Shown here one piece after another: positions 1 through 64,000 of a stretch of 64,000 bases of DNA (the first letter of the stretch is position 1; each line of letters opens with the position of its first letter). Made by a program: the position numbers and the translations under genes. Origin of the DNA: Anatilimnocola floriformis. GTDB lineage: Bacteria > Planctomycetota > Planctomycetia > Pirellulales > Pirellulaceae. Under the pieces are notes generated by a model. The model had not been told where the DNA came from. It was given only the letters and a program-made list of their open reading frames with translations, and did no database searches. Where the stretch lies: contig NZ_JAMLFW010000001.1 of assembly GCF_024256385.1 (NCBI RefSeq), positions 3,224,001 to 3,288,000 on the forward strand. The letters are read 5' to 3'.

Positions 1-5
1 CGGCA

Positions 6-455
6 TCAAAACCACTTGATACGAAATTGCCGTCGGCACGAAGGTTCCCTTTCGGCGAGGCTGCCCATGGCCGACATTTGTTTTCTTAAGCGTCTTGCGT
101 ACGGTCTCGGGCAGACCGATTTCACAACCTTCAGACGTTTCAGCTCTGTGCACAGCAGTTGCAAGGTCCAATGATCGCGGCCTCCGGCGGAGCGATACAG
201 GCGATGGTGATGATTTGCGCCTCCGGCGCGGTCGTCGATTACCTTGGGAATGCGAGCATCCTCGCGCGTGACGCGCACCAGCGTCGAATGCACGCCCGAC
301 TTCACATACTTTTGGCGAACCCGCACGACCTGCCGTTCGCAGAGGCCGACGCCCTCAGGGATTTCCATGTCCGTGCAGCCATCGGCAGAATCTTGGGCCA
401 GCGACGTTTCGCCGCCCCCACGCGTCTTCATGCATCGAGTCATGTGCTCGGCGAC
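6..455 (-). pseudogene. Decayed IS630-family transposase N-terminal part
   Basis: The minus-strand reading contains a helix-turn-helix-like stretch (GLCERQVVRVRQKYVKSG) followed by VTREDARIPKVID and GRDHWTLQLLCTELKRLKVV, the order expected in the first ORF of IS630-type transposases. Between those blocks the reading frame drifts: the usual 'EAQIITIAC' region is only readable one frame over, so compensating indels are present. No DDE catalytic half is found in the window; it would lie left of base 1 or is lost. The reading stops at base 6. The remnant abuts a piece of RHS coding sequence, so the element is dead and has been rearranged. Identity of the family is from remembered motif order, not a search. 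Confidence 0.6.
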
Positions 456-585
456 GACCGTAGGCACAAGTGCTCTGGAGGTCTTCGTCTTCATCGAGAA
501 TCGCCTGAAATAGCTCGCGGCGATTGGCTGAGTTGTACTGGCTGACGAACTCGATCTCCGGCGTTAGCCCGGCCAGGTTCTGCAT
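456..585 (-). pseudogene. Orphan fragment of an RHS repeat gene
   Basis: About 125 bp here are a diverged copy of part of the RHS gene downstream (roughly 2755-2885). Both encode NLAGLTPEIEFVSQYNSA followed by RREL and QAILD. The copy has no start, no stop of its own and runs straight into the transposase remnant, so it is non-functional. It shows that a second RHS gene, or a duplicated segment of the same one, once lay here and was broken by the mobile element. Confidence 0.75.
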
Positions 586-659
586 TCCGCGGCTGCAAAA
601 CTAAATTCGAATCGGTCTATCCAATTTCTGTCATTGAACGGTAGCAGGACTTCGACCGA

Positions 660-902
660 CTAATTCCATGCATTGGGCCTGATCTCTCGATCAAGGTGCT
701 CCAGCGGCCAATATATTTGATGCCCGATGTCGCCGATGATCAGATAATGTCGCATAGTACTAATGTCCATAAAGTATTCACCATCGATAAGAACCTCATC
801 AACAATTCCGTCAGGTCGTACGAGTGCTAAATAACTAACCACATACAAGAGCGGAAGCATTAACAGCAGAACGGCCACACAAAATGGTGCGCGAGCATTC
901 AT
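660..902 (-). CDS. Small single-pass membrane protein
   Basis: Eighty residues with an ATG start. Residues about 5-27 form one hydrophobic segment, followed by a short soluble tail ending in tyrosine- and tryptophan-containing sequence (YWPLEHLDREIRPNAWN). No known domain is recognised. A similar design (short N-terminus, one membrane segment ending near a Tyr-Leu motif, aromatic tail) is seen in the protein at 62219-62482, so small proteins of this kind recur in the genome. It is lower in GC than most neighbours, in keeping with the accessory region around it. Function unknown. Confidence 0.55.
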   Translation of the reverse strand: MNARAPFCVAVLLLMLPLLYVVSYLALVRPDGIVDEVLIDGEYFMDISTMRHYLIIGDIGHQIYWPLEHLDREIRPNAWN

Positions 903-998
903 CTGATTTGCCCAGCTCTAAAAACTGCGTTAAGGTGAATACAGACTCAGTCTACAAAAAACTGTTCTTCTTTTCTGCCCCGTTTGACCCCGACAATA

Positions 999-3224
999 TT
1001 ATTTCCCGGGAGGTATTGGCTCATATGTCTTTTTATCTGGATTATACCTTTCTTTAGGGGTATACACGTTCGTTCTCGGGTCATAAACCCCCTTGGTCAA
1101 TGGGTTTTTAGGCATTTCCCCAACTACGGGCGACGTCATATCGACTTTCCCAAGACCTTTCTCATGCGCGGAATTTTTTTTCAACTCGTCTTCTATGAAA
1201 GCCTGAACCATAGCGCCATATTTCTTGCTTGCATCCACCGCCTCTACTTTTGTGTCAAAAATCTCGTCCTCGTGTGGCGACAGCTTTGCAACCGCCTCGT
1301 CCAGTGTTTTTAGGGCTATGTTTATATGTTTTTGTTCATGGGCGTACGCTGACTTGATGGTGAGGGCTGGGAGACTGTTTTTCTTTATCTGATCAATATC
1401 CAGAAGAACTTGTGCGTCATACTTGACCATGAAACTGATTCTAAACCCAATTACCTTGCCGCACATTACGAAAGGTTCCGGTTTAGCGTTTACCCGCATG
1501 TTATGGAGCGTTTTACCAACGTTGCCTGCTGGAAGTTTAGTTTCGTTCCATTCTACGGAGTCCTCCGTCTTGTTGCCTCCCTCAAGGACTATCGCTTTCT
1601 CTACAAGCCCACTTGGATCCATAATCGCTATTGGATTGTTACTGGCGTAACGCGTTAGGTTCTCATCCTCTGCAGCGAACCCGATGGGATCTTCGCTGAT
1701 CCATTTTCCCGCCACCGGATCGTACCAGCGGTTGAGATTGTTTTGGAGGCCGGTGGTCTCATCGAAGGGTTTGCTGGTGTAACCGAAGAGGAGATCGATG
1801 GCGGAGTTGGATTCGTTAGTCAGGTTGCCGAACGAGTCGTACTCGCGATGGTTCGCGACGGTGGCGACGTCGGTGCCGCTGTTGTAGGTGACCAGGTCAC
1901 GTTGCGTGCCGAGGTGGTCGCCGACAGGCCAGATGACATCGCCTGCGCTGCCGAGGCTGGTGACGGCTTCGTCGGTGAAGAGCTGGTCGACTTGCTCGCC
2001 CCAGAGGTAGCGGTGGGAGAGGTCGGCGGCTGCGTTGCCGTCGAACTGCAACGCGATTTGGCCGTTCTCGTAAGCGAAGAAGGTGTCGACCGCGGCGGTT
2101 CCACCGGGGCCATCCGCGTCGAAGCTGCGGCGGATCCATTGATTGAGCGCATCGTAGCTGTTGGTGGTGACCTGCAGGATGTTATTCGAGTTGTCCTTCT
2201 CGGTCACTTTCGTCAGGCGGTTGCGGAAGTCCCATTCGTACTCGGTGACATAGCCGTTGCTAATCGCCGTCCGGGTGAGGCGGTTCCCTTCGTCGTCGTA
2301 GGTGTAGTTGTAGACTCCGTCGGTGTCGACCTGATTGTTCGGATTGACGTGGTAACCGGACATGATTCGGTTGCCGTTCTCGTCGTACTCGTACGACTCA
2401 TCCGTCGCCGTGCTGTGGTCGGCGCCCGTGAGTTGGTTCGTGTCGTCGTGGGTATACGTGCTCAAGCCATCGAGATACGAATCGATCGAAAGAATCCGGT
2501 TGGCAGCATCGTAGGCGTACTGATAACCGGCGAGAGGATCGGTTCCCCAGCCGGTCGGTGTGGAGGTTGTTTCCGCGTGCACCAGGCGGTTCAGATTGTC
2601 GTAGCTGTAATGCGAACTGGCCACGAACTCCGACTGATCGGCCGACGCGTAACGATCGAACCGCGTGTATTGCCCCAGCGAGTTGTAATTGAAGTCGATT
2701 CGCTTGGCAGCCACCACGTTGTCAGCACCACTCTGCTGAATTAGCGTCGAGAGCCGTTGCAGGTCGTCGTAGGCATACGTGTTCTGGAAGTCTTCATCCC
2801 CATCGAGAATCGCTTGCAAGAGTTCACGCCGACTGGCCGAGTTGTACTGACTGACGAACTCGATCTCTGGCGTCAGTCCGGCCAGGTTCTGCACGTAGCC
2901 GGTCACGCGTCCCAGGGTGTCGTACGTGTACTCGTAGGTCGCATCAGGATCGCTGATCTCCTCCAGATCGCCATCATCGTTGAAGGTCGAAGCAATCGTC
3001 CGCACCAGGTTACTGTTGGTCAGATTGCCAGCCTGGGACTGCAGCGGCGCGAGGTTGGCAATGGCGGCAATCGACCAACCAGCGCTGAGCAACGCATTCG
3101 AAGGGCCCGAGACCAAGGAATTTCCAGTCACGTCGTAGGACACCGTGTGGCCGCCGGCGTAATTTTCGGTGATCGGGATGCTCCACTCGGCCAGCCCAGT
3201 ATCGAGCGCTGTGATGTCGAGCAA
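999..3224 (-). CDS. RHS repeat protein with a putative metallopeptidase tip (5' truncated)
   Basis: Residues about 1-520 are YD/RHS repeats (YTYDTLGRVTGY, YSYDNLNRLVHAE, YDAANRILSID), ending in the RHS core signature (GLQNNLNRWYDPVAGKWISE, then NPIAIMDPSGL at about residue 540). The core is followed by a 200-residue variable tip, as in polymorphic toxins. The tip contains HEQKH at residues 629-633, a HExxH zinc-peptidase motif, and resembles the 'HEQGHFDI' region of DUF922-like proteins, which is my inference. Its DNA is visibly more AT-rich than the repeat region. The start is a TTG; the frame stays open upstream with sensible RHS sequence (SPGQGFRVSDLL) to a stop near 3342, with no ATG. The 5' end has therefore been lost, and no signal peptide or export domain remains. 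No immunity gene is evident downstream. Confidence 0.8.
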   Translation of the reverse strand: MLDITALDTGLAEWSIPITENYAGGHTVSYDVTGNSLVSGPSNALLSAGWSIAAIANLAPLQSQAGNLTNSNLVRTIASTFNDDGDLEEISDPDATYEYTYDTLGRVTGYVQNLAGLTPEIEFVSQYNSASRRELLQAILDGDEDFQNTYAYDDLQRLSTLIQQSGADNVVAAKRIDFNYNSLGQYTRFDRYASADQSEFVASSHYSYDNLNRLVHAETTSTPTGWGTDPLAGYQYAYDAANRILSIDSYLDGLSTYTHDDTNQLTGADHSTATDESYEYDENGNRIMSGYHVNPNNQVDTDGVYNYTYDDEGNRLTRTAISNGYVTEYEWDFRNRLTKVTEKDNSNNILQVTTNSYDALNQWIRRSFDADGPGGTAAVDTFFAYENGQIALQFDGNAAADLSHRYLWGEQVDQLFTDEAVTSLGSAGDVIWPVGDHLGTQRDLVTYNSGTDVATVANHREYDSFGNLTNESNSAIDLLFGYTSKPFDETTGLQNNLNRWYDPVAGKWISEDPIGFAAEDENLTRYASNNPIAIMDPSGLVEKAIVLEGGNKTEDSVEWNETKLPAGNVGKTLHNMRVNAKPEPFVMCGKVIGFRISFMVKYDAQVLLDIDQIKKNSLPALTIKSAYAHEQKHINIALKTLDEAVAKLSPHEDEIFDTKVEAVDASKKYGAMVQAFIEDELKKNSAHEKGLGKVDMTSPVVGEMPKNPLTKGVYDPRTNVYTPKERYNPDKKTYEPIPPGK

Positions 3225-3267
3225 ATCGCTGACGCGAAATCCCTGGCCTGGTGAGATAAAGCGTTGT

Positions 3268-3864
3268 CTGAAACTCTTGCTGGCAGAACAGCAGGAACAG
3301 CTGCACCACCTCCTCCAGCAGTGCCTCCCTCTGTTGCGGGTTCAGTTGGTGCAGAAGCATCGGGGGCAGTGTTTACTGAACCAGATGCCCGCGCAATGAG
3401 CTGCTTTGCGAGCGACTCAACCGGATCCTCGCGGTCGTCCGTGATTTGCTGGATCAGCTTCTCGACGTAGCCAAGATTGCTCTTGCCGAAGAAGATCGAG
3501 AATGTGCGGTCGTAGAGCTTGTGGAGCGTGTTCGTCGCCCAGATGTGTTCCTGTATCGCCTTGGCGAGCTCTTCTTGCAGACGCCGATGCTCACGGCGTA
3601 TCCGGCGAGAGTCGGAAGATCGTTCGGCATCATCTTCGGGCCGAACATCGTCATCACGGTGCGATACGGTGGCTTGCTGCCGAAATACGCGACTACACCC
3701 GCGCAGAACTTCTCGTCATACAGCGTCGGCCGTCCAACCGCCGCGACGGTTCCAGCGACGAACGCTTTCCACTCTCCATCCTGATCCGCCGGCAGCTGCC
3801 TGTATCTTGCCTCGGCGGGCTTCGCCTGCCTCCTCGATTTTGAAGCGGCTTTTTTCTTTGTCAT
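3268..3864 (-). pseudogene. Phage terminase small-subunit-like gene, frameshifted
   Basis: From an ATG at 3864, after a Lys-rich start, the frame reads GRPTLYDEKFCAGVVAYF and NDLPTLAGYAVSIGVCKK, typical of the helix-turn-helix part of phage terminase small subunits. Near 3560 the sensible sequence moves to another frame: ELAKAIQEHIWATNTLHKLY, then FSIFFGKSNLGYVEKL and a Gly/Ala/Pro-rich tail. A segment normally found between those blocks ('DTLYEWAxxHPEF'-like) is missing, so a short deletion explains the frame change. The tail runs directly into the truncated RHS gene. Family assignment is by remembered motifs. It may be a prophage relic. Confidence 0.6.
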
Positions 3865-3879
3865 GCCCGCACATTAGCG

Positions 3880-4215
3880 CGGAGTTTTCCACATTTCCAC
3901 ATGCTCTAATAAACAAAGAGAAACAAAATTTATTAATACGTCGTAATAGAGTAGTTGACCGATGCTCGGATTATCCGTGCGATGCCACTTGGGAAATGCC
4001 TGAGTTCGCTGCAAGCCTCTGCCGAAAAGCCCGAGTTCGCACAGTTTGCGTGTTATCCACCTCTACAGCTTGGTCTGTGGACAACCTGTGGAAGTACGAT
4101 GGAGTTGTCGGGAGTTCTCCACATCCCCTGTGGACAAAGTTATCCACAGTTATCCACATTTGGCGAAGAGTTATCCACATTTGGCGAAGAGTTATCCACA
4201 TTTCGTCCACATCGC
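3880..4215. other. Candidate replication origin: DnaA-box cluster with AT-rich element
   Basis: Four perfect DnaA boxes (TTATCCACA) lie at 4140-4148, 4150-4158, 4171-4179 and 4192-4200. One-mismatch boxes are at 3885-3893, 4053-4061 and 4115-4123, with reverse-strand ones (TGTGGACAA) at 4076-4084 and 4129-4137. An AT-rich stretch of about 50 bp at 3903-3955, in otherwise GC-rich DNA, sits beside the cluster as a DNA unwinding element would. The whole lies in a gene-free interval of about 500 bp (3865-4376). No dnaA or dnaN gene is in the window, so this could be oriC, a secondary DnaA-binding locus, or an integrated plasmid origin. Confidence 0.7.
4149..4203 (+). repeat. 21-bp tandem repeat containing DnaA boxes
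   Basis: The unit GTTATCCACATTTGGCGAAG plus A is present twice exactly (4149-4169, 4170-4190), with a third partial copy at 4191-4203. The 21-bp period is two helical turns, so the DnaA boxes face the same side of the helix. A further box at 4140-4148 abuts the array. Confidence 0.9.
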
Positions 4216-4376
4216 TTCCACAGACTTGCGGATCGGAAATGAGACGGTAATATCCCGAAGTCGGATTACCGACGGAAAACAATTTGGCGGCACCGAAGCC
4301 CCTGCACAGCACGATTGCTGGCAAGCGGTCCCCATGAGGGATCAGTGCGCACTGCAGACACGGCTTCTTTGCCGAA

Positions 4377-5102
4377 TTACGACGATATTTTTCGTTTGAC
4401 GGTTAAGTATCGCTTGATTGCTGGCTTAAACATCTTCTCCGTATATTCTTCGTCGAATTGATACTGCGCGATGCACTTACATCCAGTGTCGCACCGACGC
4501 TTACGAATTCGGACATTGATTCCACCCAGCGACATGGCGAATCGCAGAGCGCCATACGCCATGCTGAACAAATCGACTTTGTCGGAGCCCTTAAGCTTGG
4601 GGTCATCGAGCACGATTTCCTTGAGGCAACCGCCGAACGGCAACACGCCTGGCACATTTTTGAACACGATTGAATGATCGAAACGCCCCTTCCGAAATTT
4701 GTCCGTGAGGTCCTCAACATTCGTGAATTTACGATCCGAAAGCTCGTCGTCACCGCGCCAATGATACGGATTCTCTTTGGCGACCCAGATTTTCGTGTCA
4801 GGCGTCGTCAGCAGACCGAGATCGAATACGAAAAGCACGGGGCCGTAGACATTCCAAGCATGCGCTCTACGGTGATTATCGTCGGAATCGGTGAAGATGT
4901 CGTTCCAAACACCAAAGAGCTTGTCATGCACATCCGACTTCTGTGCTGTCTGCAGTCCGGAACCCTTGGAGAGGTTTTTGCGAGAGAGCAACGCGCCGGA
5001 GCGTAGGAACTCGCAGGCTGTTAGCACGCTGTTCGCGTGGTGCAACCGTGTTACGTTCTGGCTCGCAAGGACTTTCGAGATCGTCGTTTGCCTAAAGTTC
5101 AT
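4377..5102 (-). CDS. Hypothetical protein, possible DarT-like ADP-ribosyltransferase
   Basis: A 241-residue cytoplasmic protein with no signal peptide. Near the start it has LHHANSVLTACEFLRSGALL, resembling the His-containing start of the DarT/DUF4433 fold. This is followed by FGVWNDIF and RAHAWNVYGPVLFVFDL, and much later by GGCLKEIVLDDP, where the Glu sits as the catalytic Glu does before the last strand of DarT. These matches are spacing and pattern matches by eye, so the enzymatic call is inference. No DarG-type macrodomain antitoxin is adjacent; the upstream gene (5150-5761), 47 bp away on the same strand, is a different protein. The gene ends about 160 bp from the DnaA-box cluster. Its GC content is lower than neighbours. 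Confidence 0.55.
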   Translation of the reverse strand: MNFRQTTISKVLASQNVTRLHHANSVLTACEFLRSGALLSRKNLSKGSGLQTAQKSDVHDKLFGVWNDIFTDSDDNHRRAHAWNVYGPVLFVFDLGLLTTPDTKIWVAKENPYHWRGDDELSDRKFTNVEDLTDKFRKGRFDHSIVFKNVPGVLPFGGCLKEIVLDDPKLKGSDKVDLFSMAYGALRFAMSLGGINVRIRKRRCDTGCKCIAQYQFDEEYTEKMFKPAIKRYLTVKRKISS

Positions 5103-5149
5103 TGATCGGTCTCCTCAAGCGGATTATACCGCTTCCAAAGAGACGCAAT

Positions 5150-5761
5150 CTATGGATTTACCGGATAGTCTTTCGGGGTGATCGTCGTGTAACCGCAGTC
5201 CACCTTCAGTCGTCGGATGTTGTCGCTCAGATCGTGCCCTCCCCCGAGAATGAGAACGACGGTTCCCTTTTTCTTCAAGAGGTTCTTCACGATCGCGTCT
5301 TCTCGTTCCTCCATGAGCTTTTCGTCGATCTCGACCTTTCCATCTTTCACGGGATTCGCCTTCCGGAAGTCGTCTGCCTCCGCTGGCCGGACTTTGATCT
5401 TCTTCTCGACCAGCAACTGGCCCGCGGCTCCGATGTTGAGAGCTGTTTGCTCATCGGGTGCTTTCCGCTGCACCCGAATCATCGCCTCGAAGATCGGCAT
5501 GTCGCCTTTCGACAGTCGTTCGATGTAGACCGTCTTGTGATTCCTCAGAATCGCTTTCTGCGACTCCTGTACGGCCTTCACCTGGCCGAGAAACTCCGCG
5601 TAATCCTTATCCAGCTCGTCGCCTTCAAGGCCCGTGTCAGCGGCGTAGTTCTCTTTGCTGACGTAATGCCAGTCACGGACGTGGATGATGTGCGTCTTCC
5701 CGTCGGGAATGGCGACCTTCTCGGTTTCGATCTGTGCGAACAGCAGGAAAAGGATGATCAT
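5150..5761 (-). CDS. Secreted protein of unknown function, TraB/ChaN-like tail
   Basis: I place the start at the ATG at 5761, giving 203 residues that begin MIILFLLFAQIE, a short hydrophobic leader; the longer reading adds 33 residues of non-conserved sequence. The mature part has HVRDWHYVSKENY near its N-terminus and a charged helical middle. A C-terminal VVLILGGGHDLSDNIRR recalls the 'GAGH' strand of TraB- and ChaN-like proteins that bind haem or act as peptidases. That relation is inference. It is the first gene of a possible two-gene unit with 4377-5102. Confidence 0.55.
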   Translation of the reverse strand: MIILFLLFAQIETEKVAIPDGKTHIIHVRDWHYVSKENYAADTGLEGDELDKDYAEFLGQVKAVQESQKAILRNHKTVYIERLSKGDMPIFEAMIRVQRKAPDEQTALNIGAAGQLLVEKKIKVRPAEADDFRKANPVKDGKVEIDEKLMEEREDAIVKNLLKKKGTVVLILGGGHDLSDNIRRLKVDCGYTTITPKDYPVNP

Positions 5762-5988
5762 GGTGGGATATTGTGGTAAACGGGCCGTTCGAATGAAAGC
5801 GTTTTCCGGGAATGCTGGGGGCTTTGGAATTCGTTCAGTCCAGACATTTTCCACAGCCAATTCGCTTCCGTGACATGCGGTATTGACGCAAGTCGTTTGG
5901 TGGCATAGGGTTATCGATTGCTTCGAGCCGCGTCTATGGGTATTTGTTATAAAGAGAGCAGCGTGACACTTCTCAGGATAGGTGCATT

Positions 5989-6240
5989 ATGGCCCGCGGC
6001 TACGGCGACATCGCTGCATTCCTTGACTCCTTCGGCCCCTGCAAGTCATCCACGGTCGTAAAGGCGCTCGCTGCAAAAGGCAGCAGTGTCGACGCCGCTA
6101 AGAAGCGGGTCAGCCGTGCGGTGTCACTGGGGGTAGTGTGGCGGGTGCAGGGTACCGCAGTACATGAAACCGTCATCTTTGAGTTCGACGGAGAGGGCAT
6201 ATCGGCACTGGCAGACGAGATCGAGCAGTTCGACGAGTGA
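5989..6240 (+). CDS. Small winged-helix-like protein
   Basis: Eighty-three residues from an ATG. The central part (STVVKALAAKG, AKKRVSRAVSLGVVWRVQG) has the helix-turn-helix-wing pattern of a small winged-helix DNA-binding protein, followed by an acidic tail. It stands alone, convergent with the recombinase pair across about 600 bp of non-coding DNA. It could be a regulator or excisionase-like accessory protein for those recombinases, but nothing in the sequence proves a link. Confidence 0.5.
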   Translation: MARGYGDIAAFLDSFGPCKSSTVVKALAAKGSSVDAAKKRVSRAVSLGVVWRVQGTAVHETVIFEFDGEGISALADEIEQFDE

Positions 6241-6300
6241 CTTGTAAATGCCGGTGGTGGGCGGCAGAGTGCGCATAGGAGAAAAATGAAATAGGAAAAA

Positions 6301-6332
6301 CGGAAGCAAGCCGGGGCGCCGGTTTGTTTCCG
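6301..6332 (-). terminator. Strong hairpin, probable minus-strand terminator
   Basis: The arms CGGAAGCAAGCCGG and CCGGTTTGTTTCCG pair over 14 bp (two G-U pairs) with a four-base loop. On the minus strand the hairpin is followed by GTTTTTCC, a terminator-like U-tract. It lies about 510 bp downstream of the minus-strand recombinase genes and would end their transcript or an RNA made between them. Confidence 0.6.
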
Positions 6333-6653
6333 CTTGGCGGTGCGCGGGGCATGAAGGATAAGGTAGGGGATAAAGATGCCACGAGGATCTCGCAGGCACA
6401 GCGTTTCCAGCCCGCCCGCAAGCCGCGTCAAGGAAGCGAGCCGTAGTCGGCGTGCAGGTTCGCAAGTCGCACTGATGCACTGGAGTGCAACACGAGGCAG
6501 GTTTCTTGTTGCACTGCGATACGACAGGCGACGCCGCGAACCTCTTGCCGCCGACAGGCAGAGCGACCTTGCACGCATAGGCTGAGGACGGGCTACGCTG
6601 TGCAGACCTGCGAGCAATAAGCGCTCAATACTTGGGAAAATGATGATCTTGGC

Positions 6654-6681
6654 CCGTGGCAAATCCGTGGCAACCGTGGCA
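6654..6681 (+). repeat. Three CCGTGGCA direct repeats
   Basis: CCGTGGCA occurs at 6654-6661, 6665-6672 and 6674-6681, spaced 11 and 9 bp, near one helical turn. It lies 160 bp beyond the end of the recombinase genes, a place where arm-type recombinase-binding sites are often found. Role is inference. Confidence 0.6.
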
Positions 6682-6839
6682 CACCTAACCCCCAGCGTAT
6701 ACAATCCAATCCAACGTTATTTCGGGTGACAGATCGCGGAATAACGCAGGAAATCGTGGGTGAAAGTGAGATCAGAGTCCTGCCTGCGAGAACGGTGCAA
6801 TGGCGGACCAACCGGATTCAAAACCTAGTTAGTGTCGAA

Positions 6840-7985
6840 TCAGCCCGCTCCAATTGCTGCCCAAAGCGGATCTTGGTAACTCTTGCCCCATTCCCGGCCA
6901 TAGTGGGCAAAAGCCACTTGCGGGGTGTTGCCCATAAGTTCTGCCAACGTCTCAATCGTGCAGCCCTGCCCTCCGTTCCAAAACCCGGAAAGCAACCGAT
7001 GGGCGAACGTGTGCCGGCACGTATAGCAAGTGAACTGTCGGCGAACTGGGTCGTCTTGCCACTCCAACGACTTACGGATCTGGCTGAACCGCGCGCGGGC
7101 GGTGACTCGCTTCCACGGATTGCCCTGAGGATTGGGAAATAGCGGTGCGCCCGACTCAGCGGACTTCAGTCGCTTTAGAACAAGCTTCGCCAACTCGGTG
7201 CGGACCGGCACAATTCTGACTTTCTTGGTCTTTGATGAATTCACGCGCCACAGCATCCCCTGTCGCTCGACGACCACGTCCGCATTGCGGAGCTTGGCCA
7301 GTTCGCAGAATGGCCGTAGCCCGGTGTGGATTGCTGCAAACAAAAAGTCTCGAAACGGTTTGTCGGTCGCGGTATAGATCGTCTCTTCATCTTCGGCGCT
7401 GAAGGACTGAAGCCGAGGCCGGTGTTCTGGCTTCTTGAATCCGCGGATTGGATTCCGTATTCCGTGCTGCTCTGCGGCGAAGTTCATCGCTGCGAGCAGG
7501 ATAGTGATCGCGTTGCGGCGCGTGACTGGAGATTTCCAACTTGGATGGGCATTGAGCCAATGCTCGACATGCCCCTTTTGCACCTCAGTCACAGCCAAGG
7601 CGCCACAAAAACCGGTCCAATCGTTGAGCGTACGGCGAGTTTCTTCGAGGTATTCCGCGACGAGGTTTCCAGAGCGATGCTTCGCCTCGCAGTGCAGTAG
7701 GAATTCGGAGCACAATTGGGCCACAAGCAGAGGCTCGTTTTGCTGATTGACCGAACCGGAACTTGGTTTCCAAAGTTTCTGGGATTGAAGTCGGGCGAGC
7801 GCCAGATCGGCTGCCGCGCGATTGCCAGGACCTTTAATTCGACTTCCGGCTGAGTCTCGAAGTGCTATTCGGCGTTTTGTACCTGGCGGCGTGTAGTACC
7901 AACCATCGGTTTGTTTCCAGTGCCAAGCAGAGCCGTGCGAGCGGCGCCGCTTGCGTTGCTCAGTGCTAGACTTTTTCTCCGTCAT
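6840..7985 (-). CDS. Tyrosine recombinase / integrase (second of a tandem pair)
   Basis: A 381-residue site-specific recombinase. It has an N-terminal block (GSAWHWKQTDGWYYT) shared with its neighbour, a core-binding region (about 80-190), and a C-terminal catalytic domain. Catalytic residues visible are Arg in HTGLRPFCEL, Lys in SSKTKKVRIVPV, RH in YTCRHTFAHR, and the nucleophile Tyr in FAHYGREW. The usual His of HxxR is Tyr (YTCRH) and the 'GH' box before the nucleophile reads GNT. The neighbour has the same kind of changes, so they are likely family features. Its ATG overlaps the stop of the upstream recombinase by four bases (ATGA), implying coupled translation. Confidence 0.9.
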   Translation of the reverse strand: MTEKKSSTEQRKRRRSHGSAWHWKQTDGWYYTPPGTKRRIALRDSAGSRIKGPGNRAAADLALARLQSQKLWKPSSGSVNQQNEPLLVAQLCSEFLLHCEAKHRSGNLVAEYLEETRRTLNDWTGFCGALAVTEVQKGHVEHWLNAHPSWKSPVTRRNAITILLAAMNFAAEQHGIRNPIRGFKKPEHRPRLQSFSAEDEETIYTATDKPFRDFLFAAIHTGLRPFCELAKLRNADVVVERQGMLWRVNSSKTKKVRIVPVRTELAKLVLKRLKSAESGAPLFPNPQGNPWKRVTARARFSQIRKSLEWQDDPVRRQFTCYTCRHTFAHRLLSGFWNGGQGCTIETLAELMGNTPQVAFAHYGREWGKSYQDPLWAAIGAG

Positions 7986-9163
7986 CGTGGCTTCCTCTTT
8001 GGCTGCTTAGGCTTGTTCGCTGGCTTCTTGGGTGGGCTTACAGAGAGCGGCTCACCGATTGCCGCCCACAATGGCGCCTGATAATGCTGCCCCCATTCCC
8101 GGCCGTAGTGCTCGAACGCGACTTTGGGCGTATCCCCGATCAGTTCAGCGACGGTTTCAATTGAACACCCTTTGCCATCCGTCCAGTAGCCCGACAACAT
8201 GCGATGGACGAAGGTGTGCCGGCAGGTGTAGCAGGTGTACTTGCTTCGCGTCGAATCCAAGTTCCATTTCAACTTCTTTCGCAGTCCAACAAAACGCACG
8301 ACGCCGGTCATTCTTTTCCAGGGTCGGCCCTTGGTATTCCGAAAAATCGGGAGGTTCGACCCTGGTGGCGCCTCTTTGAGAAGTGTTTCCACCAGTTTCG
8401 CAACTTCCGGGCGCACCGGAATCTTTCGAGTCTTCTTCGTTTTAGTGGAGTAAACCCGCCACATCATGCCGCGCGGCGTGCGCTCGATGTGCTCGGCCTT
8501 AAGCAACGCCAGCTCACAAAACGGGCGCAGGCCGGTATGAATAGCGGCGAAGAGGAAATTGCGGAACTGAGGTTCCAGGTTGTCGAAGATCGTTTGCTCG
8601 TCCTCGGGAGATATAGATTGCAGCCGCGGTTTTGGCGCAGGCTTCTTCAGACCCTTCAGTGGGCTCGTCACGCCGAACATTTCTTCAGCCCGATTGAAAG
8701 CCGCAAGCACGACGCTGATCACGCTTCGATGCGTTTCGGTGCTCCGCCATGTCGAGTGCTTCTCGATCCAGCTCGTCACATGGCCCTTCTTGAGCTGCGC
8801 AACTGGCAGCGCACCGCAAAAAGCACAAAGGTCATTGAGCCACGCTTGAGCAGCTTTCCAGTGCGTCACGGATATGGTTCCTTTTTTTGCCCCTTGCTCG
8901 CAGTACTGGAGGTAATCGGAGCAGACACGGGCCACGATCCACTCGCCTGGAAACACCCCATCATCGGCTAATGTGACTTTGACCTTCGCCAGGGCCTGGA
9001 GCGCGGCTGCATGGTTATGCCTACCTCGAACTCTCTCGCCGTTTTCATCAAACAGCGGCATTCGTTTCTTTGTCCCAGGCAGCGTGTAGTACCAGGCGTC
9101 CGTCTGTTTCCAGTGCCACGCTGAACCGTGCTGCTGCCTGCGAAGGATTCGCTTTCTGCCCAT
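7982..9163 (-). CDS. Tyrosine recombinase / integrase (first of a tandem pair)
   Basis: A 393-residue tyrosine recombinase, clearly paralogous to the next gene along most of its length (GSAWHWKQTDAWYYT; NFLFAAIHTGLRPFCELALL; YTCRHTFVHRMLSGYW; KVAFEHYGREWG). Arg, Lys, Arg-His and Tyr catalytic positions are kept. The C-terminus is a Lys/Pro/Arg-rich tail of about 20 residues (PPKKPANKPKQPKRKPR) absent from the partner. It is the promoter-proximal gene; its start lies 99 bp from the divergent sulfatase start. Two adjacent recombinases suggest a heteromeric enzyme or a duplicated integrase, but no clear attachment-site pair is visible. Confidence 0.9.
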   Translation of the reverse strand: MGRKRILRRQQHGSAWHWKQTDAWYYTLPGTKKRMPLFDENGERVRGRHNHAAALQALAKVKVTLADDGVFPGEWIVARVCSDYLQYCEQGAKKGTISVTHWKAAQAWLNDLCAFCGALPVAQLKKGHVTSWIEKHSTWRSTETHRSVISVVLAAFNRAEEMFGVTSPLKGLKKPAPKPRLQSISPEDEQTIFDNLEPQFRNFLFAAIHTGLRPFCELALLKAEHIERTPRGMMWRVYSTKTKKTRKIPVRPEVAKLVETLLKEAPPGSNLPIFRNTKGRPWKRMTGVVRFVGLRKKLKWNLDSTRSKYTCYTCRHTFVHRMLSGYWTDGKGCSIETVAELIGDTPKVAFEHYGREWGQHYQAPLWAAIGEPLSVSPPKKPANKPKQPKRKPR

Positions 9164-9262
9164 GCCTTACTCCCTTGGATTCAACTTGTTGACCCGGCCC
9201 TACAGCGGATCGATACTGAGCCAGCCCCTAAGTCGCCCACACGCAAATCGTCTTGGTGCCAA

Positions 9263-10780
9263 ATGCTTTCAAACTTGCCCGCGACTCAGTACGGATATCC
9301 TCGTCGATTACTACACTCATTAGCTACACTAATCTTTGCCAATGTTCTCCTCCTTTGGCCGTTTCAGCCGGCGTTTTCGAAGGAAAATGCCCCGAAGGGC
9401 CGTGTACCTAATATAGTGCTAATACTTGCCGATGACCTCGGGTATACCGATGTCGCGACCTTTGGCAGCAAGTACTATGAGACGCCGAATATCGATCGGC
9501 TGGCGACTCAAGGGATGAAGCTGACGAGCCATCATCATTGCCAGAACTGCACGCCGACGCGGGCTGCGCTGATGAGCGGACAATACGGGGCGCGGACAGG
9601 TGTTTACACCGTTGGCGGCATCGATCGCTTTGACTGGAGCAAACGGCCGTTGCGGCCCGTCGATAATGTGACCGAGTTGCCGCTCGACCGCAGCATCATC
9701 GCTCAGCAACTGAAGAACGCCGGTTACGCGACCGGCATGTTCGGCAAATGGCACATCGGCCAGAACGGCGAGCACCATCCCGGCAAACGCGGCTTCGACG
9801 AAGCCATTGTCAGCCAGGGACAACATTTCGATTTCAATACCAGCCCCAAGACCGAATATCCCAAGGGGCAGTATCTCGCCGATTTTCTCACCGATCGCGC
9901 GGTCGATTTCATTCGTCGCAAGAAGGACGGTCCGTTCTTTTTGTACCTGCCGCACTTCGGCGTTCACGCGCCACACGATGCCAAGCCAGAGTTGATCGCG
10001 AAGTTCAAAGACAAGCTCGGTGTCGGCGGTCATAACAATCCGACCTATGCTGCGATGATCGCCAGCGTCGATGAAAGCGTGGGCCGCGTGATGCAAACGC
10101 TCGATGAACTGAAACTCGCCGACAACACGGTGCTCATTTTCACCAGCGACAACGGCGGCGTGGGTGGCTACATCCGCGAAGGGATCAAGAAGGGGGCCGG
10201 CAACGACGTCACCGATAACGCGCCGCTCCGCAGCGGTAAGGGAAGCTTGTACGAAGGTGGCACGCGCGAGCCGTTCGTCGTGCGTTGGCCCGGCGTGACC
10301 AAGGCTGGTTCGACCTGCGAAGTGCCGACGATCCACGTCGACATTTATCCAACGTTTCTGGAACTCGCCAGTGCGTCGCCGCCGAAGCATGTGCTCGATG
10401 GCGAAAGCCTGGTGCCGCTGATTCGCGATCCTGCGGCCAAGCTCAAACGGACCGCGATTTTTCAGCACTTCCCCGGCTATCTCGGCGCTGGCGTCGATCA
10501 ATGGCGCACGACACCGGTCAGCTTGATCCAGAGTGGCGATTGGAAGCTGATGGAGTTTCTCGAAGATGGCCATCTCGAGCTCTACAACCTTCGCGACGAT
10601 CTGAGCGAGACCAAGAATCTCGCCAAGGAAATGCCGGATAAAGCAAAAGACCTGCACGCGCAACTTGTTGCCTGGCGAAAAGATGTGAACGCCCCGATGC
10701 CGACGAAAAACGACGGCAAAGCGATGCCAGAAAAAGCGAAAGGCAAAGGAAAGAAGAAAAAGCAGGACAACGACGATTAA
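9263..10780 (+). CDS. Sulfatase, Cys-type, secreted
   Basis: I choose the ATG at 9263 (505 residues). A longer reading would overlap the divergent recombinase, and this start gives a leader with a basic end and hydrophobic core (LIFANVLLLW). The alkaline-phosphatase-fold sulfatase domain follows: metal-binding ADDLGYTDV, and the sulfatase signature NCTPTRAALMSGQ, in which the Cys would be converted to formylglycine. Next come MFGKWHIG, the metal-binding FTSDNGG, and the C-terminal region WKLMEFLEDGHLELYNL. The tail is Lys-rich and low-complexity. Planctomycetes carry many such enzymes for sulfated polysaccharides; substrate cannot be told. No maturase gene is nearby. Confidence 0.93.
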   Translation: MLSNLPATQYGYPRRLLHSLATLIFANVLLLWPFQPAFSKENAPKGRVPNIVLILADDLGYTDVATFGSKYYETPNIDRLATQGMKLTSHHHCQNCTPTRAALMSGQYGARTGVYTVGGIDRFDWSKRPLRPVDNVTELPLDRSIIAQQLKNAGYATGMFGKWHIGQNGEHHPGKRGFDEAIVSQGQHFDFNTSPKTEYPKGQYLADFLTDRAVDFIRRKKDGPFFLYLPHFGVHAPHDAKPELIAKFKDKLGVGGHNNPTYAAMIASVDESVGRVMQTLDELKLADNTVLIFTSDNGGVGGYIREGIKKGAGNDVTDNAPLRSGKGSLYEGGTREPFVVRWPGVTKAGSTCEVPTIHVDIYPTFLELASASPPKHVLDGESLVPLIRDPAAKLKRTAIFQHFPGYLGAGVDQWRTTPVSLIQSGDWKLMEFLEDGHLELYNLRDDLSETKNLAKEMPDKAKDLHAQLVAWRKDVNAPMPTKNDGKAMPEKAKGKGKKKKQDNDD

Positions 10781-10962
10781 GCTATCACTCCACGCAGACT
10801 GCCGTCGCTAGCTCGCAATGCTGGCGACAAATTCTGGCCAATTGCTCGTGCTAGAATCGGCCCCGTATGAAATGATCGTGGCCAGCCCAGGCGAGTGCGC
10901 GCTGGGTTGGCTGCCGATCGATGAGCGGCGACATGCCGCTCGATTGCTTCAAGGAGGAAGCG

Positions 10963-12111
10963 ATGAAGAGTTTGCTGGGATGCATTGCCATCTTTGGTTG
11001 CGTGTTGGTTGGTTGCGAAACCTCAACGCCGACGGCCACTGCGCCGGCCAGCTTTGGCCGGTTCGAAGGGGCGGTCGTTGCCTCGTGGGATGACGACGGG
11101 CGGAACATGACGCTGCGTGAGTCATTTGGCTACGTGGATGCGCAGAATCGTTTTTGGCAGGCGCCGGCCGGCTCGGTGGTGAATGGCGCGTCGATTCCGT
11201 ACGGCTTTTGGTCGATCATCGGCGGTCCCTTCGAAGGGCAATACCGCAACGCCTCGGTGGTTCACGACGTCGGCTGTCACGAAATGACTGCGACGTGGCA
11301 AGACGTGCATCGCATGTTCTATGAGGCCTGCCGCTGCGGTGGTGTGGAAGAATCGCGAGCGAAAATGCTCTACTACGCGGTCTATCACTTTGGCCCTCGG
11401 TGGGAAACGGTCCATGAAACGCAAGTCGAAACGACGACCAACCCCAATGGCCAGTTGGCTCAGCGCGAAGTGACCGTGCCAACGGTCGTTCGCATCGATC
11501 CGCCGCCACCCACCTCTCAAGAAGTGGAACAAGCGACCGCGCTGATCGCCGAAGAAAACCCGGCCCCAGCCGTGATCGAACAAACCAATCGCGATGTCTT
11601 GCGGCGACGGCCGCGCGGTGGCGGCTATGGAAACAAGCCAGGCGGCCCGAATGGATTCAACACTGCTCGCCCCGGTGAAGTGCAGCCAAACTGGCAACGA
11701 CCGACCGGCGCACCGGCCTGGAATGGCGACCGCGGAAATGCCGAACGTCGCCCCAACGAAGGCCCAAACCAATTCGCGGCGGGCGGTGAACGCTCACGAC
11801 CAGCGCCGCAAACATTCGCTCCGCCGGCGCGCAGTCTCCAGGGCCCCGCCTTTCAACCTGACATGCGTGGCGCCGCCCTCAGTCCTCAAGAATCAGCCTG
11901 GGCCCAAAACATGGTTCGCCAGCACCTGGAACGGCAAACCGGCGAGCAACGCCCGGCCGAATACAACGTAGCGAAAACCGAACGTGGTTACCGAGTGCAG
12001 GTTCAGTATCTGCAACTCGACAGCGAAGGCCGCCCCGCCGGCGTATCGGGCGAAAGCACGCTGCGTTTGGGAATGGATGGGCGCGTGATGGAAATGATTA
12101 ATCGCTACTAA
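10963..12111 (+). CDS. DUF1353 domain lipoprotein
   Basis: The start at 10963 follows a strong ribosome-binding site (AAGGAGG) and gives a lipoprotein leader ending LVGC (lipobox), 382 residues. Residues about 30-150 match the DUF1353 pattern (GSVVNGASIPYGFW, then NASVVHDVGCHEM), found in phage and bacterial proteins of unknown activity. The rest is Pro/Asn/Arg-rich and low-complexity, ending in a small folded block (QVQYLQLDSEGRP). Probably anchored in a membrane facing the periplasm. The stop lies exactly at the edge of the 33-bp inverted repeat. Confidence 0.8.
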   Translation: MKSLLGCIAIFGCVLVGCETSTPTATAPASFGRFEGAVVASWDDDGRNMTLRESFGYVDAQNRFWQAPAGSVVNGASIPYGFWSIIGGPFEGQYRNASVVHDVGCHEMTATWQDVHRMFYEACRCGGVEESRAKMLYYAVYHFGPRWETVHETQVETTTNPNGQLAQREVTVPTVVRIDPPPPTSQEVEQATALIAEENPAPAVIEQTNRDVLRRRPRGGGYGNKPGGPNGFNTARPGEVQPNWQRPTGAPAWNGDRGNAERRPNEGPNQFAAGGERSRPAPQTFAPPARSLQGPAFQPDMRGAALSPQESAWAQNMVRQHLERQTGEQRPAEYNVAKTERGYRVQVQYLQLDSEGRPAGVSGESTLRLGMDGRVMEMINRY

Positions 12112-12370
12112 AGTCGTCGAACGCTCTGCGGTCGATGAATGGAGCGACCGCGCCAATTATCGCCGAAACAGCGTCAGCGACTTTCGGCGAGGGCCGTCAC
12201 AGCGCGCTGGAAATCTATCCCTAAAGAAGCTCGGCTCGCGCGAGGACTAATTCAAACGTCCTCACACCGGCAATTCACTCGCCAAAATGCCGAAAATCGC
12301 AGGCGCTCTTTCGGTGGCACGCTGCAGTTTGGCCTCGATTCATCGACCGCGGAACGGTCGACGACTTTAG
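12108..12370. repeat. Pair of 33-bp inverted repeats enclosing about 200 bp
   Basis: The sequence beginning CTAAAGTCGTCGA at 12108-12140 is repeated in inverse orientation at 12338-12370 with about four mismatches. The right arm itself folds (TCGACCG...CGGTCGA). The 263-bp unit fits exactly between the two convergent stop codons. It could be a MITE-like element or a bidirectional transcription-ending repeat pair. No clear target-site duplication is seen. Confidence 0.75.
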
Positions 12371-13296
12371 GGCAACGTTGCTGGTTTGCCGTCCGATTTG
12401 CCGCCGAGCGCTTGAAAATTGTTGTGGTCGATGCTCTGCGTGATGAACGTGACCGCGCCGTCGCCAATCAAGAAGCACGCGCCGCCCGGGTGGAGTGATT
12501 TGAAGCCAAGCTCGGTGGCCCAGTTGCACGGCTGACGGCAAAAGTCCGTCGATGACGGTTCGCAGGTATTCGTATTGATCGGGATCAGCGTTGAGGTCAG
12601 GCCGTTGCCGTTGTTCGAGCTGATCCAGCCGGTGCGAACGTGGTTCGAACAGTCGCGGCGATGCTCGCCGAAGAAAATCGTTTGCGACAATCCATCGGTG
12701 ATCTCGGACAGGCGAACGGCGACACCGGTGCGATGAAAGGGGCCCGCGAAAAAATTCGGATCCGACGAGGTGTAAGGAGCCTGAGCATAAGCGTTCCAGC
12801 CGGCGCCGGCGCTGCAGGTGCAAGCCGAGTTGTCGGTGTGAGCGGTCGGGCCGCTGCTGGCTACGTAGTTGTGAATGGCTCGGCCGTTCAGCAGTGAAGA
12901 GGTCTTTTCGCTCGGGCAGGTGTAGCCTTTGATGATCGTCGAGCCGAGCAGCGTGGTGGTACCGGGAAAAACCTGCCCTTCCGGCGGTTGGCTGAAATCG
13001 AATTTTTCGTACAGGTTCTTCTGCTCGATGAACGGCAGAATGTGCAGCAGAATGCAGCCACGATAGTTCGCCGCAGTTCCGCTCCAGATCGAGCCCGGCG
13101 GCAGCACCTTGAAGGTGTCGTTATAGTTGTGCAGCGCCAAGCCGATCTGCTTCAAATTGTTGATGCACTGTGTCCGGCGAGCTGCTTCGCGCGCGGCCTG
13201 CACGGCGGGCAATAACAGCGCGACGAGCACGCCGATGATGGCGATCACAACCAGCAATTCAACGAGCGTGAACGCAGAACGAACGGGCTTCGACAT
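12367..13296 (-). CDS. DUF1559 protein with pilin-type N-terminus
   Basis: 309 residues. The N-terminus is a prepilin/pseudopilin leader and methylation motif (SAFTLVELLVVIAIIGVL) followed by the conserved block REAARRTQCINNLKQIGLAL. The rest is the DUF1559 body, including FRGCILLHILPF-type sequence, ITDGLSQTIFFGEHR and the typical end HPGGACFLIGDGAVTFI. These proteins are massively expanded in planctomycetes and are thought to be pseudopilin-like surface components; specific role unknown. Last gene of a same-strand cluster with 13362-15283. Confidence 0.95.
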   Translation of the reverse strand: MSKPVRSAFTLVELLVVIAIIGVLVALLLPAVQAAREAARRTQCINNLKQIGLALHNYNDTFKVLPPGSIWSGTAANYRGCILLHILPFIEQKNLYEKFDFSQPPEGQVFPGTTTLLGSTIIKGYTCPSEKTSSLLNGRAIHNYVASSGPTAHTDNSACTCSAGAGWNAYAQAPYTSSDPNFFAGPFHRTGVAVRLSEITDGLSQTIFFGEHRRDCSNHVRTGWISSNNGNGLTSTLIPINTNTCEPSSTDFCRQPCNWATELGFKSLHPGGACFLIGDGAVTFITQSIDHNNFQALGGKSDGKPATLP

Positions 13297-13361
13297 AACG
13301 GCACCGGACCGTGAAGAGTTGGGAGAGGAGTAGCCGTAATGCGTTGATGATACCGCCTACG

Positions 13362-13805
13362 CTACTTCGTCGAAAGCTTCAATTCGATCGGCGGCATGCC
13401 TTTGGTCACGGTTTGCGTCAGGCCGGAATTGCCTGGTTGAGAGTACTTTTTCGGAACAAACCAGACTTCTTGCATTTTCGAAATATCGCCCGAAGTGCCG
13501 TCTGGGTTTGTCTCCACTCCCGTTCTGCGTACGCCGGTAACGATGACGTTGTATTTGCCTTCCTGGGCACCATCGTCGAGCTTCTCCGTAGTGAGCGTGA
13601 ACTTGCCCGCCGCGTCGGTGCCCTTGTTTGAATTGGCGGGACGCCCTTCCGCAACAGGCATGAACATCACGTTGGCGTCAGCGACCGGCGCGCCATCAAG
13701 CGTGACCGTGCCGGTTACCTTCACCATGGTCGGGCCGCTCGAACCGCAACCGGCGATGAACAGAACGCAAGCGATGGCAGCAAACTGAAGAGAGGTACGC
13801 ATCAT
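13362..13805 (-). CDS. Small lipoprotein with carboxypeptidase-regulatory-like domain
   Basis: 147 residues. The leader ends FIAGCGSS, a lipobox. The body (VKVTGTVTLDGAPVADANV, then GKFTLTT and GKYNVIVTG) is a transthyretin-like beta-sandwich of the carboxypeptidase-regulatory type, common as a lone lipoprotein next to DUF1559 genes in planctomycetes. Only two bases separate it from the upstream beta-propeller gene, so the two are cotranscribed. Start is one of two adjacent ATG codons. Confidence 0.88.
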   Translation of the reverse strand: MMRTSLQFAAIACVLFIAGCGSSGPTMVKVTGTVTLDGAPVADANVMFMPVAEGRPANSNKGTDAAGKFTLTTEKLDDGAQEGKYNVIVTGVRRTGVETNPDGTSGDISKMQEVWFVPKKYSQPGNSGLTQTVTKGMPPIELKLSTK

Positions 13806-13807
13806 AT

Positions 13808-15283
13808 TTACGGAGCCGGAATGTAGTTCAGCGTGTAATAAGCCATGTTGTGCAACAGCGGTAAACCAGCGGCCGACTTCACGCCTGCCGATTGCAACTC
13901 GTGTACGTGGCCTTCTTGCAGCCCCGTCACAAACAGCCGGGCCTTGAGACCATCGGCAGAAACTTCGACCTTGGTAATCTCGGGCGTGGTTTGATCGACT
14001 TCCGGGCTGCCGTAGGCGGCTTGATAGATGTAGGTGTAGGTCGACAACTTGTACGACTTCGGATCGGCAGCCGTGGCGGCGTCGACCTTTTCGGTGAAGG
14101 TCAATTCAAAGCCATCGCTTTTGGCGTTCATCTGCAGAATTTCGAACGGCGTTTTGCCAGTCCAGACCACGCGGTCGAGAGAATGCGGCTGCGTGCCACG
14201 CGAACCCCAACCGCGATTGGTGCCACCGACAAACAGCGAGCCGTCTTTGTTGAATAGCAGCGAGAGCGAGCCGGAGCCAATCCCCGCGCGGAACGGGAAG
14301 CAAGCGCCCTGGTAATGGTCCTGCACTTTTTCGAGATAGACCCGCATCACGGTGCTGTGCGTCTGATCGCCAACGAAGAGTTGGTCTTTGAACGGCCCGA
14401 ACTTGCCGCCCGAAACATCGCAGGCGATGCCCGATGCCGATTGGCCCATCTTGTTGTAGGGGAAATAAACGGCTGGCGGTTCGAGTTGCGGAATCCGCTT
14501 GGCTTCGACCATCATGCGGCTGCCGCTCTTCGGATCCTCGGGGCGTTCGCCCAGTTCGCCGTTCGTGTCTTTGTACCAGCCGTTGCCGCCGGGGTGACCG
14601 ACGAACTTACCGGGCTTGAGATGCTTCAACCCGCACGCGCCGTTCCAGGGGCCTTGGTTATCGGTATAGAACATGTCGCCGGCGGCATTCATGCCGATGC
14701 CGCCCGGCGAACGCAGCCCGCTACAAGTGGGAATGACTTTTCCTTCGGGCGTGATCCGCAGGCACCAGCCGCGGAACTTGTTCTTGCTGTCGAAGGAACC
14801 AGTGAGACAGAGAACGACCCACATGTTCCCTTCTTTGTCGAACTTCGAGCCGAAGGCGTACTCGTGGTAATCGCCGTCGATGCCCCAGGCGTCGCTCACC
14901 GTTTGAAAAATATCGGCGCGGCCGTCGTTATTCTCATCCTTCAGTTTCGTCACTTCGCCGCGCTGCGTGGCGTACAGCCAGCCATCGCGCCACGACAGCC
15001 CGAGCACTTCATGCAGGCCGCCGGCGTACTTACTGAAAGAGGCTTCCTCGGTGTTTTCGACGAGCGGCTTGTCGAGCAGGAAGATGTCGCCACGGCGTGT
15101 CGAGACCGCGAGCTTGCCGTCCGGCATCCATTCGAGGCCGCCAGCTTCCAAGCTCATGTATTCAGGAATGGGGAAGCGGAGGATCTTGTAGTAGTCGTCT
15201 TCCTTGGGGGCTTGGCCGAAGGAAGTGGTTGAGACAACGGCCAGGCAGAGGCCGCAAAGAAAGCTGGGCAAAGATCGAAACAT
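13808..15283 (-). CDS. Secreted beta-propeller protein, sorbosone-dehydrogenase/DUF7133-like
   Basis: 491 residues with a signal peptide ([18 protein letters not shown]). The body has repeated propeller blades: [67 protein letters not shown] and [15 protein letters not shown]-terminal beta domain of about 100 residues follows. It resembles glucose/sorbosone dehydrogenase-like proteins of planctomycetes that often sit beside multihaem cytochromes, as here (15455-18202). A dehydrogenase role is inference; no cofactor residues can be assigned by eye. Confidence 0.75.
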
Positions 15284-15304
15284 GATTTGTTCTCGTATTG
15301 TTAG

Positions 15305-15324
15305 CCACCGCCTTTAGGCGGTGG
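15305..15324. repeat. Perfect hairpin CCACCGCC-TTTA-GGCGGTGG
   Basis: An 8-bp perfect stem with a four-base loop, preceded by GTTAG, between the cytochrome and propeller genes. It may be a single REP-like unit or an intercistronic hairpin. Confidence 0.65.
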
Positions 15325-15400
15325 TTTCGTATCTCAAAATCTCTCGGCTTTAGCCATCCCGAACAAGCGTCGAATTGATGGCTGGCGTTTGCTGCGCATC

Positions 15401-15445
15401 AGCCCCTCACCCTAACCCTCTCCCCTGAGTACAGGGGCGAGGGAA
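15401..15445. repeat. Intergenic G/C-rich hairpin repeat (CCCCTCACCCTAACCCTC type)
   Basis: The sequence CCCCTCACCCTAACCCTCTC, then CCCTGAGTACAGGGGCGAGG, is related to the two units at 43768-43810 and 43897-43938. It contains a short hairpin (CCCCTGAGTACAGGGG). It lies between the stop of the cytochrome gene and the start of the propeller gene. Confidence 0.6.
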
Positions 15446-15454
15446 CATGATTGA

Positions 15455-18202
15455 CTACCAATCGTACTCAATCGTCAAATTCGCCTTACCGCTGGTGAAG
15501 GTGAGCGGCACTAGCAACTCGCTCTTGCCGTTGCTTTGACGTACCACCGCTTGCTGGCCCGAGGTGATTCTCACGATCACGCCATCGTTGATTTTAAAAC
15601 CGCCGGCGACTGGTTCGATCTTGTCGCCCACTCCCGCGCGGTAATTCAAATCAGAGGCGATCGCGTTCGCCGTCAGCGTAAATTTCCGTTGCAGCACAAA
15701 CGCGCCCGCTTCGCCCTTTGGCGAGGGCTCGTCTTCGATCTGAATGCCGTTCATCGAATACAAGAATGTCGGCCGACGTTTCTCGCCCAAGCGATAGCCG
15801 CCAAACTGATAACCTAGTTCCTTGGCTTTTCCCTTCGGCCAGGCTTCGGCAGCGCTCGGCAACGAGGCGAATGGCACGCCGTCGGGAAGCTTTACGACGT
15901 TGTCGCCGAGCGGCGGTTCGTAGCCCTGGCCGCGGCCGTTCCAGTGTCGCGCGGCATCCATGAAGCCGTTGTGCCAGATCATGGCGAGCCGTAGCTCGTT
16001 GGCATCGAAGGCGAGGTTCAGCTTCTCAGGATAACCCACCCCGATCGCGCGCGAGCCGGCGCCTTCGATGAAGTTGCGATACATAATCGCCTCATCGAAA
16101 GCGATGAGCTCGATGCCGCCAGTCACGAGTCCCGAGGGGAGCGTCGCTTTGTTTCCATCCGACAGATACGCCCAGATCGAACGAATCTGCTTCGGTGTGC
16201 TGCCGTCGAGAATCATCGGCAACTGCGTCTCGCCGTTTGGCCAGCCGCCGGGCATGCGGGTGCCGGGGCGATAGGCCTGCGGGTTGATCAGGTAATGATA
16301 GAACCAATCGTCGCGGAGACGCTTGGTCATGGTCGTCAGGCTCAAGGCTTGAATACCCGTCGACTTTTTATCGGCGAACGTGTGGCACTTGATGCACGAC
16401 ATGCCTTGCGCGCCGACCAGGCGACGACCCACGGCTTTGAACTTTTTATCCTCGTCATCAATATCGATCTTCGGCGACGGCTTGATCAGCCCTTCGTCGC
16501 TCTTCTCAATCGCTGCGACCAGTGTGTTCACATTCGAGAGACCGAACTTCGGCATCCGCGTGAACATGTAAGGCCGATCCTTCGCTCCCTGTTCCATCAC
16601 GGTCTTCAGCCATTCGCTCTTGAGCTTGGCGCCAGCGCCGGTGAGGGACGGTGGAATGCGGCCTTCGTCTCCCATTTCCGGCATGTCGGATTTGAAGTGC
16701 GGGTTGCGGGCTTCTTCAACGCCGCCGAGCTCACCACGCGTGTGACAGGCGATGCAATTGAAGCGAACCATGTTCAAACTGACTTGCTGCGGTTCGGTGA
16801 GGGGAGCGATTTGCTTTTTGGCCGTCGACAACGCAGCGCCGAGGGCGGCTTTTTGCCGATCGTCGAGTGCATAGCGAGGTGACTTCGGCGGCGATTCGCT
16901 CAAGCAACCGCCGACGCCCTTCAGATCGGCGAGTGCTGTCGCTGCATTCAACGGCTTGGCTTTGACCAGCTCTTTGTCGATCGTCAGCGAATGGCAACTC
17001 GCGCAGCCGAGCGAAATGAAATGCTCGCGCCCCTTGGCGACGAGCTCCTGCTTTACTTGGAATGGCTCTTCCGCCGGCTTCGTCGACTTTGGCGTTGGCG
17101 CGACGACCAGCGTCGCTAATTCTTGCGGCGGCTTGCCCTTGGCTTCGAACAGCACCGACAGCTCTTCGCCACCGCTGTTTTCGAAGTATTCGACCACCAC
17201 GCTGTGGAGCCCTGCCGTTAGCTTGAGCGGCTTTCGCTTCTGGCTGAAGGGATGCACGCCGTCGTTGTCGATCACCACCTTGCCATCGATCGACAGCCGC
17301 GAACCGTCGTCGCTGCCGAGGAGAAAGAGCATGTCGGTGTCGGCATCGACCTTGATCGTGCCATCGAAACGGAGGGCAAAGCCGTCCTTTTTCTTGGCGG
17401 GTTTCAAATCGAACGATTCGGCGTCACCGACGGCCTTCGGCGTGAGCTTGGTGAAGTCGGGAAGGTTGTTCCAGTTTCCCTCGTAGTACGAATACTGCAG
17501 GCCAGCCGCGACATCGAGATCGTTCAGCAGAAACGAAGCAACATCTCGGGCTTCCGTCGGATTCAGATTGAGATGCGGCATGCGGCCGCTCGGACGAACA
17601 GCCAGTGGATTCTCGAGAAAGTCCGTCAGGCCGGAGAGCGTGTATTTGCGCGACGGAGTGCCGATGGGAATCGATGTTGGCAGCGCGGCCGGCGGATTCT
17701 CGGCAGGCCGCGGATCGTGACAGGCGAGACAGCCAATCGAGTGATAATAAGCTTCGCCGCGAATCACCCCGCCACGAAGAGGCGCGGTATCGATCGTCGT
17801 GCCGGTAGTCGCGAGGAAGTGAACGATCGCTTCGACAATGGGCGTTCGTTCCGCTTCGGGAATGCCTGCGAGAGCGTTCGGCATCGTCGTGCCGGGCTTG
17901 ATCTTCTGCGGATCCATGAGGAATTTCAACAAGTATTGCGGCCGCACACGCGTACCCACGGTGTCGAGCACGGGGGCCTGCTTCTTCTGCAGATGGGCGG
18001 CGAGCGAAGTATCTGCAGTGTGGCAGCTCGTGCAGTTGAGTTCGCCCAGCAGCAGATTTCCCGCTGCGACTGCATCTTGTGCGGTGGCGTGATAGCGCTC
18101 GAAAGGAATGACGCGCGGCGGTACATCAGCAGCGCGAAGAACCGGATTCAGGCCGGCGATCAGGAGGGCCGAACCTAATAGTAAACCGAAGCGACAAACC
18201 AT
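15455..18202 (-). CDS. Secreted five-haem c-type cytochrome with PA14 domain
   Basis: I choose the ATG at 18202 (915 residues), which gives a clean signal peptide (CRFGLLLGSALLIAGLNP). Five CxxCH haem sites are visible: CTSCH, CLACH, CASCH, CIACH and CIKCH. Between the second and third lies a PA14 carbohydrate-binding-type domain (GLQYSYYEGNW ... DMLFLLGSDDGSRLSIDGK). After the haem domains the C-terminal 200 residues form a beta-rich domain of unknown function. Such proteins are a planctomycete hallmark and probably act in the periplasm in electron transfer linked to carbohydrate oxidation. It is upstream of, and likely cotranscribed with, the propeller protein. Confidence 0.88.
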   Translation of the reverse strand: MVCRFGLLLGSALLIAGLNPVLRAADVPPRVIPFERYHATAQDAVAAGNLLLGELNCTSCHTADTSLAAHLQKKQAPVLDTVGTRVRPQYLLKFLMDPQKIKPGTTMPNALAGIPEAERTPIVEAIVHFLATTGTTIDTAPLRGGVIRGEAYYHSIGCLACHDPRPAENPPAALPTSIPIGTPSRKYTLSGLTDFLENPLAVRPSGRMPHLNLNPTEARDVASFLLNDLDVAAGLQYSYYEGNWNNLPDFTKLTPKAVGDAESFDLKPAKKKDGFALRFDGTIKVDADTDMLFLLGSDDGSRLSIDGKVVIDNDGVHPFSQKRKPLKLTAGLHSVVVEYFENSGGEELSVLFEAKGKPPQELATLVVAPTPKSTKPAEEPFQVKQELVAKGREHFISLGCASCHSLTIDKELVKAKPLNAATALADLKGVGGCLSESPPKSPRYALDDRQKAALGAALSTAKKQIAPLTEPQQVSLNMVRFNCIACHTRGELGGVEEARNPHFKSDMPEMGDEGRIPPSLTGAGAKLKSEWLKTVMEQGAKDRPYMFTRMPKFGLSNVNTLVAAIEKSDEGLIKPSPKIDIDDEDKKFKAVGRRLVGAQGMSCIKCHTFADKKSTGIQALSLTTMTKRLRDDWFYHYLINPQAYRPGTRMPGGWPNGETQLPMILDGSTPKQIRSIWAYLSDGNKATLPSGLVTGGIELIAFDEAIMYRNFIEGAGSRAIGVGYPEKLNLAFDANELRLAMIWHNGFMDAARHWNGRGQGYEPPLGDNVVKLPDGVPFASLPSAAEAWPKGKAKELGYQFGGYRLGEKRRPTFLYSMNGIQIEDEPSPKGEAGAFVLQRKFTLTANAIASDLNYRAGVGDKIEPVAGGFKINDGVIVRITSGQQAVVRQSNGKSELLVPLTFTSGKANLTIEYDW

Positions 18203-18358
18203 CGAGCAACTCCCAGCAGGCAGCGCAAATTGGCGGGCCACGGAGACGTGCCTAACTGGTGCGTCCGTGGTGGCCCCAATCATGCGTGCCGCGCCTGCTC
18301 GATGTCAACTATGGCGGCGGAAATTTAGCTGGGGAACATTTCGACAAAATCGAGACGA

Positions 18359-18919
18359 CTATCGTGACGACAGATGCGCTTTGAGCGCTGCTTGAAGCGC
18401 CGCGATTCTGGAGTCTGTGTCATTCACTTTAGGGGCGTGTGGCAGCAGAGCGTCCTTACCACCCATTGGCGGCTTCGCCGGAACTGCCGGAGGCAGAACT
18501 GCCGGAGGCAGAACTGCGGGAGCTGGAGCGACGGGAGCTGGGGCGACAGGAGCTGGGGCAACGGGAGCCGGAGTTTCCGGAGTTGGAATCGTCTTGAGGT
18601 AATGGTTGATGACGACAACGTCGTCAATGCGATTGTCGAGAGCGTACTTGTCTTGAAGAGCTTTCAGTTCATACCACAGCCAAGCCTGATGCTCGCTGGC
18701 AGCTACCCTTAATCCTTCGTCGTAGCGCTTAATCGCCTCTTTTGCGTCAGCGGGCAACTTCGAGGTATCCGCAGCCAGTGCAGGCTTTTTCGCCGGCGCG
18801 GTTTGGCACGCTACCGGGTAATTCACCTGCACGCATCGCCGGTGACCGAACGGCAGAGCAACCGAAGTGGCCCAAACAAAAACGAGACACAGAAACAAAC
18901 ACGTTGCACGACGATTCAT
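18359..18919 (-). CDS. Small secreted protein with Pro-Ala repeat linker
   Basis: The ATG at 18919 gives a 186-residue protein with a signal peptide (CLFLCLVFVWATSVALP). It has a helical block (LPADAKEAIKRYDEGL, then LKALQDKYALDNRI) and a linker of APVAPAPVAP and VLPPA repeats. A final helix follows (SRIAALQAALKAHL). The helical blocks match those of the next gene (18973-19365), so the two are paralogues. Function unknown; the repeat linker suggests an extended spacer in the cell envelope. Confidence 0.6.
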   Translation of the reverse strand: MNRRATCLFLCLVFVWATSVALPFGHRRCVQVNYPVACQTAPAKKPALAADTSKLPADAKEAIKRYDEGLRVAASEHQAWLWYELKALQDKYALDNRIDDVVVINHYLKTIPTPETPAPVAPAPVAPAPVAPAPAVLPPAVLPPAVPAKPPMGGKDALLPHAPKVNDTDSRIAALQAALKAHLSSR

Positions 18920-18972
18920 TGATAGCTCCATCTTGGTATGCAAAGACACTTCAATTCACAAACGGCAGGGAG

Positions 18973-19365
18973 TTATTCCTTTTTGAGATTCTCCTCCAAG
19001 GCCTTTTTCAATTCGGAGATTCGATCGTCCGTCGGCTTGATGTAATTGGCCACGGCTTCGGCAGCTGGTTTGTTGCCGGCCGCGTCGTATTTGGTTTTCA
19101 GTTCCTCAAGAGCTTTTTGCAGCTGCTCTTGACTGTTTTTGATGACTTCCTTCGCGGTTTCTGGCAGATCACCGTTAACAAGCTCACCTTTCAAGTCATC
19201 GTTCGACGGCATCGAAGGCATCGACAGAGCGTGCAATGTCGGCAGTGCGACCGCTCCAGTGATTTTGGATTTTTCGCCACCCTTAGCGCTGCCTCCGGCG
19301 TGACGACAACCAACATGGGTGAGCAATACCAAACAGACCACGCCCAACAGACTCCATCGCCACAT
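18973..19365 (-). CDS. Small helical lipoprotein
   Basis: 130 residues; the leader ends LTHVGCRH, a lipobox. The mature part is helical and coiled-coil-like: LPETAKEVIKNSQEQLQKAL, then ELKTKYDAAGN, NYIKPTDDRISELKKALEEN. It has the same order of elements as the protein encoded just downstream (18359-18919), but without the proline-rich linker. The pair lies 53 bp apart on the same strand and probably forms one transcript. Function unknown. Confidence 0.65.
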   Translation of the reverse strand: MWRWSLLGVVCLVLLTHVGCRHAGGSAKGGEKSKITGAVALPTLHALSMPSMPSNDDLKGELVNGDLPETAKEVIKNSQEQLQKALEELKTKYDAAGNKPAAEAVANYIKPTDDRISELKKALEENLKKE

Positions 19366-19611
19366 ACCTAAAGACTCCTACGCAAGTGGAAGAAGAACCC
19401 CACACAGCGGCGATTATTAGAACAACCTGCATGATCAATGGCAAGCTAACGACTAAGGCGACGCTAGTTTTTCAACGCGTCTTTGGTTGTTAAGGGTCCT
19501 TGCACCCTTGAAGTTTCCCTGACAAATCTTTGTGCGAGCGCTATTCAATCGCCAAGGGCCTAGAATGAACCCCGCAGTTTCAGCCCGTGCATCCCCAGCC
19601 AGACCACGCCG

Positions 19612-20891
19612 ATGAAAAATAACGACCTCGACCGCCGCGCGTTCTTGCAATCTGCCGCCATGGGAACGAGTGCATTGTCCGGTTTGGTTGCGATAAATTC
19701 TGTTTGTGGGCAAGGCGGTAATGAGCAGGCTTCTCCGCCGTCCGACATTCCGCTCCAACCACCGCCACGACCAAACTGTGATTTAGGCTCGCTTTTCCCA
19801 GCAGTGGCTGCACTTGCAAGTGAGAGTACCTTTCCACTCTCGTTCACGCATCGCAAATTCTCGGCACTCGAAGAATTCAAACGGCTGGGCGGGCCAAAGT
19901 GCTGGAGTGCTTTGGCTATCGTCCTGATGCCGTGTTGCCGCGGGCAGAGGTGCTCGCGCGGCAGGAATTCCCCGAGTTCATTCGGGAAAAGATTCTCTTC
20001 AACACGACATCGCACTTTCGCGTGCCCGCTTACTTGCACATTCCCCGAGGTTTAACGGAGCCCACGCCGGCGATTGTCGATCTGCATTCGCACGGCGGCA
20101 TGTTCATGTTCGGCAAGGAAAAGGTGATCGACTTTGGGAAGAATCATCCCACCATGAAGATCTACCATGAAAAGAATTATGGCGGCAGGCCGACGGCGAC
20201 GGAGCTTGTTAAACGTGGTTATGTGGTGATCACGATCGACGCCTTTATGTTTGGCGAACGGCGCTATGACGCGGGAGTAGATCACTTTCATGGGGATCGT
20301 GCGAAGATGTCGCCCGAGGAAGTTACGGAGCTCAATCGCCAATGTCGTGGCAAGGAATCGACGCTCGCCAAGTCACTGATTTATGCCGGAACGTGTTGGC
20401 CGGGAATTATGGCCTGGGATGATATGCGCACGGTCGATTACTTGATAACACGGCCCGAAGTCGATCCTCGGAGGATTGGCTGTATGGGAGTTTCGCTCGG
20501 CGGTTGGCGAACAAACTTTCTTGCCGGCTTGGATGAACGGATCGCCGCGGCTTGCGTCGTGGGTTTCATGTCGACGGTGCATCCGATGTTGGAGCGGCAT
20601 ATCGACACACATTCATTTGCTCATTTCGTGCCTGGTCTGCATCAATGGCTCGACTTGCCCGACGTAGTGAGCATGCTCGCTCCAAAACCGCTCCTTGTGC
20701 AGCAATGCCGGCAGGATGGCTTGTTCCCGTTCGCAGGCATGGAAGCTGCCATCAAAAAAATATCGGCCGCCTATGAGAAGGCCGGCGTTAAGGAACGCTT
20801 TAGCGGTCGGTTTTATGACGTGCCGCATGAATTTAATGTCGCCATGCAGGATGAAGCCATTAAATGGTTTGACGAGCAGCTGAAAAAATAA
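19612..20891 (+). pseudogene. Tat-exported alpha/beta hydrolase (acetyl-esterase type), frameshifted
   Basis: The first part begins with a twin-arginine leader (LDRRAFLQSAAMGTSALSG) and runs to about 19895 (KFSALEEFKRLGG). The sensible reading then moves one frame back (AKVLECFGYRPDAVLPRAEV), showing one missing base near 19890-19900. The second part is a complete esterase domain: DLHSHGGMFMFG, nucleophile GVSLGG, acid CRQDGLF and catalytic His in DVPHEFN. In one frame it would be about 427 residues. It is either a recent pseudogene or a sequencing indel. If real, translation from an internal start near 19899 would give a cytoplasmic, leaderless enzyme. Confidence 0.75.
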
Positions 20892-20977
20892 CATGCGGCC
20901 AGTTAGTTGTAGGCAGCCTAACGCCGGCATACACTCTGCTGGCCGAAGTGCCCCTGCCTTAACGATGAGATCATTAT

Positions 20978-21964
20978 ATGGCTCGCTTTGTGCGTCCTGA
21001 CCAATGGTTTTTTCCGTTGTCCAAAGTCAGCAAGATTCTGCTGACGACTGGCGCCGCTCTCCTGATCGGCGCCGTCGGGCTGTATTGCTACGCTTACCTG
21101 GGGCAACCAGATGATAAGTTTAGTTCCATTACCGCCGCCGTATATTTGACGGCATGTGCGACTTTTGCGGTTGGATTTTTGGTTGGCTGTTTGTTTGGTG
21201 TGCCGCAAACGATCCAGGATGCAGTAGCCACTCCCGCTGCAACGGCTGCCGGCGCGGCTGGAGCAACGATTCTCTTTCGCCCCAGCAATCAGTTGCAGCA
21301 AGTATCCGATTGGTTGGTGAAGATCATTTTGGGCGCGAGCCTCACGCAGGTGAACAAGCTTTCGCTCCTGGGCGATTACTTAAAGGACTTCGTTGGTTCG
21401 CCCGTCGCCGGCGTGATGATTTCCGTCTACTTCACGATCGTCGGATTTTGGTGCGGTTATTTCATCATGGTCGGTTGGCTCGGACAATTGATCCGCGAAG
21501 CCAGCGATGACTTGATGAGCGATCTCCGCCGCGCCGATATCGATAACAAGCTGCAGCAATCGCTGTTTGGTTCGGCGCAGGCCCAAGATGCGGCAGTCGC
21601 CAACGCAGTCGCCTATCTGCGCGACGGCAAGCAAGGGACGGCCGACACCTATGGACACCTGGCCTGCGCGATTGGCCAGAAGTACGAGCGACTGTCCGCA
21701 GACACTGCCTTCGACAAAAACTCAGCGGACGCCGAGCAACTGCGCATGGAAGTCGTCTCCTATGCCCAAGAGGCGATTCGGCGCGATCCTGAATGGCGTG
21801 TCGTATTTCGAAATCTCAATGACGGTCCCGATTTGGAAAACGACCTCGCGATCTTCAAGCAAGCAGGACAAGATCCGAACGGGACGATCAAGAAGTTCTT
21901 GGACTCGCTCTATCCCGCCGGTCCGGCGCCGGCAGCACCCGCGCCTACAGCGCCCGCCGCCTGA
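20978..21964 (+). CDS. Membrane protein with a pYEATS-type membrane module
   Basis: 328 residues. Hydrophobic segments at about 20-38, 48-70 and 140-165. The second is followed by FGVPQT, then FRPSNQLQQVSDWLVKIILG. This 'F(G)xPxx ... xxNxLxQxSDWLxKIxxG' pattern is found N-terminal to pYEATS and other domains in proteins thought to act in stress or conflict systems; the relation is inference from memory. The C-terminal half is soluble and helical (LSADTAFDKNSADAEQL) and ends in a Pro/Ala tail. No neighbour suggests a partner. Activity unknown. Confidence 0.6.
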   Translation: MARFVRPDQWFFPLSKVSKILLTTGAALLIGAVGLYCYAYLGQPDDKFSSITAAVYLTACATFAVGFLVGCLFGVPQTIQDAVATPAATAAGAAGATILFRPSNQLQQVSDWLVKIILGASLTQVNKLSLLGDYLKDFVGSPVAGVMISVYFTIVGFWCGYFIMVGWLGQLIREASDDLMSDLRRADIDNKLQQSLFGSAQAQDAAVANAVAYLRDGKQGTADTYGHLACAIGQKYERLSADTAFDKNSADAEQLRMEVVSYAQEAIRRDPEWRVVFRNLNDGPDLENDLAIFKQAGQDPNGTIKKFLDSLYPAGPAPAAPAPTAPAA

Positions 21965-22064
21965 GCTGCCCTGGCTCCCGAGTGCTATCTGGAAAAAAAA
22001 GCCCGAACGTGCTATACCGCAGGCACGGAACTTAACGGGCAGCAGGACCTCAAGCAGAACAGCC

Positions 22065-22778
22065 ATGGGACGAGATTTCGAAAATCGCAAGCATTCGATC
22101 ATGAAGACCGCGGGCCAAAAGTCCAAGGTCTACTCCAAGTATGGCAAGCAGCTGTATGTGGCCGCCAAAAACGGCGTCCCCGATCCCGATGCGAACCCCG
22201 TGCTGCGGGCTCTGGTCGAAAAAGCCAAGCGCGATCAAGTGCCGGCTCACGTCATCGAGAAGGCCATCGAAAAAGCGAAGGGGGTGGGTGGCGAAAACTT
22301 CGTCACAGCCCGCTACGAGGGCTTTGGCCCTGGCAACTCAATGGTCATCGTTGATTGCTTGACCGACAACAATAACCGCACCATCACCGACGTCCGCAAC
22401 GCCTTCACGAAGACCGATTCGAAGATGGGTGGCTCGGTCACCATGTGGTTCGATCACCTGGCGATCTTTGCCTTCAAGGGTGAAGAAGAGCCGGTTCTCG
22501 AGACTCTCATCGCTGCTGACGTGAATGTGGAAGAAATCGAGAACAAAGACGGGAATCTGACGGTCTTTGTTCCGGCCGCGGAGTTCTATAAGGCGAAGAC
22601 CGCTATTCTCGCCGCGTTTCCAGACACAAAGTTTGAAGCTCAGGAAATCTCCTACCTGCCGCAAACCAGCAAGACGCTCGAAGGAGACGATCTGGCGATG
22701 TTCGAGAAGTTTTTGAGCATGCTCAACGACTCGGACGACGTGCAGGACGTCTACCACAACATCGACCTGCCACGCTAA
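22065..22778 (+). CDS. yebC: YebC/PmpR family protein
   Basis: 237 residues from an ATG at 22065; a longer open frame upstream overlaps the previous gene and has no conserved sequence. The N-terminus (MGRDFENRKHSIMKTAGQKS) is the family's GR-x-FE-x-RK form. It is followed by RDQVPAHVIEKAIEKAKG, the Asp/Asn-rich central signature (VDCLTDNNNRTITDVRNAF) and a C-terminal two-domain body (SDDVQDVYHNID). YebC proteins act in transcription control and, as shown more recently, in translation of difficult peptides. It is convergent with purN, nine bases apart. Confidence 0.95.
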   Translation: MGRDFENRKHSIMKTAGQKSKVYSKYGKQLYVAAKNGVPDPDANPVLRALVEKAKRDQVPAHVIEKAIEKAKGVGGENFVTARYEGFGPGNSMVIVDCLTDNNNRTITDVRNAFTKTDSKMGGSVTMWFDHLAIFAFKGEEEPVLETLIAADVNVEEIENKDGNLTVFVPAAEFYKAKTAILAAFPDTKFEAQEISYLPQTSKTLEGDDLAMFEKFLSMLNDSDDVQDVYHNIDLPR

Positions 22779-22787
22779 CGAGCAGTT

Positions 22788-23420
22788 CTAACGCCGCCAA
22801 CCGATGCGACGGCCCGAAACGCAAATTTCGCCCGTCGCCAGCGCTCGCAGCACAGCTGGATAGGCTTCGCACTCCGTCGCAAAGACGCGCGCCTGCAGCG
22901 ACTCCGCTGTATCTTCGTCGCGCACGGGAACAGGCCATTGTCCAACAATCGGGCCGTGGTCGTAGTGATTGTCGACGAAGTGCACCGTGCAGCCGCTAAT
23001 CTTCGCGCCGTAGTCGATCGCGGCCTGGTGCACTTTCAAGCCGTACATGCCCTGGCCGCAAAAGGCCGGGATCAGTGACGGATGAATGTTGATGACGCGG
23101 TTTTCAAAATCGGCGGGAATGGTCACGTGCTTGAGAAAGCCCGCCATCACCACGTACCGCACGCCGGCGGCCCGGCAGGGCTCGAACATCTGCTGTTCGT
23201 AATCGCTCGAAGCGATTCCCTTTTTCTTTTCGATCACCAGCGCCGGGATCTTTTCATCGGCTGCGTATTGCAAGCCTTTGGCGCTCGGGCTGCTGCTGAT
23301 CACCAGCCGAATATCGATCGGCAGGTCTTCGCTTTTTTTTCGCTCGATCAGATTGCGCAGCGTGGTTCCGCCGCCGGAAATCCAAACAGCAATCGGCAGC
23401 GGCGTTGTTTCTGGAGACAT
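22788..23420 (-). CDS. purN: Phosphoribosylglycinamide formyltransferase
   Basis: 210 residues. Formyltransferase fold: phosphate-binding SGGGTTLRNLIE, then AGFLKHV and the catalytic NIHPSLIPAF (Asn and His). The conserved GCTVHFVDNHYDHGPIVGQ carries the catalytic Asp. It transfers the formyl group from 10-formyl-tetrahydrofolate to glycinamide ribonucleotide in purine synthesis. It is the second gene of a unit with ppa, six bases upstream. A minor variation is GQGMYG where the family usually has GKGMYG. Confidence 0.93.
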   Translation of the reverse strand: MSPETTPLPIAVWISGGGTTLRNLIERKKSEDLPIDIRLVISSSPSAKGLQYAADEKIPALVIEKKKGIASSDYEQQMFEPCRAAGVRYVVMAGFLKHVTIPADFENRVINIHPSLIPAFCGQGMYGLKVHQAAIDYGAKISGCTVHFVDNHYDHGPIVGQWPVPVRDEDTAESLQARVFATECEAYPAVLRALATGEICVSGRRIGWRR

Positions 23421-23426
23421 GCCTTC

Positions 23427-23984
23427 TCAACCGCGGCGATAGACAGGAAAGCCCTTGCGCCGCTGATCGCTGTAGCGCTCGAGCGCTTCCAGAATGATCG
23501 GCTTGGCGAACTCGGCTGGCTGCAGGTCGTCGACCTCGACGGTCTTTCCTTCCAGCAGTTTGTAATCCTGAAAGAAACGGCGAATGAGATTCAGCCGATG
23601 GGCTGGCAGTTCGCTGGCTTCTTTGTAGCCGTTGTATTCCGGATCATCGAGCGCGACGGCGAGCAGCTTGTGATCCTTCTTGCCGCTGTCGATCATCGTC
23701 ATGAGTCCGATCACGCGCGAATAGACGAGCGTCATCGGGCTGACCGGTTCTTGGCAAAGGACGAGCACGTCGAGCGGATCGTCGTCTTCGGCCAGCGTTT
23801 GCGGAATGAAACCGTAATTGGCCGGGTAATGCACCGACGAATACAGGATGCGGTCGAGCTTGAGCAGGCCGGTGGCCTTGTCGAGCTCATACTTCACATT
23901 GCTGCCGCGGGGGATCTCGATGACGGAGGTGAACTCGCTCGGGAGATGCGAACCGGGGACAATATCATGCCAAGGGTGGGTCAT
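23427..23984 (-). CDS. ppa: Inorganic pyrophosphatase (family I)
   Basis: The ATG at 23984 gives 185 residues, the normal family size; the longer frame adds 26 residues without conservation. Signature residues: EIPRGSNVKYELDK, YPANYGFIPQT, and the metal-binding DDDPLDVLVL, followed by DSGKKDHKLLAVALDD and FFQDYKLLEGK. It hydrolyses pyrophosphate to pull biosynthetic reactions, and is cotranscribed with purN. Divergent from the sugar dehydrogenase, leaving 181 bp for two promoters. Confidence 0.96.
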   Translation of the reverse strand: MTHPWHDIVPGSHLPSEFTSVIEIPRGSNVKYELDKATGLLKLDRILYSSVHYPANYGFIPQTLAEDDDPLDVLVLCQEPVSPMTLVYSRVIGLMTMIDSGKKDHKLLAVALDDPEYNGYKEASELPAHRLNLIRRFFQDYKLLEGKTVEVDDLQPAEFAKPIILEALERYSDQRRKGFPVYRRG

Positions 23985-24165
23985 TCGTTGACTCGATAGG
24001 GGCGGGATAAAATCAGCCCTATAAAAAATGGCTACGGGCCGCGGAAAACTGAATCGCAGCAAACTTTGCTTCCGCCTGAGGCTCTATCATACTGACCAGG
24101 TACTGTACGACGTAGACGGCTTGACGTCTGACACTCTGAATTCTTTTGTGAAATTTCAGCGCCGC

Positions 24166-25479
24166 ATGACCGATCGACATTCCTCGTTGCACTCCGCGAT
24201 TGAGTCCCGCACCGCCCAGATAGGTGTGATTGGCCTCGGTTACGTCGGCTTGCCGCTCGTCCGCACCTTTGTGCAAGCTGGTTTTCGCTGCATCGGCTTC
24301 GATCTCGACAGCCGCAAGGTCGCGAAACTCGCCGCGGGCGAAAGCTACATCGGCCACTTGCCCGATTCTTGGATCAAGGAGATGGTCAGCGCCGGCAAGT
24401 TCGCCGCCACCAGCGACATGTCGCGTCTAGCCGAGGCCGACGCCATTCTGATTTGCGTGCCGACGCCGCTGACCGACAGCCGCGACCCCGACTTGAGTTA
24501 CGTCGAAAACACCGCGCGGCAAATCGCCAAGTCGCTGCGGCCTGGGCAACTCATCGTTCTGGAAAGCACGACCTACCCCGGCACGACGCGGCAGATTGTG
24601 CTCCCCATTTTGGAAGCAGCTGGACTAAAACTCGGCAGCGACTTTTTTCTGGCCTACAGTCCCGAGCGCGAAGATCCCGGCAATCCAAATTTTTCGACAC
24701 AGCGCATTCCAAAGGTTGTCGGCGGTGCTGACCCGCTCAGCGGCGAGCTTGCGAACTTGCTCTATTCCCAAGCCGTCGTGCAAACCGTTCCGGTCGAGAA
24801 TTGCGAAATCGCCGAAGCCTGCAAGATTTTGGAAAACGTCTATCGCGCGGTGAATATCGCGATGGTCAACGAACTAAAAATTCTCTTCGATCGACTCAAC
24901 ATCGACATCTGGTCGGTGATCGCCGCGGCCAAGACCAAGCCATTCGGTTTTCAGCCGTTCTATCCGGGTCCCGGCCTCGGCGGACATTGCATTCCGATCG
25001 ATCCGTTTTATTTAAGCTGGCTGGCCCGCAAACACGAAAGCCCCGCGCGCTTCATCGAACTCGCCGGCGAAATCAATTGGGAAATGCCGCGCTACGTTGT
25101 GCAAAAAGTCAGCGACGCGCTGAACGACGCCGCCAAGCCTCTCCGCGGCAGCCGTGTTGGCATCTTAGGCGTCGCCTACAAGAAAGATGTCGACGATCCG
25201 CGCGAAAGTCCCGCCTTCCGCATTATCGAAATGCTCGAAGACCGCGGCGTGGTCATCACCTACCACGATCCACACGTCCCAGTCCTCCCCAAGATGCGTC
25301 ACTACCGCGTGCCTGATCTGCAAAGTTCCGCACTCACGCCGGAATGGCTCGCCGCGCAAGATGCAGTGCTGATCGTGACCGATCATACGGCCGTAGACTA
25401 CTCGCTCGTCGTCAAACACTCGGCAGTTGTGATCGATACTCGCAATGCAGCGCGCGGCACCAATGTGCGGCGCGCTTAG
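24166..25479 (+). CDS. UDP-sugar 6-dehydrogenase (UDP-N-acetylhexosamine type)
   Basis: 437 residues from the ATG at 24166. NAD-binding Rossmann motif QIGVIGLGYVGLPLV, then VPTPLTDSRDPDLSYV, the middle helix NVYRAVNIAMVNELKIL, the catalytic Cys in GPGLGGHCIPIDP, and the C-terminal GVAYKKDVDDPRESPAF. The sequence fits the WbpA/WecC group, which oxidise UDP-GlcNAc or UDP-ManNAc to uronic acids for polysaccharide synthesis. Which of the two cannot be told by eye. No other polysaccharide gene is adjacent. Confidence 0.9.
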   Translation: MTDRHSSLHSAIESRTAQIGVIGLGYVGLPLVRTFVQAGFRCIGFDLDSRKVAKLAAGESYIGHLPDSWIKEMVSAGKFAATSDMSRLAEADAILICVPTPLTDSRDPDLSYVENTARQIAKSLRPGQLIVLESTTYPGTTRQIVLPILEAAGLKLGSDFFLAYSPEREDPGNPNFSTQRIPKVVGGADPLSGELANLLYSQAVVQTVPVENCEIAEACKILENVYRAVNIAMVNELKILFDRLNIDIWSVIAAAKTKPFGFQPFYPGPGLGGHCIPIDPFYLSWLARKHESPARFIELAGEINWEMPRYVVQKVSDALNDAAKPLRGSRVGILGVAYKKDVDDPRESPAFRIIEMLEDRGVVITYHDPHVPVLPKMRHYRVPDLQSSALTPEWLAAQDAVLIVTDHTAVDYSLVVKHSAVVIDTRNAARGTNVRRA

Positions 25480-25507
25480 TTTCGGGCGTCGTCAAAACAT
25501 TCCATCG

Positions 25508-28500
25508 TTAAACGTTAGTGATTGCGATTTCCGCGCCTGGTTTGTTGAGGTCCGGGAGCTTGTCCTTAACCGTAGCGGTGCCCGAGAGGCTGGCGAAGAA
25601 GAAATCGAGAGCCCCAGCACCGCCGTTTAGCGTGTCCGACACGCCATCGGGATTGAGTGCGCCGTCGAGATCCATGGCCAGTTGCGATGTCCGGGCCGCA
25701 TACGTTCCGGCTCCCGTCCAGTGAGCCAACAGGTTGGCTAGATCGGCGGCGATCGAGTCGAAGTCGGTCGAACTGTCGATGAGCAGATCCTGCCCCGCGC
25801 CGCCGGTGAGATTGTCGACGCCAGCGCCACCAATCAAGATCGCGTGGCCAGCGTTAGCGCCGCCTGGTGGAGTGCCGCCAACTTTCAGCGTGTCGTTGCC
25901 ATTACCACCGACGAGAACGGCAGGGCCGCTGCCGGCGATCAACGTGTCGTTTCCGTCACCACCAAACAGAATCGCAGTGCCGGAGCCGCTGGTCAGCGTG
26001 TCGTTGCCACCCTTGCCGTCGATTTGCAGTTTGCCGGCGTAGGCCGAGGCGTTGATCACGTTGGCGCCGGCTCCTCCCGTCAGTTCCGCGGCTTCAAAAC
26101 CGTTGAACGAGATCGCGCCGCGCCCAGCTCGCGTTAGAGTCGTGTTATTCAGCGTCATCGTGGTGGCGTTGTCCGTCACAGCCAATGTGTCGGTCCCCGC
26201 GCCAGCCGTCAGGGTCGCAGTTCCGGCCCAGTTATCGATCGTGAATTTGCTATCTACTGCTCCCGCAACGGAAGTCAGGATTGCATTTTCAATCGCATTG
26301 AGCTGCACCGTCGGCTTGGCAGGGCGCTGCAACTGCGTCGGGGTGAGCGTGTAGTTGTCGCTGCCGACATCTTCGATCGTGTCGGTGCCAGCGCCGCCGT
26401 TCACCGCCAGGGCCCGCGTCCAGCCACTCACCGTGAACTTGTTGTTCGCGGCGCCACCAGTCAGGGTCGCGCTGGCAATGCCGGTCATCGTCACCGTGGA
26501 GGTCGTCGAGCCCGAGGTGCGCGTGAGGAGCGAATCCGTCAGCACAAAGTTGCCGTCGCCCGTGTACGCCACGGCATCGCTGCCACCTGCACCATCGATC
26601 AGCACATTGACTGCCAGGTTGTTGAATACGAAATAGTCGAACCCCGAGGTGCCCGTGAGCTCGATCCGTTCGATCTGCGTGTAGGCATCGGCGGACGTAC
26701 CGACCCGCACGGTAGTGCTCGAAATATTCGCGCCGCCCGGCTGTTCGACGATTCTGTCGAAGCCTGCTCCGCCGGAGATGGTGTCGTTCCCCGCGCCGCC
26801 GATGAAAATATCGTCGCCGGCGTTACCCGCCATTACGTCGGTACCATCGCCGCCGATGATCGTGTCTGGGCCGCTGCCGCCAGAGATCGTATCGTTGCCG
26901 GCATCACCATAGATGGTCGTCGGAGTATTGATCGGCTTAGCCGTGGTCGATTCCACGACGATCGAGTCGTTGCCCGACCGCCCCGCGATCACCATGCGGC
27001 TGATCGACGCCAGCGAGAAGGTGCCGATTGCGCCAATACCCGGATTCATGTAGACCGTGATCATGCCCGGCGACGTAACACGGACCACGATCGCATCGTT
27101 GACGTTATCGCGCCCCGTGATCACGAGCACATCGGGGTTGGTCGGGCCGGGATTGTCGGCATCGTCGATCAGCACCGCCGTCCCTTGGGCGAAATTCTGG
27201 ATCGTGAGTTGATAGTCTTCCACCTCGCCATCGTTGGCTAGACCAGTCGGCAGCGTGGAACCATCGGTGCTGATGCGGAAGCGAGCGTAGGTCGTGCCCG
27301 TGACTGCATCATCGGGAATGGCCACAGTGAGTGTGTTCAACCCGGGCGTGACTGTCAAACCATTGGCGATCTTCTCGGCAACGTCGAACACGCCGTTGCG
27401 ATTGAAGTCGATCCAAGCGTCGACAATGCCCGCCGCCGTCGCGTTGAGGGTGATGTTGGTCTTCACTCGCGGCTGCAGAGTGGTCGAGCTAAACGTCACG
27501 CCGTCTTCATCATCAGTGCCGTTGGCGTCATCACCGGTCGCGGTGGCATTCGGCTGGCTCGCGGTTTCGAAATCACGTGTTCCGAGCAGCGGTCCGCTGC
27601 CGTCGTCACCTTCATAGTGCTGCGCCACGCCATAAGTGGCGGGAGCATCGCCAAAGTCATAGTCTGCAACGTTCGTGAGGTTAATCGTCACCGTCCCGGT
27701 GTCGGTATTGAAGCCATCGCTGACTTCCACCGTCAGCGTGAACGTCGGGTTGGTAGTGAACACGAGTCCGCTCGCATCCGCAACCGTGATCTGGCCGGCA
27801 TTGTTGATCGCAAAAGCACCGCCGGTGTTACCTGCCGTGATCGACCAGGTGAAGGTTGAATTCAGATCGGGATCTGTCGCCGTGACGGTGCCAACAGCAG
27901 CTGCAATCGCGCTGTATTCCGGAATCGAAAACGGGCCTGCCGGATCAACGACTGGGGGCTCGCCAATCGCCGATAGAGTCACGTCGGTGGTGTAGTAGTT
28001 GATCCGCAGCTTTTCGGCGTTCAGCAGGAACTCTTCATTGTCCTCCAGGTCGACGAAGGTTCCGATGCGATTCGTCGACGTTACGATCGCGAAGGTGTCG
28101 CCCACGGTTGGTACGTATGCGCCCGTAATCGTCAGGTCGGATGCCGACAGATCGACCGAATCGGCGATCACATCCACTGCGCTGTAGTCGTTAGCTGCGG
28201 TAAGCGTCAGTTCAAGCTCTCCACGCAAGATGACCGCGCCGTCGGCGGTGAGGGTTGCATCTCCGACGCCGACACTTAGCTTGCCATCGAGCCCAATGTT
28301 GACACCGGCCGTTAACGCGACAGTCGTACCGCTAATCAGCGTGCCGGAATCTTGCCCGACGTCTCCAGTTGTCGCCGTTAACGATACCGACGCCAACGCG
28401 CCACCACTGGCTGTTTGGATCGACTCTTTCACCGTAAGGTAACCGGCAGTCGTCACCGATACGGTCGTGGCAGCGACATCGGAGGTGATGCCGCTCAGCG

Positions 28501-29215
28501 TGCCGACTTCGCCAATGACGAGCGTCGCGCCAGAGTCATTCTTGAACTTGATGTCCCCGGCAGCATCGTTATCCATCGCAACTGTCAAGACATTGTTGGA
28601 GCTCGTGTCGAGCGTGATGTTCGCTTGCGCTTGCACGCTCAGCGCGTCAGCTTCGATTTTGCCTTGAATGCTGGGGTTGGAGTATGACTGCGAGATATCT
28701 CCATTGACGGAGGTCAACGCAACCGCGCCGAGTCGTCCGCCGCCAGTCTGTTGCATGGCATAGTTCAGGACGATACTGCCGGTGTTCGTAAGTTCGACGG
28801 TCGTATCCGCATCATCCGAAGTGATGCCGGTGACCGAGCCGACATTGCGAAGCGAGGCCGACGCGACCTGGAGCGATGACGAGTCGTTATTGAATTCAAT
28901 CGCACCTTCCGCATCGGTGTGAGCTTGAAACACGGTCACGCTGTTCAACTGATCCAGTTGGATATTGGATTCAGCGATAATGGTGAGCGCAGTAGCGTGA
29001 ATCGTGCCCGCGGCGGCTTGCGACACGCTGCCGTCGGTCGAAGCAAATCCAACATGAAACAGCGAAACGCTCGCGGACCCAATCGATTGGTTCACAGCGA
29101 GATCGTCGGCCGTATTGATCCCGACGATCGTACTGGTCGAAGTTGAGCTAATTCCGGAGATCCCGTTGACCGTGCCAATCGTCAACGTACCGCCCGAGTC
29201 GTTCTTCAGGTACAC
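25508..29215 (-). CDS. Giant surface protein, C-terminal part (cadherin, GEVED, RTX repeats)
   Basis: This is the 3' part of one gene whose 5' part is 29206-31452; a one-base frameshift near 29255 separates them. It continues the beta-helical filler repeats (SNNVLTVAMDNDAAGDIKF). It then has a cadherin-like domain (IPEYSAIAAAVGTVTATDPD), a GEVED domain (DAWIDFNRNGVFD) and RTX-type nonapeptide calcium repeats (IYGDAGNDTISGGSG, DDIFIGGAGNDTISGG). A second run of repeats lies near the C-terminus (ILFGGDGNDTLIAGSG). These point to a calcium-stabilised, exported cell-surface or matrix protein. The stop is 28 bp from the convergent dehydrogenase stop. Confidence 0.85.
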   Translation of the reverse strand: MYLKNDSGGTLTIGTVNGISGISSTSTSTIVGINTADDLAVNQSIGSASVSLFHVGFASTDGSVSQAAAGTIHATALTIIAESNIQLDQLNSVTVFQAHTDAEGAIEFNNDSSSLQVASASLRNVGSVTGITSDDADTTVELTNTGSIVLNYAMQQTGGGRLGAVALTSVNGDISQSYSNPSIQGKIEADALSVQAQANITLDTSSNNVLTVAMDNDAAGDIKFKNDSGATLVIGEVGTLSGITSDVAATTVSVTTAGYLTVKESIQTASGGALASVSLTATTGDVGQDSGTLISGTTVALTAGVNIGLDGKLSVGVGDATLTADGAVILRGELELTLTAANDYSAVDVIADSVDLSASDLTITGAYVPTVGDTFAIVTSTNRIGTFVDLEDNEEFLLNAEKLRINYYTTDVTLSAIGEPPVVDPAGPFSIPEYSAIAAAVGTVTATDPDLNSTFTWSITAGNTGGAFAINNAGQITVADASGLVFTTNPTFTLTVEVSDGFNTDTGTVTINLTNVADYDFGDAPATYGVAQHYEGDDGSGPLLGTRDFETASQPNATATGDDANGTDDEDGVTFSSTTLQPRVKTNITLNATAAGIVDAWIDFNRNGVFDVAEKIANGLTVTPGLNTLTVAIPDDAVTGTTYARFRISTDGSTLPTGLANDGEVEDYQLTIQNFAQGTAVLIDDADNPGPTNPDVLVITGRDNVNDAIVVRVTSPGMITVYMNPGIGAIGTFSLASISRMVIAGRSGNDSIVVESTTAKPINTPTTIYGDAGNDTISGGSGPDTIIGGDGTDVMAGNAGDDIFIGGAGNDTISGGAGFDRIVEQPGGANISSTTVRVGTSADAYTQIERIELTGTSGFDYFVFNNLAVNVLIDGAGGSDAVAYTGDGNFVLTDSLLTRTSGSTTSTVTMTGIASATLTGGAANNKFTVSGWTRALAVNGGAGTDTIEDVGSDNYTLTPTQLQRPAKPTVQLNAIENAILTSVAGAVDSKFTIDNWAGTATLTAGAGTDTLAVTDNATTMTLNNTTLTRAGRGAISFNGFEAAELTGGAGANVINASAYAGKLQIDGKGGNDTLTSGSGTAILFGGDGNDTLIAGSGPAVLVGGNGNDTLKVGGTPPGGANAGHAILIGGAGVDNLTGGAGQDLLIDSSTDFDSIAADLANLLAHWTGAGTYAARTSQLAMDLDGALNPDGVSDTLNGGAGALDFFFASLSGTATVKDKLPDLNKPGAEIAITNV

Positions 29216-31452
29216 ACCAAAGTTGGTCTGCGTCGTAGCGGCAAACGTCGAGACATTGTCGTCGCGCCATCGAGCTCGATGCTTCCGTTCGCAGAAATTC
29301 CCAGTGATGCTGCTTCGATTGTTCCGCCAGCCGTTTGAGTTAGGTCGCCCGTGTTGGTGAGCAGCAGCCTGTTGAGTTGTCCGCCACCGATTTTCTGGAT
29401 CGGCGCAGTCACACTCAGACTACTGTTGGTCTGGACAGTGACGTTCGTGGTCGTAACGCTCGACGTGATACCAGTAATCCCGCCGGCCGTCCCGATCGTC
29501 AGCGTGGTACCGGGGTTGTTCTTAAACGACATGTCGCCGCTGCTGTTCTTCAGCGCCAACGTGCCGACGCGATTGTTGGCTGTGGTGAGATCGATCGCTG
29601 CCGTAGCGTCGACGCCGAGCGAGATGGCGGTGATCGGACCGCTCGCTGTCTGCGACACGTTGCCGCCGGTCAGGAGAACAACCGGGCCAGTGATGCCAGC
29701 CGCTCCAATGCCTCGGCCGCCAACATCCACTGAACCGACCGCCAGATCGCCGCTACTAGTAACTTCAAAACTTCCGCTCGCAGCCGAACCAGCGATCGTG
29801 CCGATGCTGTTGCTCGCGCCGGTGAGCGAAACCGAATCGGCCGCAGCATACAACCGCGACGCGGTGACGGATCCGCCTGAGCTCGTCGAGATCGTACCAT
29901 TTGCTTGGAGCGCCACGACGTTGTTCGACTTCAGTATGAAACCATTCGCGAAATTCGTCGCTACGCCGGTAAAAGAGATATCGCCAGTGGTGAAGACGCG
30001 CAGCGTGCCGACGGTAGCCTCGTCGAGAGCGGCCAACTCATTGGCCGTGAAATCCATGCCACCCAAGTTGAACGAGTTATTGAACGCGACATCGGTGGTC
30101 GCCAAGATTTCCACAGCCGGCGCGGAGACCGACTGCGACATCGCCCCGTTGAGCGCCAGCGAATTGGTTTCAAAACGAAGCGTTCCCGTCGACGAGTTGC
30201 CAGCAATGCTGTTGGCGACATTCACGCTCGCGCCGCGCAGCGTAATTAACTGACTGACGTCATCGCCGAGCGCCATAGCGCCCGAGACAGTGACAGTGCC
30301 GCTGGCAGCTACGGTCAGATTGGTCGCGCTGACCGCATCAAGCTCGCTGTTCGTCAGCCCAGCGCCCCCCAGCGTCAGGTTCACGCCAGCGCCGACAGTC
30401 TGCAGCAGAACGCTTTGACCTGTGATGGCCTTAGAGGCATCGAGGTCGAAGGCGTCGGCAGACAAAGTGAGCAGTTTCCCCGTTCCGTTCGCGGTCACTG
30501 CTTGGTTGACAGTGATAGTTTTTGTCGCAGCCGACGACAGGGTGACGTTGCCATTGGTTGTCGTGACACCCGAAACGGGTGTGAACGGGAAGAAATTTGT
30601 GGGAACCGTCCCCACTGTCAGGTCATCCACTGACTTGAAACTAAAATCGCCGGGGTTAGCAGCCTGTGGATCGAAGAAACCGCCGTACGCAAAGACTTTG
30701 CCGGCGATCTGCGATACGTGATTGTCTGCATTCAGCGAAACGCCCCCTCCCGCTTCCGCATACACGGAATTGGCAGTGATCACACCAGCCGAGGTTTGCG
30801 ATACGGTGAAAGTATTCGTTTGAATAACGCCAGAAGCCAACGACACCGTTTGTCCAGGAGCGTTGATGGGAGCGCGCAAAATGACATTGGCCGAGAGAGG
30901 GTGGAAATTCACCGCGCCGGTGGAGTTGATCGTTTGATCGATGTCGATCGTGATACCTAACCCTTGGCTGGAAAGCGTTAATCCATTGACGGTGAGAGGT
31001 CCACCCGTTACGTCAACAGTAACCCCAAAGGCGGTAACGTTCTGGTTGGCAAAAGCGGCGCTGCCGATGATGTTGACCGAGTCGAAGACCACATTGCTGG
31101 TTTGACCTGTGTTGACAAAAACCGAGTCGAAGTCGGCCATGTTGTACTGAGCCGTCGAGAAGCCCCCCGTAATCGGGTTGCCATCGATCGTGCGATCGGT
31201 GCTCGTCAGCGTCAGCGTGCCGTTGAAAGCAGATAATGTCAGGTTGCCATTGTCGTTGGTGTCGATGACCAGCGTGTTGCCCTGGTCTGTCGCTGTGATC
31301 GCCATCATCGATCGTTCTTCGAGCGATTCCAGTCGCAACGACTTCCGAGCTGCGCCACGCAGAGAGCGTTTTGCTCGAACCGTTGAAGCGGCCTTTCCCC
31401 CCAGCAAGGACTGCTTCAGCGATTGATACCAGCGTTGGACGGAAAAGTGCAT
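29206..31452 (-). CDS. Giant surface protein, N-terminal part (LEPR-XLL leader, filamentous repeats)
   Basis: I choose the ATG at 31452 (MHFSVQRWYQSLKQ), which puts the planctomycete LEPR-XLL-type export motif (KSLRLESLEERSMMA) at about residue 45-60; the longer reading adds 66 residues. The rest is a long run of degenerate beta-strand repeats (LTLSAFNGTLTLTSTDRTID; GNVTLSSAATKTITVNQAVT) typical of filamentous or beta-helical surface proteins. Near 29255 the sensible frame shifts by one base: GSIELDGAT continues as DNVSTFAATTQTNFGVYLKN in the other frame. Joined, the protein would be about 1,980 residues. The break may be a sequencing indel, phase variation or true decay. Confidence 0.85.
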   Translation of the reverse strand: MHFSVQRWYQSLKQSLLGGKAASTVRAKRSLRGAARKSLRLESLEERSMMAITATDQGNTLVIDTNDNGNLTLSAFNGTLTLTSTDRTIDGNPITGGFSTAQYNMADFDSVFVNTGQTSNVVFDSVNIIGSAAFANQNVTAFGVTVDVTGGPLTVNGLTLSSQGLGITIDIDQTINSTGAVNFHPLSANVILRAPINAPGQTVSLASGVIQTNTFTVSQTSAGVITANSVYAEAGGGVSLNADNHVSQIAGKVFAYGGFFDPQAANPGDFSFKSVDDLTVGTVPTNFFPFTPVSGVTTTNGNVTLSSAATKTITVNQAVTANGTGKLLTLSADAFDLDASKAITGQSVLLQTVGAGVNLTLGGAGLTNSELDAVSATNLTVAASGTVTVSGAMALGDDVSQLITLRGASVNVANSIAGNSSTGTLRFETNSLALNGAMSQSVSAPAVEILATTDVAFNNSFNLGGMDFTANELAALDEATVGTLRVFTTGDISFTGVATNFANGFILKSNNVVALQANGTISTSSGGSVTASRLYAAADSVSLTGASNSIGTIAGSAASGSFEVTSSGDLAVGSVDVGGRGIGAAGITGPVVLLTGGNVSQTASGPITAISLGVDATAAIDLTTANNRVGTLALKNSSGDMSFKNNPGTTLTIGTAGGITGITSSVTTTNVTVQTNSSLSVTAPIQKIGGGQLNRLLLTNTGDLTQTAGGTIEAASLGISANGSIELDGATTMSRRLPLRRRPTLVCT

Positions 31453-31844
31453 GGCGATGCCACCGATGTAGTTCATGTAAGTGTTGACAGAACTCGGGAG
31501 GGCAGCATCCCGAACGCACCGGTTCAACATCGGCATCGCGCGATGTGCAGCGTGCGAGAAACTCAGCGTTTGAAAAAAGAGGCCGCTAGAGTTCAGTGAG
31601 TTCCAAAAATTTGCCGCGCGCCTTTGAATGCGAGACATTGACAGCGCCAAAACTGGAACGGAATGAGAGGGGTGTTTTACGTTGACGTCAGTGCGCGGAA
31701 CTCAACGCAATCGCAGTAGGTATTTCCCACCCAGCAACAGGTGGAGCAGCCCCTCTGTCAGACTTTGGCCGAATGCAGCGGAAGAATGTGACGCAAGCCG
31801 ATCTGAGCCAGCAGCAGAACACTAAACGCAGCTGAACTGGGCAA
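31453..31844. other. Upstream region of the giant surface gene, no gene seen
   Basis: About 390 bp between the surface-protein start and the small protein at 31845. Open frames here lack conserved sequence. It probably holds the promoter and leader of the surface gene; no clear operator, hairpin or RNA was recognised. Confidence 0.4.
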
Positions 31845-32330
31845 TTACCGTGCGTTCGGCGCTGCTGCGATTTGCAAGGGAAGCGGTAGAGTGGAGCGCC
31901 AGACCAGAATCTGTTGCCCGATGTTGCCACCCTCAGGAATCTGGCCGACGAGAGTGAACGCGCCTTGCTGTAACGCTGAACTCAAGCGCTCGATCAATTC
32001 CGTGGCCAGCGTGAGTGTTTGCTCGACTTCGTTTGGCTGCAATTCGCGCGAATGAAGAACAACTGCGTCCGCAGTTCTTTCGCGCGTCATCCAGACGAGA
32101 CGACCGCGATCGGCCTTCAGAAGTTTGCCATCGAAATAACCGCGGCGAAGTTGGCCTGCCGAGTTGAGTTGCACGACTCGTTCGCCGCCGAAGAACAGGC
32201 TGAAGCTGCCATCTCGACGAAAACCGGCGACGACTGGCTCAGGTTCGTCTGGCAATTGAAATTCCGCGCGCTGCACGAGCGCCGTTGCCTCGCGCAGCAG
32301 ATCTTCGCGGTCTGACTCTTGTCGCGCCAT
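31845..32330 (-). CDS. Conserved hypothetical protein, third gene of the phospholipid operon
   Basis: 161 residues, no leader or membrane segment. Helical start (DREDLLREATALVQRAEFQL), a beta-rich middle (VVAGFRRDGSFSLFFGGERV) and a helical end. No known family recognised. It starts three bases after the CdsA-like gene, so it is cotranscribed with the two lipid enzymes. Function is open; it might be a soluble accessory protein. Confidence 0.7.
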   Translation of the reverse strand: MARQESDREDLLREATALVQRAEFQLPDEPEPVVAGFRRDGSFSLFFGGERVVQLNSAGQLRRGYFDGKLLKADRGRLVWMTRERTADAVVLHSRELQPNEVEQTLTLATELIERLSSALQQGAFTLVGQIPEGGNIGQQILVWRSTLPLPLQIAAAPNAR

Positions 32331-32333
32331 CGC

Positions 32334-33350
32334 TTAACCGCCGGTGAAGATGCGAATCGGCTCGTCGCTGCCGAGCGGGCCGAGCACGAGTGACAAGTAG
32401 TGATAAACGGCAGGCGGCACGAAGACTAGACTGTCGAAGCGATCGAGAAAACCACCATGGCCGGGAATCGCCGCGCTGAAGTCCTTGATGCCGACGTCGC
32501 GTTTGATCGAGGACAAGGTCAGATCACCGAGTTGACCGAGACCGCTAATGATCACGCCAAGGGTGATCAGTTTCGACCAATGATCCACGGCCGTTCCGCG
32601 AAACAGATAGTGCATCAACACACCGACAAGAATCGTGGTCAGCACCATCGCGCCGACGCTGCCGCTGATCGTTTTGCCAGGGCTGGTCGTCGGCAGCAGC
32701 TTCGGCCCTTTGAATGTCTTGCCGCAGCAATAGGCAAAGACGTCGTTCATTTCCACCGCCAGAATGATCGTCAGCAGCAACGGCCGAAAGCGAGGGTCAT
32801 TCGTCATCAGCCCGAGATAGCCCAGCGAATAGCCAAACAGCAGCCAACCAAAGAGACCGAGCGCGACGCGCTGATTAAAACCCTTCGGTTGATCTTGATG
32901 AATCGTGCCGACCACGATCAGGCCCGTGCCGAGCGCACCGCAGGCGAAGAACAAACGATCGTAGTGATCGAAGCAAGCAAAACCGGCCATCAACGTGCAA
33001 ACGAAGACGATGAAGTTAATCACGAAGTGCCCGGAAATGCCGACAGCTCGCGCGTATTCGCGATAGCAGAGCAAACTAAGAATCACGACGGCAACGATGG
33101 TGTACGCAGCGCCGAGCAGAATGGGTCCGGCGATCGCAAACAGCAACACGCACCACGATTGCCAGCGCAATTTCAATTCCGTCGCAGTCGCGGCTTTTAG
33201 TTTTCCAGCGGCGGCAGCGCCGTAAATGGCTGCACCGGAAATCACGATGCCAGCCGCGATGAAAACGAAAATGCCGATCGTCACCGGATGGTCGAAAGCC
33301 AAGCGTGGATCGAAGAGCCGCGTGAAACTGCTGTCGGCTGCGAGCATCAT
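32334..33350 (-). CDS. CdsA-like phosphatidate cytidylyltransferase
   Basis: 338 residues with about eight hydrophobic segments. The CdsA signature is intact: SSIKRDVGIKDFSAAIPGHG, then GFLDRFDSLVF, preceded by EMNDVFAYCCGKTFKG. It makes CDP-diacylglycerol from phosphatidic acid and CTP in the inner membrane. It overlaps the CDP-alcohol phosphotransferase gene by four bases, resembling the E. coli ynbA-ynbB arrangement, in which ynbB is a CdsA paralogue. It may therefore be a second, dedicated CdsA rather than the housekeeping enzyme, which usually sits with other genes. Confidence 0.9.
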   Translation of the reverse strand: MMLAADSSFTRLFDPRLAFDHPVTIGIFVFIAAGIVISGAAIYGAAAAGKLKAATATELKLRWQSWCVLLFAIAGPILLGAAYTIVAVVILSLLCYREYARAVGISGHFVINFIVFVCTLMAGFACFDHYDRLFFACGALGTGLIVVGTIHQDQPKGFNQRVALGLFGWLLFGYSLGYLGLMTNDPRFRPLLLTIILAVEMNDVFAYCCGKTFKGPKLLPTTSPGKTISGSVGAMVLTTILVGVLMHYLFRGTAVDHWSKLITLGVIISGLGQLGDLTLSSIKRDVGIKDFSAAIPGHGGFLDRFDSLVFVPPAVYHYLSLVLGPLGSDEPIRIFTGG

Positions 33351-34018
33351 GCTTTGTTCTTTCGCAAATAAGCGGACATGCGCGACAAGCGACGCAGCAC
33401 GGTGAAAACGCAGCCGACGATAATAATAGCCAGCGCCAAACTAATCACACCCGCGGTTGGGAATTGCTCCCACTTCGGCAACCAAGTCGCTGGCAGGTAC
33501 GCCGCAACCACCGCGCTGATCGTGATCACGGCCATGCGATGTTGCTTTGCCATCGGCCCGCAAAAGTCGTTCGGAGCACCGGCCGCTTTCCCTTGCGCCC
33601 GCACATAGGCAGTCAGCACGGCCATGGCTGCCGCCCACAAGCCGAGTTCCGGCATACCACCAATCGCGTAACCAGCGCCGACGAGCGTGCCGATGTCGGA
33701 GATGCGATCGGGAACTTCGTTGTAGAGCTCGCCGACCGGCGAACGCTGGCCTGTTTCGATGGCCACCATGCCATCGAACATATTCGCGGCCAGGCGGAGT
33801 TGCACGCAGAGAGCGCCGAGCAGAAAACCGGCGATGTGAAAGCCTTCGATCCGCGTGCAGGCAAAGCAAACACCGGCGAGAACGCCAGCAAACATTCCCG
33901 CGACGGAAATGCCGTTGGGCGTGCAACCGATACGGCCGAGAAAGGAACTAATCGCGCGAGCCCAAGCCGTTTCGCGCGAAGCGATCGGCCGGCGTTCGGC
34001 GTTGGCAGGGTCACTCAT
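33347..34018 (-). CDS. CDP-alcohol phosphatidyltransferase, divergent YnbA-like type
   Basis: 223 residues from the ATG at 34018, several membrane segments. The catalytic motif reads NMFDGMVAIETGQRSPVGEL, then YNEVPDRISD. Against the canonical DxxDGxxARx8GxxxDxxxD, the first and third Asp are Asn and the Arg is Ile. I recall similar Asn changes in the YnbA-type subfamily paired with a CdsA paralogue, so this looks like a subfamily trait rather than decay. It would join an alcohol to CDP-diacylglycerol; the alcohol is unknown. First gene of the operon with the CdsA-like enzyme and the 31845 protein. Confidence 0.85.
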   Translation of the reverse strand: MSDPANAERRPIASRETAWARAISSFLGRIGCTPNGISVAGMFAGVLAGVCFACTRIEGFHIAGFLLGALCVQLRLAANMFDGMVAIETGQRSPVGELYNEVPDRISDIGTLVGAGYAIGGMPELGLWAAAMAVLTAYVRAQGKAAGAPNDFCGPMAKQHRMAVITISAVVAAYLPATWLPKWEQFPTAGVISLALAIIIVGCVFTVLRRLSRMSAYLRKNKA

Positions 34019-34038
34019 GAAAACGAAGAGAATTAAAA

Positions 34039-34109
34039 GTAGCTGAATTCGCCAGAATTCAGAGATTGCAGTGAGACGCAACCATCTGAATTCTGGCGAA
34101 TCCAGCTAC
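34039..34109. repeat. REP/BIME-like inverted pair, GTAG...CTAC (CTGAATTC hairpins)
   Basis: The left unit is GTAG followed by the hairpin CTGAATTC-GCCA-GAATTCAG; the right unit is its inverse with one mismatch, ending CTAC. The arms are 25 bp with 21 bp between. GTAG at the foot of a hairpin is the mark of REP elements. It lies between the lipid operon start and the PepSY gene stop. Confidence 0.8.
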
Positions 34110-34125
34110 CGTCGGTTGAGTTGCT

Positions 34126-34884
34126 CTACGGTACAAAGAGAACGTAGAGCAATGCAAACAAAATCGTGCCGACGACGGCTGTGATAATTCCCGACCAGCG
34201 TTTGCGCTTGATGTAAAAAATCAGAATCGTGCCGGTGATCGAAACAAACACCGTGACCAGCGCACTGAGATCGATCACCCACGACCAGGCCGCGCCGGTG
34301 TCGCGGCCTTTGTGCAGATCGTTGATGATCGCGACCACGCCCAGGGTGGTTTCGGTCACCGTGTATTTGCCATCTTCGCGGTTAATGTAAGCATCGGCAG
34401 TGTAGCCGGGGCCTTTGAAGATGATGGTGCACTCGCGGTCGTCAACGCGGAATTCGCCGACGGCGCCTTTGAGCCTGTGCGTCGCTCGCAGGTGCTCGAC
34501 CACTTCCAGCTTCGCCACTTGCTGGGCGAAGTCGATTTCGCCGGACTCGGTTTGCGGTGGCGCGGTCAGACCGGCTGGCAGCGGCAGATTGAGCCAGTCT
34601 TTTTTGAGCTCGCCTTTATGCTCGGTGGTATGCACAGCCCCATCGATGCCGAACCACGTAGGGTGGTTCAGCGTGATGCCGGTGACTGCAAAGAACATGA
34701 GCGCGGCGAAGCCGAGGAGCGACACATAGATGTGCAGCCAGCGGACCGCGGCAGCAAACTGAGTGTTCAGCGTTTTGCCGTTGCGAGCCGTCGGCGGAGT
34801 CGCTTCCACCGGGCGAACGATCTCAGTTGGCCGCTTTTTTGGCGGCGGCACGATACTCGAAACTGGCGGACTTAACTTCGACAT
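34126..34884 (-). CDS. PepSY-associated transmembrane protein
   Basis: 252 residues. After a Pro-rich cytoplasmic end it has a membrane helix with His residues (RWLHIYVSLLGFAALMF ... TGITLNH). A periplasmic PepSY-like domain follows (VVEHLRATHRLKG; GKYTVTETTLGVVAIINDLH), then helices DLSALVTVFVSITGTILIFY and a final C-terminal one. These proteins are thought to carry electrons across the membrane using haem or iron. The gene overlaps the ApbE-DUF2271 gene by 62 bp and so is translated with it. Together they look like a flavin-linked electron-transfer module. Confidence 0.88.
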   Translation of the reverse strand: MSKLSPPVSSIVPPPKKRPTEIVRPVEATPPTARNGKTLNTQFAAAVRWLHIYVSLLGFAALMFFAVTGITLNHPTWFGIDGAVHTTEHKGELKKDWLNLPLPAGLTAPPQTESGEIDFAQQVAKLEVVEHLRATHRLKGAVGEFRVDDRECTIIFKGPGYTADAYINREDGKYTVTETTLGVVAIINDLHKGRDTGAAWSWVIDLSALVTVFVSITGTILIFYIKRKRWSGIITAVVGTILFALLYVLFVP

Positions 34885-36379
34885 TGCTCTTCATTTGGGT
34901 AGTCTCGATTGGCTTCGTGCCGAGCTCGAGTGGTTGGCGGATGATTTGATAGGTTCCGTGTTCGCGGGCCACTTCGACAAACAGCGTGTACTTGCCCGGC
35001 TTCAGCGCCTTGCCGCTGTCGTCCAATCCATCAAACACCGCCTTGTACTCACCCGGGCCGCGCGAAGCCGAGGCAATTGTGTCAATCAAATTAGTTTTGT
35101 CGTCGGCGAGCTTCCGGACGTTGTCTTGTTTGTACCAGCGAAGCAGATCGCGATGCCAGCGCGGGCCCGGCGCCTTCGTGGTCATGAACAACAGGCCTGT
35201 GCGGACCGGAAACTCATCGGCATCCTCAAGCCAAACGGCGACATAGGGCCGGCGATACTGAGCGCCGGGGGCCCGAGCCAACTCAACTTTCACTTCCAGT
35301 TCCAACAATTCCGGCGTGGCCTTCTTATCGTCGGCTTGGGCGACGAGGTTGTTTTCGTCAGCCACTGCAGCGGCAAAGCGATAGAGAATCGGTTGTTCGT
35401 ATTGTTCCCAGCCGGCGCTCTTGTGCTGTTCGCCGTTGCGCTCGATGAGCAGGCAAGCCGCGTTGTGCGATTCGACGAGCGCGAGGCTCTCATGAACCGG
35501 CAACACATTGCAGATGGTGGCGAGCGCGTCGGCATCGGCTGATGATTTGGCGATGACGGTAGCACTGATCACGTGATCGACCGGTTGGCCGTTGCGCGGA
35601 TCGAGAATGTGCGAGTACCACTTATCGCCGATCTTCCAACCGCGGCGGTAATTGCCACTGGTGGCGACGGCGGCGTTGTTCACAAAAATCTTGGCCACGG
35701 TCGGAGCGTTCTCGGCCGCGTTCAGCGGATCGGCAATCGCGATCTGATGAACTGCATCGCCGCAGATCCGCATGTCGCCGCCGCAATTGACAACGAGGCC
35801 GTGGATCTTCGCGCCACTCTTCAGAGCTGCCTGGCAGGCGGCTTCGACGATGTAGCCCTTGGCGATCGCGTTGAACGAGATGGGCGTGCTATTGAGTGGC
35901 GTCGCGGTTTTGGCGGCAGCGTCAAGCTTCCACTGCTTCGCGGCAGCGAGCTTCACAGCGGCAGCCAACTCAGCAGCGGCTGGTGCCTCGTTGCGCGAGG
36001 CAGCGCGGTTCCACACCTGCGTGATGACTTCCGCGGCTGGATTGAAGACGCCGCGACTTCGTTCACGCCAGGCATCGGAAGTTTGCATCATCGCGAGCAA
36101 CTCGGGAGAAACCGTTTGCGATTTCCCCACGTTCTGTTGCCAAGTCTTCAGTTCGCTGGCTTCATACGTACTGAAGATCTGCCGTTGCCGTTCGATCTCG
36201 CGCAGGATTCGCGCTTCGGCAGCGTTCGCCGTGGCGGCATCATCTGCCGTCAGGCGGATTTCGAGCGAAGTGCCGAGGACGTGCTCGTGGTTGAAGACGA
36301 AGTCTTCAGCGCGAGCACTCGTAAAACCGGCGATCAACAGCAGAGCGAACGATAAGGAACCAACAAAACGCAACGACAT
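34823..36379 (-). CDS. apbE: FAD:protein FMN transferase (ApbE) fused to DUF2271
   Basis: 518 residues with a signal peptide (LSFALLLIAGFTSARA). Residues about 25-325 are ApbE: GTSLEIRLTADDA, SFNAIAKGYIVEAACQAA, NCGGDMRICG, AVATSGNYRRGW, YSHILDPRNGQPVDH. The ApbE domain attaches FMN to a Thr or Ser of periplasmic flavoproteins. Residues about 345-500 are DUF2271 (GPGEYKAVFDGLDDSGKAL, PGKYTLFVEVAREHG), which occurs in periplasmic redox loci. The 3' end overlaps the PepSY gene start by 62 bp in another frame. No obvious flavoprotein target is in the window. Confidence 0.92.
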   Translation of the reverse strand: MSLRFVGSLSFALLLIAGFTSARAEDFVFNHEHVLGTSLEIRLTADDAATANAAEARILREIERQRQIFSTYEASELKTWQQNVGKSQTVSPELLAMMQTSDAWRERSRGVFNPAAEVITQVWNRAASRNEAPAAAELAAAVKLAAAKQWKLDAAAKTATPLNSTPISFNAIAKGYIVEAACQAALKSGAKIHGLVVNCGGDMRICGDAVHQIAIADPLNAAENAPTVAKIFVNNAAVATSGNYRRGWKIGDKWYSHILDPRNGQPVDHVISATVIAKSSADADALATICNVLPVHESLALVESHNAACLLIERNGEQHKSAGWEQYEQPILYRFAAAVADENNLVAQADDKKATPELLELEVKVELARAPGAQYRRPYVAVWLEDADEFPVRTGLLFMTTKAPGPRWHRDLLRWYKQDNVRKLADDKTNLIDTIASASRGPGEYKAVFDGLDDSGKALKPGKYTLFVEVAREHGTYQIIRQPLELGTKPIETTQMKSNVEVKSASFEYRAAAKKAAN

Positions 36380-36421
36380 TATTTACTCCCGAGTGGGACC
36401 ACGATTCGATAAAAAAGCTGC

Positions 36422-38758
36422 TTACGGATTGGCCTGCGGACGTGCACCTTCGCGGCCCTCGCGTCCTGGACGTCCACCTTCACGCCCCATCGGTCGGCCG
36501 CCTTCACGTCCACCTTCACGCCCCATCGGTCGGCCGCCTTCACGTCCACCCTCGCGGCCCATGGGTCGGCCACCTTCGCGCCCAGCCGGAGCCGGTTGGC
36601 TCTTCTTCACGTATTCTTCGATCTCTTCCTTCGTCGCCACGCCATCTTGGTTGGCATCGGCCTTTTCGATGATGGGCAGGAACCGCGGGCCGACTTCGTC
36701 CTTCGTGACCTTGCCGTCCTTATTCTTGTCGAGCTTCAGCAAGCGAGCGAGCAAATCGCCCACGCCTTCGCCGTCGGTGCCACCAAAGTTCTGCAGGGCC
36801 GAGACGACCGTCGATTCCGGTGTGAGGTCGAGCAGGGCGAAGTGAGCCAGCCCCGACTTCTCTTGATCGAGACCATAGAACAATAGCCGGCCGTTGTATT
36901 CCATCACCTGCTTGCCTTGCAGCGGCAGGTTCGACTGCAGCGGTTCCCAAGCATTCGTGCTGGGATCATAAACTTCAACCGTCGTTGCCGGAGCGAAGTG
37001 ACCGTCGACCTTGGCAAAACCACCGGCCAGATACAACTTGCCGTTGAGAGCCACAAGATTCGGGAAGACGCGAGCCGTCTTCGGCGAAGCGATATCGGTC
37101 CATTGGCTGGTCTTCAGATCGAAAGCCGCAGCCGTGCCGACGATGCCAACTTCTGCCCCCAAACCGCCGACGACGTACACCTTGTCGCCAATCGTGGCAG
37201 CGCCCAGCGAACGGCGCGATGTAGGAATATCAGCCCCCTTCACCACAGTGGCCGGATCGTCACCGTCTGGCCTCCAAGTCAGTGTTTCCGCCGTCAGTCC
37301 CTTACCGGTGTTCACTTCGGCGCCGCCAAAGATCCAGACGGTTCCGTTCTGCGAAGCCGTGCTGAACATCGACCGCGTGCCAGGCAAGTGCTGGACGTCA
37401 TCCGTCCAATTCTTGCTGCGAATGCGATACTGATAAATCGTGTCGAGCGACTGATGCTTGTCGCCGACGAAGCCGATGCCGCCGATCACATAGATCGATT
37501 GATCATTGCGCGGACCAGCGAGAAACGCACCGCCGCTACTCAGCCCGGCTGGCAGGTTAGGCAATTGCTCGACGCTGCGAGCCGCGAGGTCAAAGCGATA
37601 GGCTTCGTTCACAAACGACTCTTTGGAAAAGTCGTGCGGGTTCTTGCTCTTGTTGCCGCCGAAAGCATACAGCGACGAACCTTGCAGGAACAAAATCTGA
37701 CTTTGCTTGGCCTGACCGCCGAACTCCACCGACCATTCGGCCAGTTTCGGTTGCGGCTTGTCGTTGCCGAGATTAATCGTCTCGAGACTGGCGAGGTAGC
37801 CGCCGCCACGAGCCACGCCGGCGATGGCCACGAGCCCCTTGTCGCCGGTCGGAACCAGCCGATGGAAGCTGCGCGGGAAGACCAGCCGTTCGACCGATTC
37901 CCAACCACTGCCGTCCTTCTTCAAAACGTTGACGATCCCTTCCGAGCCGTTGTAATACAGTCGGCCGCCGGTCGCAAAAGCCGAGATCGCAAAGCCCGAA
38001 AGGCTGTCATTCCCCGGCAGTTCCGGTCCCTTGCTCCAGCTGTTCGAAGCCGGATCGTAAATGTGAACTTCTTTGGTAATGCCGTTGCTGCTCTTCATGC
38101 CCCCCATCACCCACAATTTTCCTTCGTGAGCAGCGGCAGCGAGGGCCCGCGTCTGAAACGGCGGCGTGGCGATCTTTTCCCACTTGCTATCTTCCTTGGT
38201 CAGGTCGAAGGCGAGAGCGTCTTCATGCCAAGGCGAGTCCGACGAGCTGGCCCCTTGCAGATTCCAACCGCCGACCACATACAACTTGTCGCCAACCACA
38301 GCAGCGTCGAGTGACGAGCGAGCTTCAGGGAGCGGCGCGAGTTCTTTCCAGGTGTTCGACTTGCTGTCGTACTTGGCAAAGATGGCCAGCGAGTTGAATG
38401 CGGTTTCCTCGCCGGTTTGATTCGTAAAGCTCAAACCGCCGACGCGATAAACATTCCCTTTCCAAGCCACCAGGCCGGGGCTTTGCGACGGGACGTGCAT
38501 CGCGAGCGATTCCCACTTGGGTTCTTTGTCACTCAGCTTCAACCGGGTGAAGTGGGGCGACAGGCCGTTCGTCGAGTTGCCGGGAATGCGGCCGATGTGC
38601 CCGCTGAAAACATACAGTTCGTCGCCGCTGACCGTCGCGCCAAAGCTGCTGATCGCTTCGGGCAACGGCGGGTATGGCATGGGGTTCAAAAAGGCATCGG
38701 CAGCAAAGGTTGGGCTGATGCAAACGGCGAGAGCAAGGCAGAACCAGCGCGCAAACAT
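36422..38758 (-). CDS. Secreted kelch-repeat protein with EF-hands and Gly-Arg-Glu tail
   Basis: 778 residues from the ATG at 38758, with a signal peptide (FARWFCLALAVCISPTFA). Residues about 30-650 are kelch blades (DKLYVVGGWN, GKLWVMGG, SIYVIGGIGF, VYVVGGLGAEVG, GKLYLAGGFA), enough for two six- or seven-bladed propellers. Then come two EF-hand loops (DKNKDGKVTKDE, DANQDGVATKEE), which would bind calcium. The protein ends in a low-complexity tail of GREGGRPM repeats encoded by a 36-bp tandem repeat. Activity unknown; propellers of this type bind glycans or proteins. Confidence 0.9.
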   Translation of the reverse strand: MFARWFCLALAVCISPTFAADAFLNPMPYPPLPEAISSFGATVSGDELYVFSGHIGRIPGNSTNGLSPHFTRLKLSDKEPKWESLAMHVPSQSPGLVAWKGNVYRVGGLSFTNQTGEETAFNSLAIFAKYDSKSNTWKELAPLPEARSSLDAAVVGDKLYVVGGWNLQGASSSDSPWHEDALAFDLTKEDSKWEKIATPPFQTRALAAAAHEGKLWVMGGMKSSNGITKEVHIYDPASNSWSKGPELPGNDSLSGFAISAFATGGRLYYNGSEGIVNVLKKDGSGWESVERLVFPRSFHRLVPTGDKGLVAIAGVARGGGYLASLETINLGNDKPQPKLAEWSVEFGGQAKQSQILFLQGSSLYAFGGNKSKNPHDFSKESFVNEAYRFDLAARSVEQLPNLPAGLSSGGAFLAGPRNDQSIYVIGGIGFVGDKHQSLDTIYQYRIRSKNWTDDVQHLPGTRSMFSTASQNGTVWIFGGAEVNTGKGLTAETLTWRPDGDDPATVVKGADIPTSRRSLGAATIGDKVYVVGGLGAEVGIVGTAAAFDLKTSQWTDIASPKTARVFPNLVALNGKLYLAGGFAKVDGHFAPATTVEVYDPSTNAWEPLQSNLPLQGKQVMEYNGRLLFYGLDQEKSGLAHFALLDLTPESTVVSALQNFGGTDGEGVGDLLARLLKLDKNKDGKVTKDEVGPRFLPIIEKADANQDGVATKEEIEEYVKKSQPAPAGREGGRPMGREGGREGGRPMGREGGREGGRPMGREGGRPGREGREGARPQANP
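36465..36590 (-). repeat. 36-bp tandem repeat inside the kelch gene
   Basis: A 36-bp unit, encoding 12 residues of the GREGGREGGRPM type, is repeated about three times with partial units on either side. Being a multiple of three, changes in copy number would only lengthen or shorten the tail. Confidence 0.85.
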
Positions 38759-38971
38759 GGCAAGTTCCCGGTGGGAGATAAAACGCGACAAAGAAGGGCA
38801 GAGCGAGGAGCATCCCGCATTGCACTAAGCCTGGCATCCGCCGAACTTCTGACAATCGACCAGGGAGGGGGAAGGACGCTGGCGGGGAGCTGGCGAGCAA
38901 GTTGAGAGTCAGTCTCAGTAGCGAGTCAGTTTATGATTTGCGGGGTGGATGTCAAGTGGCGAAAGCGCGGC

Positions 38972-39175
38972 TTAAAGTAGCCGCGGCAAATTGAAACTAT
39001 GAAGCCAAACGCCGATCACGATCAACAAACAGCTGGATGCGAACAACCCGAGCACGACGCGACCGCCCGGCGCTGGGTCAACGTAATCCCAGAAAGCGGC
39101 CGGCGCTAGGAGCGCCACGGCAAATCCGAGCACACCGCAGAAGATCATTGCTGGACCGATTAGTTGAATGCGCAT
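38972..39175 (-). CDS. Small two-helix membrane protein
   Basis: Sixty-seven residues from the ATG at 39175 (the longer frame adds 11). Two hydrophobic segments (IGPAMIFCGVLGFAVALL and GLFASSCLLIVIGVWL) joined by a short loop with PAPGGR. No known domain. Divergent from the SGNH hydrolase gene. Confidence 0.5.
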   Translation of the reverse strand: MRIQLIGPAMIFCGVLGFAVALLAPAAFWDYVDPAPGGRVVLGLFASSCLLIVIGVWLHSFNLPRLL

Positions 39176-39314
39176 GCTTCGAGTGCGAGGCAAAATACGC
39201 GCCGCCATAGCCGATGTGTCGTCATCTTCGCGCGCTGCCGAGTGGCAACTGCAGCGCGCAGCGGATTACAATCCTCCGCATCTGCTTATTACCTACTCTC
39301 CTGAAAGGCCCGCC

Positions 39315-40565
39315 ATGTTGTGTTGGTTTTCTTCCCGCTTGCGAACGCTCGCTGCGTTTGCGTTTTTCCTGACGCTCGCTATTTCAGCCGCATCCGCTGA
39401 CGAGTTCTTTTTCAAGGACGGCGACCGCGTGATGTTTCTCGGCGACAGCATTACCGAGCAGCATCAATACACGGCTGAACTCGAATCGTATCTCACGACC
39501 CGCTTTCCCAAGTGGCGACTGTCGTTCTTGAACTCCGGCATCGGCGGCGACTCGGCTGGCGGCGGCGCGGGCCGCTTCAAGACCCACGTGCTCGACGAAA
39601 AGCCGACCGCGGTCACCATCAACTTCGGCATGAACGACGGCGGCTACGGCAAATTCAACCAAGGTAGCTGCGACAACTTCATCAAGAACACCGAAAAGAT
39701 GCTCGATGCCGCGAAGGCCGCCGGCGTGCGCGTGGCGCTGATCTCGCCCAACGCTGTCGATCGCCGCTACAAGTCGAATGGCGCGGAATATCTCGAAACG
39801 CAGAAGGAGTTCTATGCTCCGCTGGCGAAGAGCGCCGAGAAGTACGGCATTGCCTTTGCCGATCAATACACCAAGACCCGCGCTGCTTTCGAAAAGATGG
39901 AAGCCGACAAAGCCGACAACGTTAAACCGTTCGGCGACGGCTTTCACACCTCACCGCCGGGCGGCCTGCAGATGGCCCATGCAATTTTGACCGGGCTGAA
40001 AGCCCCTGCCGTGGTGAGCGATGTGACCATCGACGTCCCCAGCAGCAAAATCAGCGAAACCTCCTGCAAAGTTACCGGCTTGGCCGCCGATCCGACCGGC
40101 GTTGAGTTCACTCGTCTCGACGAAGCGCTGCCGATGCCACTGGAGCCCGACTACGCTTCGTTGTTGCCGTACCTCAATAACCTCAAGGACCTCAATTGGT
40201 ACGGCTTGAAAGTCACCGGCCTCACTTCGGGCAAGTACTCGGTCGTCATCGATGGCGTGGAAGTGGCTCAGCACACGGCTGAGGAACTCGCCCAGGGTGT
40301 GAACCTCGGCAATGTCACCAAGGGCCCGGTGTACGCGCAGGCCAAGAAGGTGCGCGATGCCATCGGCGCCAAGAACAAGATTGTTCACGATCGCTTCCGC
40401 AACGTGGTGATGTACAACGCACCGGAATGGCTGGCCGATGTCGCTGCCGAACGGAAGGCCGCCGTGCTCCAAAAGAAGTCGGAACAAATCGCTGCCGCCC
40501 AAGCTTCTATCTATGAAGCCGTGCAACCGGTGAAGCACCAGTTCGCCGTCAAGGCAGTGAAGTAG
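39315..40565 (+). CDS. Secreted SGNH/GDSL hydrolase
   Basis: 416 residues from the ATG at 39315, with a signal peptide (TLAAFAFFLTLAISAASA). SGNH blocks are visible: nucleophile FLGDSITEQ, Gly block NSGIGGDSA, Asn block INFGMNDGG, and Asp/His block GDGFHTSPPGG. A C-terminal domain of about 150 residues (SSKISETSCKVTGLAADPTG) follows and is common in planctomycete members of this family. The enzyme probably deacylates a polysaccharide or ester; substrate unknown. It is the first of a run of secreted esterases. Confidence 0.9.
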   Translation: MLCWFSSRLRTLAAFAFFLTLAISAASADEFFFKDGDRVMFLGDSITEQHQYTAELESYLTTRFPKWRLSFLNSGIGGDSAGGGAGRFKTHVLDEKPTAVTINFGMNDGGYGKFNQGSCDNFIKNTEKMLDAAKAAGVRVALISPNAVDRRYKSNGAEYLETQKEFYAPLAKSAEKYGIAFADQYTKTRAAFEKMEADKADNVKPFGDGFHTSPPGGLQMAHAILTGLKAPAVVSDVTIDVPSSKISETSCKVTGLAADPTGVEFTRLDEALPMPLEPDYASLLPYLNNLKDLNWYGLKVTGLTSGKYSVVIDGVEVAQHTAEELAQGVNLGNVTKGPVYAQAKKVRDAIGAKNKIVHDRFRNVVMYNAPEWLADVAAERKAAVLQKKSEQIAAAQASIYEAVQPVKHQFAVKAVK

Positions 40566-40566
40566 C

Positions 40567-40614
40567 GTAGCCCTCACGCTCCGCGTGGGGTCACGCCACA
40601 CGGAGTGTGGCTAC
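40567..40614. repeat. REP/BIME-like inverted pair, GTAG...CTAC (CCACAC-TCC hairpins)
   Basis: Left unit: GTAG with hairpin CCCTCACGC-TCC-GCGTGGGG (one bulge). Right unit, read inversely: GTAG with hairpin CCACAC-TCC-GTGTGG. It lies two bases after the SGNH hydrolase stop. Also likely to fold as a terminator. Confidence 0.7.
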
Positions 40615-40663
40615 TACACTGAGTTTCGTTCGCAGAGATGAAATTGAAAAACGGGGAAGTGAA

Positions 40664-43624
40664 ATGTTGTCGTTTGAGTTTCGCGCGACTTGCGCGTTGA
40701 TGTTGGTTTTTGTTGGAAGCATTTCACTTCCCGCTCAGGAACTTCCGCCGCTCAAAAAGGATATCGAGTTCGCCAAGGTGGGCGATGTCAGTCTGAAGCT
40801 CGATGCCTTTGTACCCGCCGGCGACGGGCCGTTTCCCACGTGCATCCTGGTGCACGGTGGCGGCTTCATTAATGGCACGAAACAGCACTACATCACGCCC
40901 CTGTTTCAGCCACTTTCCAAGGCTGGTTTTACCTGGTTCACGATCGATTATCGGCTCGCGCCGGCTCATCGCTGGCCAGCGTGTGCCGATGATGTGACCA
41001 CGGCTGTTCGCTGGGTTCGCGAGCACGCTGCCGAGTACAAGGTCGATCCCAAACGGATCGCCCTCATCGGCGAATCGGCCGGCGGCCACTTGGTTTCCTG
41101 GGTCGGCGCGCAGAATGAAAAAGACAAGCTCGGCCTGGCCGCGGTCGTGCCGATCTACGCGCCGCACGATCTCGAATTTCAAGTGAAGTCCAAAGACATG
41201 CTCGGCAAGAGCATGACCGCGCTGCTCGGCTTAGAAGAACTGAACGACGATGCCTGGAAGAAGCTCCGCGAGACTTCGGTCACGACAAACCTGCCCGGCA
41301 AATTGCCACCGTACCTGCTGATTCACGGCACCAAGGACGAACAGGTTCCCTACGAACAATCGACTCGCTTTCAAAAGCAAACCCAGGCCCTCGGCAACCG
41401 CTGCGACCTGATCACCATCGAAGGTGGCGGTCACGGCATGGGTGGCTGGGACAAGCTGAACAGCGACTATCGCGATCAACTGGTTGCCTGGCTGAACATG
41501 ACTCTCGCCCCTGCCGCCACGTCAGCACCGGCCGCGCCTGCTGCACCCTTCCCCGGCAAACAATCGGAATGGAACGAGTTCAAGCGTTACGACTTTGAAA
41601 TCGGCGGCAAGAATGTCCTCGTCGTCGCGCCCAAAGAAGCCGCCGCGGGCCAGCCCTGGGTCTGGCATGGCGAGTTCTTTGGCCACAAGCCAGCGCCGGA
41701 CATCGCGTTGCTGAAACGCGGCTTTCATATTGTCTACCTCAGCGTGCCAAACATGCTCGGCTCGCCGAAGGCCGTCGCTCATTGGAACGACTGCTACGCC
41801 GAGATGACGGGCAAGCACGGCTTGTCGCCGAAGGTCTCGCTCGTCGGGCTCAGTCGCGGCGGACTCTATTGCTACAACTGGGCCATAGCGAACCCCGACA
41901 AGGTCGCCTGCATCTATGCCGACGCTGCGGTCTGCGACTTCCGCAGTTGGCCTGGCGGCAAGCAACTGGGCGACAACTGGAAAGGCAAAGGGAGCCCCGG
42001 CGATTGGAAGCTGGTGCTCGAGCAATGGGGCTTCAAAGACAACGCCGAAGCCATCGCCTACACCAAAAATCCTGTCGACAATCTGGAGCCGCTCGCCAAA
42101 GCCAAGGTGCCACTGCTGCACGTCTATGGCGATGCCGACGACGTCGTGCCGTGGGAAGAAAACACCGGCGTGATTGCCGAACGCTATAAAAAACTCGGCG
42201 GCGAAATCGTCCTCATTCCCAAAGCCGGTGTGGGCCATCATCCGCACGGTTTGACCGATTCAACTCCGATTGTCGAATTCATTGCCAAGCATGGCTCGAT
42301 CGCCCAGCCCGCCGTCACTTCCCAGGGACGGCGAGTCAGTGTGCAGATTAATCCGACCGGCGTCGAAGGCGAACTCGCGATGTCGGTCGACTTCAACTTC
42401 TGGGTGCCGAAGTCGTTCGAACCCATCCGTGGCATCATCGTGCATCAGCATGGCTGCGGCGTGGGCGCCTGCGAAGGTGGCCGCACCGCCGCTGACGATC
42501 TCCATTGGCAAGCGCTCGCCGCCAAGTGGAACTGTGCCCTCGTCGGCCCGTCTTACCGCCAGCAAGAATCACAGAACTGCCGCCTCTGGTCCGATCCCCG
42601 CAACGGCAGCGAAGCCGCGTTTCTCTCGGCCATCGACCTTGCCGCGAAAGCCGTCAAACGCCCCGAACTGAAAACCGCCCCCTGGTGCCTGTGGGGACAC
42701 TCCGGCGGCGGCAGCTGGGCCAGCATCATGCAGGCCCGCCATCCCGATCGCGTGGTCGCCGTTTGGTATCGCTCGGGCACTGCTTTTCCCGCCTGGGAAA
42801 AGGGCGACATCGCCAAACCAGAACTAACCGCCGCCGTCTATCGCACGCCGGCCATGCTCAATCCCGGCGCAAAAGAAAACGGCGATGCCCGCTTCAAGGG
42901 AGCCTGGGACGGCTCGATTGCCATGTTCAACGCCTATCGCGAAAAGGGAGCCCCGATCGGTTTCGCCCCTGATCCGCGCACCAGTCACGAGTGCGGCGAT
43001 TCGCGCTACCTCGCCATTCCTTTTTTTGACACTTGCCTCTCACTCCGTCTGCCCGCCGCCGACAGCGATGACAACAGTCAGCTGCACGACATCGACTTGA
43101 AAGCGGGTTGGCTGGCCAAACTCAACACCGACACTGCAGTCGCCGCCGCCGATTTCCAAGGCGAAGAAAAGCAAGCCGTTTGGCTCCCCGGCAAAGAGTT
43201 CGCAGCGGCTTGGACCGAATATGTAAAAACCGGTGCGGTGAGCGACACGACGAAGCCCCCCGCCGCGACCAACGTAGTCGCTCAGGAACAATTCGACAGC
43301 ACGTGGCGAGTCACCTGGGACGTCAGCGCCGACTTCGAGAGCGGCCTGCAAAAATTCATCATCCTGCGAAATGGCAAAGAGATCGCTCAGCTGCCCGAAA
43401 AACCGACGGGCAAGTTCGGCCGGCCCCTCTTCCAGCCCATGAGCTATCACGACACACCAACCCCCGACGCCCGCTACGGCGCCGGTCTATCGCTGCTCGA
43501 GTTCATTGACAAGGACCTGCCGATCGTCAGCGGTGACCGCTTACCCGAATATCGCATCGTCGTGGTCAACAGCGTCGGCCTGCAATCATCCCCCAGCGAA
43601 ACAGCAACCATTCGCAACAACTAA
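40664..43624 (+). CDS. Secreted protein with three alpha/beta-hydrolase domains
   Basis: 986 residues from the ATG at 40664 (ribosome-binding GGGGAAG), with a signal peptide. Domain 1 (about 45-290) is an acetyl-esterase type: oxyanion HGGGF, nucleophile GESAGG, acid GTKDEQVPY, His GGGHGMGG. Domain 2 (about 315-555): nucleophile GLSRGG, acid GDADDVVPW, His GVGHHPHG. Domain 3 (about 570-870): GHSGGG, with THE/SHE-type His near SHECGDS. A fibronectin-like end (VAQEQFDSTWRVTWDVS) follows. All three nucleophile Ser residues are kept. Domain 2 is closely related to the domains of the protein at 50074-51588. Likely a multi-step deacylase for a complex polymer. Confidence 0.88.
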   Translation: MLSFEFRATCALMLVFVGSISLPAQELPPLKKDIEFAKVGDVSLKLDAFVPAGDGPFPTCILVHGGGFINGTKQHYITPLFQPLSKAGFTWFTIDYRLAPAHRWPACADDVTTAVRWVREHAAEYKVDPKRIALIGESAGGHLVSWVGAQNEKDKLGLAAVVPIYAPHDLEFQVKSKDMLGKSMTALLGLEELNDDAWKKLRETSVTTNLPGKLPPYLLIHGTKDEQVPYEQSTRFQKQTQALGNRCDLITIEGGGHGMGGWDKLNSDYRDQLVAWLNMTLAPAATSAPAAPAAPFPGKQSEWNEFKRYDFEIGGKNVLVVAPKEAAAGQPWVWHGEFFGHKPAPDIALLKRGFHIVYLSVPNMLGSPKAVAHWNDCYAEMTGKHGLSPKVSLVGLSRGGLYCYNWAIANPDKVACIYADAAVCDFRSWPGGKQLGDNWKGKGSPGDWKLVLEQWGFKDNAEAIAYTKNPVDNLEPLAKAKVPLLHVYGDADDVVPWEENTGVIAERYKKLGGEIVLIPKAGVGHHPHGLTDSTPIVEFIAKHGSIAQPAVTSQGRRVSVQINPTGVEGELAMSVDFNFWVPKSFEPIRGIIVHQHGCGVGACEGGRTAADDLHWQALAAKWNCALVGPSYRQQESQNCRLWSDPRNGSEAAFLSAIDLAAKAVKRPELKTAPWCLWGHSGGGSWASIMQARHPDRVVAVWYRSGTAFPAWEKGDIAKPELTAAVYRTPAMLNPGAKENGDARFKGAWDGSIAMFNAYREKGAPIGFAPDPRTSHECGDSRYLAIPFFDTCLSLRLPAADSDDNSQLHDIDLKAGWLAKLNTDTAVAAADFQGEEKQAVWLPGKEFAAAWTEYVKTGAVSDTTKPPAATNVVAQEQFDSTWRVTWDVSADFESGLQKFIILRNGKEIAQLPEKPTGKFGRPLFQPMSYHDTPTPDARYGAGLSLLEFIDKDLPIVSGDRLPEYRIVVVNSVGLQSSPSETATIRNN

Positions 43625-44440
43625 CCTGGGTGCGATCTAAAAAAGTGCTCAAATTGTTGCCGGCGAGTAGGTTCAGCATCCGCGCGATACTCCCTCCTAT
43701 TTTGTGGTAAAAGTTCACACTGGCAATGCATGCATCGTGAGCGCTCGGTAGGCAGCAGCCTTTCCTGCTCCCCTCGCCCCGCTTCGGGGAGAGGGGCTGG
43801 GGGTGAGGGGTGAACCGAAGCGAGAGTGTGCTAATGAGCACGCACTATGGATTGCCGAACAGTTCGCCAGAAAATTGAGTCAAACTCGCGCATTATCCCC
43901 TCACCCCCGACCCCTCTCCCCGAACGGGGCGAGGGGAGAGAGAAAAGGCGGCGACAGCGTCGCTGGCGTGAATGGCTACATTTTGTGCACAACTCTGACC
44001 TAAGTTGTCACCACATTCGCATTTAATTAGCGAGTGATCTTTCTCATTCAGGTTGATGTTTTTGAAAATGATGGTCGTCGCTGCGCTACCGGTGCGCGCG
44101 GAGAGCAGCCAACCGATGTCGAAGGGAGCGCTGCCGCGGACGCCATCACTTCGCGTTCGAATGATCGGCGCTGGTTATAAAAAGGTTATGGACTTGGTCC
44201 GATTTCATCGCCTGTTTTTGACGCAAGACGTTGGCTGCCAGGACATTGCCGGAATCGCAGAAATTTTTATAACCTGTTATATATTCCACCTCGCGGATTC
44301 AAGACTGCTACGGTGGCGAAGAGCATGGGCCTCGCCGATCTGCCAGGCGAGCACCAACTAACCAACCACTTCGTCCACGGTGAGTCCGGTAACGGTATCC
44401 TTATGAGCCCCGCACTCTTCAATCTGCGAATGAGTTTGAA
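43625..44440. other. Intergenic region with inverted G-rich repeats
   Basis: About 815 bp without a supported gene. It contains two inverted repeat units (43768-43810 and 43897-43938; see separate entry) and a GTAG-led stem near 43748 (AGCAG...CTGCT). The last 300 bp probably hold the promoter of the GH5-like gene; no specific operator was recognised. Confidence 0.5.
43768..43938. repeat. Inverted pair of CCCCTC...GGGGAGAGG repeats
   Basis: Unit 1 (43768-43810) reads CTCCCCTCGCCCCGCTTCGG, then GGAGAGGGGCTGGGGGTGAG. Unit 2 (43897-43938) is its inverse. A third relative lies at 15401-15445. The units form GC-rich hairpins and are dispersed intergenic repeats. Confidence 0.75.
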
Positions 44441-46648
44441 ATGACTGCCAAGCCAGTGTGTTCTCTGCTGCTGAGTTTTTGCTGCTTCGTGACGCTGGCA
44501 CTCGGTGCGCGTCTGGGTGTGTGCGACGATGAGCGGGCCACTTGGTTCGCGTTTAATCCGCCAGTCGATAAATTCGCGGCTGATTGTCCACTCGACCTGC
44601 GCAGTCTCAACGAGAAGTTTGCCGGCGAAGGTGGATTCATCGCGGCCAAGGACGGGCAATTCATTCACAGCGCGACTGGCAAGCCGGTCCGATTCTGGGC
44701 GGTGAATGGACCGCCTGATGATCTGCACGGCGAAGAACTGCGGCGCTGTGCTCGTTTGCTCGCCAAGTATGGAGTGAACCTGGTGCGAGTCCATTCCGCG
44801 ATGTTCGATAAAGATGGCGAACCCGACCCGGCCAAGATCAAGCGCGCTCAGGAAATCGTTGCCGCGATGAAGGCCGAAGGGATCTACACGCATTTCTCGA
44901 TCTACTTTCCGTTGTGGTTCTCACCGCGCGCCGATCTTCCCTGGCTCGCTGGCTACGACGGCAAACAGCACCCGTTTGCGGCCCTCATGTTCAATCGAAA
45001 GTTTCAAGAGAAGCATCAAGCGTGGCTCGCCGCATTGCTGACCACGCAGGATGAAACCACCAAGCAGCCGCTGCTCGCCGATCCCGCCGTGTTCGGCGTC
45101 GAGATTCAAAACGAAGACTCGTTTTTCTTTTGGACCTTCGCCGAGAAGAGTATTCCCGCAGCGCAACTGCAGCTCATCGAGCAGCAGTTCGGCGATTGGC
45201 TTATCAAGAAATATGGTTCGCTCGACAAGGCATCGGCAGCGTGGAACAAACTGAGTTTGCCGCGCGATGCCTTCGCCGAAGGCCGTGCGGGCATCCGGCC
45301 GTTGTGGAACATCTTCAACGAGCGAACGCCCCGCGACGTCGATACGGCGACATTCTTGTTGGAAACGCAAACTCGATTCTACGAAGAGACCCGTGACTAT
45401 CTGCGTAAGCTCGGTTTCAAAGGGCTCGTCACGGCGAGCAACTGGCACACCGCCAGTCCCGAGCGCCTCGGCCCGCTGGAGAAACTCAGCTACCTCGCTG
45501 GCGACTTCATCGATCGGCATGGTTATTTCGAGTGCAACCATAAGGGAGACAATGCAGCCTGGTCGATTCGCCAGGATCACACCTACAGCGATCGGAGCGC
45601 TCTGCGGTTCGATGGCGGTGAACCAGGCCAGCCGAAGCAATTCGTGCATCCGATCATGGATCCGCAGTACGGCGACAAGCCGTCGATGATCTCTGAAGTA
45701 ACCTTCACCCGCCCCAATCGTTTTCGCTCCGAGGCGCCGCTCTACTTCGCAGCCTATGGCGCGCTGCAAGACAGCGATTGCATCGTGCATTTCGCCTTCG
45801 ACGGCGCGCGGTGGCAAGTCAAGCCGCGATTTTGGATGCAGCAATGGACGATCGCCACTCCGGCCATGCTCGGACAGTTTCCTGCGGCTGCGCTCCTTTA
45901 TCGTCGCGGCCTAATTTCTGCTGGCGATGTCGTGGCGGATGCGACGCTCAACAAAGATGAGCTACTTCGCTTGCAAGGAACGCCGTTGCCGCAAGAGGCA
46001 TCGTTTGACGAACTGCGGCTGAAAGACGTTCCTCAGGGTGTCGAAGTGAAACCGGGGCAACGGCTCGATCCGCTGCTGCACTACGTCGGCCGCACGCAAG
46101 TGAAGTTCGCCAACACGCCAGCGAATGTCAAAACCGTCGATGCTGCTCGCTACATCGACCGCAAATCGCAAACCGTAGCCAGCACCAACGGCGAACTAAA
46201 GCTCGACTACGGCAAAGGGCTACTGCTGATTAACTCGCCCAGCGCGCAAGGAGCCAGCGGCGCGATTGCATCGGCAGGTAAAATTGAATTGCCGGCGCTG
46301 ACGATCGAGAGCGATCTCGACCTCGCGCACATCATCGCGGTGTCGCTCGACAACGAGCCGCTGGCGACCTCAAAACGAATTCTGTTGCAAGTCAACTCCG
46401 AAGAGCAAGCGACCGACTTCGCCTCGGAACCTGCCGGTTCGGGAATCAAACGCATCACCAACATCGGCCGCGATCCTTGGCAAGTCAAACGCCTGAGCGG
46501 TCGAGTTGCGTTGCGGCGCAGCGACGCAAATGAACTCAAGGTGACGCCACTCGATTTCAATGGCTATCCGGTGGATGCTGCGGCACCCGCCAATGCGACA
46601 TCGATCCGTTTACTTCCGACCACCCTGTACTATTTGATCAGCCGCTAA
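44441..46648 (+). CDS. Secreted GH5-like glycoside hydrolase
   Basis: 735 residues with a signal peptide (LLLSFCCFVTLALGARL). The TIM-barrel part has RFWAVNGPPDDLHGEELRR, LAKYGVNLVRVHSAMFD, the acid/base Glu in GVEIQNEDSFFFW, and a nucleophile Glu candidate in PSMISEVTFTRPN. This is the layout of clan-A (GH5-related) enzymes. The last 250 residues are a beta-rich domain. It probably cleaves a beta-glycan outside the cell. Which GH family or subfamily cannot be settled by eye. Confidence 0.8.
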   Translation: MTAKPVCSLLLSFCCFVTLALGARLGVCDDERATWFAFNPPVDKFAADCPLDLRSLNEKFAGEGGFIAAKDGQFIHSATGKPVRFWAVNGPPDDLHGEELRRCARLLAKYGVNLVRVHSAMFDKDGEPDPAKIKRAQEIVAAMKAEGIYTHFSIYFPLWFSPRADLPWLAGYDGKQHPFAALMFNRKFQEKHQAWLAALLTTQDETTKQPLLADPAVFGVEIQNEDSFFFWTFAEKSIPAAQLQLIEQQFGDWLIKKYGSLDKASAAWNKLSLPRDAFAEGRAGIRPLWNIFNERTPRDVDTATFLLETQTRFYEETRDYLRKLGFKGLVTASNWHTASPERLGPLEKLSYLAGDFIDRHGYFECNHKGDNAAWSIRQDHTYSDRSALRFDGGEPGQPKQFVHPIMDPQYGDKPSMISEVTFTRPNRFRSEAPLYFAAYGALQDSDCIVHFAFDGARWQVKPRFWMQQWTIATPAMLGQFPAAALLYRRGLISAGDVVADATLNKDELLRLQGTPLPQEASFDELRLKDVPQGVEVKPGQRLDPLLHYVGRTQVKFANTPANVKTVDAARYIDRKSQTVASTNGELKLDYGKGLLLINSPSAQGASGAIASAGKIELPALTIESDLDLAHIIAVSLDNEPLATSKRILLQVNSEEQATDFASEPAGSGIKRITNIGRDPWQVKRLSGRVALRRSDANELKVTPLDFNGYPVDAAAPANATSIRLLPTTLYYLISR

Positions 46649-46776
46649 CTCCTGGAAGAGCGGGCTTCGGGAAAAGGCACCATTGCCTCGCGACCGCAGA
46701 CGGCTGCTTTTATTTGCGAGAGCACAACGTGATCTTGTGCTACGACGTACGAACCCGTTGACTCACCTGCACCGTG

Positions 46777-47571
46777 TTACTTCTTTTTACGCGGCGGCGA
46801 CATGCCGAGTCGCATGAGGAACATGGGCACGCAGGAAGCAAGTGTCATCGCAACGGACGTCAGCCAGCCGGGAATGACGCGTGCCCGATCGTGCAACACG
46901 GCCTTCAAGGCAGTTGCAACGACGAGTTGCGCGGAAACCTTGAGGATTGCGGGAGCAGGCGCGGCATCCGTGTTGCCGGCCCGCTGAGCCACGTCGAAGA
47001 ACTCCGTCGTTACCGGTCCGGGGCAAAGCGCGGTGACAGAAACGCCCGTGCCGCGCAGTTCGGCGCGAAGGGCTTCGGAAAAGCTGGTCACATAGGCCTT
47101 GGTGGCCGCATAGACTCCCAGCGTTGGTAACGGCAATAGACTGGCGACACTGCTGACATTGAGGACCGCGCCGCGAGCAGCCATCAGTTCCGGCAGCAAC
47201 GCTCGCGTCAAGCGAGTTAGCGCGACGACGTTCACCAAGAGCATCTGCTCCACCTTCGGCCAATCACAATCCTCAAACAGTCCGTGATCGCCGAGGCCCG
47301 CGTTGTTGATAAGCAGCGTCACCCGCTGATCTCCCCGCGCGAGCTCTTGCAGAAAGGCTGCCGTCGCAGCGGCGTCGGCCAGGTCGACCGTATAGAGCTG
47401 AATCGTGAGCCCGGGCCGAGCCAATTCATCGCGTAAGCTTTCCAATCGCTCCGTACGGCGAGCAGCAAGGATGAGTGTCTTCGCGACGGGCGCGAGTTGC
47501 CGCGCGAACTCCGCACCGAAACCCGAAGAAGCACCCGTGATCAATACGACCGAATCGGCAAAAGTTTTCAT
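46777..47571 (-). CDS. Short-chain dehydrogenase/reductase
   Basis: 264 residues, classical SDR. Cofactor motif TGASSGFGAEFA, AARRTERL (Arg suggests NADPH), NNAGLGDHG, catalytic Ser in NVSSVAS, and YAATK with catalytic Tyr and Lys. The C-terminal end is hydrophobic (SVAMTLASCVPMFLM) and Lys-rich, so it may touch the membrane. Resembles the DltE/YqjQ-like group. Substrate unknown. Confidence 0.92.
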   Translation of the reverse strand: MKTFADSVVLITGASSGFGAEFARQLAPVAKTLILAARRTERLESLRDELARPGLTIQLYTVDLADAAATAAFLQELARGDQRVTLLINNAGLGDHGLFEDCDWPKVEQMLLVNVVALTRLTRALLPELMAARGAVLNVSSVASLLPLPTLGVYAATKAYVTSFSEALRAELRGTGVSVTALCPGPVTTEFFDVAQRAGNTDAAPAPAILKVSAQLVVATALKAVLHDRARVIPGWLTSVAMTLASCVPMFLMRLGMSPPRKKK

Positions 47572-47848
47572 CCGCGGATTCTACAGTCCAGCTCAGCGGT
47601 TGGCTGCACCGCCGAAGCTTGTACACTTCACTCTGCGATCCATGAGCGAAAGATAGAGGTAGCCGAGTACCTGCCCGCAGTGATCGAGTGCAGAATCTGC
47701 GGCATTCGGTCGGTGTACTAACGGTCTCCAACGCTCGTAGGCCGATGGCAATCCGGTACAGGCGAACCGGCATGGTCTCGATTGCTCGCGTGCATTACTG
47801 TGGCAAGCTATCGGTGGTCCCCAGTTTGTCTCACGTGTGTGAAGTGTC

Positions 47849-50026
47849 ATGGAAGAGAAGTCGTTCAACTGCTTTGATTTGGATCAGACGATTCGCGAAA
47901 TTGGCGTGGCGCTCGGAGTTAGTCCGGCGCAAATTCAATCCGCGGTTCAATTGCTCGACGAGGGGAACACCATTCCCTTTATCGCCCGCTATCGCAAAGA
48001 GGCGACACGCGGTCTCGATGAAGTGGCGTTGCGGCAGATTGAAGATGCGCTGGCTAAGGCACGCGAACTGGCTCAGCGCAAGACAACGATTCTGAAGACC
48101 ATTCACGAACAAGGGCAGCTCACGCCAGAGCTCCAAGCTCAGATTCAAACGTGTACCGACCGTCAAGTGCTCGAGTCTCTCTACCTGCCGTTCAAACCAG
48201 AACGGCGAACCAAGGCAACTGCCGCGCGTGAGCGCGGCTTGCAACCGCTGGCTGATCTGTTGTTGCGGCAGGAAAGGCTTAATCGGCCGAAGAGCACTGT
48301 GCTCAAGCCTTACGTGAATGCGGAAAAAGGTGTCGAAACTGAGGAGGCCGCGTTGCAAGGTGCTTGCGACATCCTGGCCGAACAGTGGTCGCAGCATCCA
48401 CCGTTGCGTCAGTGGTTGCTGGAGCAAGCCGGCGGTTATGGGGTGATTGCTTCGACGGTCAAGCGCGGGAAGCAAGCCGAGGCTAGTAAGTTCGAGATGT
48501 ACTTCGATCATCGCGAGCCCGTGAAGCGAGTTCCTTCGCATCGGCTGCTGGCCATGAATCGCGGTGAGGCCGAAGGCCTGCTTAAAGTGAGTTTGAAGCT
48601 CGACGACGAGTTCGTGTTGGCCAACATCAAGCCCGAATTGGCTCACAATCCGCAATTCGAGTTTTATCGCGAGTTGCAAACCGCAGTGGAAGATTGCTAC
48701 CAGCGTTTGCTGCTGCCGGCTGTTGAATCGGCAGTGTTCGAAGATTTGAAGAACCGGGCCGATCAGGAAGCGATCGCCGTTTTTGCGAGTAATCTGCGCG
48801 AACTGCTCCTCGCTGCGCCGGCGGGACCGCAGATGACGATTGGCGTGGATCCGGGATTTCGCACCGGCTGCAAGCTCGCGGTTGTCGACGGCACGGGTAA
48901 GTTTTTGAGCCACACGACGATCTATCCCACGCCGCCGAAAAGCGACCTGGAGGGTGCTGCTCAAACGCTGAAAGCACTGATCACCAAGTACGACGCCAAG
49001 CTGATCGCCATCGGCAACGGCACGGCTTCGCGCGAAACGGAAGCCTTTGTGGCGGACGTCATCAAACGTAACGGGCTCCAGGTCACGCAAGTCAAAGTCA
49101 GCGAATCCGGCGCTTCGATCTATTCGGCCAGCGAACTCGCGGCGCGAGAGTATCCGGATCTCGATCTGACGATTCGCGGCGCGATCAGCATCGCCCATCG
49201 CTTGCAGGATCCGCTCGCGGAACTCGTGAAGATCGATCCCAAGTCGATCGGCGTGGGACAGTATCAGCACGACGTGAACCAATCACTGCTCCGCAAAAGT
49301 CTCGACCGCGAAGTGGAGTCGTGCGTAAATCTGGTGGGCGTCGACGTAAACCTGGCAAGCGCGCCGCTGCTGGCTCACGTCGCTGGCATCGGACCGAAGC
49401 TGGCGGAAAAGATCGTGGAATACCGTGATGCCAACGGCCGGTTTAAATCGCGCGAAGAACTTGAAAACGTTCCCAAGCTAGGACGCAAAGCCTTCGAACA
49501 AGCCGCGGGATTTTTACGGATTCGCGACGGTCAGCAGCCGCTCGATAATTCGGCAGTTCATCCCGAGAGCTATTACGTCGTAAAGAGGATGGCGGCCAAG
49601 CTGAATGTTTCTACTAAAGAGTTGGTAGGCAACGGCACGCTTGCCACACGGCTGCAAGCCGCCGATTTCGTTGATGAGAAGTTTGGCTTACCAACCGTGC
49701 AGGATATTCTCGCCGAGCTCGCCAAGCCCGGGCGCGATCCGCGGAGCGAATTCAAAGTCGCCCAGTTTGCGGAAGGAATCAACGAACTGTCGGATCTCAA
49801 AGTTGGCATGGTCTTGGAAGGTGTCATTACCAACGTCACCAAGTTCGGCGCCTTCGTGGATATCGGCGTTCATCAGGACGGGCTCATTCACGTCTCGCAA
49901 CTGGCGAACAAGTTCATCCAAGATCCCAGCGAAGTTGTCGCCGTCGGCGATGTGGTTCGCGTGAAGGTGCTCGAAGTCGATCTCGACCGCAAACGAATTG
50001 CCGTTTCACGCAAGCAGGCGATGTAG
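47849..50026 (+). CDS. tex: RNA-binding transcriptional accessory protein Tex
   Basis: 725 residues. The order is the Tex one: helical N-terminus (NTIPFIARYRKEATRGLDEV), YqgF/RNase-H-like domain (TIGVDPGFRTGCKLAVVDGT), helix-hairpin-helix (HVAGIGPKLAEKIVEYRDAN) and C-terminal S1 domain (VGMVLEGVITNVTKFGAFVD). Slightly shorter than the E. coli protein. It binds nucleic acid and affects transcription and stress tolerance. It is followed 47 bp later by an unrelated secreted hydrolase. Confidence 0.96.
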   Translation: MEEKSFNCFDLDQTIREIGVALGVSPAQIQSAVQLLDEGNTIPFIARYRKEATRGLDEVALRQIEDALAKARELAQRKTTILKTIHEQGQLTPELQAQIQTCTDRQVLESLYLPFKPERRTKATAARERGLQPLADLLLRQERLNRPKSTVLKPYVNAEKGVETEEAALQGACDILAEQWSQHPPLRQWLLEQAGGYGVIASTVKRGKQAEASKFEMYFDHREPVKRVPSHRLLAMNRGEAEGLLKVSLKLDDEFVLANIKPELAHNPQFEFYRELQTAVEDCYQRLLLPAVESAVFEDLKNRADQEAIAVFASNLRELLLAAPAGPQMTIGVDPGFRTGCKLAVVDGTGKFLSHTTIYPTPPKSDLEGAAQTLKALITKYDAKLIAIGNGTASRETEAFVADVIKRNGLQVTQVKVSESGASIYSASELAAREYPDLDLTIRGAISIAHRLQDPLAELVKIDPKSIGVGQYQHDVNQSLLRKSLDREVESCVNLVGVDVNLASAPLLAHVAGIGPKLAEKIVEYRDANGRFKSREELENVPKLGRKAFEQAAGFLRIRDGQQPLDNSAVHPESYYVVKRMAAKLNVSTKELVGNGTLATRLQAADFVDEKFGLPTVQDILAELAKPGRDPRSEFKVAQFAEGINELSDLKVGMVLEGVITNVTKFGAFVDIGVHQDGLIHVSQLANKFIQDPSEVVAVGDVVRVKVLEVDLDRKRIAVSRKQAM

Positions 50027-50073
50027 TTTATCGGACTCCCTCTCTCACTATCCGGTTCATCAGGACATCTGGC

Positions 50074-51588
50074 ATGACAATCTCCCTCCACGCCAAAGTG
50101 ATGCGATTCGTGGGCATTCTACTAGCCATCATGATCTGGTCTGGAGCGACCCGCGCCGAAGACTCAACATTCACCGGCGAAAAGACGAGTTGGCATGGGT
50201 TCGATCGATATGACTTCCTGATGGACGAAGTCACATTCGAGATCAAGCCGCACAAGGCCGGCGCCGACGAAGGCAACTCGGTCAAAACTCCAGTGAAGGG
50301 GCAATTGCGCTGCGTCGTGGTAACGCCGAAAACTCCGGCGGCCGGGAAGCCTTGGTCATGGCAGGGATATTACTTCGACCACGAACCGCAGACGGAAATT
50401 GAATTGCTGAAGCGCGGCTTTCACATTGGGTTTGTTTATTGCGACGCGGGTAAGCCGTGGGACGCTTGGTACAAATTTCTGACGGAGACGCATGGGCTGT
50501 CGACGAAACCGGCGTTCGTTGGCATGAGCCGCGGCGGCCGCAACGCTTACACCTGGGCCACGGCCAATCCAGAGAAAGTATCGTGCCTGTACATGGACAA
50601 TCCGGCCGTCAGCCGAGAGGCAATTGCCAGACTCGGCGACCTGGCCAAGGCCGATGTTCCGCTGCTGCACGTCTGTGGCAGCATCGATCCGATTATCAAC
50701 CACACTCAAATGGTTGAAGCATCTTATGTCCAACTCGGCGGCCGCATCTCGCTGATGATCAAGGACGGGGCCGCTCACCACCCGCACAGCCTGCGCGACC
50801 CCAAGACATTGGCCGACTTCATCGAACAAAGTCAGCAGCCAGTCGTCGTAGAGCCGCCAAAATTCGTGGGAAAGTCAGCCACGAAGACGTCTTTCTATGC
50901 CTCGGCCAGCGACTACCGCGAGGCGCCCAGCGAGAAAACATTCGTCGCTTGTCGCGGGCCCTGGTTCGCACCGTCGTACGATCGCTACGAGTTCCGCATC
51001 GGTAACATCCGCATGCCAGTGACCGTCATCGTGCCGCGCACGTCCGCAGCGGGTAATCCCTGGGTGTTCCGCGCCGACGCGACTGGTCGTGATTCGTTGG
51101 TCGATCTGGCCCTGCTGGCTCAAGGGTTTCATATCGTCACTGGCCCGGTGCCAACCGATACCGATGGCCCTGTGCTCGATCAATGGAATACCGTTTACAA
51201 GCACCTCACCGACGCAGGTCTGTCGAAGACGCCGGTGCTGGAGGGAGCGGGCGGAGCGGCCGGCGAAGCATACGCCTGGGCGATCGAGAATCCGGAAAAG
51301 GTTTCTTGCGTTTACGCTGAGAACCCCCTGCTGCGGAGCCGAATGTCAAAGACGCAGCCGCTGGATCGGCTGGAGTCGTTAGCGAAGGCCAAGGTTCCGG
51401 TTCTGCACGTCTGTGGCAGCAGCGATCCATGGCTCGCAAGCCAGAGCCAAGTGTTGGAAAAACGATACAAGGATTTGGGCGGTTCGGTGACGGTCATCGT
51501 CGAAGAGGGCAAGGGGCACTTTCCGACGGCGCCGCGCGACGTGAAAGCAGTTGTCGACTTCATTCTCCGCTGCCAGCCGAACCCTTAA
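50074..51588 (+). CDS. Secreted tandem alpha/beta-hydrolase with a Ser-less second domain
   Basis: 504 residues, signal peptide (FVGILLAIMIWSGATRA). Domain 1 (about 30-255): nucleophile in VGMSRGGRNAYTW, acid CGSIDPIIN, His AAHHPHSL. Domain 2 (about 290-500) repeats the fold: acid CGSSDPWLAS, His KGHFPTAP. However, the nucleophile elbow reads EGAGGAAGEAYAW, so the Ser is Gly. Domain 2 is therefore probably not a hydrolase and may bind substrate. Domain 1 is clearly related to domain 2 of the 40664-43624 protein (LLKRGFHI; ANPEKVSCLYMD). Confidence 0.85.
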   Translation: MTISLHAKVMRFVGILLAIMIWSGATRAEDSTFTGEKTSWHGFDRYDFLMDEVTFEIKPHKAGADEGNSVKTPVKGQLRCVVVTPKTPAAGKPWSWQGYYFDHEPQTEIELLKRGFHIGFVYCDAGKPWDAWYKFLTETHGLSTKPAFVGMSRGGRNAYTWATANPEKVSCLYMDNPAVSREAIARLGDLAKADVPLLHVCGSIDPIINHTQMVEASYVQLGGRISLMIKDGAAHHPHSLRDPKTLADFIEQSQQPVVVEPPKFVGKSATKTSFYASASDYREAPSEKTFVACRGPWFAPSYDRYEFRIGNIRMPVTVIVPRTSAAGNPWVFRADATGRDSLVDLALLAQGFHIVTGPVPTDTDGPVLDQWNTVYKHLTDAGLSKTPVLEGAGGAAGEAYAWAIENPEKVSCVYAENPLLRSRMSKTQPLDRLESLAKAKVPVLHVCGSSDPWLASQSQVLEKRYKDLGGSVTVIVEEGKGHFPTAPRDVKAVVDFILRCQPNP

Positions 51589-51592
51589 GAGG

Positions 51593-52756
51593 CTATTTGT
51601 TCGAGAAGGCCTTTGTCGCCGCTTTGAGAAACGCGTCGCGGGCCGCCCATTGGTCGCCGCTCGTGCATTGCACCATGAAGACCGTGACCATGCCGGTCTT
51701 GGGATCGACTGATAAGTCGGTACCGAGCGCCCCATCGTGGCCGAACATGCCGTTGCGAAGGTGGTAACCCAGGCTGTAGTTCACCTTGGTGCTACCGGTT
51801 TGCTCTTTTCGAAGTTCATCCATGGCCGCAGCGGACAAGTAGCGTTTGCCGTCGAGTTCGCCGTCATTGGCCAGCATCAGGCCGTAGCGAAAGATGTCGT
51901 GCGTGGTGGAGAAGAGGCCGCCCCCAGCCTCAGGATGGCGGTTAGTTCGATCGCTATAGGGCTTTGTCAGGAAGCCGATATTCCCCCGAGCGAATTCGGT
52001 TTTGCTCTTATTCGGGCCGTAAGCTCCGGCCAAGCGGGCGACCTGGGCCGCGCTCGGCCAGAATGTAGTCTCCGACATTCCCAGCGGATCAAAAAAACGC
52101 TTCTGCAGGAACTCTTCGTAAGGCATCTCGCTTACCAGCTCAACCACGCGGGCAGCTATGTTCATTCCCTGATTGCCGTAGGCATACTTTTCCCCGGGCT
52201 GCGATTGAAGCGGGCCGGTCACCGAACTTAGGGACCGAACTTTGAGCGGCGTGGTGTCTGCCCCAGTCACCTGCTGGACTTCTGCCGATCCGGTCAGGCC
52301 GCTGGTGTGGCTGAGGAGATGGCGAATCGTAACGGGCCGGACTAGCGGCTTTAGCAGCACGTGCGACGCGTCTTTTTCCTCCACGACCATCCATTTGCTC
52401 AACTGCGGAATGTACTTGGTCACGGGATCGTCGAGGCTCAGCTTGCCCTCGTCCACCAGCATCATGACGGATGCCCCGGCGAACATCTTCGACATGGACG
52501 CGACCCAGAAGACGTTGTTCTCATCGATTGGCTTCTGCGCCTCGACGTCGGCGTAGCCCATGAGGTTCTTGAAATGAACCTTTCCCGTTTTGTCGGCAAC
52601 GATGCCGATGATGCCGGCAATCTTGTGCTGATCCAAATACGGCTGCACAACCGCCGCGACGTCAGGGCTGGCAGGAACGGCATCGGTGGCGTGAGCGGAC
52701 ACAACCAAGCCGAAGAAAAGGAAACACCACGTGCCAACGGCGAGCGGACTCGACAT
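51593..52756 (-). CDS. Serine hydrolase of the beta-lactamase/S12 peptidase class
   Basis: 387 residues from the ATG at 52756, with a signal peptide (TWCFLFFGLVVSAHA). Class-C-type motifs: nucleophile SMSK (SxxK), YGNQ (YxN), and HDGALG in the KTG-like position. Body text typical of EstB/PBP4-like esterases: VTKYIPQLSKW, LLSHTSGLTG, ARVVELVSEMPYEEFLQKRF. It acts in the periplasm on a peptide or ester; a role in antibiotic resistance is not implied. Convergent with the preceding hydrolase gene (four bases apart). Confidence 0.92.
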   Translation of the reverse strand: MSSPLAVGTWCFLFFGLVVSAHATDAVPASPDVAAVVQPYLDQHKIAGIIGIVADKTGKVHFKNLMGYADVEAQKPIDENNVFWVASMSKMFAGASVMMLVDEGKLSLDDPVTKYIPQLSKWMVVEEKDASHVLLKPLVRPVTIRHLLSHTSGLTGSAEVQQVTGADTTPLKVRSLSSVTGPLQSQPGEKYAYGNQGMNIAARVVELVSEMPYEEFLQKRFFDPLGMSETTFWPSAAQVARLAGAYGPNKSKTEFARGNIGFLTKPYSDRTNRHPEAGGGLFSTTHDIFRYGLMLANDGELDGKRYLSAAAMDELRKEQTGSTKVNYSLGYHLRNGMFGHDGALGTDLSVDPKTGMVTVFMVQCTSGDQWAARDAFLKAATKAFSNK

Positions 52757-53047
52757 ATCTCTGTCTTCCTCAAATGGGCGAGCAAGTTGCCTTGCGCAAC
52801 TGTGAGAGGAATGCACTATACCGATTTCAAACAGCCGACGAAAACGCCGCCCACGCCGCCAGGCACTTGCAGGTACATTCCTCATAACCAATCCAGTTAC
52901 CTCAGGCCGCCGTGGCCGATTCGGTGTAAGATTCGCCACTGGATTTCGACTTGTTGATTGCCGACTCAACCAGAGCGGAAGAACCTCACCCACTGGTCAT
53001 CCTGGGGTTTCGCTGGATATTGCCCGGAAGTTGCACCAATTATTCCG

Positions 53048-54172
53048 ATGTTAGAGATCAGCGAAGTGACGACGCCGGGCGAGTTGCGGGCCTTCGTCAA
53101 GTTTCCCTTTCAACTTTATCGGGACAACCGCTACTGGGTGCCGCCACTGATTCGTGACGAAATCATGACGCTGGATAAGAATCCGGCCTTCGAACATTGC
53201 CTGAAAAAATATTGGCTAGCCCGGCGCGACGGCCAAATCGTGGGGCGGATTGCCGGGATTATCAACCACGCGGAAAACAAGAAGTTCGGCGGCTCGACGG
53301 CCCGCTTCGGCTGGATCGATTTCATCGACGATCGTCAGGTATCGGCGCGGTTATTTCAAACGGTGGAGACTTGGGCTCGCGAACATGCCACGCAGCACAT
53401 CCATGGCCCGCTCGGCTTTTCGGATTTCGACAAAGAGGGCCTACTGGTGGAAGGGTTCGAGGAAATGGGAACCTTCGCCACGATCTACAACCACGCCTAT
53501 TATCCAGAGCACTTCGAGGCGTGCGGCTACCGCAAGAGCGCTGACTGGTTGGAGTATGAAATCTTCTCGCCTGGCAAAATTCCGCCGCGCTTCGCTGAGT
53601 TTTCGCGCAAGGTGCAGGAGCGCTACGGCTTGCGTCAGTTGGAGGTAAAGCGTGCCAGCGAACTGCGCCCTTATGCTCGCGAGATCTTTCAACTGGTCAA
53701 CGATGCCTACAGTCATCTCTATGGTTTTGTGGAACTGACCGACAAGCAGATCGAGTTCTATACCGAGCAGTATTTCGGCTACGTCAATCCAGATTTCGTC
53801 TCCACCATTCTCAATCAGCAGAATGAAGTGGTCGCCTTCGGACTGACCATGCCGTCGTTATCGCTGGCGCTGCGAAAGGCGCAGGGCCGGCTGTTGCCGT
53901 TTGGCTTCTGGCACTTGTATCGAGCGCTGCAGAAAAACAACCGCGCCGATTTTTACATCATCGCGCTGCGCAAGGAGTTTCGCAGCAAGGGTGTGCACAT
54001 CATGATCCTGGAAAAGATCCTGACCACCTGCTTGAAGTATGGGATTCCTACCGCCGAGACTAATCCGGAGCTCGAAACCAATCTGCAAGTGCAGCTGATC
54101 TGGAAGGGCTTTGAGCGTCGCCAGCACAAGCGTCGACGCTGTTATTCCAAAGAGCTAACCGGACTGGAATAA
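53048..54172 (+). CDS. GNAT-like N-acetyltransferase family protein
   Basis: 374 residues from the ATG at 53048; the longer frame adds 30 residues with no conservation. Begins with FVKFPFQLYRDNRYWVPPLI, then GRIAGIINHAENKKF and HGPLGFSDFDKEGLL. These blocks mark a large family of double-GNAT-domain proteins in bacteria. The second domain has VAFGLTMPSLSLAL and FYIIALRKEFRSKGVH, a CoA-binding-like loop. Substrate unknown. Confidence 0.82.
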   Translation: MLEISEVTTPGELRAFVKFPFQLYRDNRYWVPPLIRDEIMTLDKNPAFEHCLKKYWLARRDGQIVGRIAGIINHAENKKFGGSTARFGWIDFIDDRQVSARLFQTVETWAREHATQHIHGPLGFSDFDKEGLLVEGFEEMGTFATIYNHAYYPEHFEACGYRKSADWLEYEIFSPGKIPPRFAEFSRKVQERYGLRQLEVKRASELRPYAREIFQLVNDAYSHLYGFVELTDKQIEFYTEQYFGYVNPDFVSTILNQQNEVVAFGLTMPSLSLALRKAQGRLLPFGFWHLYRALQKNNRADFYIIALRKEFRSKGVHIMILEKILTTCLKYGIPTAETNPELETNLQVQLIWKGFERRQHKRRRCYSKELTGLE

Positions 54173-54252
54173 GTTCGAAATGGGTGTCGATTTGCTCTTC
54201 GGCCGAACGACTACAGATGTCGGACGCAAACACCTATCTTTGGAGAAATACC

Positions 54253-54627
54253 ATGCAGTTCATGATGCTGATGATCCCGAACGTCTATCGCAACAATCCC
54301 AAGCTGGACGGCTTTGCCCCCAAGCTGACAGAAATGGAAGCGATGGGCCGATTCAACGAGGAACTGGGCAAAGCGGTGAAGATTCTGTCGCTCAACGGTT
54401 TGCATCCGCTCAGCAAGGGTGCGCGAGTGTCGTTTGGTGACGGCAAGCCGACCGTGACCGATGGTCCCTATGTCGAAACCAAAGAAGTGTTCGGCGGCTA
54501 TTGGATGGTGGAAGCCGATTCAAAAGAACAACTGGTCGAATGGGCGCAGAAGTGCCCGGCGCTGGCTGGCGACATCATTGAGATCCGTCAGGTGTTTACC
54601 GCCGAGGACTTTGCGATCAAGCAATAG
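54253..54627 (+). CDS. YCII-related (DGPF-type) protein
   Basis: 124 residues from the ATG at 54253. MQFMMLMIPNVYRNN and VTDGPYVETKEVFGGYWMVE are the DGPF signature. Family members are small ferredoxin-fold dimers, often linked to sigma factors of the ECF type, but no such gene is adjacent here. Activity unknown. Confidence 0.9.
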   Translation: MQFMMLMIPNVYRNNPKLDGFAPKLTEMEAMGRFNEELGKAVKILSLNGLHPLSKGARVSFGDGKPTVTDGPYVETKEVFGGYWMVEADSKEQLVEWAQKCPALAGDIIEIRQVFTAEDFAIKQ

Positions 54628-54682
54628 CTGGATCAGGTATCATGCGGAACATCGCGTTGGGTCCCGCAGTCAGGAGTTTATC

Positions 54683-55144
54683 GTGTCGTTGTCGCCTGCC
54701 TACTCACAGTTGCTGAGGGAGCTCGTCTCGGTCTTTGAAGGCGAGCGCGACTGGATTGCGAACACCGCGAACTGCGCTGCCCTGCTGTTTCAGACGTTGC
54801 CTGATTTGAATTGGGCCGGTTTTTATTTCCTGCGCGGCAATGACCTGGTGCTAGGGCCGTTTCAAGGTAAGCCGGCCTGCGTGCGCATTCCGCTGGGCAA
54901 AGGCGTGTGCGGTACCGCTGGAATTCGCCGGGAAACGATCGTTGTTCCCGACGTCCACCAGTTTCCTGGCCACATCGCCTGCGATTCGGCTTCACAATCA
55001 GAGATTGTGGTCCCTCTGATCGTCGGCACTCGACTAATCGGCGTCTTGGATCTCGATAGTCCGATCTTGAACCGATTCTCAGCCGACGATGCCGCCGGGC
55101 TGGCAGCAATTGCTCAGGCCCTGCTCGATTGCTCCGATGTCTAA
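54683..55144 (+). CDS. msrC: Free methionine-(R)-sulfoxide reductase
   Basis: I choose the GTG at 54683, six bases after CAGGAG, giving 153 residues. GAF-type fold with the fRMsr signature: [15 protein letters not shown], then [20 protein letters not shown] and EIVVPLI. All three catalytic-region Cys (the two in [11 protein letters not shown] and the one in IACD) are kept. It reduces free Met-R-sulfoxide. The stop overlaps the stop of convergent msrB by four bases. Confidence 0.93.
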
Positions 55145-55626
55145 GCGCCAGCCGCCGGCTCAGCGAGCGAATCTAACTGTTCGGCGGGCGTGAAATTGAG
55201 CGACTCCGAGTTCAAGCAGAACCGCAGTCCGGTCGGCCGCGGTCCATCGGGAAAGACGTGTCCCAGGTGACCATCGCAGCGAGCGCAATTGATCTCGATG
55301 CGAACCATGCCGTGGCTGTCGTCGCGTTTCTCCAGCACGTTTTCCTTCGCAACTGGCTGAAAGAAGCTCGGCCAGCCGGTGCCGGAGTTGAACTTGGCAT
55401 CGGAAGAAAACAACGGCAGCCCACAGCCAGCGCAGGTATAGACGCCGGTCTTTTTGTTGTCGAGCAACGTGCCGCAGAATGCACGCTCGGTTCCCTGATT
55501 GCGCAACACGCGAAATTGCTCCGGCGTCAAGCGCGCTCGCCACTCGTCGTCCGACAAATTCCACTCGGCAGATTCCACGGGGCCGACCAATTTCCCGCTG
55601 CGGTCGAATACATGCACTGAAGTCAT
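55141..55626 (-). CDS. msrB: Peptide-methionine (R)-S-oxide reductase
   Basis: 161 residues from the ATG at 55626. Zinc-site CxxC pairs CAGCG and CARCDG, catalytic core [12 protein letters not shown] and GHVFPDG, and the reactive Cys in [12 protein letters not shown]. It repairs protein-bound Met-R-sulfoxide. No signal peptide, so it is cytoplasmic. Convergent with msrC, so the free and protein-bound repair enzymes share this locus. Confidence 0.96.
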
Positions 55627-55656
55627 TTGATTTCTCCTGCGGTTCTGCCGCACCAA

Positions 55657-58275
55657 CTAACGTTTGGGCTTTTCAACGGTAAGCTTGCGCTTGTAGATGC
55701 TCTTACCGTTGGCGACGTACAGGGTGCTGTGATCGCTGCCCGCGAGGATGCAACTGGTCAGAGGTTGGTCCGGGTCTTTTTTCGGCAGCACGCCGCAGGG
55801 TCGGCCCGTTGGGTCGAAGATCTGCACGCCCAGTTCGCTCGTCACGTAGTAGCGACCTGCCTTGTCGACGGCCAAGCCATCCCCCTTCGAGGCAGCCACG
55901 TAAGGCGGGGCCTCGCCGAACTTGAATTCGCCCTTGGGATCGATCGGCAGACGCATCGGCATGGTCGGCATCTTGGCATCGAGCACTCCGCCAGCGTTGA
56001 CGCGGAACGTCCAGGTATGTTCGCCACCGTAGTCGGAAACAGCCAGCGTGCCGCCATCGTTCGATAGTCCGATGCCGTTTGGCTTGGCGATACCCGTGTC
56101 GACCGGCGACACCTCGCCGTTTTGCGGATTGATTCGCGTCACTTGCTTGGCGCCCGTTTCGGTGATCAAGATCATGCCGTCGCGCGTGACGGCCAGGTCA
56201 TTGGGCTTTACCCCTTCGGCGATCGTTTTGACCTCGCCCGATTTTGCATTGATCGAAATCACGCGGTTCTTGGAACCCTGGCAAGCGTAGAGGAGCGAAC
56301 CATCGGGGCTGAACTCGAGACCGCTGACCGATTCCTTGCAGAGTTCGGTCTTCGCGCCATCGGCAGCACTGATGCGAAATACGGCAGGGGCTTTCATATC
56401 GCAGAAATAGAAGTTCCCTTCCTTATCAGCGCACAAAGCATCGGCGAAACCGAGATCGCCAGCGACCAGTTCCCACGATTCGCCAGGGATGAGCAGATTG
56501 AGCAGCGTCAGATCGCCGCCAAGATCGCCGCGCGTGTCATAGACCGGCTTGTGAACTTCTTTGCGCCATAGCCATTTCATGGCTTCCGGAAACTTCGCGC
56601 CACCGAAGTCGGCGTTGTGAGCGTAACCCTCGGCCCAGTCGAAGCGGGTGTCGTAGCCCATGTACTTCAGCGCTGACGACATCTGCTGATTCGACCAGGG
56701 CCAGCTGCCGTACATATTGTCGACGTCGCCGCTGGTATCGGCCATGTAGACGCGAATCGGTTTCGGTTCGGTCTTACGAACCCACGCTGGATAGACATTG
56801 CCGCCGCGGAGATTCGTGAAGCTGCCGACGCTGGAATAAACCTTGCGGAACTGATCGGTCCGTTCCCAGGCCGCGGTGAACGAGCAAATCGCGCCCGAGC
56901 TCGAGCCGCCGATGGCGTGCATCTCCGGATCGTCGGAGATGTTGTATTTCTTCTTCACGGCCGGAATGATTTCTTCCAGCAGGAAGCGAACGTAGCGATC
57001 GCCGAGGCTGTCGTATTCAAAGCCGCGGTTCGAGTGCTTGTTGTTTTCGCGCGGCTTCGATTTGTCGTGGCCGGGATTCAGAAAAACAGCAATCGTCGGG
57101 GGCATGTCGCCGCGGGCAATCAGATTGTCGAAGACGATCGGCACCCGCCAGCGACCAGTGAGGTTGCGCATCCCTTCGCCGTCCTGAAACACCATCAGTG
57201 CAGCCGGCTGATCGGCTTTGTATTGAGCGGGGACATAGATGGCCCAGTCGCGCGTGGTGCCCGGGAAAACCTTCGACTCTTCCCAGGGCTCCATTTTTTC
57301 GACGGTCCCCTTCGGCACATCATCCTTTGCGACCGCGTCGGGATGAGGCTCCCACGCAGGCTTGGTATTCACGATCGGAATATTGGTCGATTCGGCTTTG
57401 TCGTCCCACAGCCACTTGAGCGCCTCGGGGAGCAATTCGCCGCCGAACTTGCCGCTGTGACCGCCGTCGGTCATCACCAGCTTGTACTGATAGCCGGCGA
57501 ATTGCAGCGCTGCGGCCAGGTCCTGATTGCCGAGCGGCCAGTTGCCGTGCAGATTGTTCAGATCTTCGCGGCCATCCTGCAAGTAAACCTTGATGTCTTT
57601 TTTCTTGCCTTGCGTTTTACGAACGAGCCCCGGATAAGCCCAGCCGCCGCGAATGTTCGTGAAGCTGCCGATGTGGCTGATGACCTTGCCGAATTGATCG
57701 GGCTTTTCCCAAGCGACGGTAAAGGCACAAATGCCGCTCGATGAAATCCCGCATACGCCGCGCTTGGCGGGATCGGCCGAGACGTTCAGCCCCTTCAGCG
57801 CGACGGGCAGAAACTCATCAACCAGAAACCGCGCGTGAGCATCGCCCATCGAGTCGTATTCAAACGAACGATTGCTGCGACCAGCCGCTCCCGGCATCGT
57901 CCCCGGGATGTTGCCGGGATTCACAAAGACGGCGATCGTGACCGGCATCGCCTTTTGATGGATCAAATTGTCGAACACGATCGGCACGCGAAAGCCGCCA
58001 TTCGCTCCCGAGTAACCGCCGCCATCCATGAACACCATCAACGCCGCCGGTTCATCGGCCTTGTACTGCGCCGGCACATACACGCTGTAGTCGCGCACAG
58101 TCCCCGGAAAGATTTTGCTCTCCTTGAATTGGCCCGCTGTCACCTTGCCCTGCGGAACATCTTTCTGGACCACACGGTCGGGATTTTCATCCGCCAGCGT
58201 GGCAACCTGCAGGGACGCAGCGAACAGCAAAGACAATGCGCACAACAACAGCAGAACTCGTCGGCAGCGATGCAT
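55657..58275 (-). CDS. Secreted protein: two esterase domains plus SMP-30-like beta-propeller
   Basis: 872 residues from the ATG at 58275, with a signal peptide (LLLLCALSLLFAASLQVA). Domains 1 and 2 (about 35-275 and 300-560) are repeats of an enterochelin-esterase/esterase-D type fold: RDYSVYVPAQYKADEPAALM and RDWAIYVPAQYKADQPAALM. The nucleophiles are GISSSG and GGSSSG, followed by His in DGGHSGKFGG and GYAHNADFGG. Residues about 590-870 are a gluconolactonase/SMP-30-type propeller (PDGSLLYACQG; PNGIGLSNDGGTLAVSDYGG). Both catalytic Ser and His are kept. Likely a carbohydrate-ester-processing enzyme; substrate unknown. Confidence 0.88.
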   Translation of the reverse strand: MHRCRRVLLLLCALSLLFAASLQVATLADENPDRVVQKDVPQGKVTAGQFKESKIFPGTVRDYSVYVPAQYKADEPAALMVFMDGGGYSGANGGFRVPIVFDNLIHQKAMPVTIAVFVNPGNIPGTMPGAAGRSNRSFEYDSMGDAHARFLVDEFLPVALKGLNVSADPAKRGVCGISSSGICAFTVAWEKPDQFGKVISHIGSFTNIRGGWAYPGLVRKTQGKKKDIKVYLQDGREDLNNLHGNWPLGNQDLAAALQFAGYQYKLVMTDGGHSGKFGGELLPEALKWLWDDKAESTNIPIVNTKPAWEPHPDAVAKDDVPKGTVEKMEPWEESKVFPGTTRDWAIYVPAQYKADQPAALMVFQDGEGMRNLTGRWRVPIVFDNLIARGDMPPTIAVFLNPGHDKSKPRENNKHSNRGFEYDSLGDRYVRFLLEEIIPAVKKKYNISDDPEMHAIGGSSSGAICSFTAAWERTDQFRKVYSSVGSFTNLRGGNVYPAWVRKTEPKPIRVYMADTSGDVDNMYGSWPWSNQQMSSALKYMGYDTRFDWAEGYAHNADFGGAKFPEAMKWLWRKEVHKPVYDTRGDLGGDLTLLNLLIPGESWELVAGDLGFADALCADKEGNFYFCDMKAPAVFRISAADGAKTELCKESVSGLEFSPDGSLLYACQGSKNRVISINAKSGEVKTIAEGVKPNDLAVTRDGMILITETGAKQVTRINPQNGEVSPVDTGIAKPNGIGLSNDGGTLAVSDYGGEHTWTFRVNAGGVLDAKMPTMPMRLPIDPKGEFKFGEAPPYVAASKGDGLAVDKAGRYYVTSELGVQIFDPTGRPCGVLPKKDPDQPLTSCILAGSDHSTLYVANGKSIYKRKLTVEKPKR

Positions 58276-58304
58276 AAGAGAACTCCCCAAGACGGCGATG
58301 TGTG

Positions 58305-58396
58305 AAGTAGGACGGACCAGTGGTCCGTCCAACGAGCGGGTACTCGCCCAACTACTCTCCTTAAACTTCCGGACGGACCAATGGTCCGTCCTACTT
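58305..58396. repeat. REP/BIME-like inverted pair, GTAG...CTAC (GGACGGACCA palindromes)
   Basis: Two copies of AAGTAGGACGGACCA plus nearly palindromic TGGTCCGTCC in opposite orientation, 58305-58330 and 58371-58396, one mismatch, 40 bp spacer. Each begins with GTAG next to a hairpin. It lies between the convergent-sized gap of the esterase-propeller start and the ThuA stop. Confidence 0.85.
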
Positions 58397-58414
58397 AAAG
58401 ACGCGACGAGGGAA

Positions 58415-59287
58415 CTACTTCGTCCCTTCGGTGTCAGCCTTGGCTTTCTCTTCTTGAGCGGCCGAGAGGTCCGGGTTCGGCGTGGCATCGCCTTCGACCA
58501 GATTCAGCTCCCACTTGATGCCCCCGAGGAGCGAATCCATGTAGCGCTGATCAGCCCACACGGCTTCGTTGTGGCCGAGGCTCATGTGCATGGCTTTCCC
58601 TTCGCCGTAGTTCTTCACCCAAGCGATTGGAACATGGTAGGGCTTCTTCAGTTTGGTCTTTTCCATGTTCAGACTCATCAGCACGTGCACTTTTTCTGGC
58701 TGCCAATTCTTGAACTGATAGATTTCGTCCTTGATGCTGAACTCTTCGCCCCACGGCTTGCTGACGGGGTGCTTGGTGTCGTGCACGGTGACGGTCACCG
58801 TTTCGCCCGAGCCCCACGGGTGGCCGTTGAACGTGCCGCCGATCATGTCCCAGTAGGGCTTGTAGTTGTGATAGGTATCAGCGGCCGAGTGCGTGCCGAT
58901 GAAACCGTGCCCCTTTTTCGTCAACCATTCTTGAAAGAAGTAGTCGAGATCTTCCGGCTTAATCTTCAGGTCGCCGGTCGTGTAGAAGAGGACGATGTCG
59001 TAGTTCTTCAGGTTTTCCTTGGTGAAATCCTTGGCCACGTCCTGGCTGCAATCGGCGCGGAAGAGGTTGCTCTTCACGCCGAGCTCGGTGATGGCGATTT
59101 CGGCTGGGGAGAGTTTTTCATCTTTGCGCGTAACGCTGCCGTGGCGGAAGCCAGCCGACTGCGTGATCATCAGCAGGCGATAGCCCGTTTCCTTGGGAGC
59201 CGAATCCGATTTGGATTCCTTTTCCTGGGCGCTGACGCTGCCGACCAGCGCGAGCAAAAGAGCGAGGAGGGAGAGAGTTCGTTTCAT
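58415..59287 (-). CDS. Secreted ThuA-like domain protein
   Basis: 290 residues from the ATG at 59287, with a signal peptide (LSLLALLLALVGSVSA). ThuA/trehalose-utilisation fold: YRLLMITQSAGFRHGSV, YDIVLFYTTGD, GHGFIGTHSAADTY, MIGGTFNGHPWG, and the C-terminal KNYGEGKAMHMSLGHNEAVW. Widespread in planctomycetes and thought to act on sugars, but no biochemical role is settled. It lies upstream of the esterase-propeller gene on the same strand. Confidence 0.93.
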   Translation of the reverse strand: MKRTLSLLALLLALVGSVSAQEKESKSDSAPKETGYRLLMITQSAGFRHGSVTRKDEKLSPAEIAITELGVKSNLFRADCSQDVAKDFTKENLKNYDIVLFYTTGDLKIKPEDLDYFFQEWLTKKGHGFIGTHSAADTYHNYKPYWDMIGGTFNGHPWGSGETVTVTVHDTKHPVSKPWGEEFSIKDEIYQFKNWQPEKVHVLMSLNMEKTKLKKPYHVPIAWVKNYGEGKAMHMSLGHNEAVWADQRYMDSLLGGIKWELNLVEGDATPNPDLSAAQEEKAKADTEGTK

Positions 59288-59467
59288 CGTGAATACCTGA
59301 AGGTGGGAAATGAAAACTGCGCACTCGCTGCGAGAAACGGGTTCTGGCAGCGGAAATTTCGCGCATCGGAAGTATAGCTCAGAAAAGATCATCCTGTCGT
59401 GGTAGCGCCCTCCGCGGAAGGTTTTCAAGCTGGCCAAATATTTTCGCGAGCGAGTAGAATTAAGAAT

Positions 59468-59719
59468 ATGAAATACTCACTCCGCGCTCTGCTGCTCGTT
59501 GTGCTCCTCTTCGGCCCGCTGCTAGGGTTTTGCTACTCCAAGTACAGCAGGTGGCAAGTTCAGCGAGAATTGCAACGACAGCAGACGCTCTTGGAACTGA
59601 AAAGAATCAGCTCAGAGCTGAGAGCCGGTGAGCAACAGTTTCATGGCGTTTGTGATAAATATGTTGAACTTGTCGAATACGGTTCTCCAGCCACCGATCG
59701 AATACAATCTGGTCACTAA
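59468..59719 (+). CDS. Small membrane-anchored protein
   Basis: Eighty-three residues from the ATG at 59468. An N-terminal membrane segment (LRALLLVVLLFGPLLGFCY) is followed by a helical, charged tail with coiled-coil character (LQRQQTLLELKRISSELRAG). It lies 26 bp before the PIG-L gene. No known family; single start with no strong ribosome-binding site. Confidence 0.55.
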   Translation: MKYSLRALLLVVLLFGPLLGFCYSKYSRWQVQRELQRQQTLLELKRISSELRAGEQQFHGVCDKYVELVEYGSPATDRIQSGH

Positions 59720-59745
59720 ACTAAATCACGAGCCTTCTCGATCTA

Positions 59746-60546
59746 ATGCCCACCGCCCTCGCCATCGCCGCCCATCCCGATGACATCGAATTCCTGATGG
59801 CAGGAACGCTGTTGCGGTTGCGTGCTGCCGGCTATGAAATCCATTACTGGAATCTCGCCAACGGTTGCTGTGGTACGACTCAGTACGATGTGCAGACAAT
59901 CGCCAAGATGCGTCGCCAGGAAGGGATGAACGCTGCCGCCGCGATGGGGGCGACGTTTCATGAAAGCATTTGCGACGATCTGGGGATTTTTTACGATCGG
60001 CCGACGCTGGCCAAGGTAGCTGCGGTCATTCGCGAGGTCGCGCCGACCATCGTGCTGACGCATTCACCGTCGGATTACATGGAAGACCACACCAATGCCT
60101 GCCGGTTGGCAACGACGGCAGCGTTCACGCGCGGCATGCCGAACTTTTCGACCGATCCGCCGCGGCCGCACGTGGCAAACAAAGTGACCGTGTATCACGC
60201 GCAGCCGTATTCGCATCGCGATCCGCTGGGCAATCTCATCGAGCCGAAACTGATGGTCGATGTAACGAGCTTGCAAGCGCAGAAGCGCGAGCTGCTCGCG
60301 CTGCATGTCAGTCAGAAGCATTGGCTAGATGAAAGTCAGGGGCTCGATTCGTACTTGGATACGATGTCGGCCCTCGATGCCGAACTGGGCCGCATGTCGT
60401 GCGTGTTCGACTATGCGGAAGGTTGGCGGCGGCATTTGCATATGGGTTTTTGCGATCCTGCCGATGATCCGCTTCGCGCCGCACTCGGTTCGCACGTGCT
60501 GGTCGCTGGTTCACCTTCTCCGCAATCACCCGCAGCCGAAGTATGA
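59746..60546 (+). CDS. PIG-L family deacetylase
   Basis: 266 residues. Zinc-site motif AAHPDDIE near the start, then MRRQEGMNAAAAMGA and LTHSPSDYMEDHTNACR, the LmbE/PIG-L signatures. It probably removes acetyl from an N-acetylglucosamine-type sugar. It has no leader and is cytoplasmic. Its stop overlaps the start of the TerB/AAA+ gene by four bases (ATGA), so the two are translated together. Confidence 0.93.
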   Translation: MPTALAIAAHPDDIEFLMAGTLLRLRAAGYEIHYWNLANGCCGTTQYDVQTIAKMRRQEGMNAAAAMGATFHESICDDLGIFYDRPTLAKVAAVIREVAPTIVLTHSPSDYMEDHTNACRLATTAAFTRGMPNFSTDPPRPHVANKVTVYHAQPYSHRDPLGNLIEPKLMVDVTSLQAQKRELLALHVSQKHWLDESQGLDSYLDTMSALDAELGRMSCVFDYAEGWRRHLHMGFCDPADDPLRAALGSHVLVAGSPSPQSPAAEV

Positions 60547-62183
60547 CGCAGGCCTCATTCGACGAACTAGCGAAAGCCTTCGCCCAGGCGCTGCACGCAT
60601 GCCGCGAGCTGTATGTGAGCGGCGCGCATCAATGCGTGGAGCAATGTCCGCATCTGATTGCCGGCGAACCCGAGGCGTATGTCGAGTTGCTCGATAACCT
60701 GCACCGCGGCTTGCTGGTGAAGGTCTTTGCTGCCGTGGCGACGAGCGATCGCGTGTGCTCGGTCGAAGAACAACGTCTGGCCGCGACGTTGCTGACGCAT
60801 GCCTACGGCGAACCGATTACGCCGCAGCGCGTCCGCGAAACACTGCCGGAAGTGCTCAAACATGCCTCGACGCTCAGTTGGTACAGCTTGCTGCGACCCT
60901 TCGATGTCATGCCGCCGCTGCAACTGCGTGTCGCCGAACTCGAGTCGGTCGTGATGCAGGTGGCGAATCTGACCGCGAAGATCGATGGCTATGTCTCGGT
61001 CGACGAAGAAGCGATTTTGCGGACGATTCAGGGTGAAATCGATCGCCACTTGAAGCTGCTGCCAATCGATGAACCGACGACGCAATACGCCACGGCTTCG
61101 ATTCCCGAGCCGAAGGCGCGGGCGATCATCGAGAAAAAGGCGCCCGAGAAACCGATCATTGTTTCGGCCACGCCGGCCAATGCGAAGTCGCCGCAAGAGA
61201 TGATTGCTGACGCGCTGAAAGAGCTCGAACAACTCACCGGTCTGCAATCGATCAAAGCCGAAGTTCGCACCTTGGTGAACGTGCTGCAACTGCAACGACA
61301 ACGGCAAGAGTTGGGGCTGCCGCAAACGCCGCTCAGTTTGCACCTGGTCTTCCGCGGCAATCCCGGCACCGGGAAAACCACCGTCGCACGAATCATCGGC
61401 CGGATTTATGCGGCGCTGGGTTTGTTGCAAAAGGGGCATCTCGTCGAAGTCGACCGGAGCGCGCTCGTCGCCGAGTTTGCCGGTCAGACCGGACCAAAAA
61501 CGAATAAGAAAATCGACGAAGCCCTCGGTGGGTTGCTCTTCGTCGACGAAGCCTACAGCCTGGTCGCCGACGGCCGCGAAGACCCCTACGGCAACGAAGC
61601 CGTGCAGGCGATTCTCAAGCGGATGGAAGACGATCGGCATCGCCTGGCCATCATCTTTGCCGGTTATCCCGAACCGCTCGATCAATTGCTAACGAGCAAT
61701 CCCGGTTTGTCGTCGCGCTTCAACACGCAGCTGACCTTTGCCGATTACACACCGGGCGAACTCGGCCAGATTTTCAAGTCGCTGTGTGAGCAGAATCACT
61801 ACCACGTCACCGGTGACGGCCAAGGACGCTTACTGTTGGTACTCGCCTGGTTGCACGAACAGCGCGACGAGCACTTCGGCAACGGCCGACTCGTGAGAAA
61901 CATTTTCGAGCAGTCGATTCGCCGCCTGGCGAATCGCATCGCTGGCATCGCGCCGCTGACGAAGGAGCTCTTAACGACCTTCGAGGTTGACGACATCGCA
62001 CTGCACGGCACGCCTGAAACTGCCGTGGCGATCGATCAAAAAAAGCCGGCGCGCGTCGTACAGAGTTGCCCGGAATGCAAATCCGCGGTAAAAGCGCCGC
62101 TCAACTTCCTCGGCAAACAAGTTCGTTGCCCGAAATGTCAGGCGACGTTTACCGCCGAGTGGGGCGAATTGGAAACGCCTTAA
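60543..62183 (+). CDS. TerB-like / CbbX-type AAA+ ATPase with C-terminal zinc ribbon
   Basis: 546 residues. Residues about 1-180 are helical and TerB-like (acidic patches, IDGYVSVDEEAIL). Residues about 220-480 are an AAA+ module of the CbbX/SpoVK type: Walker A GNPGTGKTT, Walker B GGLLFVDEAY, sensor AIIFAGYPEPLDQ, Arg finger SRFNTQLTFADY. Residues 505-540 are a CPxC zinc ribbon (SCPECKSAVKAPLNF, RCPKCQATF). The ATPase may remodel a protein or membrane target. Its coupling to a deacetylase gene is unusual. Confidence 0.88.
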   Translation: MTQASFDELAKAFAQALHACRELYVSGAHQCVEQCPHLIAGEPEAYVELLDNLHRGLLVKVFAAVATSDRVCSVEEQRLAATLLTHAYGEPITPQRVRETLPEVLKHASTLSWYSLLRPFDVMPPLQLRVAELESVVMQVANLTAKIDGYVSVDEEAILRTIQGEIDRHLKLLPIDEPTTQYATASIPEPKARAIIEKKAPEKPIIVSATPANAKSPQEMIADALKELEQLTGLQSIKAEVRTLVNVLQLQRQRQELGLPQTPLSLHLVFRGNPGTGKTTVARIIGRIYAALGLLQKGHLVEVDRSALVAEFAGQTGPKTNKKIDEALGGLLFVDEAYSLVADGREDPYGNEAVQAILKRMEDDRHRLAIIFAGYPEPLDQLLTSNPGLSSRFNTQLTFADYTPGELGQIFKSLCEQNHYHVTGDGQGRLLLVLAWLHEQRDEHFGNGRLVRNIFEQSIRRLANRIAGIAPLTKELLTTFEVDDIALHGTPETAVAIDQKKPARVVQSCPECKSAVKAPLNFLGKQVRCPKCQATFTAEWGELETP

Positions 62184-62218
62184 ATCGCCGTCATTAAGTC
62201 GCCACGTTTCCAACCAAC

Positions 62219-62482
62219 TCAGTGATTGACTCCAGGCGGCGGAGGCGCGCCCCAAAGCGTCCAATACCACCACAGCGCCAGATGCGCCCACCGACTGTAA
62301 GCGGTGATTTCATCGAGCGGTCGCATGTACCAGCGAAAGGTCGTAACGCTGATGTATTCGTTGGACTGCAGCCAATAGATCGGCCCCGTTCCCAGCAAGT
62401 AGACAACGGGCAGAACAATTAGAACGAGCACAATCGCGACCCGCCAAGTGCGAGTTGAACCCGGTTGCTCGCGTCGATCCAC
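62219..62482 (-). CDS. Small single-pass membrane protein
   Basis: Eighty-seven residues from a GTG at 62482, two bases after the stop of the vWA gene, so it is the second gene of that unit. One hydrophobic segment (WRVAIVLVLIVLPVVYLLG) then an aromatic tail (YWLQSNEYISVTTFRWYMR; LALWWYWTLWG). Similar in design to the protein at 660-902. Function unknown. Confidence 0.6.
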   Translation of the reverse strand: MDRREQPGSTRTWRVAIVLVLIVLPVVYLLGTGPIYWLQSNEYISVTTFRWYMRPLDEITAYSRWAHLALWWYWTLWGAPPPPGVNH

Positions 62483-62484
62483 GA

Positions 62485-64000
62485 TTAACTCTCACGCCAT
62501 TCCCAGCCGAGTTGAACCTTAGTGTCCTTCTCAGCCATGTCGGCCCAAGGCGTGCCGGGGTGTTCCTTGACGACGCGATCGAGATACATGTGGGCTTTCT
62601 CAGCCATCTTTTGAATGGCGCTGCCGGTCTCGATCTTGTCTGATTGCTCGATGTGCCAGGTGCGGCTTGATTCCTTTTCGAAGTTCTTGCCGCGCTTGAG
62701 TGCGGCGAGCATCGCGTTGTAACCGTCGAGGCGAACCTTGGTGGCGAGCACTCGGCCCATGGCCAGGTCGAACTCGGCTTGCAGGCGAGCGCTCTTCAGC
62801 TTGTCGCGATCACCTTCGCCCGGGGCGAGCAGTGCATAGAACTGGTCAATTTCGGGTGAGTGAACCGCAGCGAACTGCTGCGCTGTGTTCAACTGGCGGC
62901 TGAATTCGGCTTCGTTCCGCTTGGTGAAGTTCGATTGCGGATTGCCAGAGACCGTGACCGGCGCCAACTTCGACGCGGCAATCAGGCCAGACCAGGCCTT
63001 ATTGCTGCCGACGGCGGCGTCGTATTCCTTTTGCGACATGTACAACGGCGTGTATTTTTGGAGCGTATCGGGATCGAATTGAATCTCGCTGCCCGTGGGC
63101 CAAGACTGTGCTCCGCCGCCACCAGCTCGGGCGACGATAAACTCGCCACCACTCGCCCGGCATAGCCGTTCGAGATGGTACGGGCCGAAGCCGGAGTCGA
63201 CGAGGCCGTCGCCGCTTCCGCTGCCACCCATTTCCTGGTAACCGCCGCCACCCTTGCCGCCGCCCCACGTTTGCACATTCACCCGTTCCGGGGCAACCGA
63301 TTCGGGGCCGTACGTCGGAAACGCTTCGTCACCAACTTCGGCTTGCTTCCTGGCGGGCAGGTAAGGATTGGTTTGACCCCACGGGGCCGGCGAGCCCACG
63401 ACATAGACAGGGATGGAGCTCTTCTTGACGACGTCGACAATGCCATCGACCTTTTCACGATCGTCGCCGGCTTCGTCGGTCACGACCACGACGACGATTT
63501 CGCGGCGGTCCTTCATTCGCATCGGCATGTATTGGTCGAGCGCGGTCTGGATGGCCGTGAAGGTCATCTCTTTGCCGCTGGTGCCGGTTTGGATTTTATC
63601 GAAAGCGCTGTTCACGGCCTGGGCATCGGACACTGGCGGATCGAGAACCATTTCGACCTTGTCGTCGAAGGCGAGGACCGCGGTCAGCAGTTTCTTTTCG
63701 TCGCCGCCGATGGCAGCGCGAATCTCAGGCTGGTTGTAAATCGAGCGGGCTCCAGTGCCAGCTTCCATCACCAGCTTTTTGGCGCTGGGCGTGCGATCCA
63801 TGATCCAGACGACGAGTGTGGGACCAACTTCCAGCGAAGCGGCTACGACGGCTGACACTTTCTTGCCGACCACTTCGTCGACCCGGCCCGATTCGAAGTT
63901 GCGGCGCCGGCTGCTGGCTGTGTAGCCACCACCCATACTGCCACCTTCGGGGTTTTCATCCCAACGCGGATTAGTCACGCGGAAGTCTTTGGGGGTGCGC
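62485..64000 (-). CDS. von Willebrand factor A domain protein, 5' end outside window
   Basis: At least 505 residues; the frame stays open to base 64000 (reading RTPKDFRVTNPRWDENPE), so the true start lies beyond. The vWA domain is at about residues 45-215 of the visible part: metal-site-like WIMDRTPSA, VLAFDDKVEMVL, IVVVVVTDEAGDD. The ion site D-x-S-x-S is altered (DRTPS). After it lies a Gly-rich linker (GGGKGGGGYQEMGGSGSG) and a helical tail (FSRQLNTAQQFAA, RVVKEHPGTPWADMAEKD). It may be a planctomycete surface or secretion protein; function unknown. Confidence 0.85.
   Translation of the reverse strand, partial: RTPKDFRVTNPRWDENPEGGSMGGGYTASSRRRNFESGRVDEVVGKKVSAVVAASLEVGPTLVVWIMDRTPSAKKLVMEAGTGARSIYNQPEIRAAIGGDEKKLLTAVLAFDDKVEMVLDPPVSDAQAVNSAFDKIQTGTSGKEMTFTAIQTALDQYMPMRMKDRREIVVVVVTDEAGDDREKVDGIVDVVKKSSIPVYVVGSPAPWGQTNPYLPARKQAEVGDEAFPTYGPESVAPERVNVQTWGGGKGGGGYQEMGGSGSGDGLVDSGFGPYHLERLCRASGGEFIVARAGGGGAQSWPTGSEIQFDPDTLQKYTPLYMSQKEYDAAVGSNKAWSGLIAASKLAPVTVSGNPQSNFTKRNEAEFSRQLNTAQQFAAVHSPEIDQFYALLAPGEGDRDKLKSARLQAEFDLAMGRVLATKVRLDGYNAMLAALKRGKNFEKESSRTWHIEQSDKIETGSAIQKMAEKAHMYLDRVVKEHPGTPWADMAEKDTKVQLGWEWRES

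Follow-up and report, generated by a model that had tools for sequence, protein, structure and literature searches.

Clusters of DnaA boxes in bacterial genomes are often taken to mark the chromosome origin. In phages, packaging signals lie upstream of the gene for the small subunit of terminase (terS) or at genome ends, and the cos region of phage lambda carries repeats directly upstream of Nu1, its small terminase gene; these repeats are terminase sites and differ in sequence from the boxes described here. One published report describes a phage origin, predicted by software, with an AT-rich region and DnaA boxes (PMC11512268). Our search of open-access titles and the opening parts of abstracts, which cannot prove absence, returned no description of DnaA boxes upstream of phage terminase genes, and such an arrangement may be undescribed.

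Here we analyse a window of 64,000 nucleotides (the whole stretch of DNA presented above) from the planctomycete Anatilimnocola floriformis, in which an array of DnaA boxes had been proposed as the chromosomal replication origin. We argue instead, with a probability that we put at just under 0.6, that the array and its AT-rich element belong to a type found in many tailed phages at the packaging end, 5′ of terS, and that a degraded prophage left them in the chromosome. As a chromosomal feature, the array is a variant of known things, namely a phage element and a DnaA-box cluster.

Anatomy and neighbourhood of the array

The array consists of four perfect copies of the DnaA box TTATCCACA within 61 bp, accompanied by five one-mismatch boxes on both strands (Table 1), just as the original prediction had described it. 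Successive perfect boxes are spaced by 10, 21 and 21 bp, so that the proposed 21-bp spacing holds for two of the three intervals and fails for the first; a 21-bp unit, AGTTATCCACATTTGGCGAAG, is present in two exact copies inside the array. The AT-rich element of 50 bp that had been placed at 3903–3955 is also there, and its minimum is lower in GC content than all 50-mers of the window sampled at 5-base steps. A search near the array for DnaA-trio motifs found TAA/TAG runs of two units only, at 3907, 3935 and 3944. Phased DnaA boxes next to an AT-rich stretch are, as far as sequence can tell, an origin-like anatomy, in which the unwinding itself is a prediction.

Chance was rightly dismissed as a source of the cluster. 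Nine boxes with at most one mismatch fall within 400 bp at the array, against no more than two in any of 300 simulated 64-kb sequences or of 80 stretches of 20 kb sampled from the genome. It is this clustering that exceeds chance by far; the number of boxes in the whole 64-kb window does so modestly (12 against a mean of 5.66 after shuffling, with 12 or more in 3 of 100 shuffles). The 8.93-Mb assembly contains 28 perfect boxes in all, every one of which was placed, and the four in the window are their sole group.

Table 1 Features around the DnaA-box array (positions in the window)
Feature	Position	Strand	Basis or remark
RHS-repeat gene	999..3224	−	At the place expected for the large terminase gene (terL); regarded as the left limit of the relic
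Open stretch overlapping the terS-like ORF in another frame	3191..3715	−	No PHROG match of its own
terS-like ORF	3454..3864	−	Matches, in its N-terminal part, to PHROG 3064 and to terS of Citrobacter phage K1M
Five one-mismatch DnaA boxes	3885(+), 4053(+), 4076(−), 4115(+), 4129(−); span 3885..4137	both	Motif match
AT-rich element	3907..3956		Minimum 50-mer, GC 0.22; separates the terS-like ORF from the perfect array
Four perfect DnaA boxes	4140, 4150, 4171, 4192; span 4140..4200	+	Motif match
241-aa protein	4377..5102	−	Right of the array; the one relative found (34% identity) is in a Clostridiales contig
236-aa protein	5150..5860	−	ORF scan
Tyrosine recombinase (integrase) 1	6840..7985	−	Presumed part of the same element
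Tyrosine recombinase (integrase) 2	7982..9163	−	Tandem with integrase 1

A terS-like open reading frame (ORF) has the array on its 5′ side: from its start, the closest box is about 20 bp away and the perfect array 276 bp. Most of the boxes are on the strand opposite to the ORF. The terS assignment is based on about 58 residues. These match the ‘terminase’ family PHROG 3064 (E = 1.1e-5), and 57 aa align at 35% identity with the small terminase subunit annotated in Citrobacter phage K1M, which has a PHROG 3064 match of its own (9e-33). The ORF had no match in Pfam or NCBIfam, none of note among solved structures and no relative among viral_contigs; a search with its N-terminal part across 196 genomes of the order returned, besides the source genome, one weak match (G058, E = 6e-4). 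Downstream of this N-terminal part the frame appears to be broken, and the open stretch that overlaps it in another frame is possibly the remainder of the gene. Among ten ORFs scanned beside the terS-like ORF there was no terL, portal or capsid gene. What follows the terS-like ORF is an RHS gene and not terL, and the locus is therefore at most a relic.

The two tandem tyrosine recombinase genes lie 2.6–5 kb from the array, and we infer that the first of them is part of the same element. No element borders were obtained from relatives of the 241-aa protein or from a plasmid search with integrase 2, and a search of the 64-kb window returned no tRNA gene. Synteny with G187, a genome of the same genus, did not yield an empty site, as segments of the window and of the adjoining 20 kb on the left have their matches there in scattered positions.

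Several other sequences in and around the window have counterparts in G187. The recombinase pair (6840–9163) has two there (G187:C1:5560622-5563287 and 2951240-2953843) and is apparently a recurring unit. In the window and in the leftward flank, RHS sequences match identical places near 3.57 Mb of G187, and a frame of 3,029 aa (7436–16525 of the flanking stretch) lies about 3.5 kb left of the window. Inside a pilin-like gene, about 160 bp at 13090–13281 match some thirty places in G187 at 74–83%, and this segment is probably the conserved N-terminal part of a large gene family.

Position relative to dnaA and GC skew

The genes flanking the array had been noted not to be dnaA and dnaN. This is correct: neither was seen near the array, which is on contig C1, and the two dnaA genes of the source genome are both on contig C2 (1245429–1246514, minus strand, and 1616608–1616808, plus strand). 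By C-terminal domain search, two DnaA paralogues, one short (frames of about 357–435 aa) and one long (about 504–628 aa), are present in all eight of the Pirellulales-family genomes searched. The shorter dnaA of the source genome stands between a nifS-like cysteine desulfurase gene and dnaN, in the order nifS–dnaA–dnaN; we take both neighbours to be what these names say from their translations. On the assumption that C1 and C2 form one circle, which leaves out 15 smaller contigs, the short dnaA lies 0.47–0.49 of the circle away from the array in either orientation of C2.

A relative of the short DnaA was found in 99 of the 100 family genomes searched. G187 has the dnaA–dnaN order, and in two other genomes of the family, G231 and G121, nifS–dnaA extends across the ends of single-contig records, with DnaA boxes at the nifS end and in the nifS–dnaA gap. 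G428, which is a planctomycete from outside the family, has boxes on both strands in a dense cluster about 150–420 bp upstream of a dnaN-like frame (G428:C1:4242800-4244000). From the boxes at nifS and dnaA in the former two and the cluster beside the dnaN-like frame in the latter, dnaA–dnaN is the likely origin site in the phylum.

The source genome, however, has no box cluster at that locus: its 142-bp nifS–dnaA gap contains no box within one mismatch and one two-mismatch site, CTGTCCACA, and near dnaN there is only TCATCCACA. Because recognisable DnaA boxes are nearly lacking from the nifS–dnaA gap of the source genome and from the dnaA–dnaN gaps of both the source genome and G187, the origin predicted for the genus is hidden from motif searches. 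Thirty dnaA loci of the family (from the 99 genomes with a match) have 0 to 5 boxes, counting up to one mismatch, per 2.5–4.1 kb; boxes are few at many of these loci, and an origin there would therefore be unrecognisable by boxes.

A comparison with other Pirellulales had been suggested as a check on the array. G187, one genome of the same genus, has no match to positions 3700–4700 of the window and no box pair. Triple TTDTCCACA boxes occur in 4 of 146 genomes of the order, source genome included, and triple TTRTCCACA boxes in 5 of 392 genomes of the phylum. None of the other arrays in the order (G089, G090 and G022) is like that of the window; the one in G090 lies inside a long HTH-like frame, and the one in G022 comes after a frame that is presumably FtsK-like.

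GC skew is weak in this genome. A free fit with two breaks placed them at 3.43 Mb of C1 and 1.54 Mb of C2 and was equalled by 187 of 300 shuffles, which makes it non-significant; free fits did not improve with balanced third-position skew (111 of 300) or gene strand (234 of 300). For G187, the fits were equalled by 172 (GC skew), 54 (third position) and 6 (gene strand) of 300 shuffles, and the gene-strand fit, which alone stood out, placed its breaks away from dnaA, at 1.35 and 4.5 Mb. When the break on C2 was fixed at the short dnaA, mean skew changed from −0.012 (12 samples) to +0.009 (8 samples; Mann–Whitney P = 0.0096), and when the break on C1 was fixed at the window, it changed from +0.004 (32 samples) to −0.005 (28 samples; P = 0.07). 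Both tests are weak, with uncorrected P values and a sampled curve that had been seen beforehand, and their breaks are a gene and the window, not fitted positions. Instead of the GC-skew minimum anticipated for an origin, the array thus shows a trend towards a maximum. If anything, the skew pattern has the origin near dnaA and the terminus near the window, not the reverse.

Similar arrays in phages

Three perfect boxes with gaps of 5–20 bp occur in at least 120 stretches of IMG/VR, 80 of which were turned into loci; a second pattern added 61 loci outside this first set, giving a total of 141 that were chosen by three perfect boxes alone. In the first 80 loci, box spacings peak at 11–12 and 21–22 bp, where the pattern itself required 14–29 bp and the window has 10, 21 and 21 bp, and 62 of the arrays are intergenic by a greedy ORF call. 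BLAST grouping of 103 of the 135 listed neighbour proteins yielded one cluster of 20, termed terA, and several smaller ones. All five founding members of one of the clusters, terB, match terminase-small-subunit PHROGs. RusA PHROGs were matched by five proteins of the neighbour set, and Pfam RusA by one member of another five-member cluster. Scans of four terA members against Pfam and PHROGs gave no terS match and a single weak one to DUF5681 (E = 0.002, below the cut-off). We call terA terS-like by its position, because a large-terminase-like frame follows it in several loci; one such adjoining frame matched 141 phage records, with annotated large terminases among the named phages. A terA-type query found no relative among named phages and a terB-type query one weak match.

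With HMMs of our own, built from terA and terB of the first set, a terS or terS-like gene was identified in 48 of the 141 loci, and 93 have neither family. The array lies on the 5′ side of this gene, at −50 to 700 bp, in 44 of the 48 loci, and within 700 bp downstream in none. The first set, which is partly circular because the HMMs came from it, has the gene in 30 of 80 loci, with the array no more than 700 bp 5′ of it in 26 of the 30 (one overlapping the start by 45 bp) and within 700 bp downstream in 0 of the 30; random placement gave a mean of 3.4 and a maximum of 12. The second set, which is not circular in this way and includes some close relatives, has the gene in 18 of 61 loci and the array upstream in all 18, for which the random mean was 1.9 and the largest value in 2,000 trials 8. 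Random placement was uniform across the locus, intergenic or not. The 48 proteins are not independent of one another and fall into 34 clusters at 90% identity, 17 at 70% and 10 at 50%.

The 44 loci with an upstream array comprise 37 with terA and 7 with terB. Boxes are mostly opposite to the terS strand in 33 of them and mostly on the same strand in 11. The most AT-rich 50-mer of the gap between array and gene has a median quantile of 0.002 within its locus across the 44; among the seven terB loci, the quantile is below 0.01 in only two. Against the terS-like ORF of the window, the two HMMs gave E values of 0.04 and 0.07, which we count as no match.

Box arrays were also found in named phages. 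Among the matches listed (35 records matched), 10 of 20 are 300 bp or less from the end of the record; with duplicates removed, 7 of the 16 viruses listed have the match near the record end, at least one of them a microvirus. Shigella phage A7 (four perfect boxes), phiEap-1 (five), Kp7 (five) and Arthrobacter phage Seahorse (three) carry their boxes within about 45–160 bp, all at about 225 bp or less from the record end; those of P483, nasanit and BD5 are placed elsewhere in their records. The arrays of the Berlinviruses P483 and A7 lie about 700 bp past the 3′ end of terL, and the Berlinvirus arrangement therefore differs from the one upstream of terS. We know of no need for DnaA in T7-like phages, and thus lean, in the T7-like case, to DnaA capture over initiation. 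The 5.3 kb of phage K1M that were read contain isolated one-mismatch boxes only. A likeness of the array to gokushoviruses and Butyrivibrio phages (eight records) was dismissed, being mostly that of the boxes themselves.

Discussion

The array precedes a broken terS-like gene and is far from dnaA–dnaN, and for these reasons it is likely to be a leftover virus element. Array, AT-rich stretch and terS-like gene stand in the window in the same order and orientation as in the phage contigs, where the arrangement recurs. The two tandem integrases and the absence of the array from G187 fit this reading as well. In a phage that carried it, host DnaA would bind the helically phased boxes, and its binding would open the AT-rich stretch, at which the excised and circularised phage could begin replication; in an alternative role, the boxes may withdraw DnaA from the host. 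In the present genome, the relic would titrate DnaA at most. A wider reading, for which we would give slightly less than even odds, is that one module recurs at the packaging end of unrelated tailed phages, namely a phased array of perfect host-DnaA boxes, often with an AT-rich stretch, placed upstream of terS or near the terminus. It would be an oriC mimic that starts phage replication through host DnaA or, as the first DNA to enter, seizes DnaA, and the chromosome would hold a fossil of it on almost the opposite side from its own dnaA. The majority of the phage loci were identified through a terS-like family without a library match, which has led us to lower our support for both the relic and the phage module and to raise that for the alternatives slightly.

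The reading first put forward, a chromosomal oriC, is poorly supported. A working origin that recently moved away from dnaA, on which DnaA loads and from which forks leave both ways, would agree with the fact that perfect boxes cluster nowhere else in the genome and that an AT-rich element lies alongside, and we retain it as an unlikely explanation because the nifS–dnaA–dnaN locus of the source genome is without a box cluster of its own. That absence is no proof of a lost origin, however, given how few boxes there are at other dnaA loci of the family. The dnaA–dnaN locus is about half a genome away on another contig; boxes occur at the nifS end and in the gap to dnaA in G231 and G121 and as a cluster upstream of the dnaN-like frame in G428; the array is absent from G187; and skew, negative before dnaA, is positive after it (P = 0.0096), and at the window a positive skew gives way to a negative one (P = 0.07), the wrong way round for an origin here. 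The absence from G187 also weighs against a site at which the host titrates or regulates DnaA, like datA or DARS of Escherichia coli. We consider such a site quite unlikely, although the array holds 4 of the 28 perfect boxes of the genome and its boxes are intact beside a terS-like frame that is broken.

The position of arrays upstream of terS-like genes and near record ends is also what a pac or cosB packaging signal would have, with terminase as the binding protein and the likeness to DnaA boxes incidental. Yet the identical 9-mer stands beside two protein families that do not group with each other and again in T7-like phages; a single host protein conserved across bacteria would be the simpler common binder. 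We accordingly prefer DnaA to terminase in this role and hold a packaging signal to be rather improbable. The original prediction had further allowed for the origin of an integrated plasmid or phage, and the phage part of this suggestion fits better. An iteron-type plasmid origin could explain 21-bp repeats that contain DnaA boxes, with recombinases nearby, but the neighbours scanned include no replication initiator (rep) gene and both the array and integrase 2 lack a match in 72,556 plasmid records, which makes such an origin very unlikely.

Taking this DnaA-box cluster for the chromosome origin would misplace the origin by nearly half a genome from its likely site, which calls for care when origins are predicted in planctomycetes and in other genomes with weak skew. 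The phage-wide arrangement is a more interesting result than the chromosomal array. Should it hold, it would link the packaging end of many phages to a host initiator, and the prediction would be either a phage origin that depends on DnaA and is undescribed or a means of capturing DnaA from the host.

Among known systems, bacterial oriC, represented in this phylum by the nifS–dnaA–dnaN locus and the G428 cluster, resembles the array in its phased perfect boxes, its variants on both strands and its AT-rich stretch; unlike oriC, the array does not adjoin dnaA or dnaN, is absent from G187 and lies on the side of the terminus that the skew suggests. The cos region of lambda is similar in having repeats just upstream of a small terminase gene, but the repeat sequences differ. 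The arrays of the T7-like phages A7, phiEap-1 and Kp7 and of Seahorse have three to five perfect boxes, in keeping with the window, but no terS in the stretches read. Although the gene in the window belongs to another terS family (PHROG 3064) than those of the IMG/VR loci, is broken in frame and is followed by an RHS gene instead of terL, the window has in common with the IMG/VR arrays upstream of terS and terS-like genes the spacing of the boxes, the AT-rich gap, the position 5′ of the gene and the boxes on the opposite strand.
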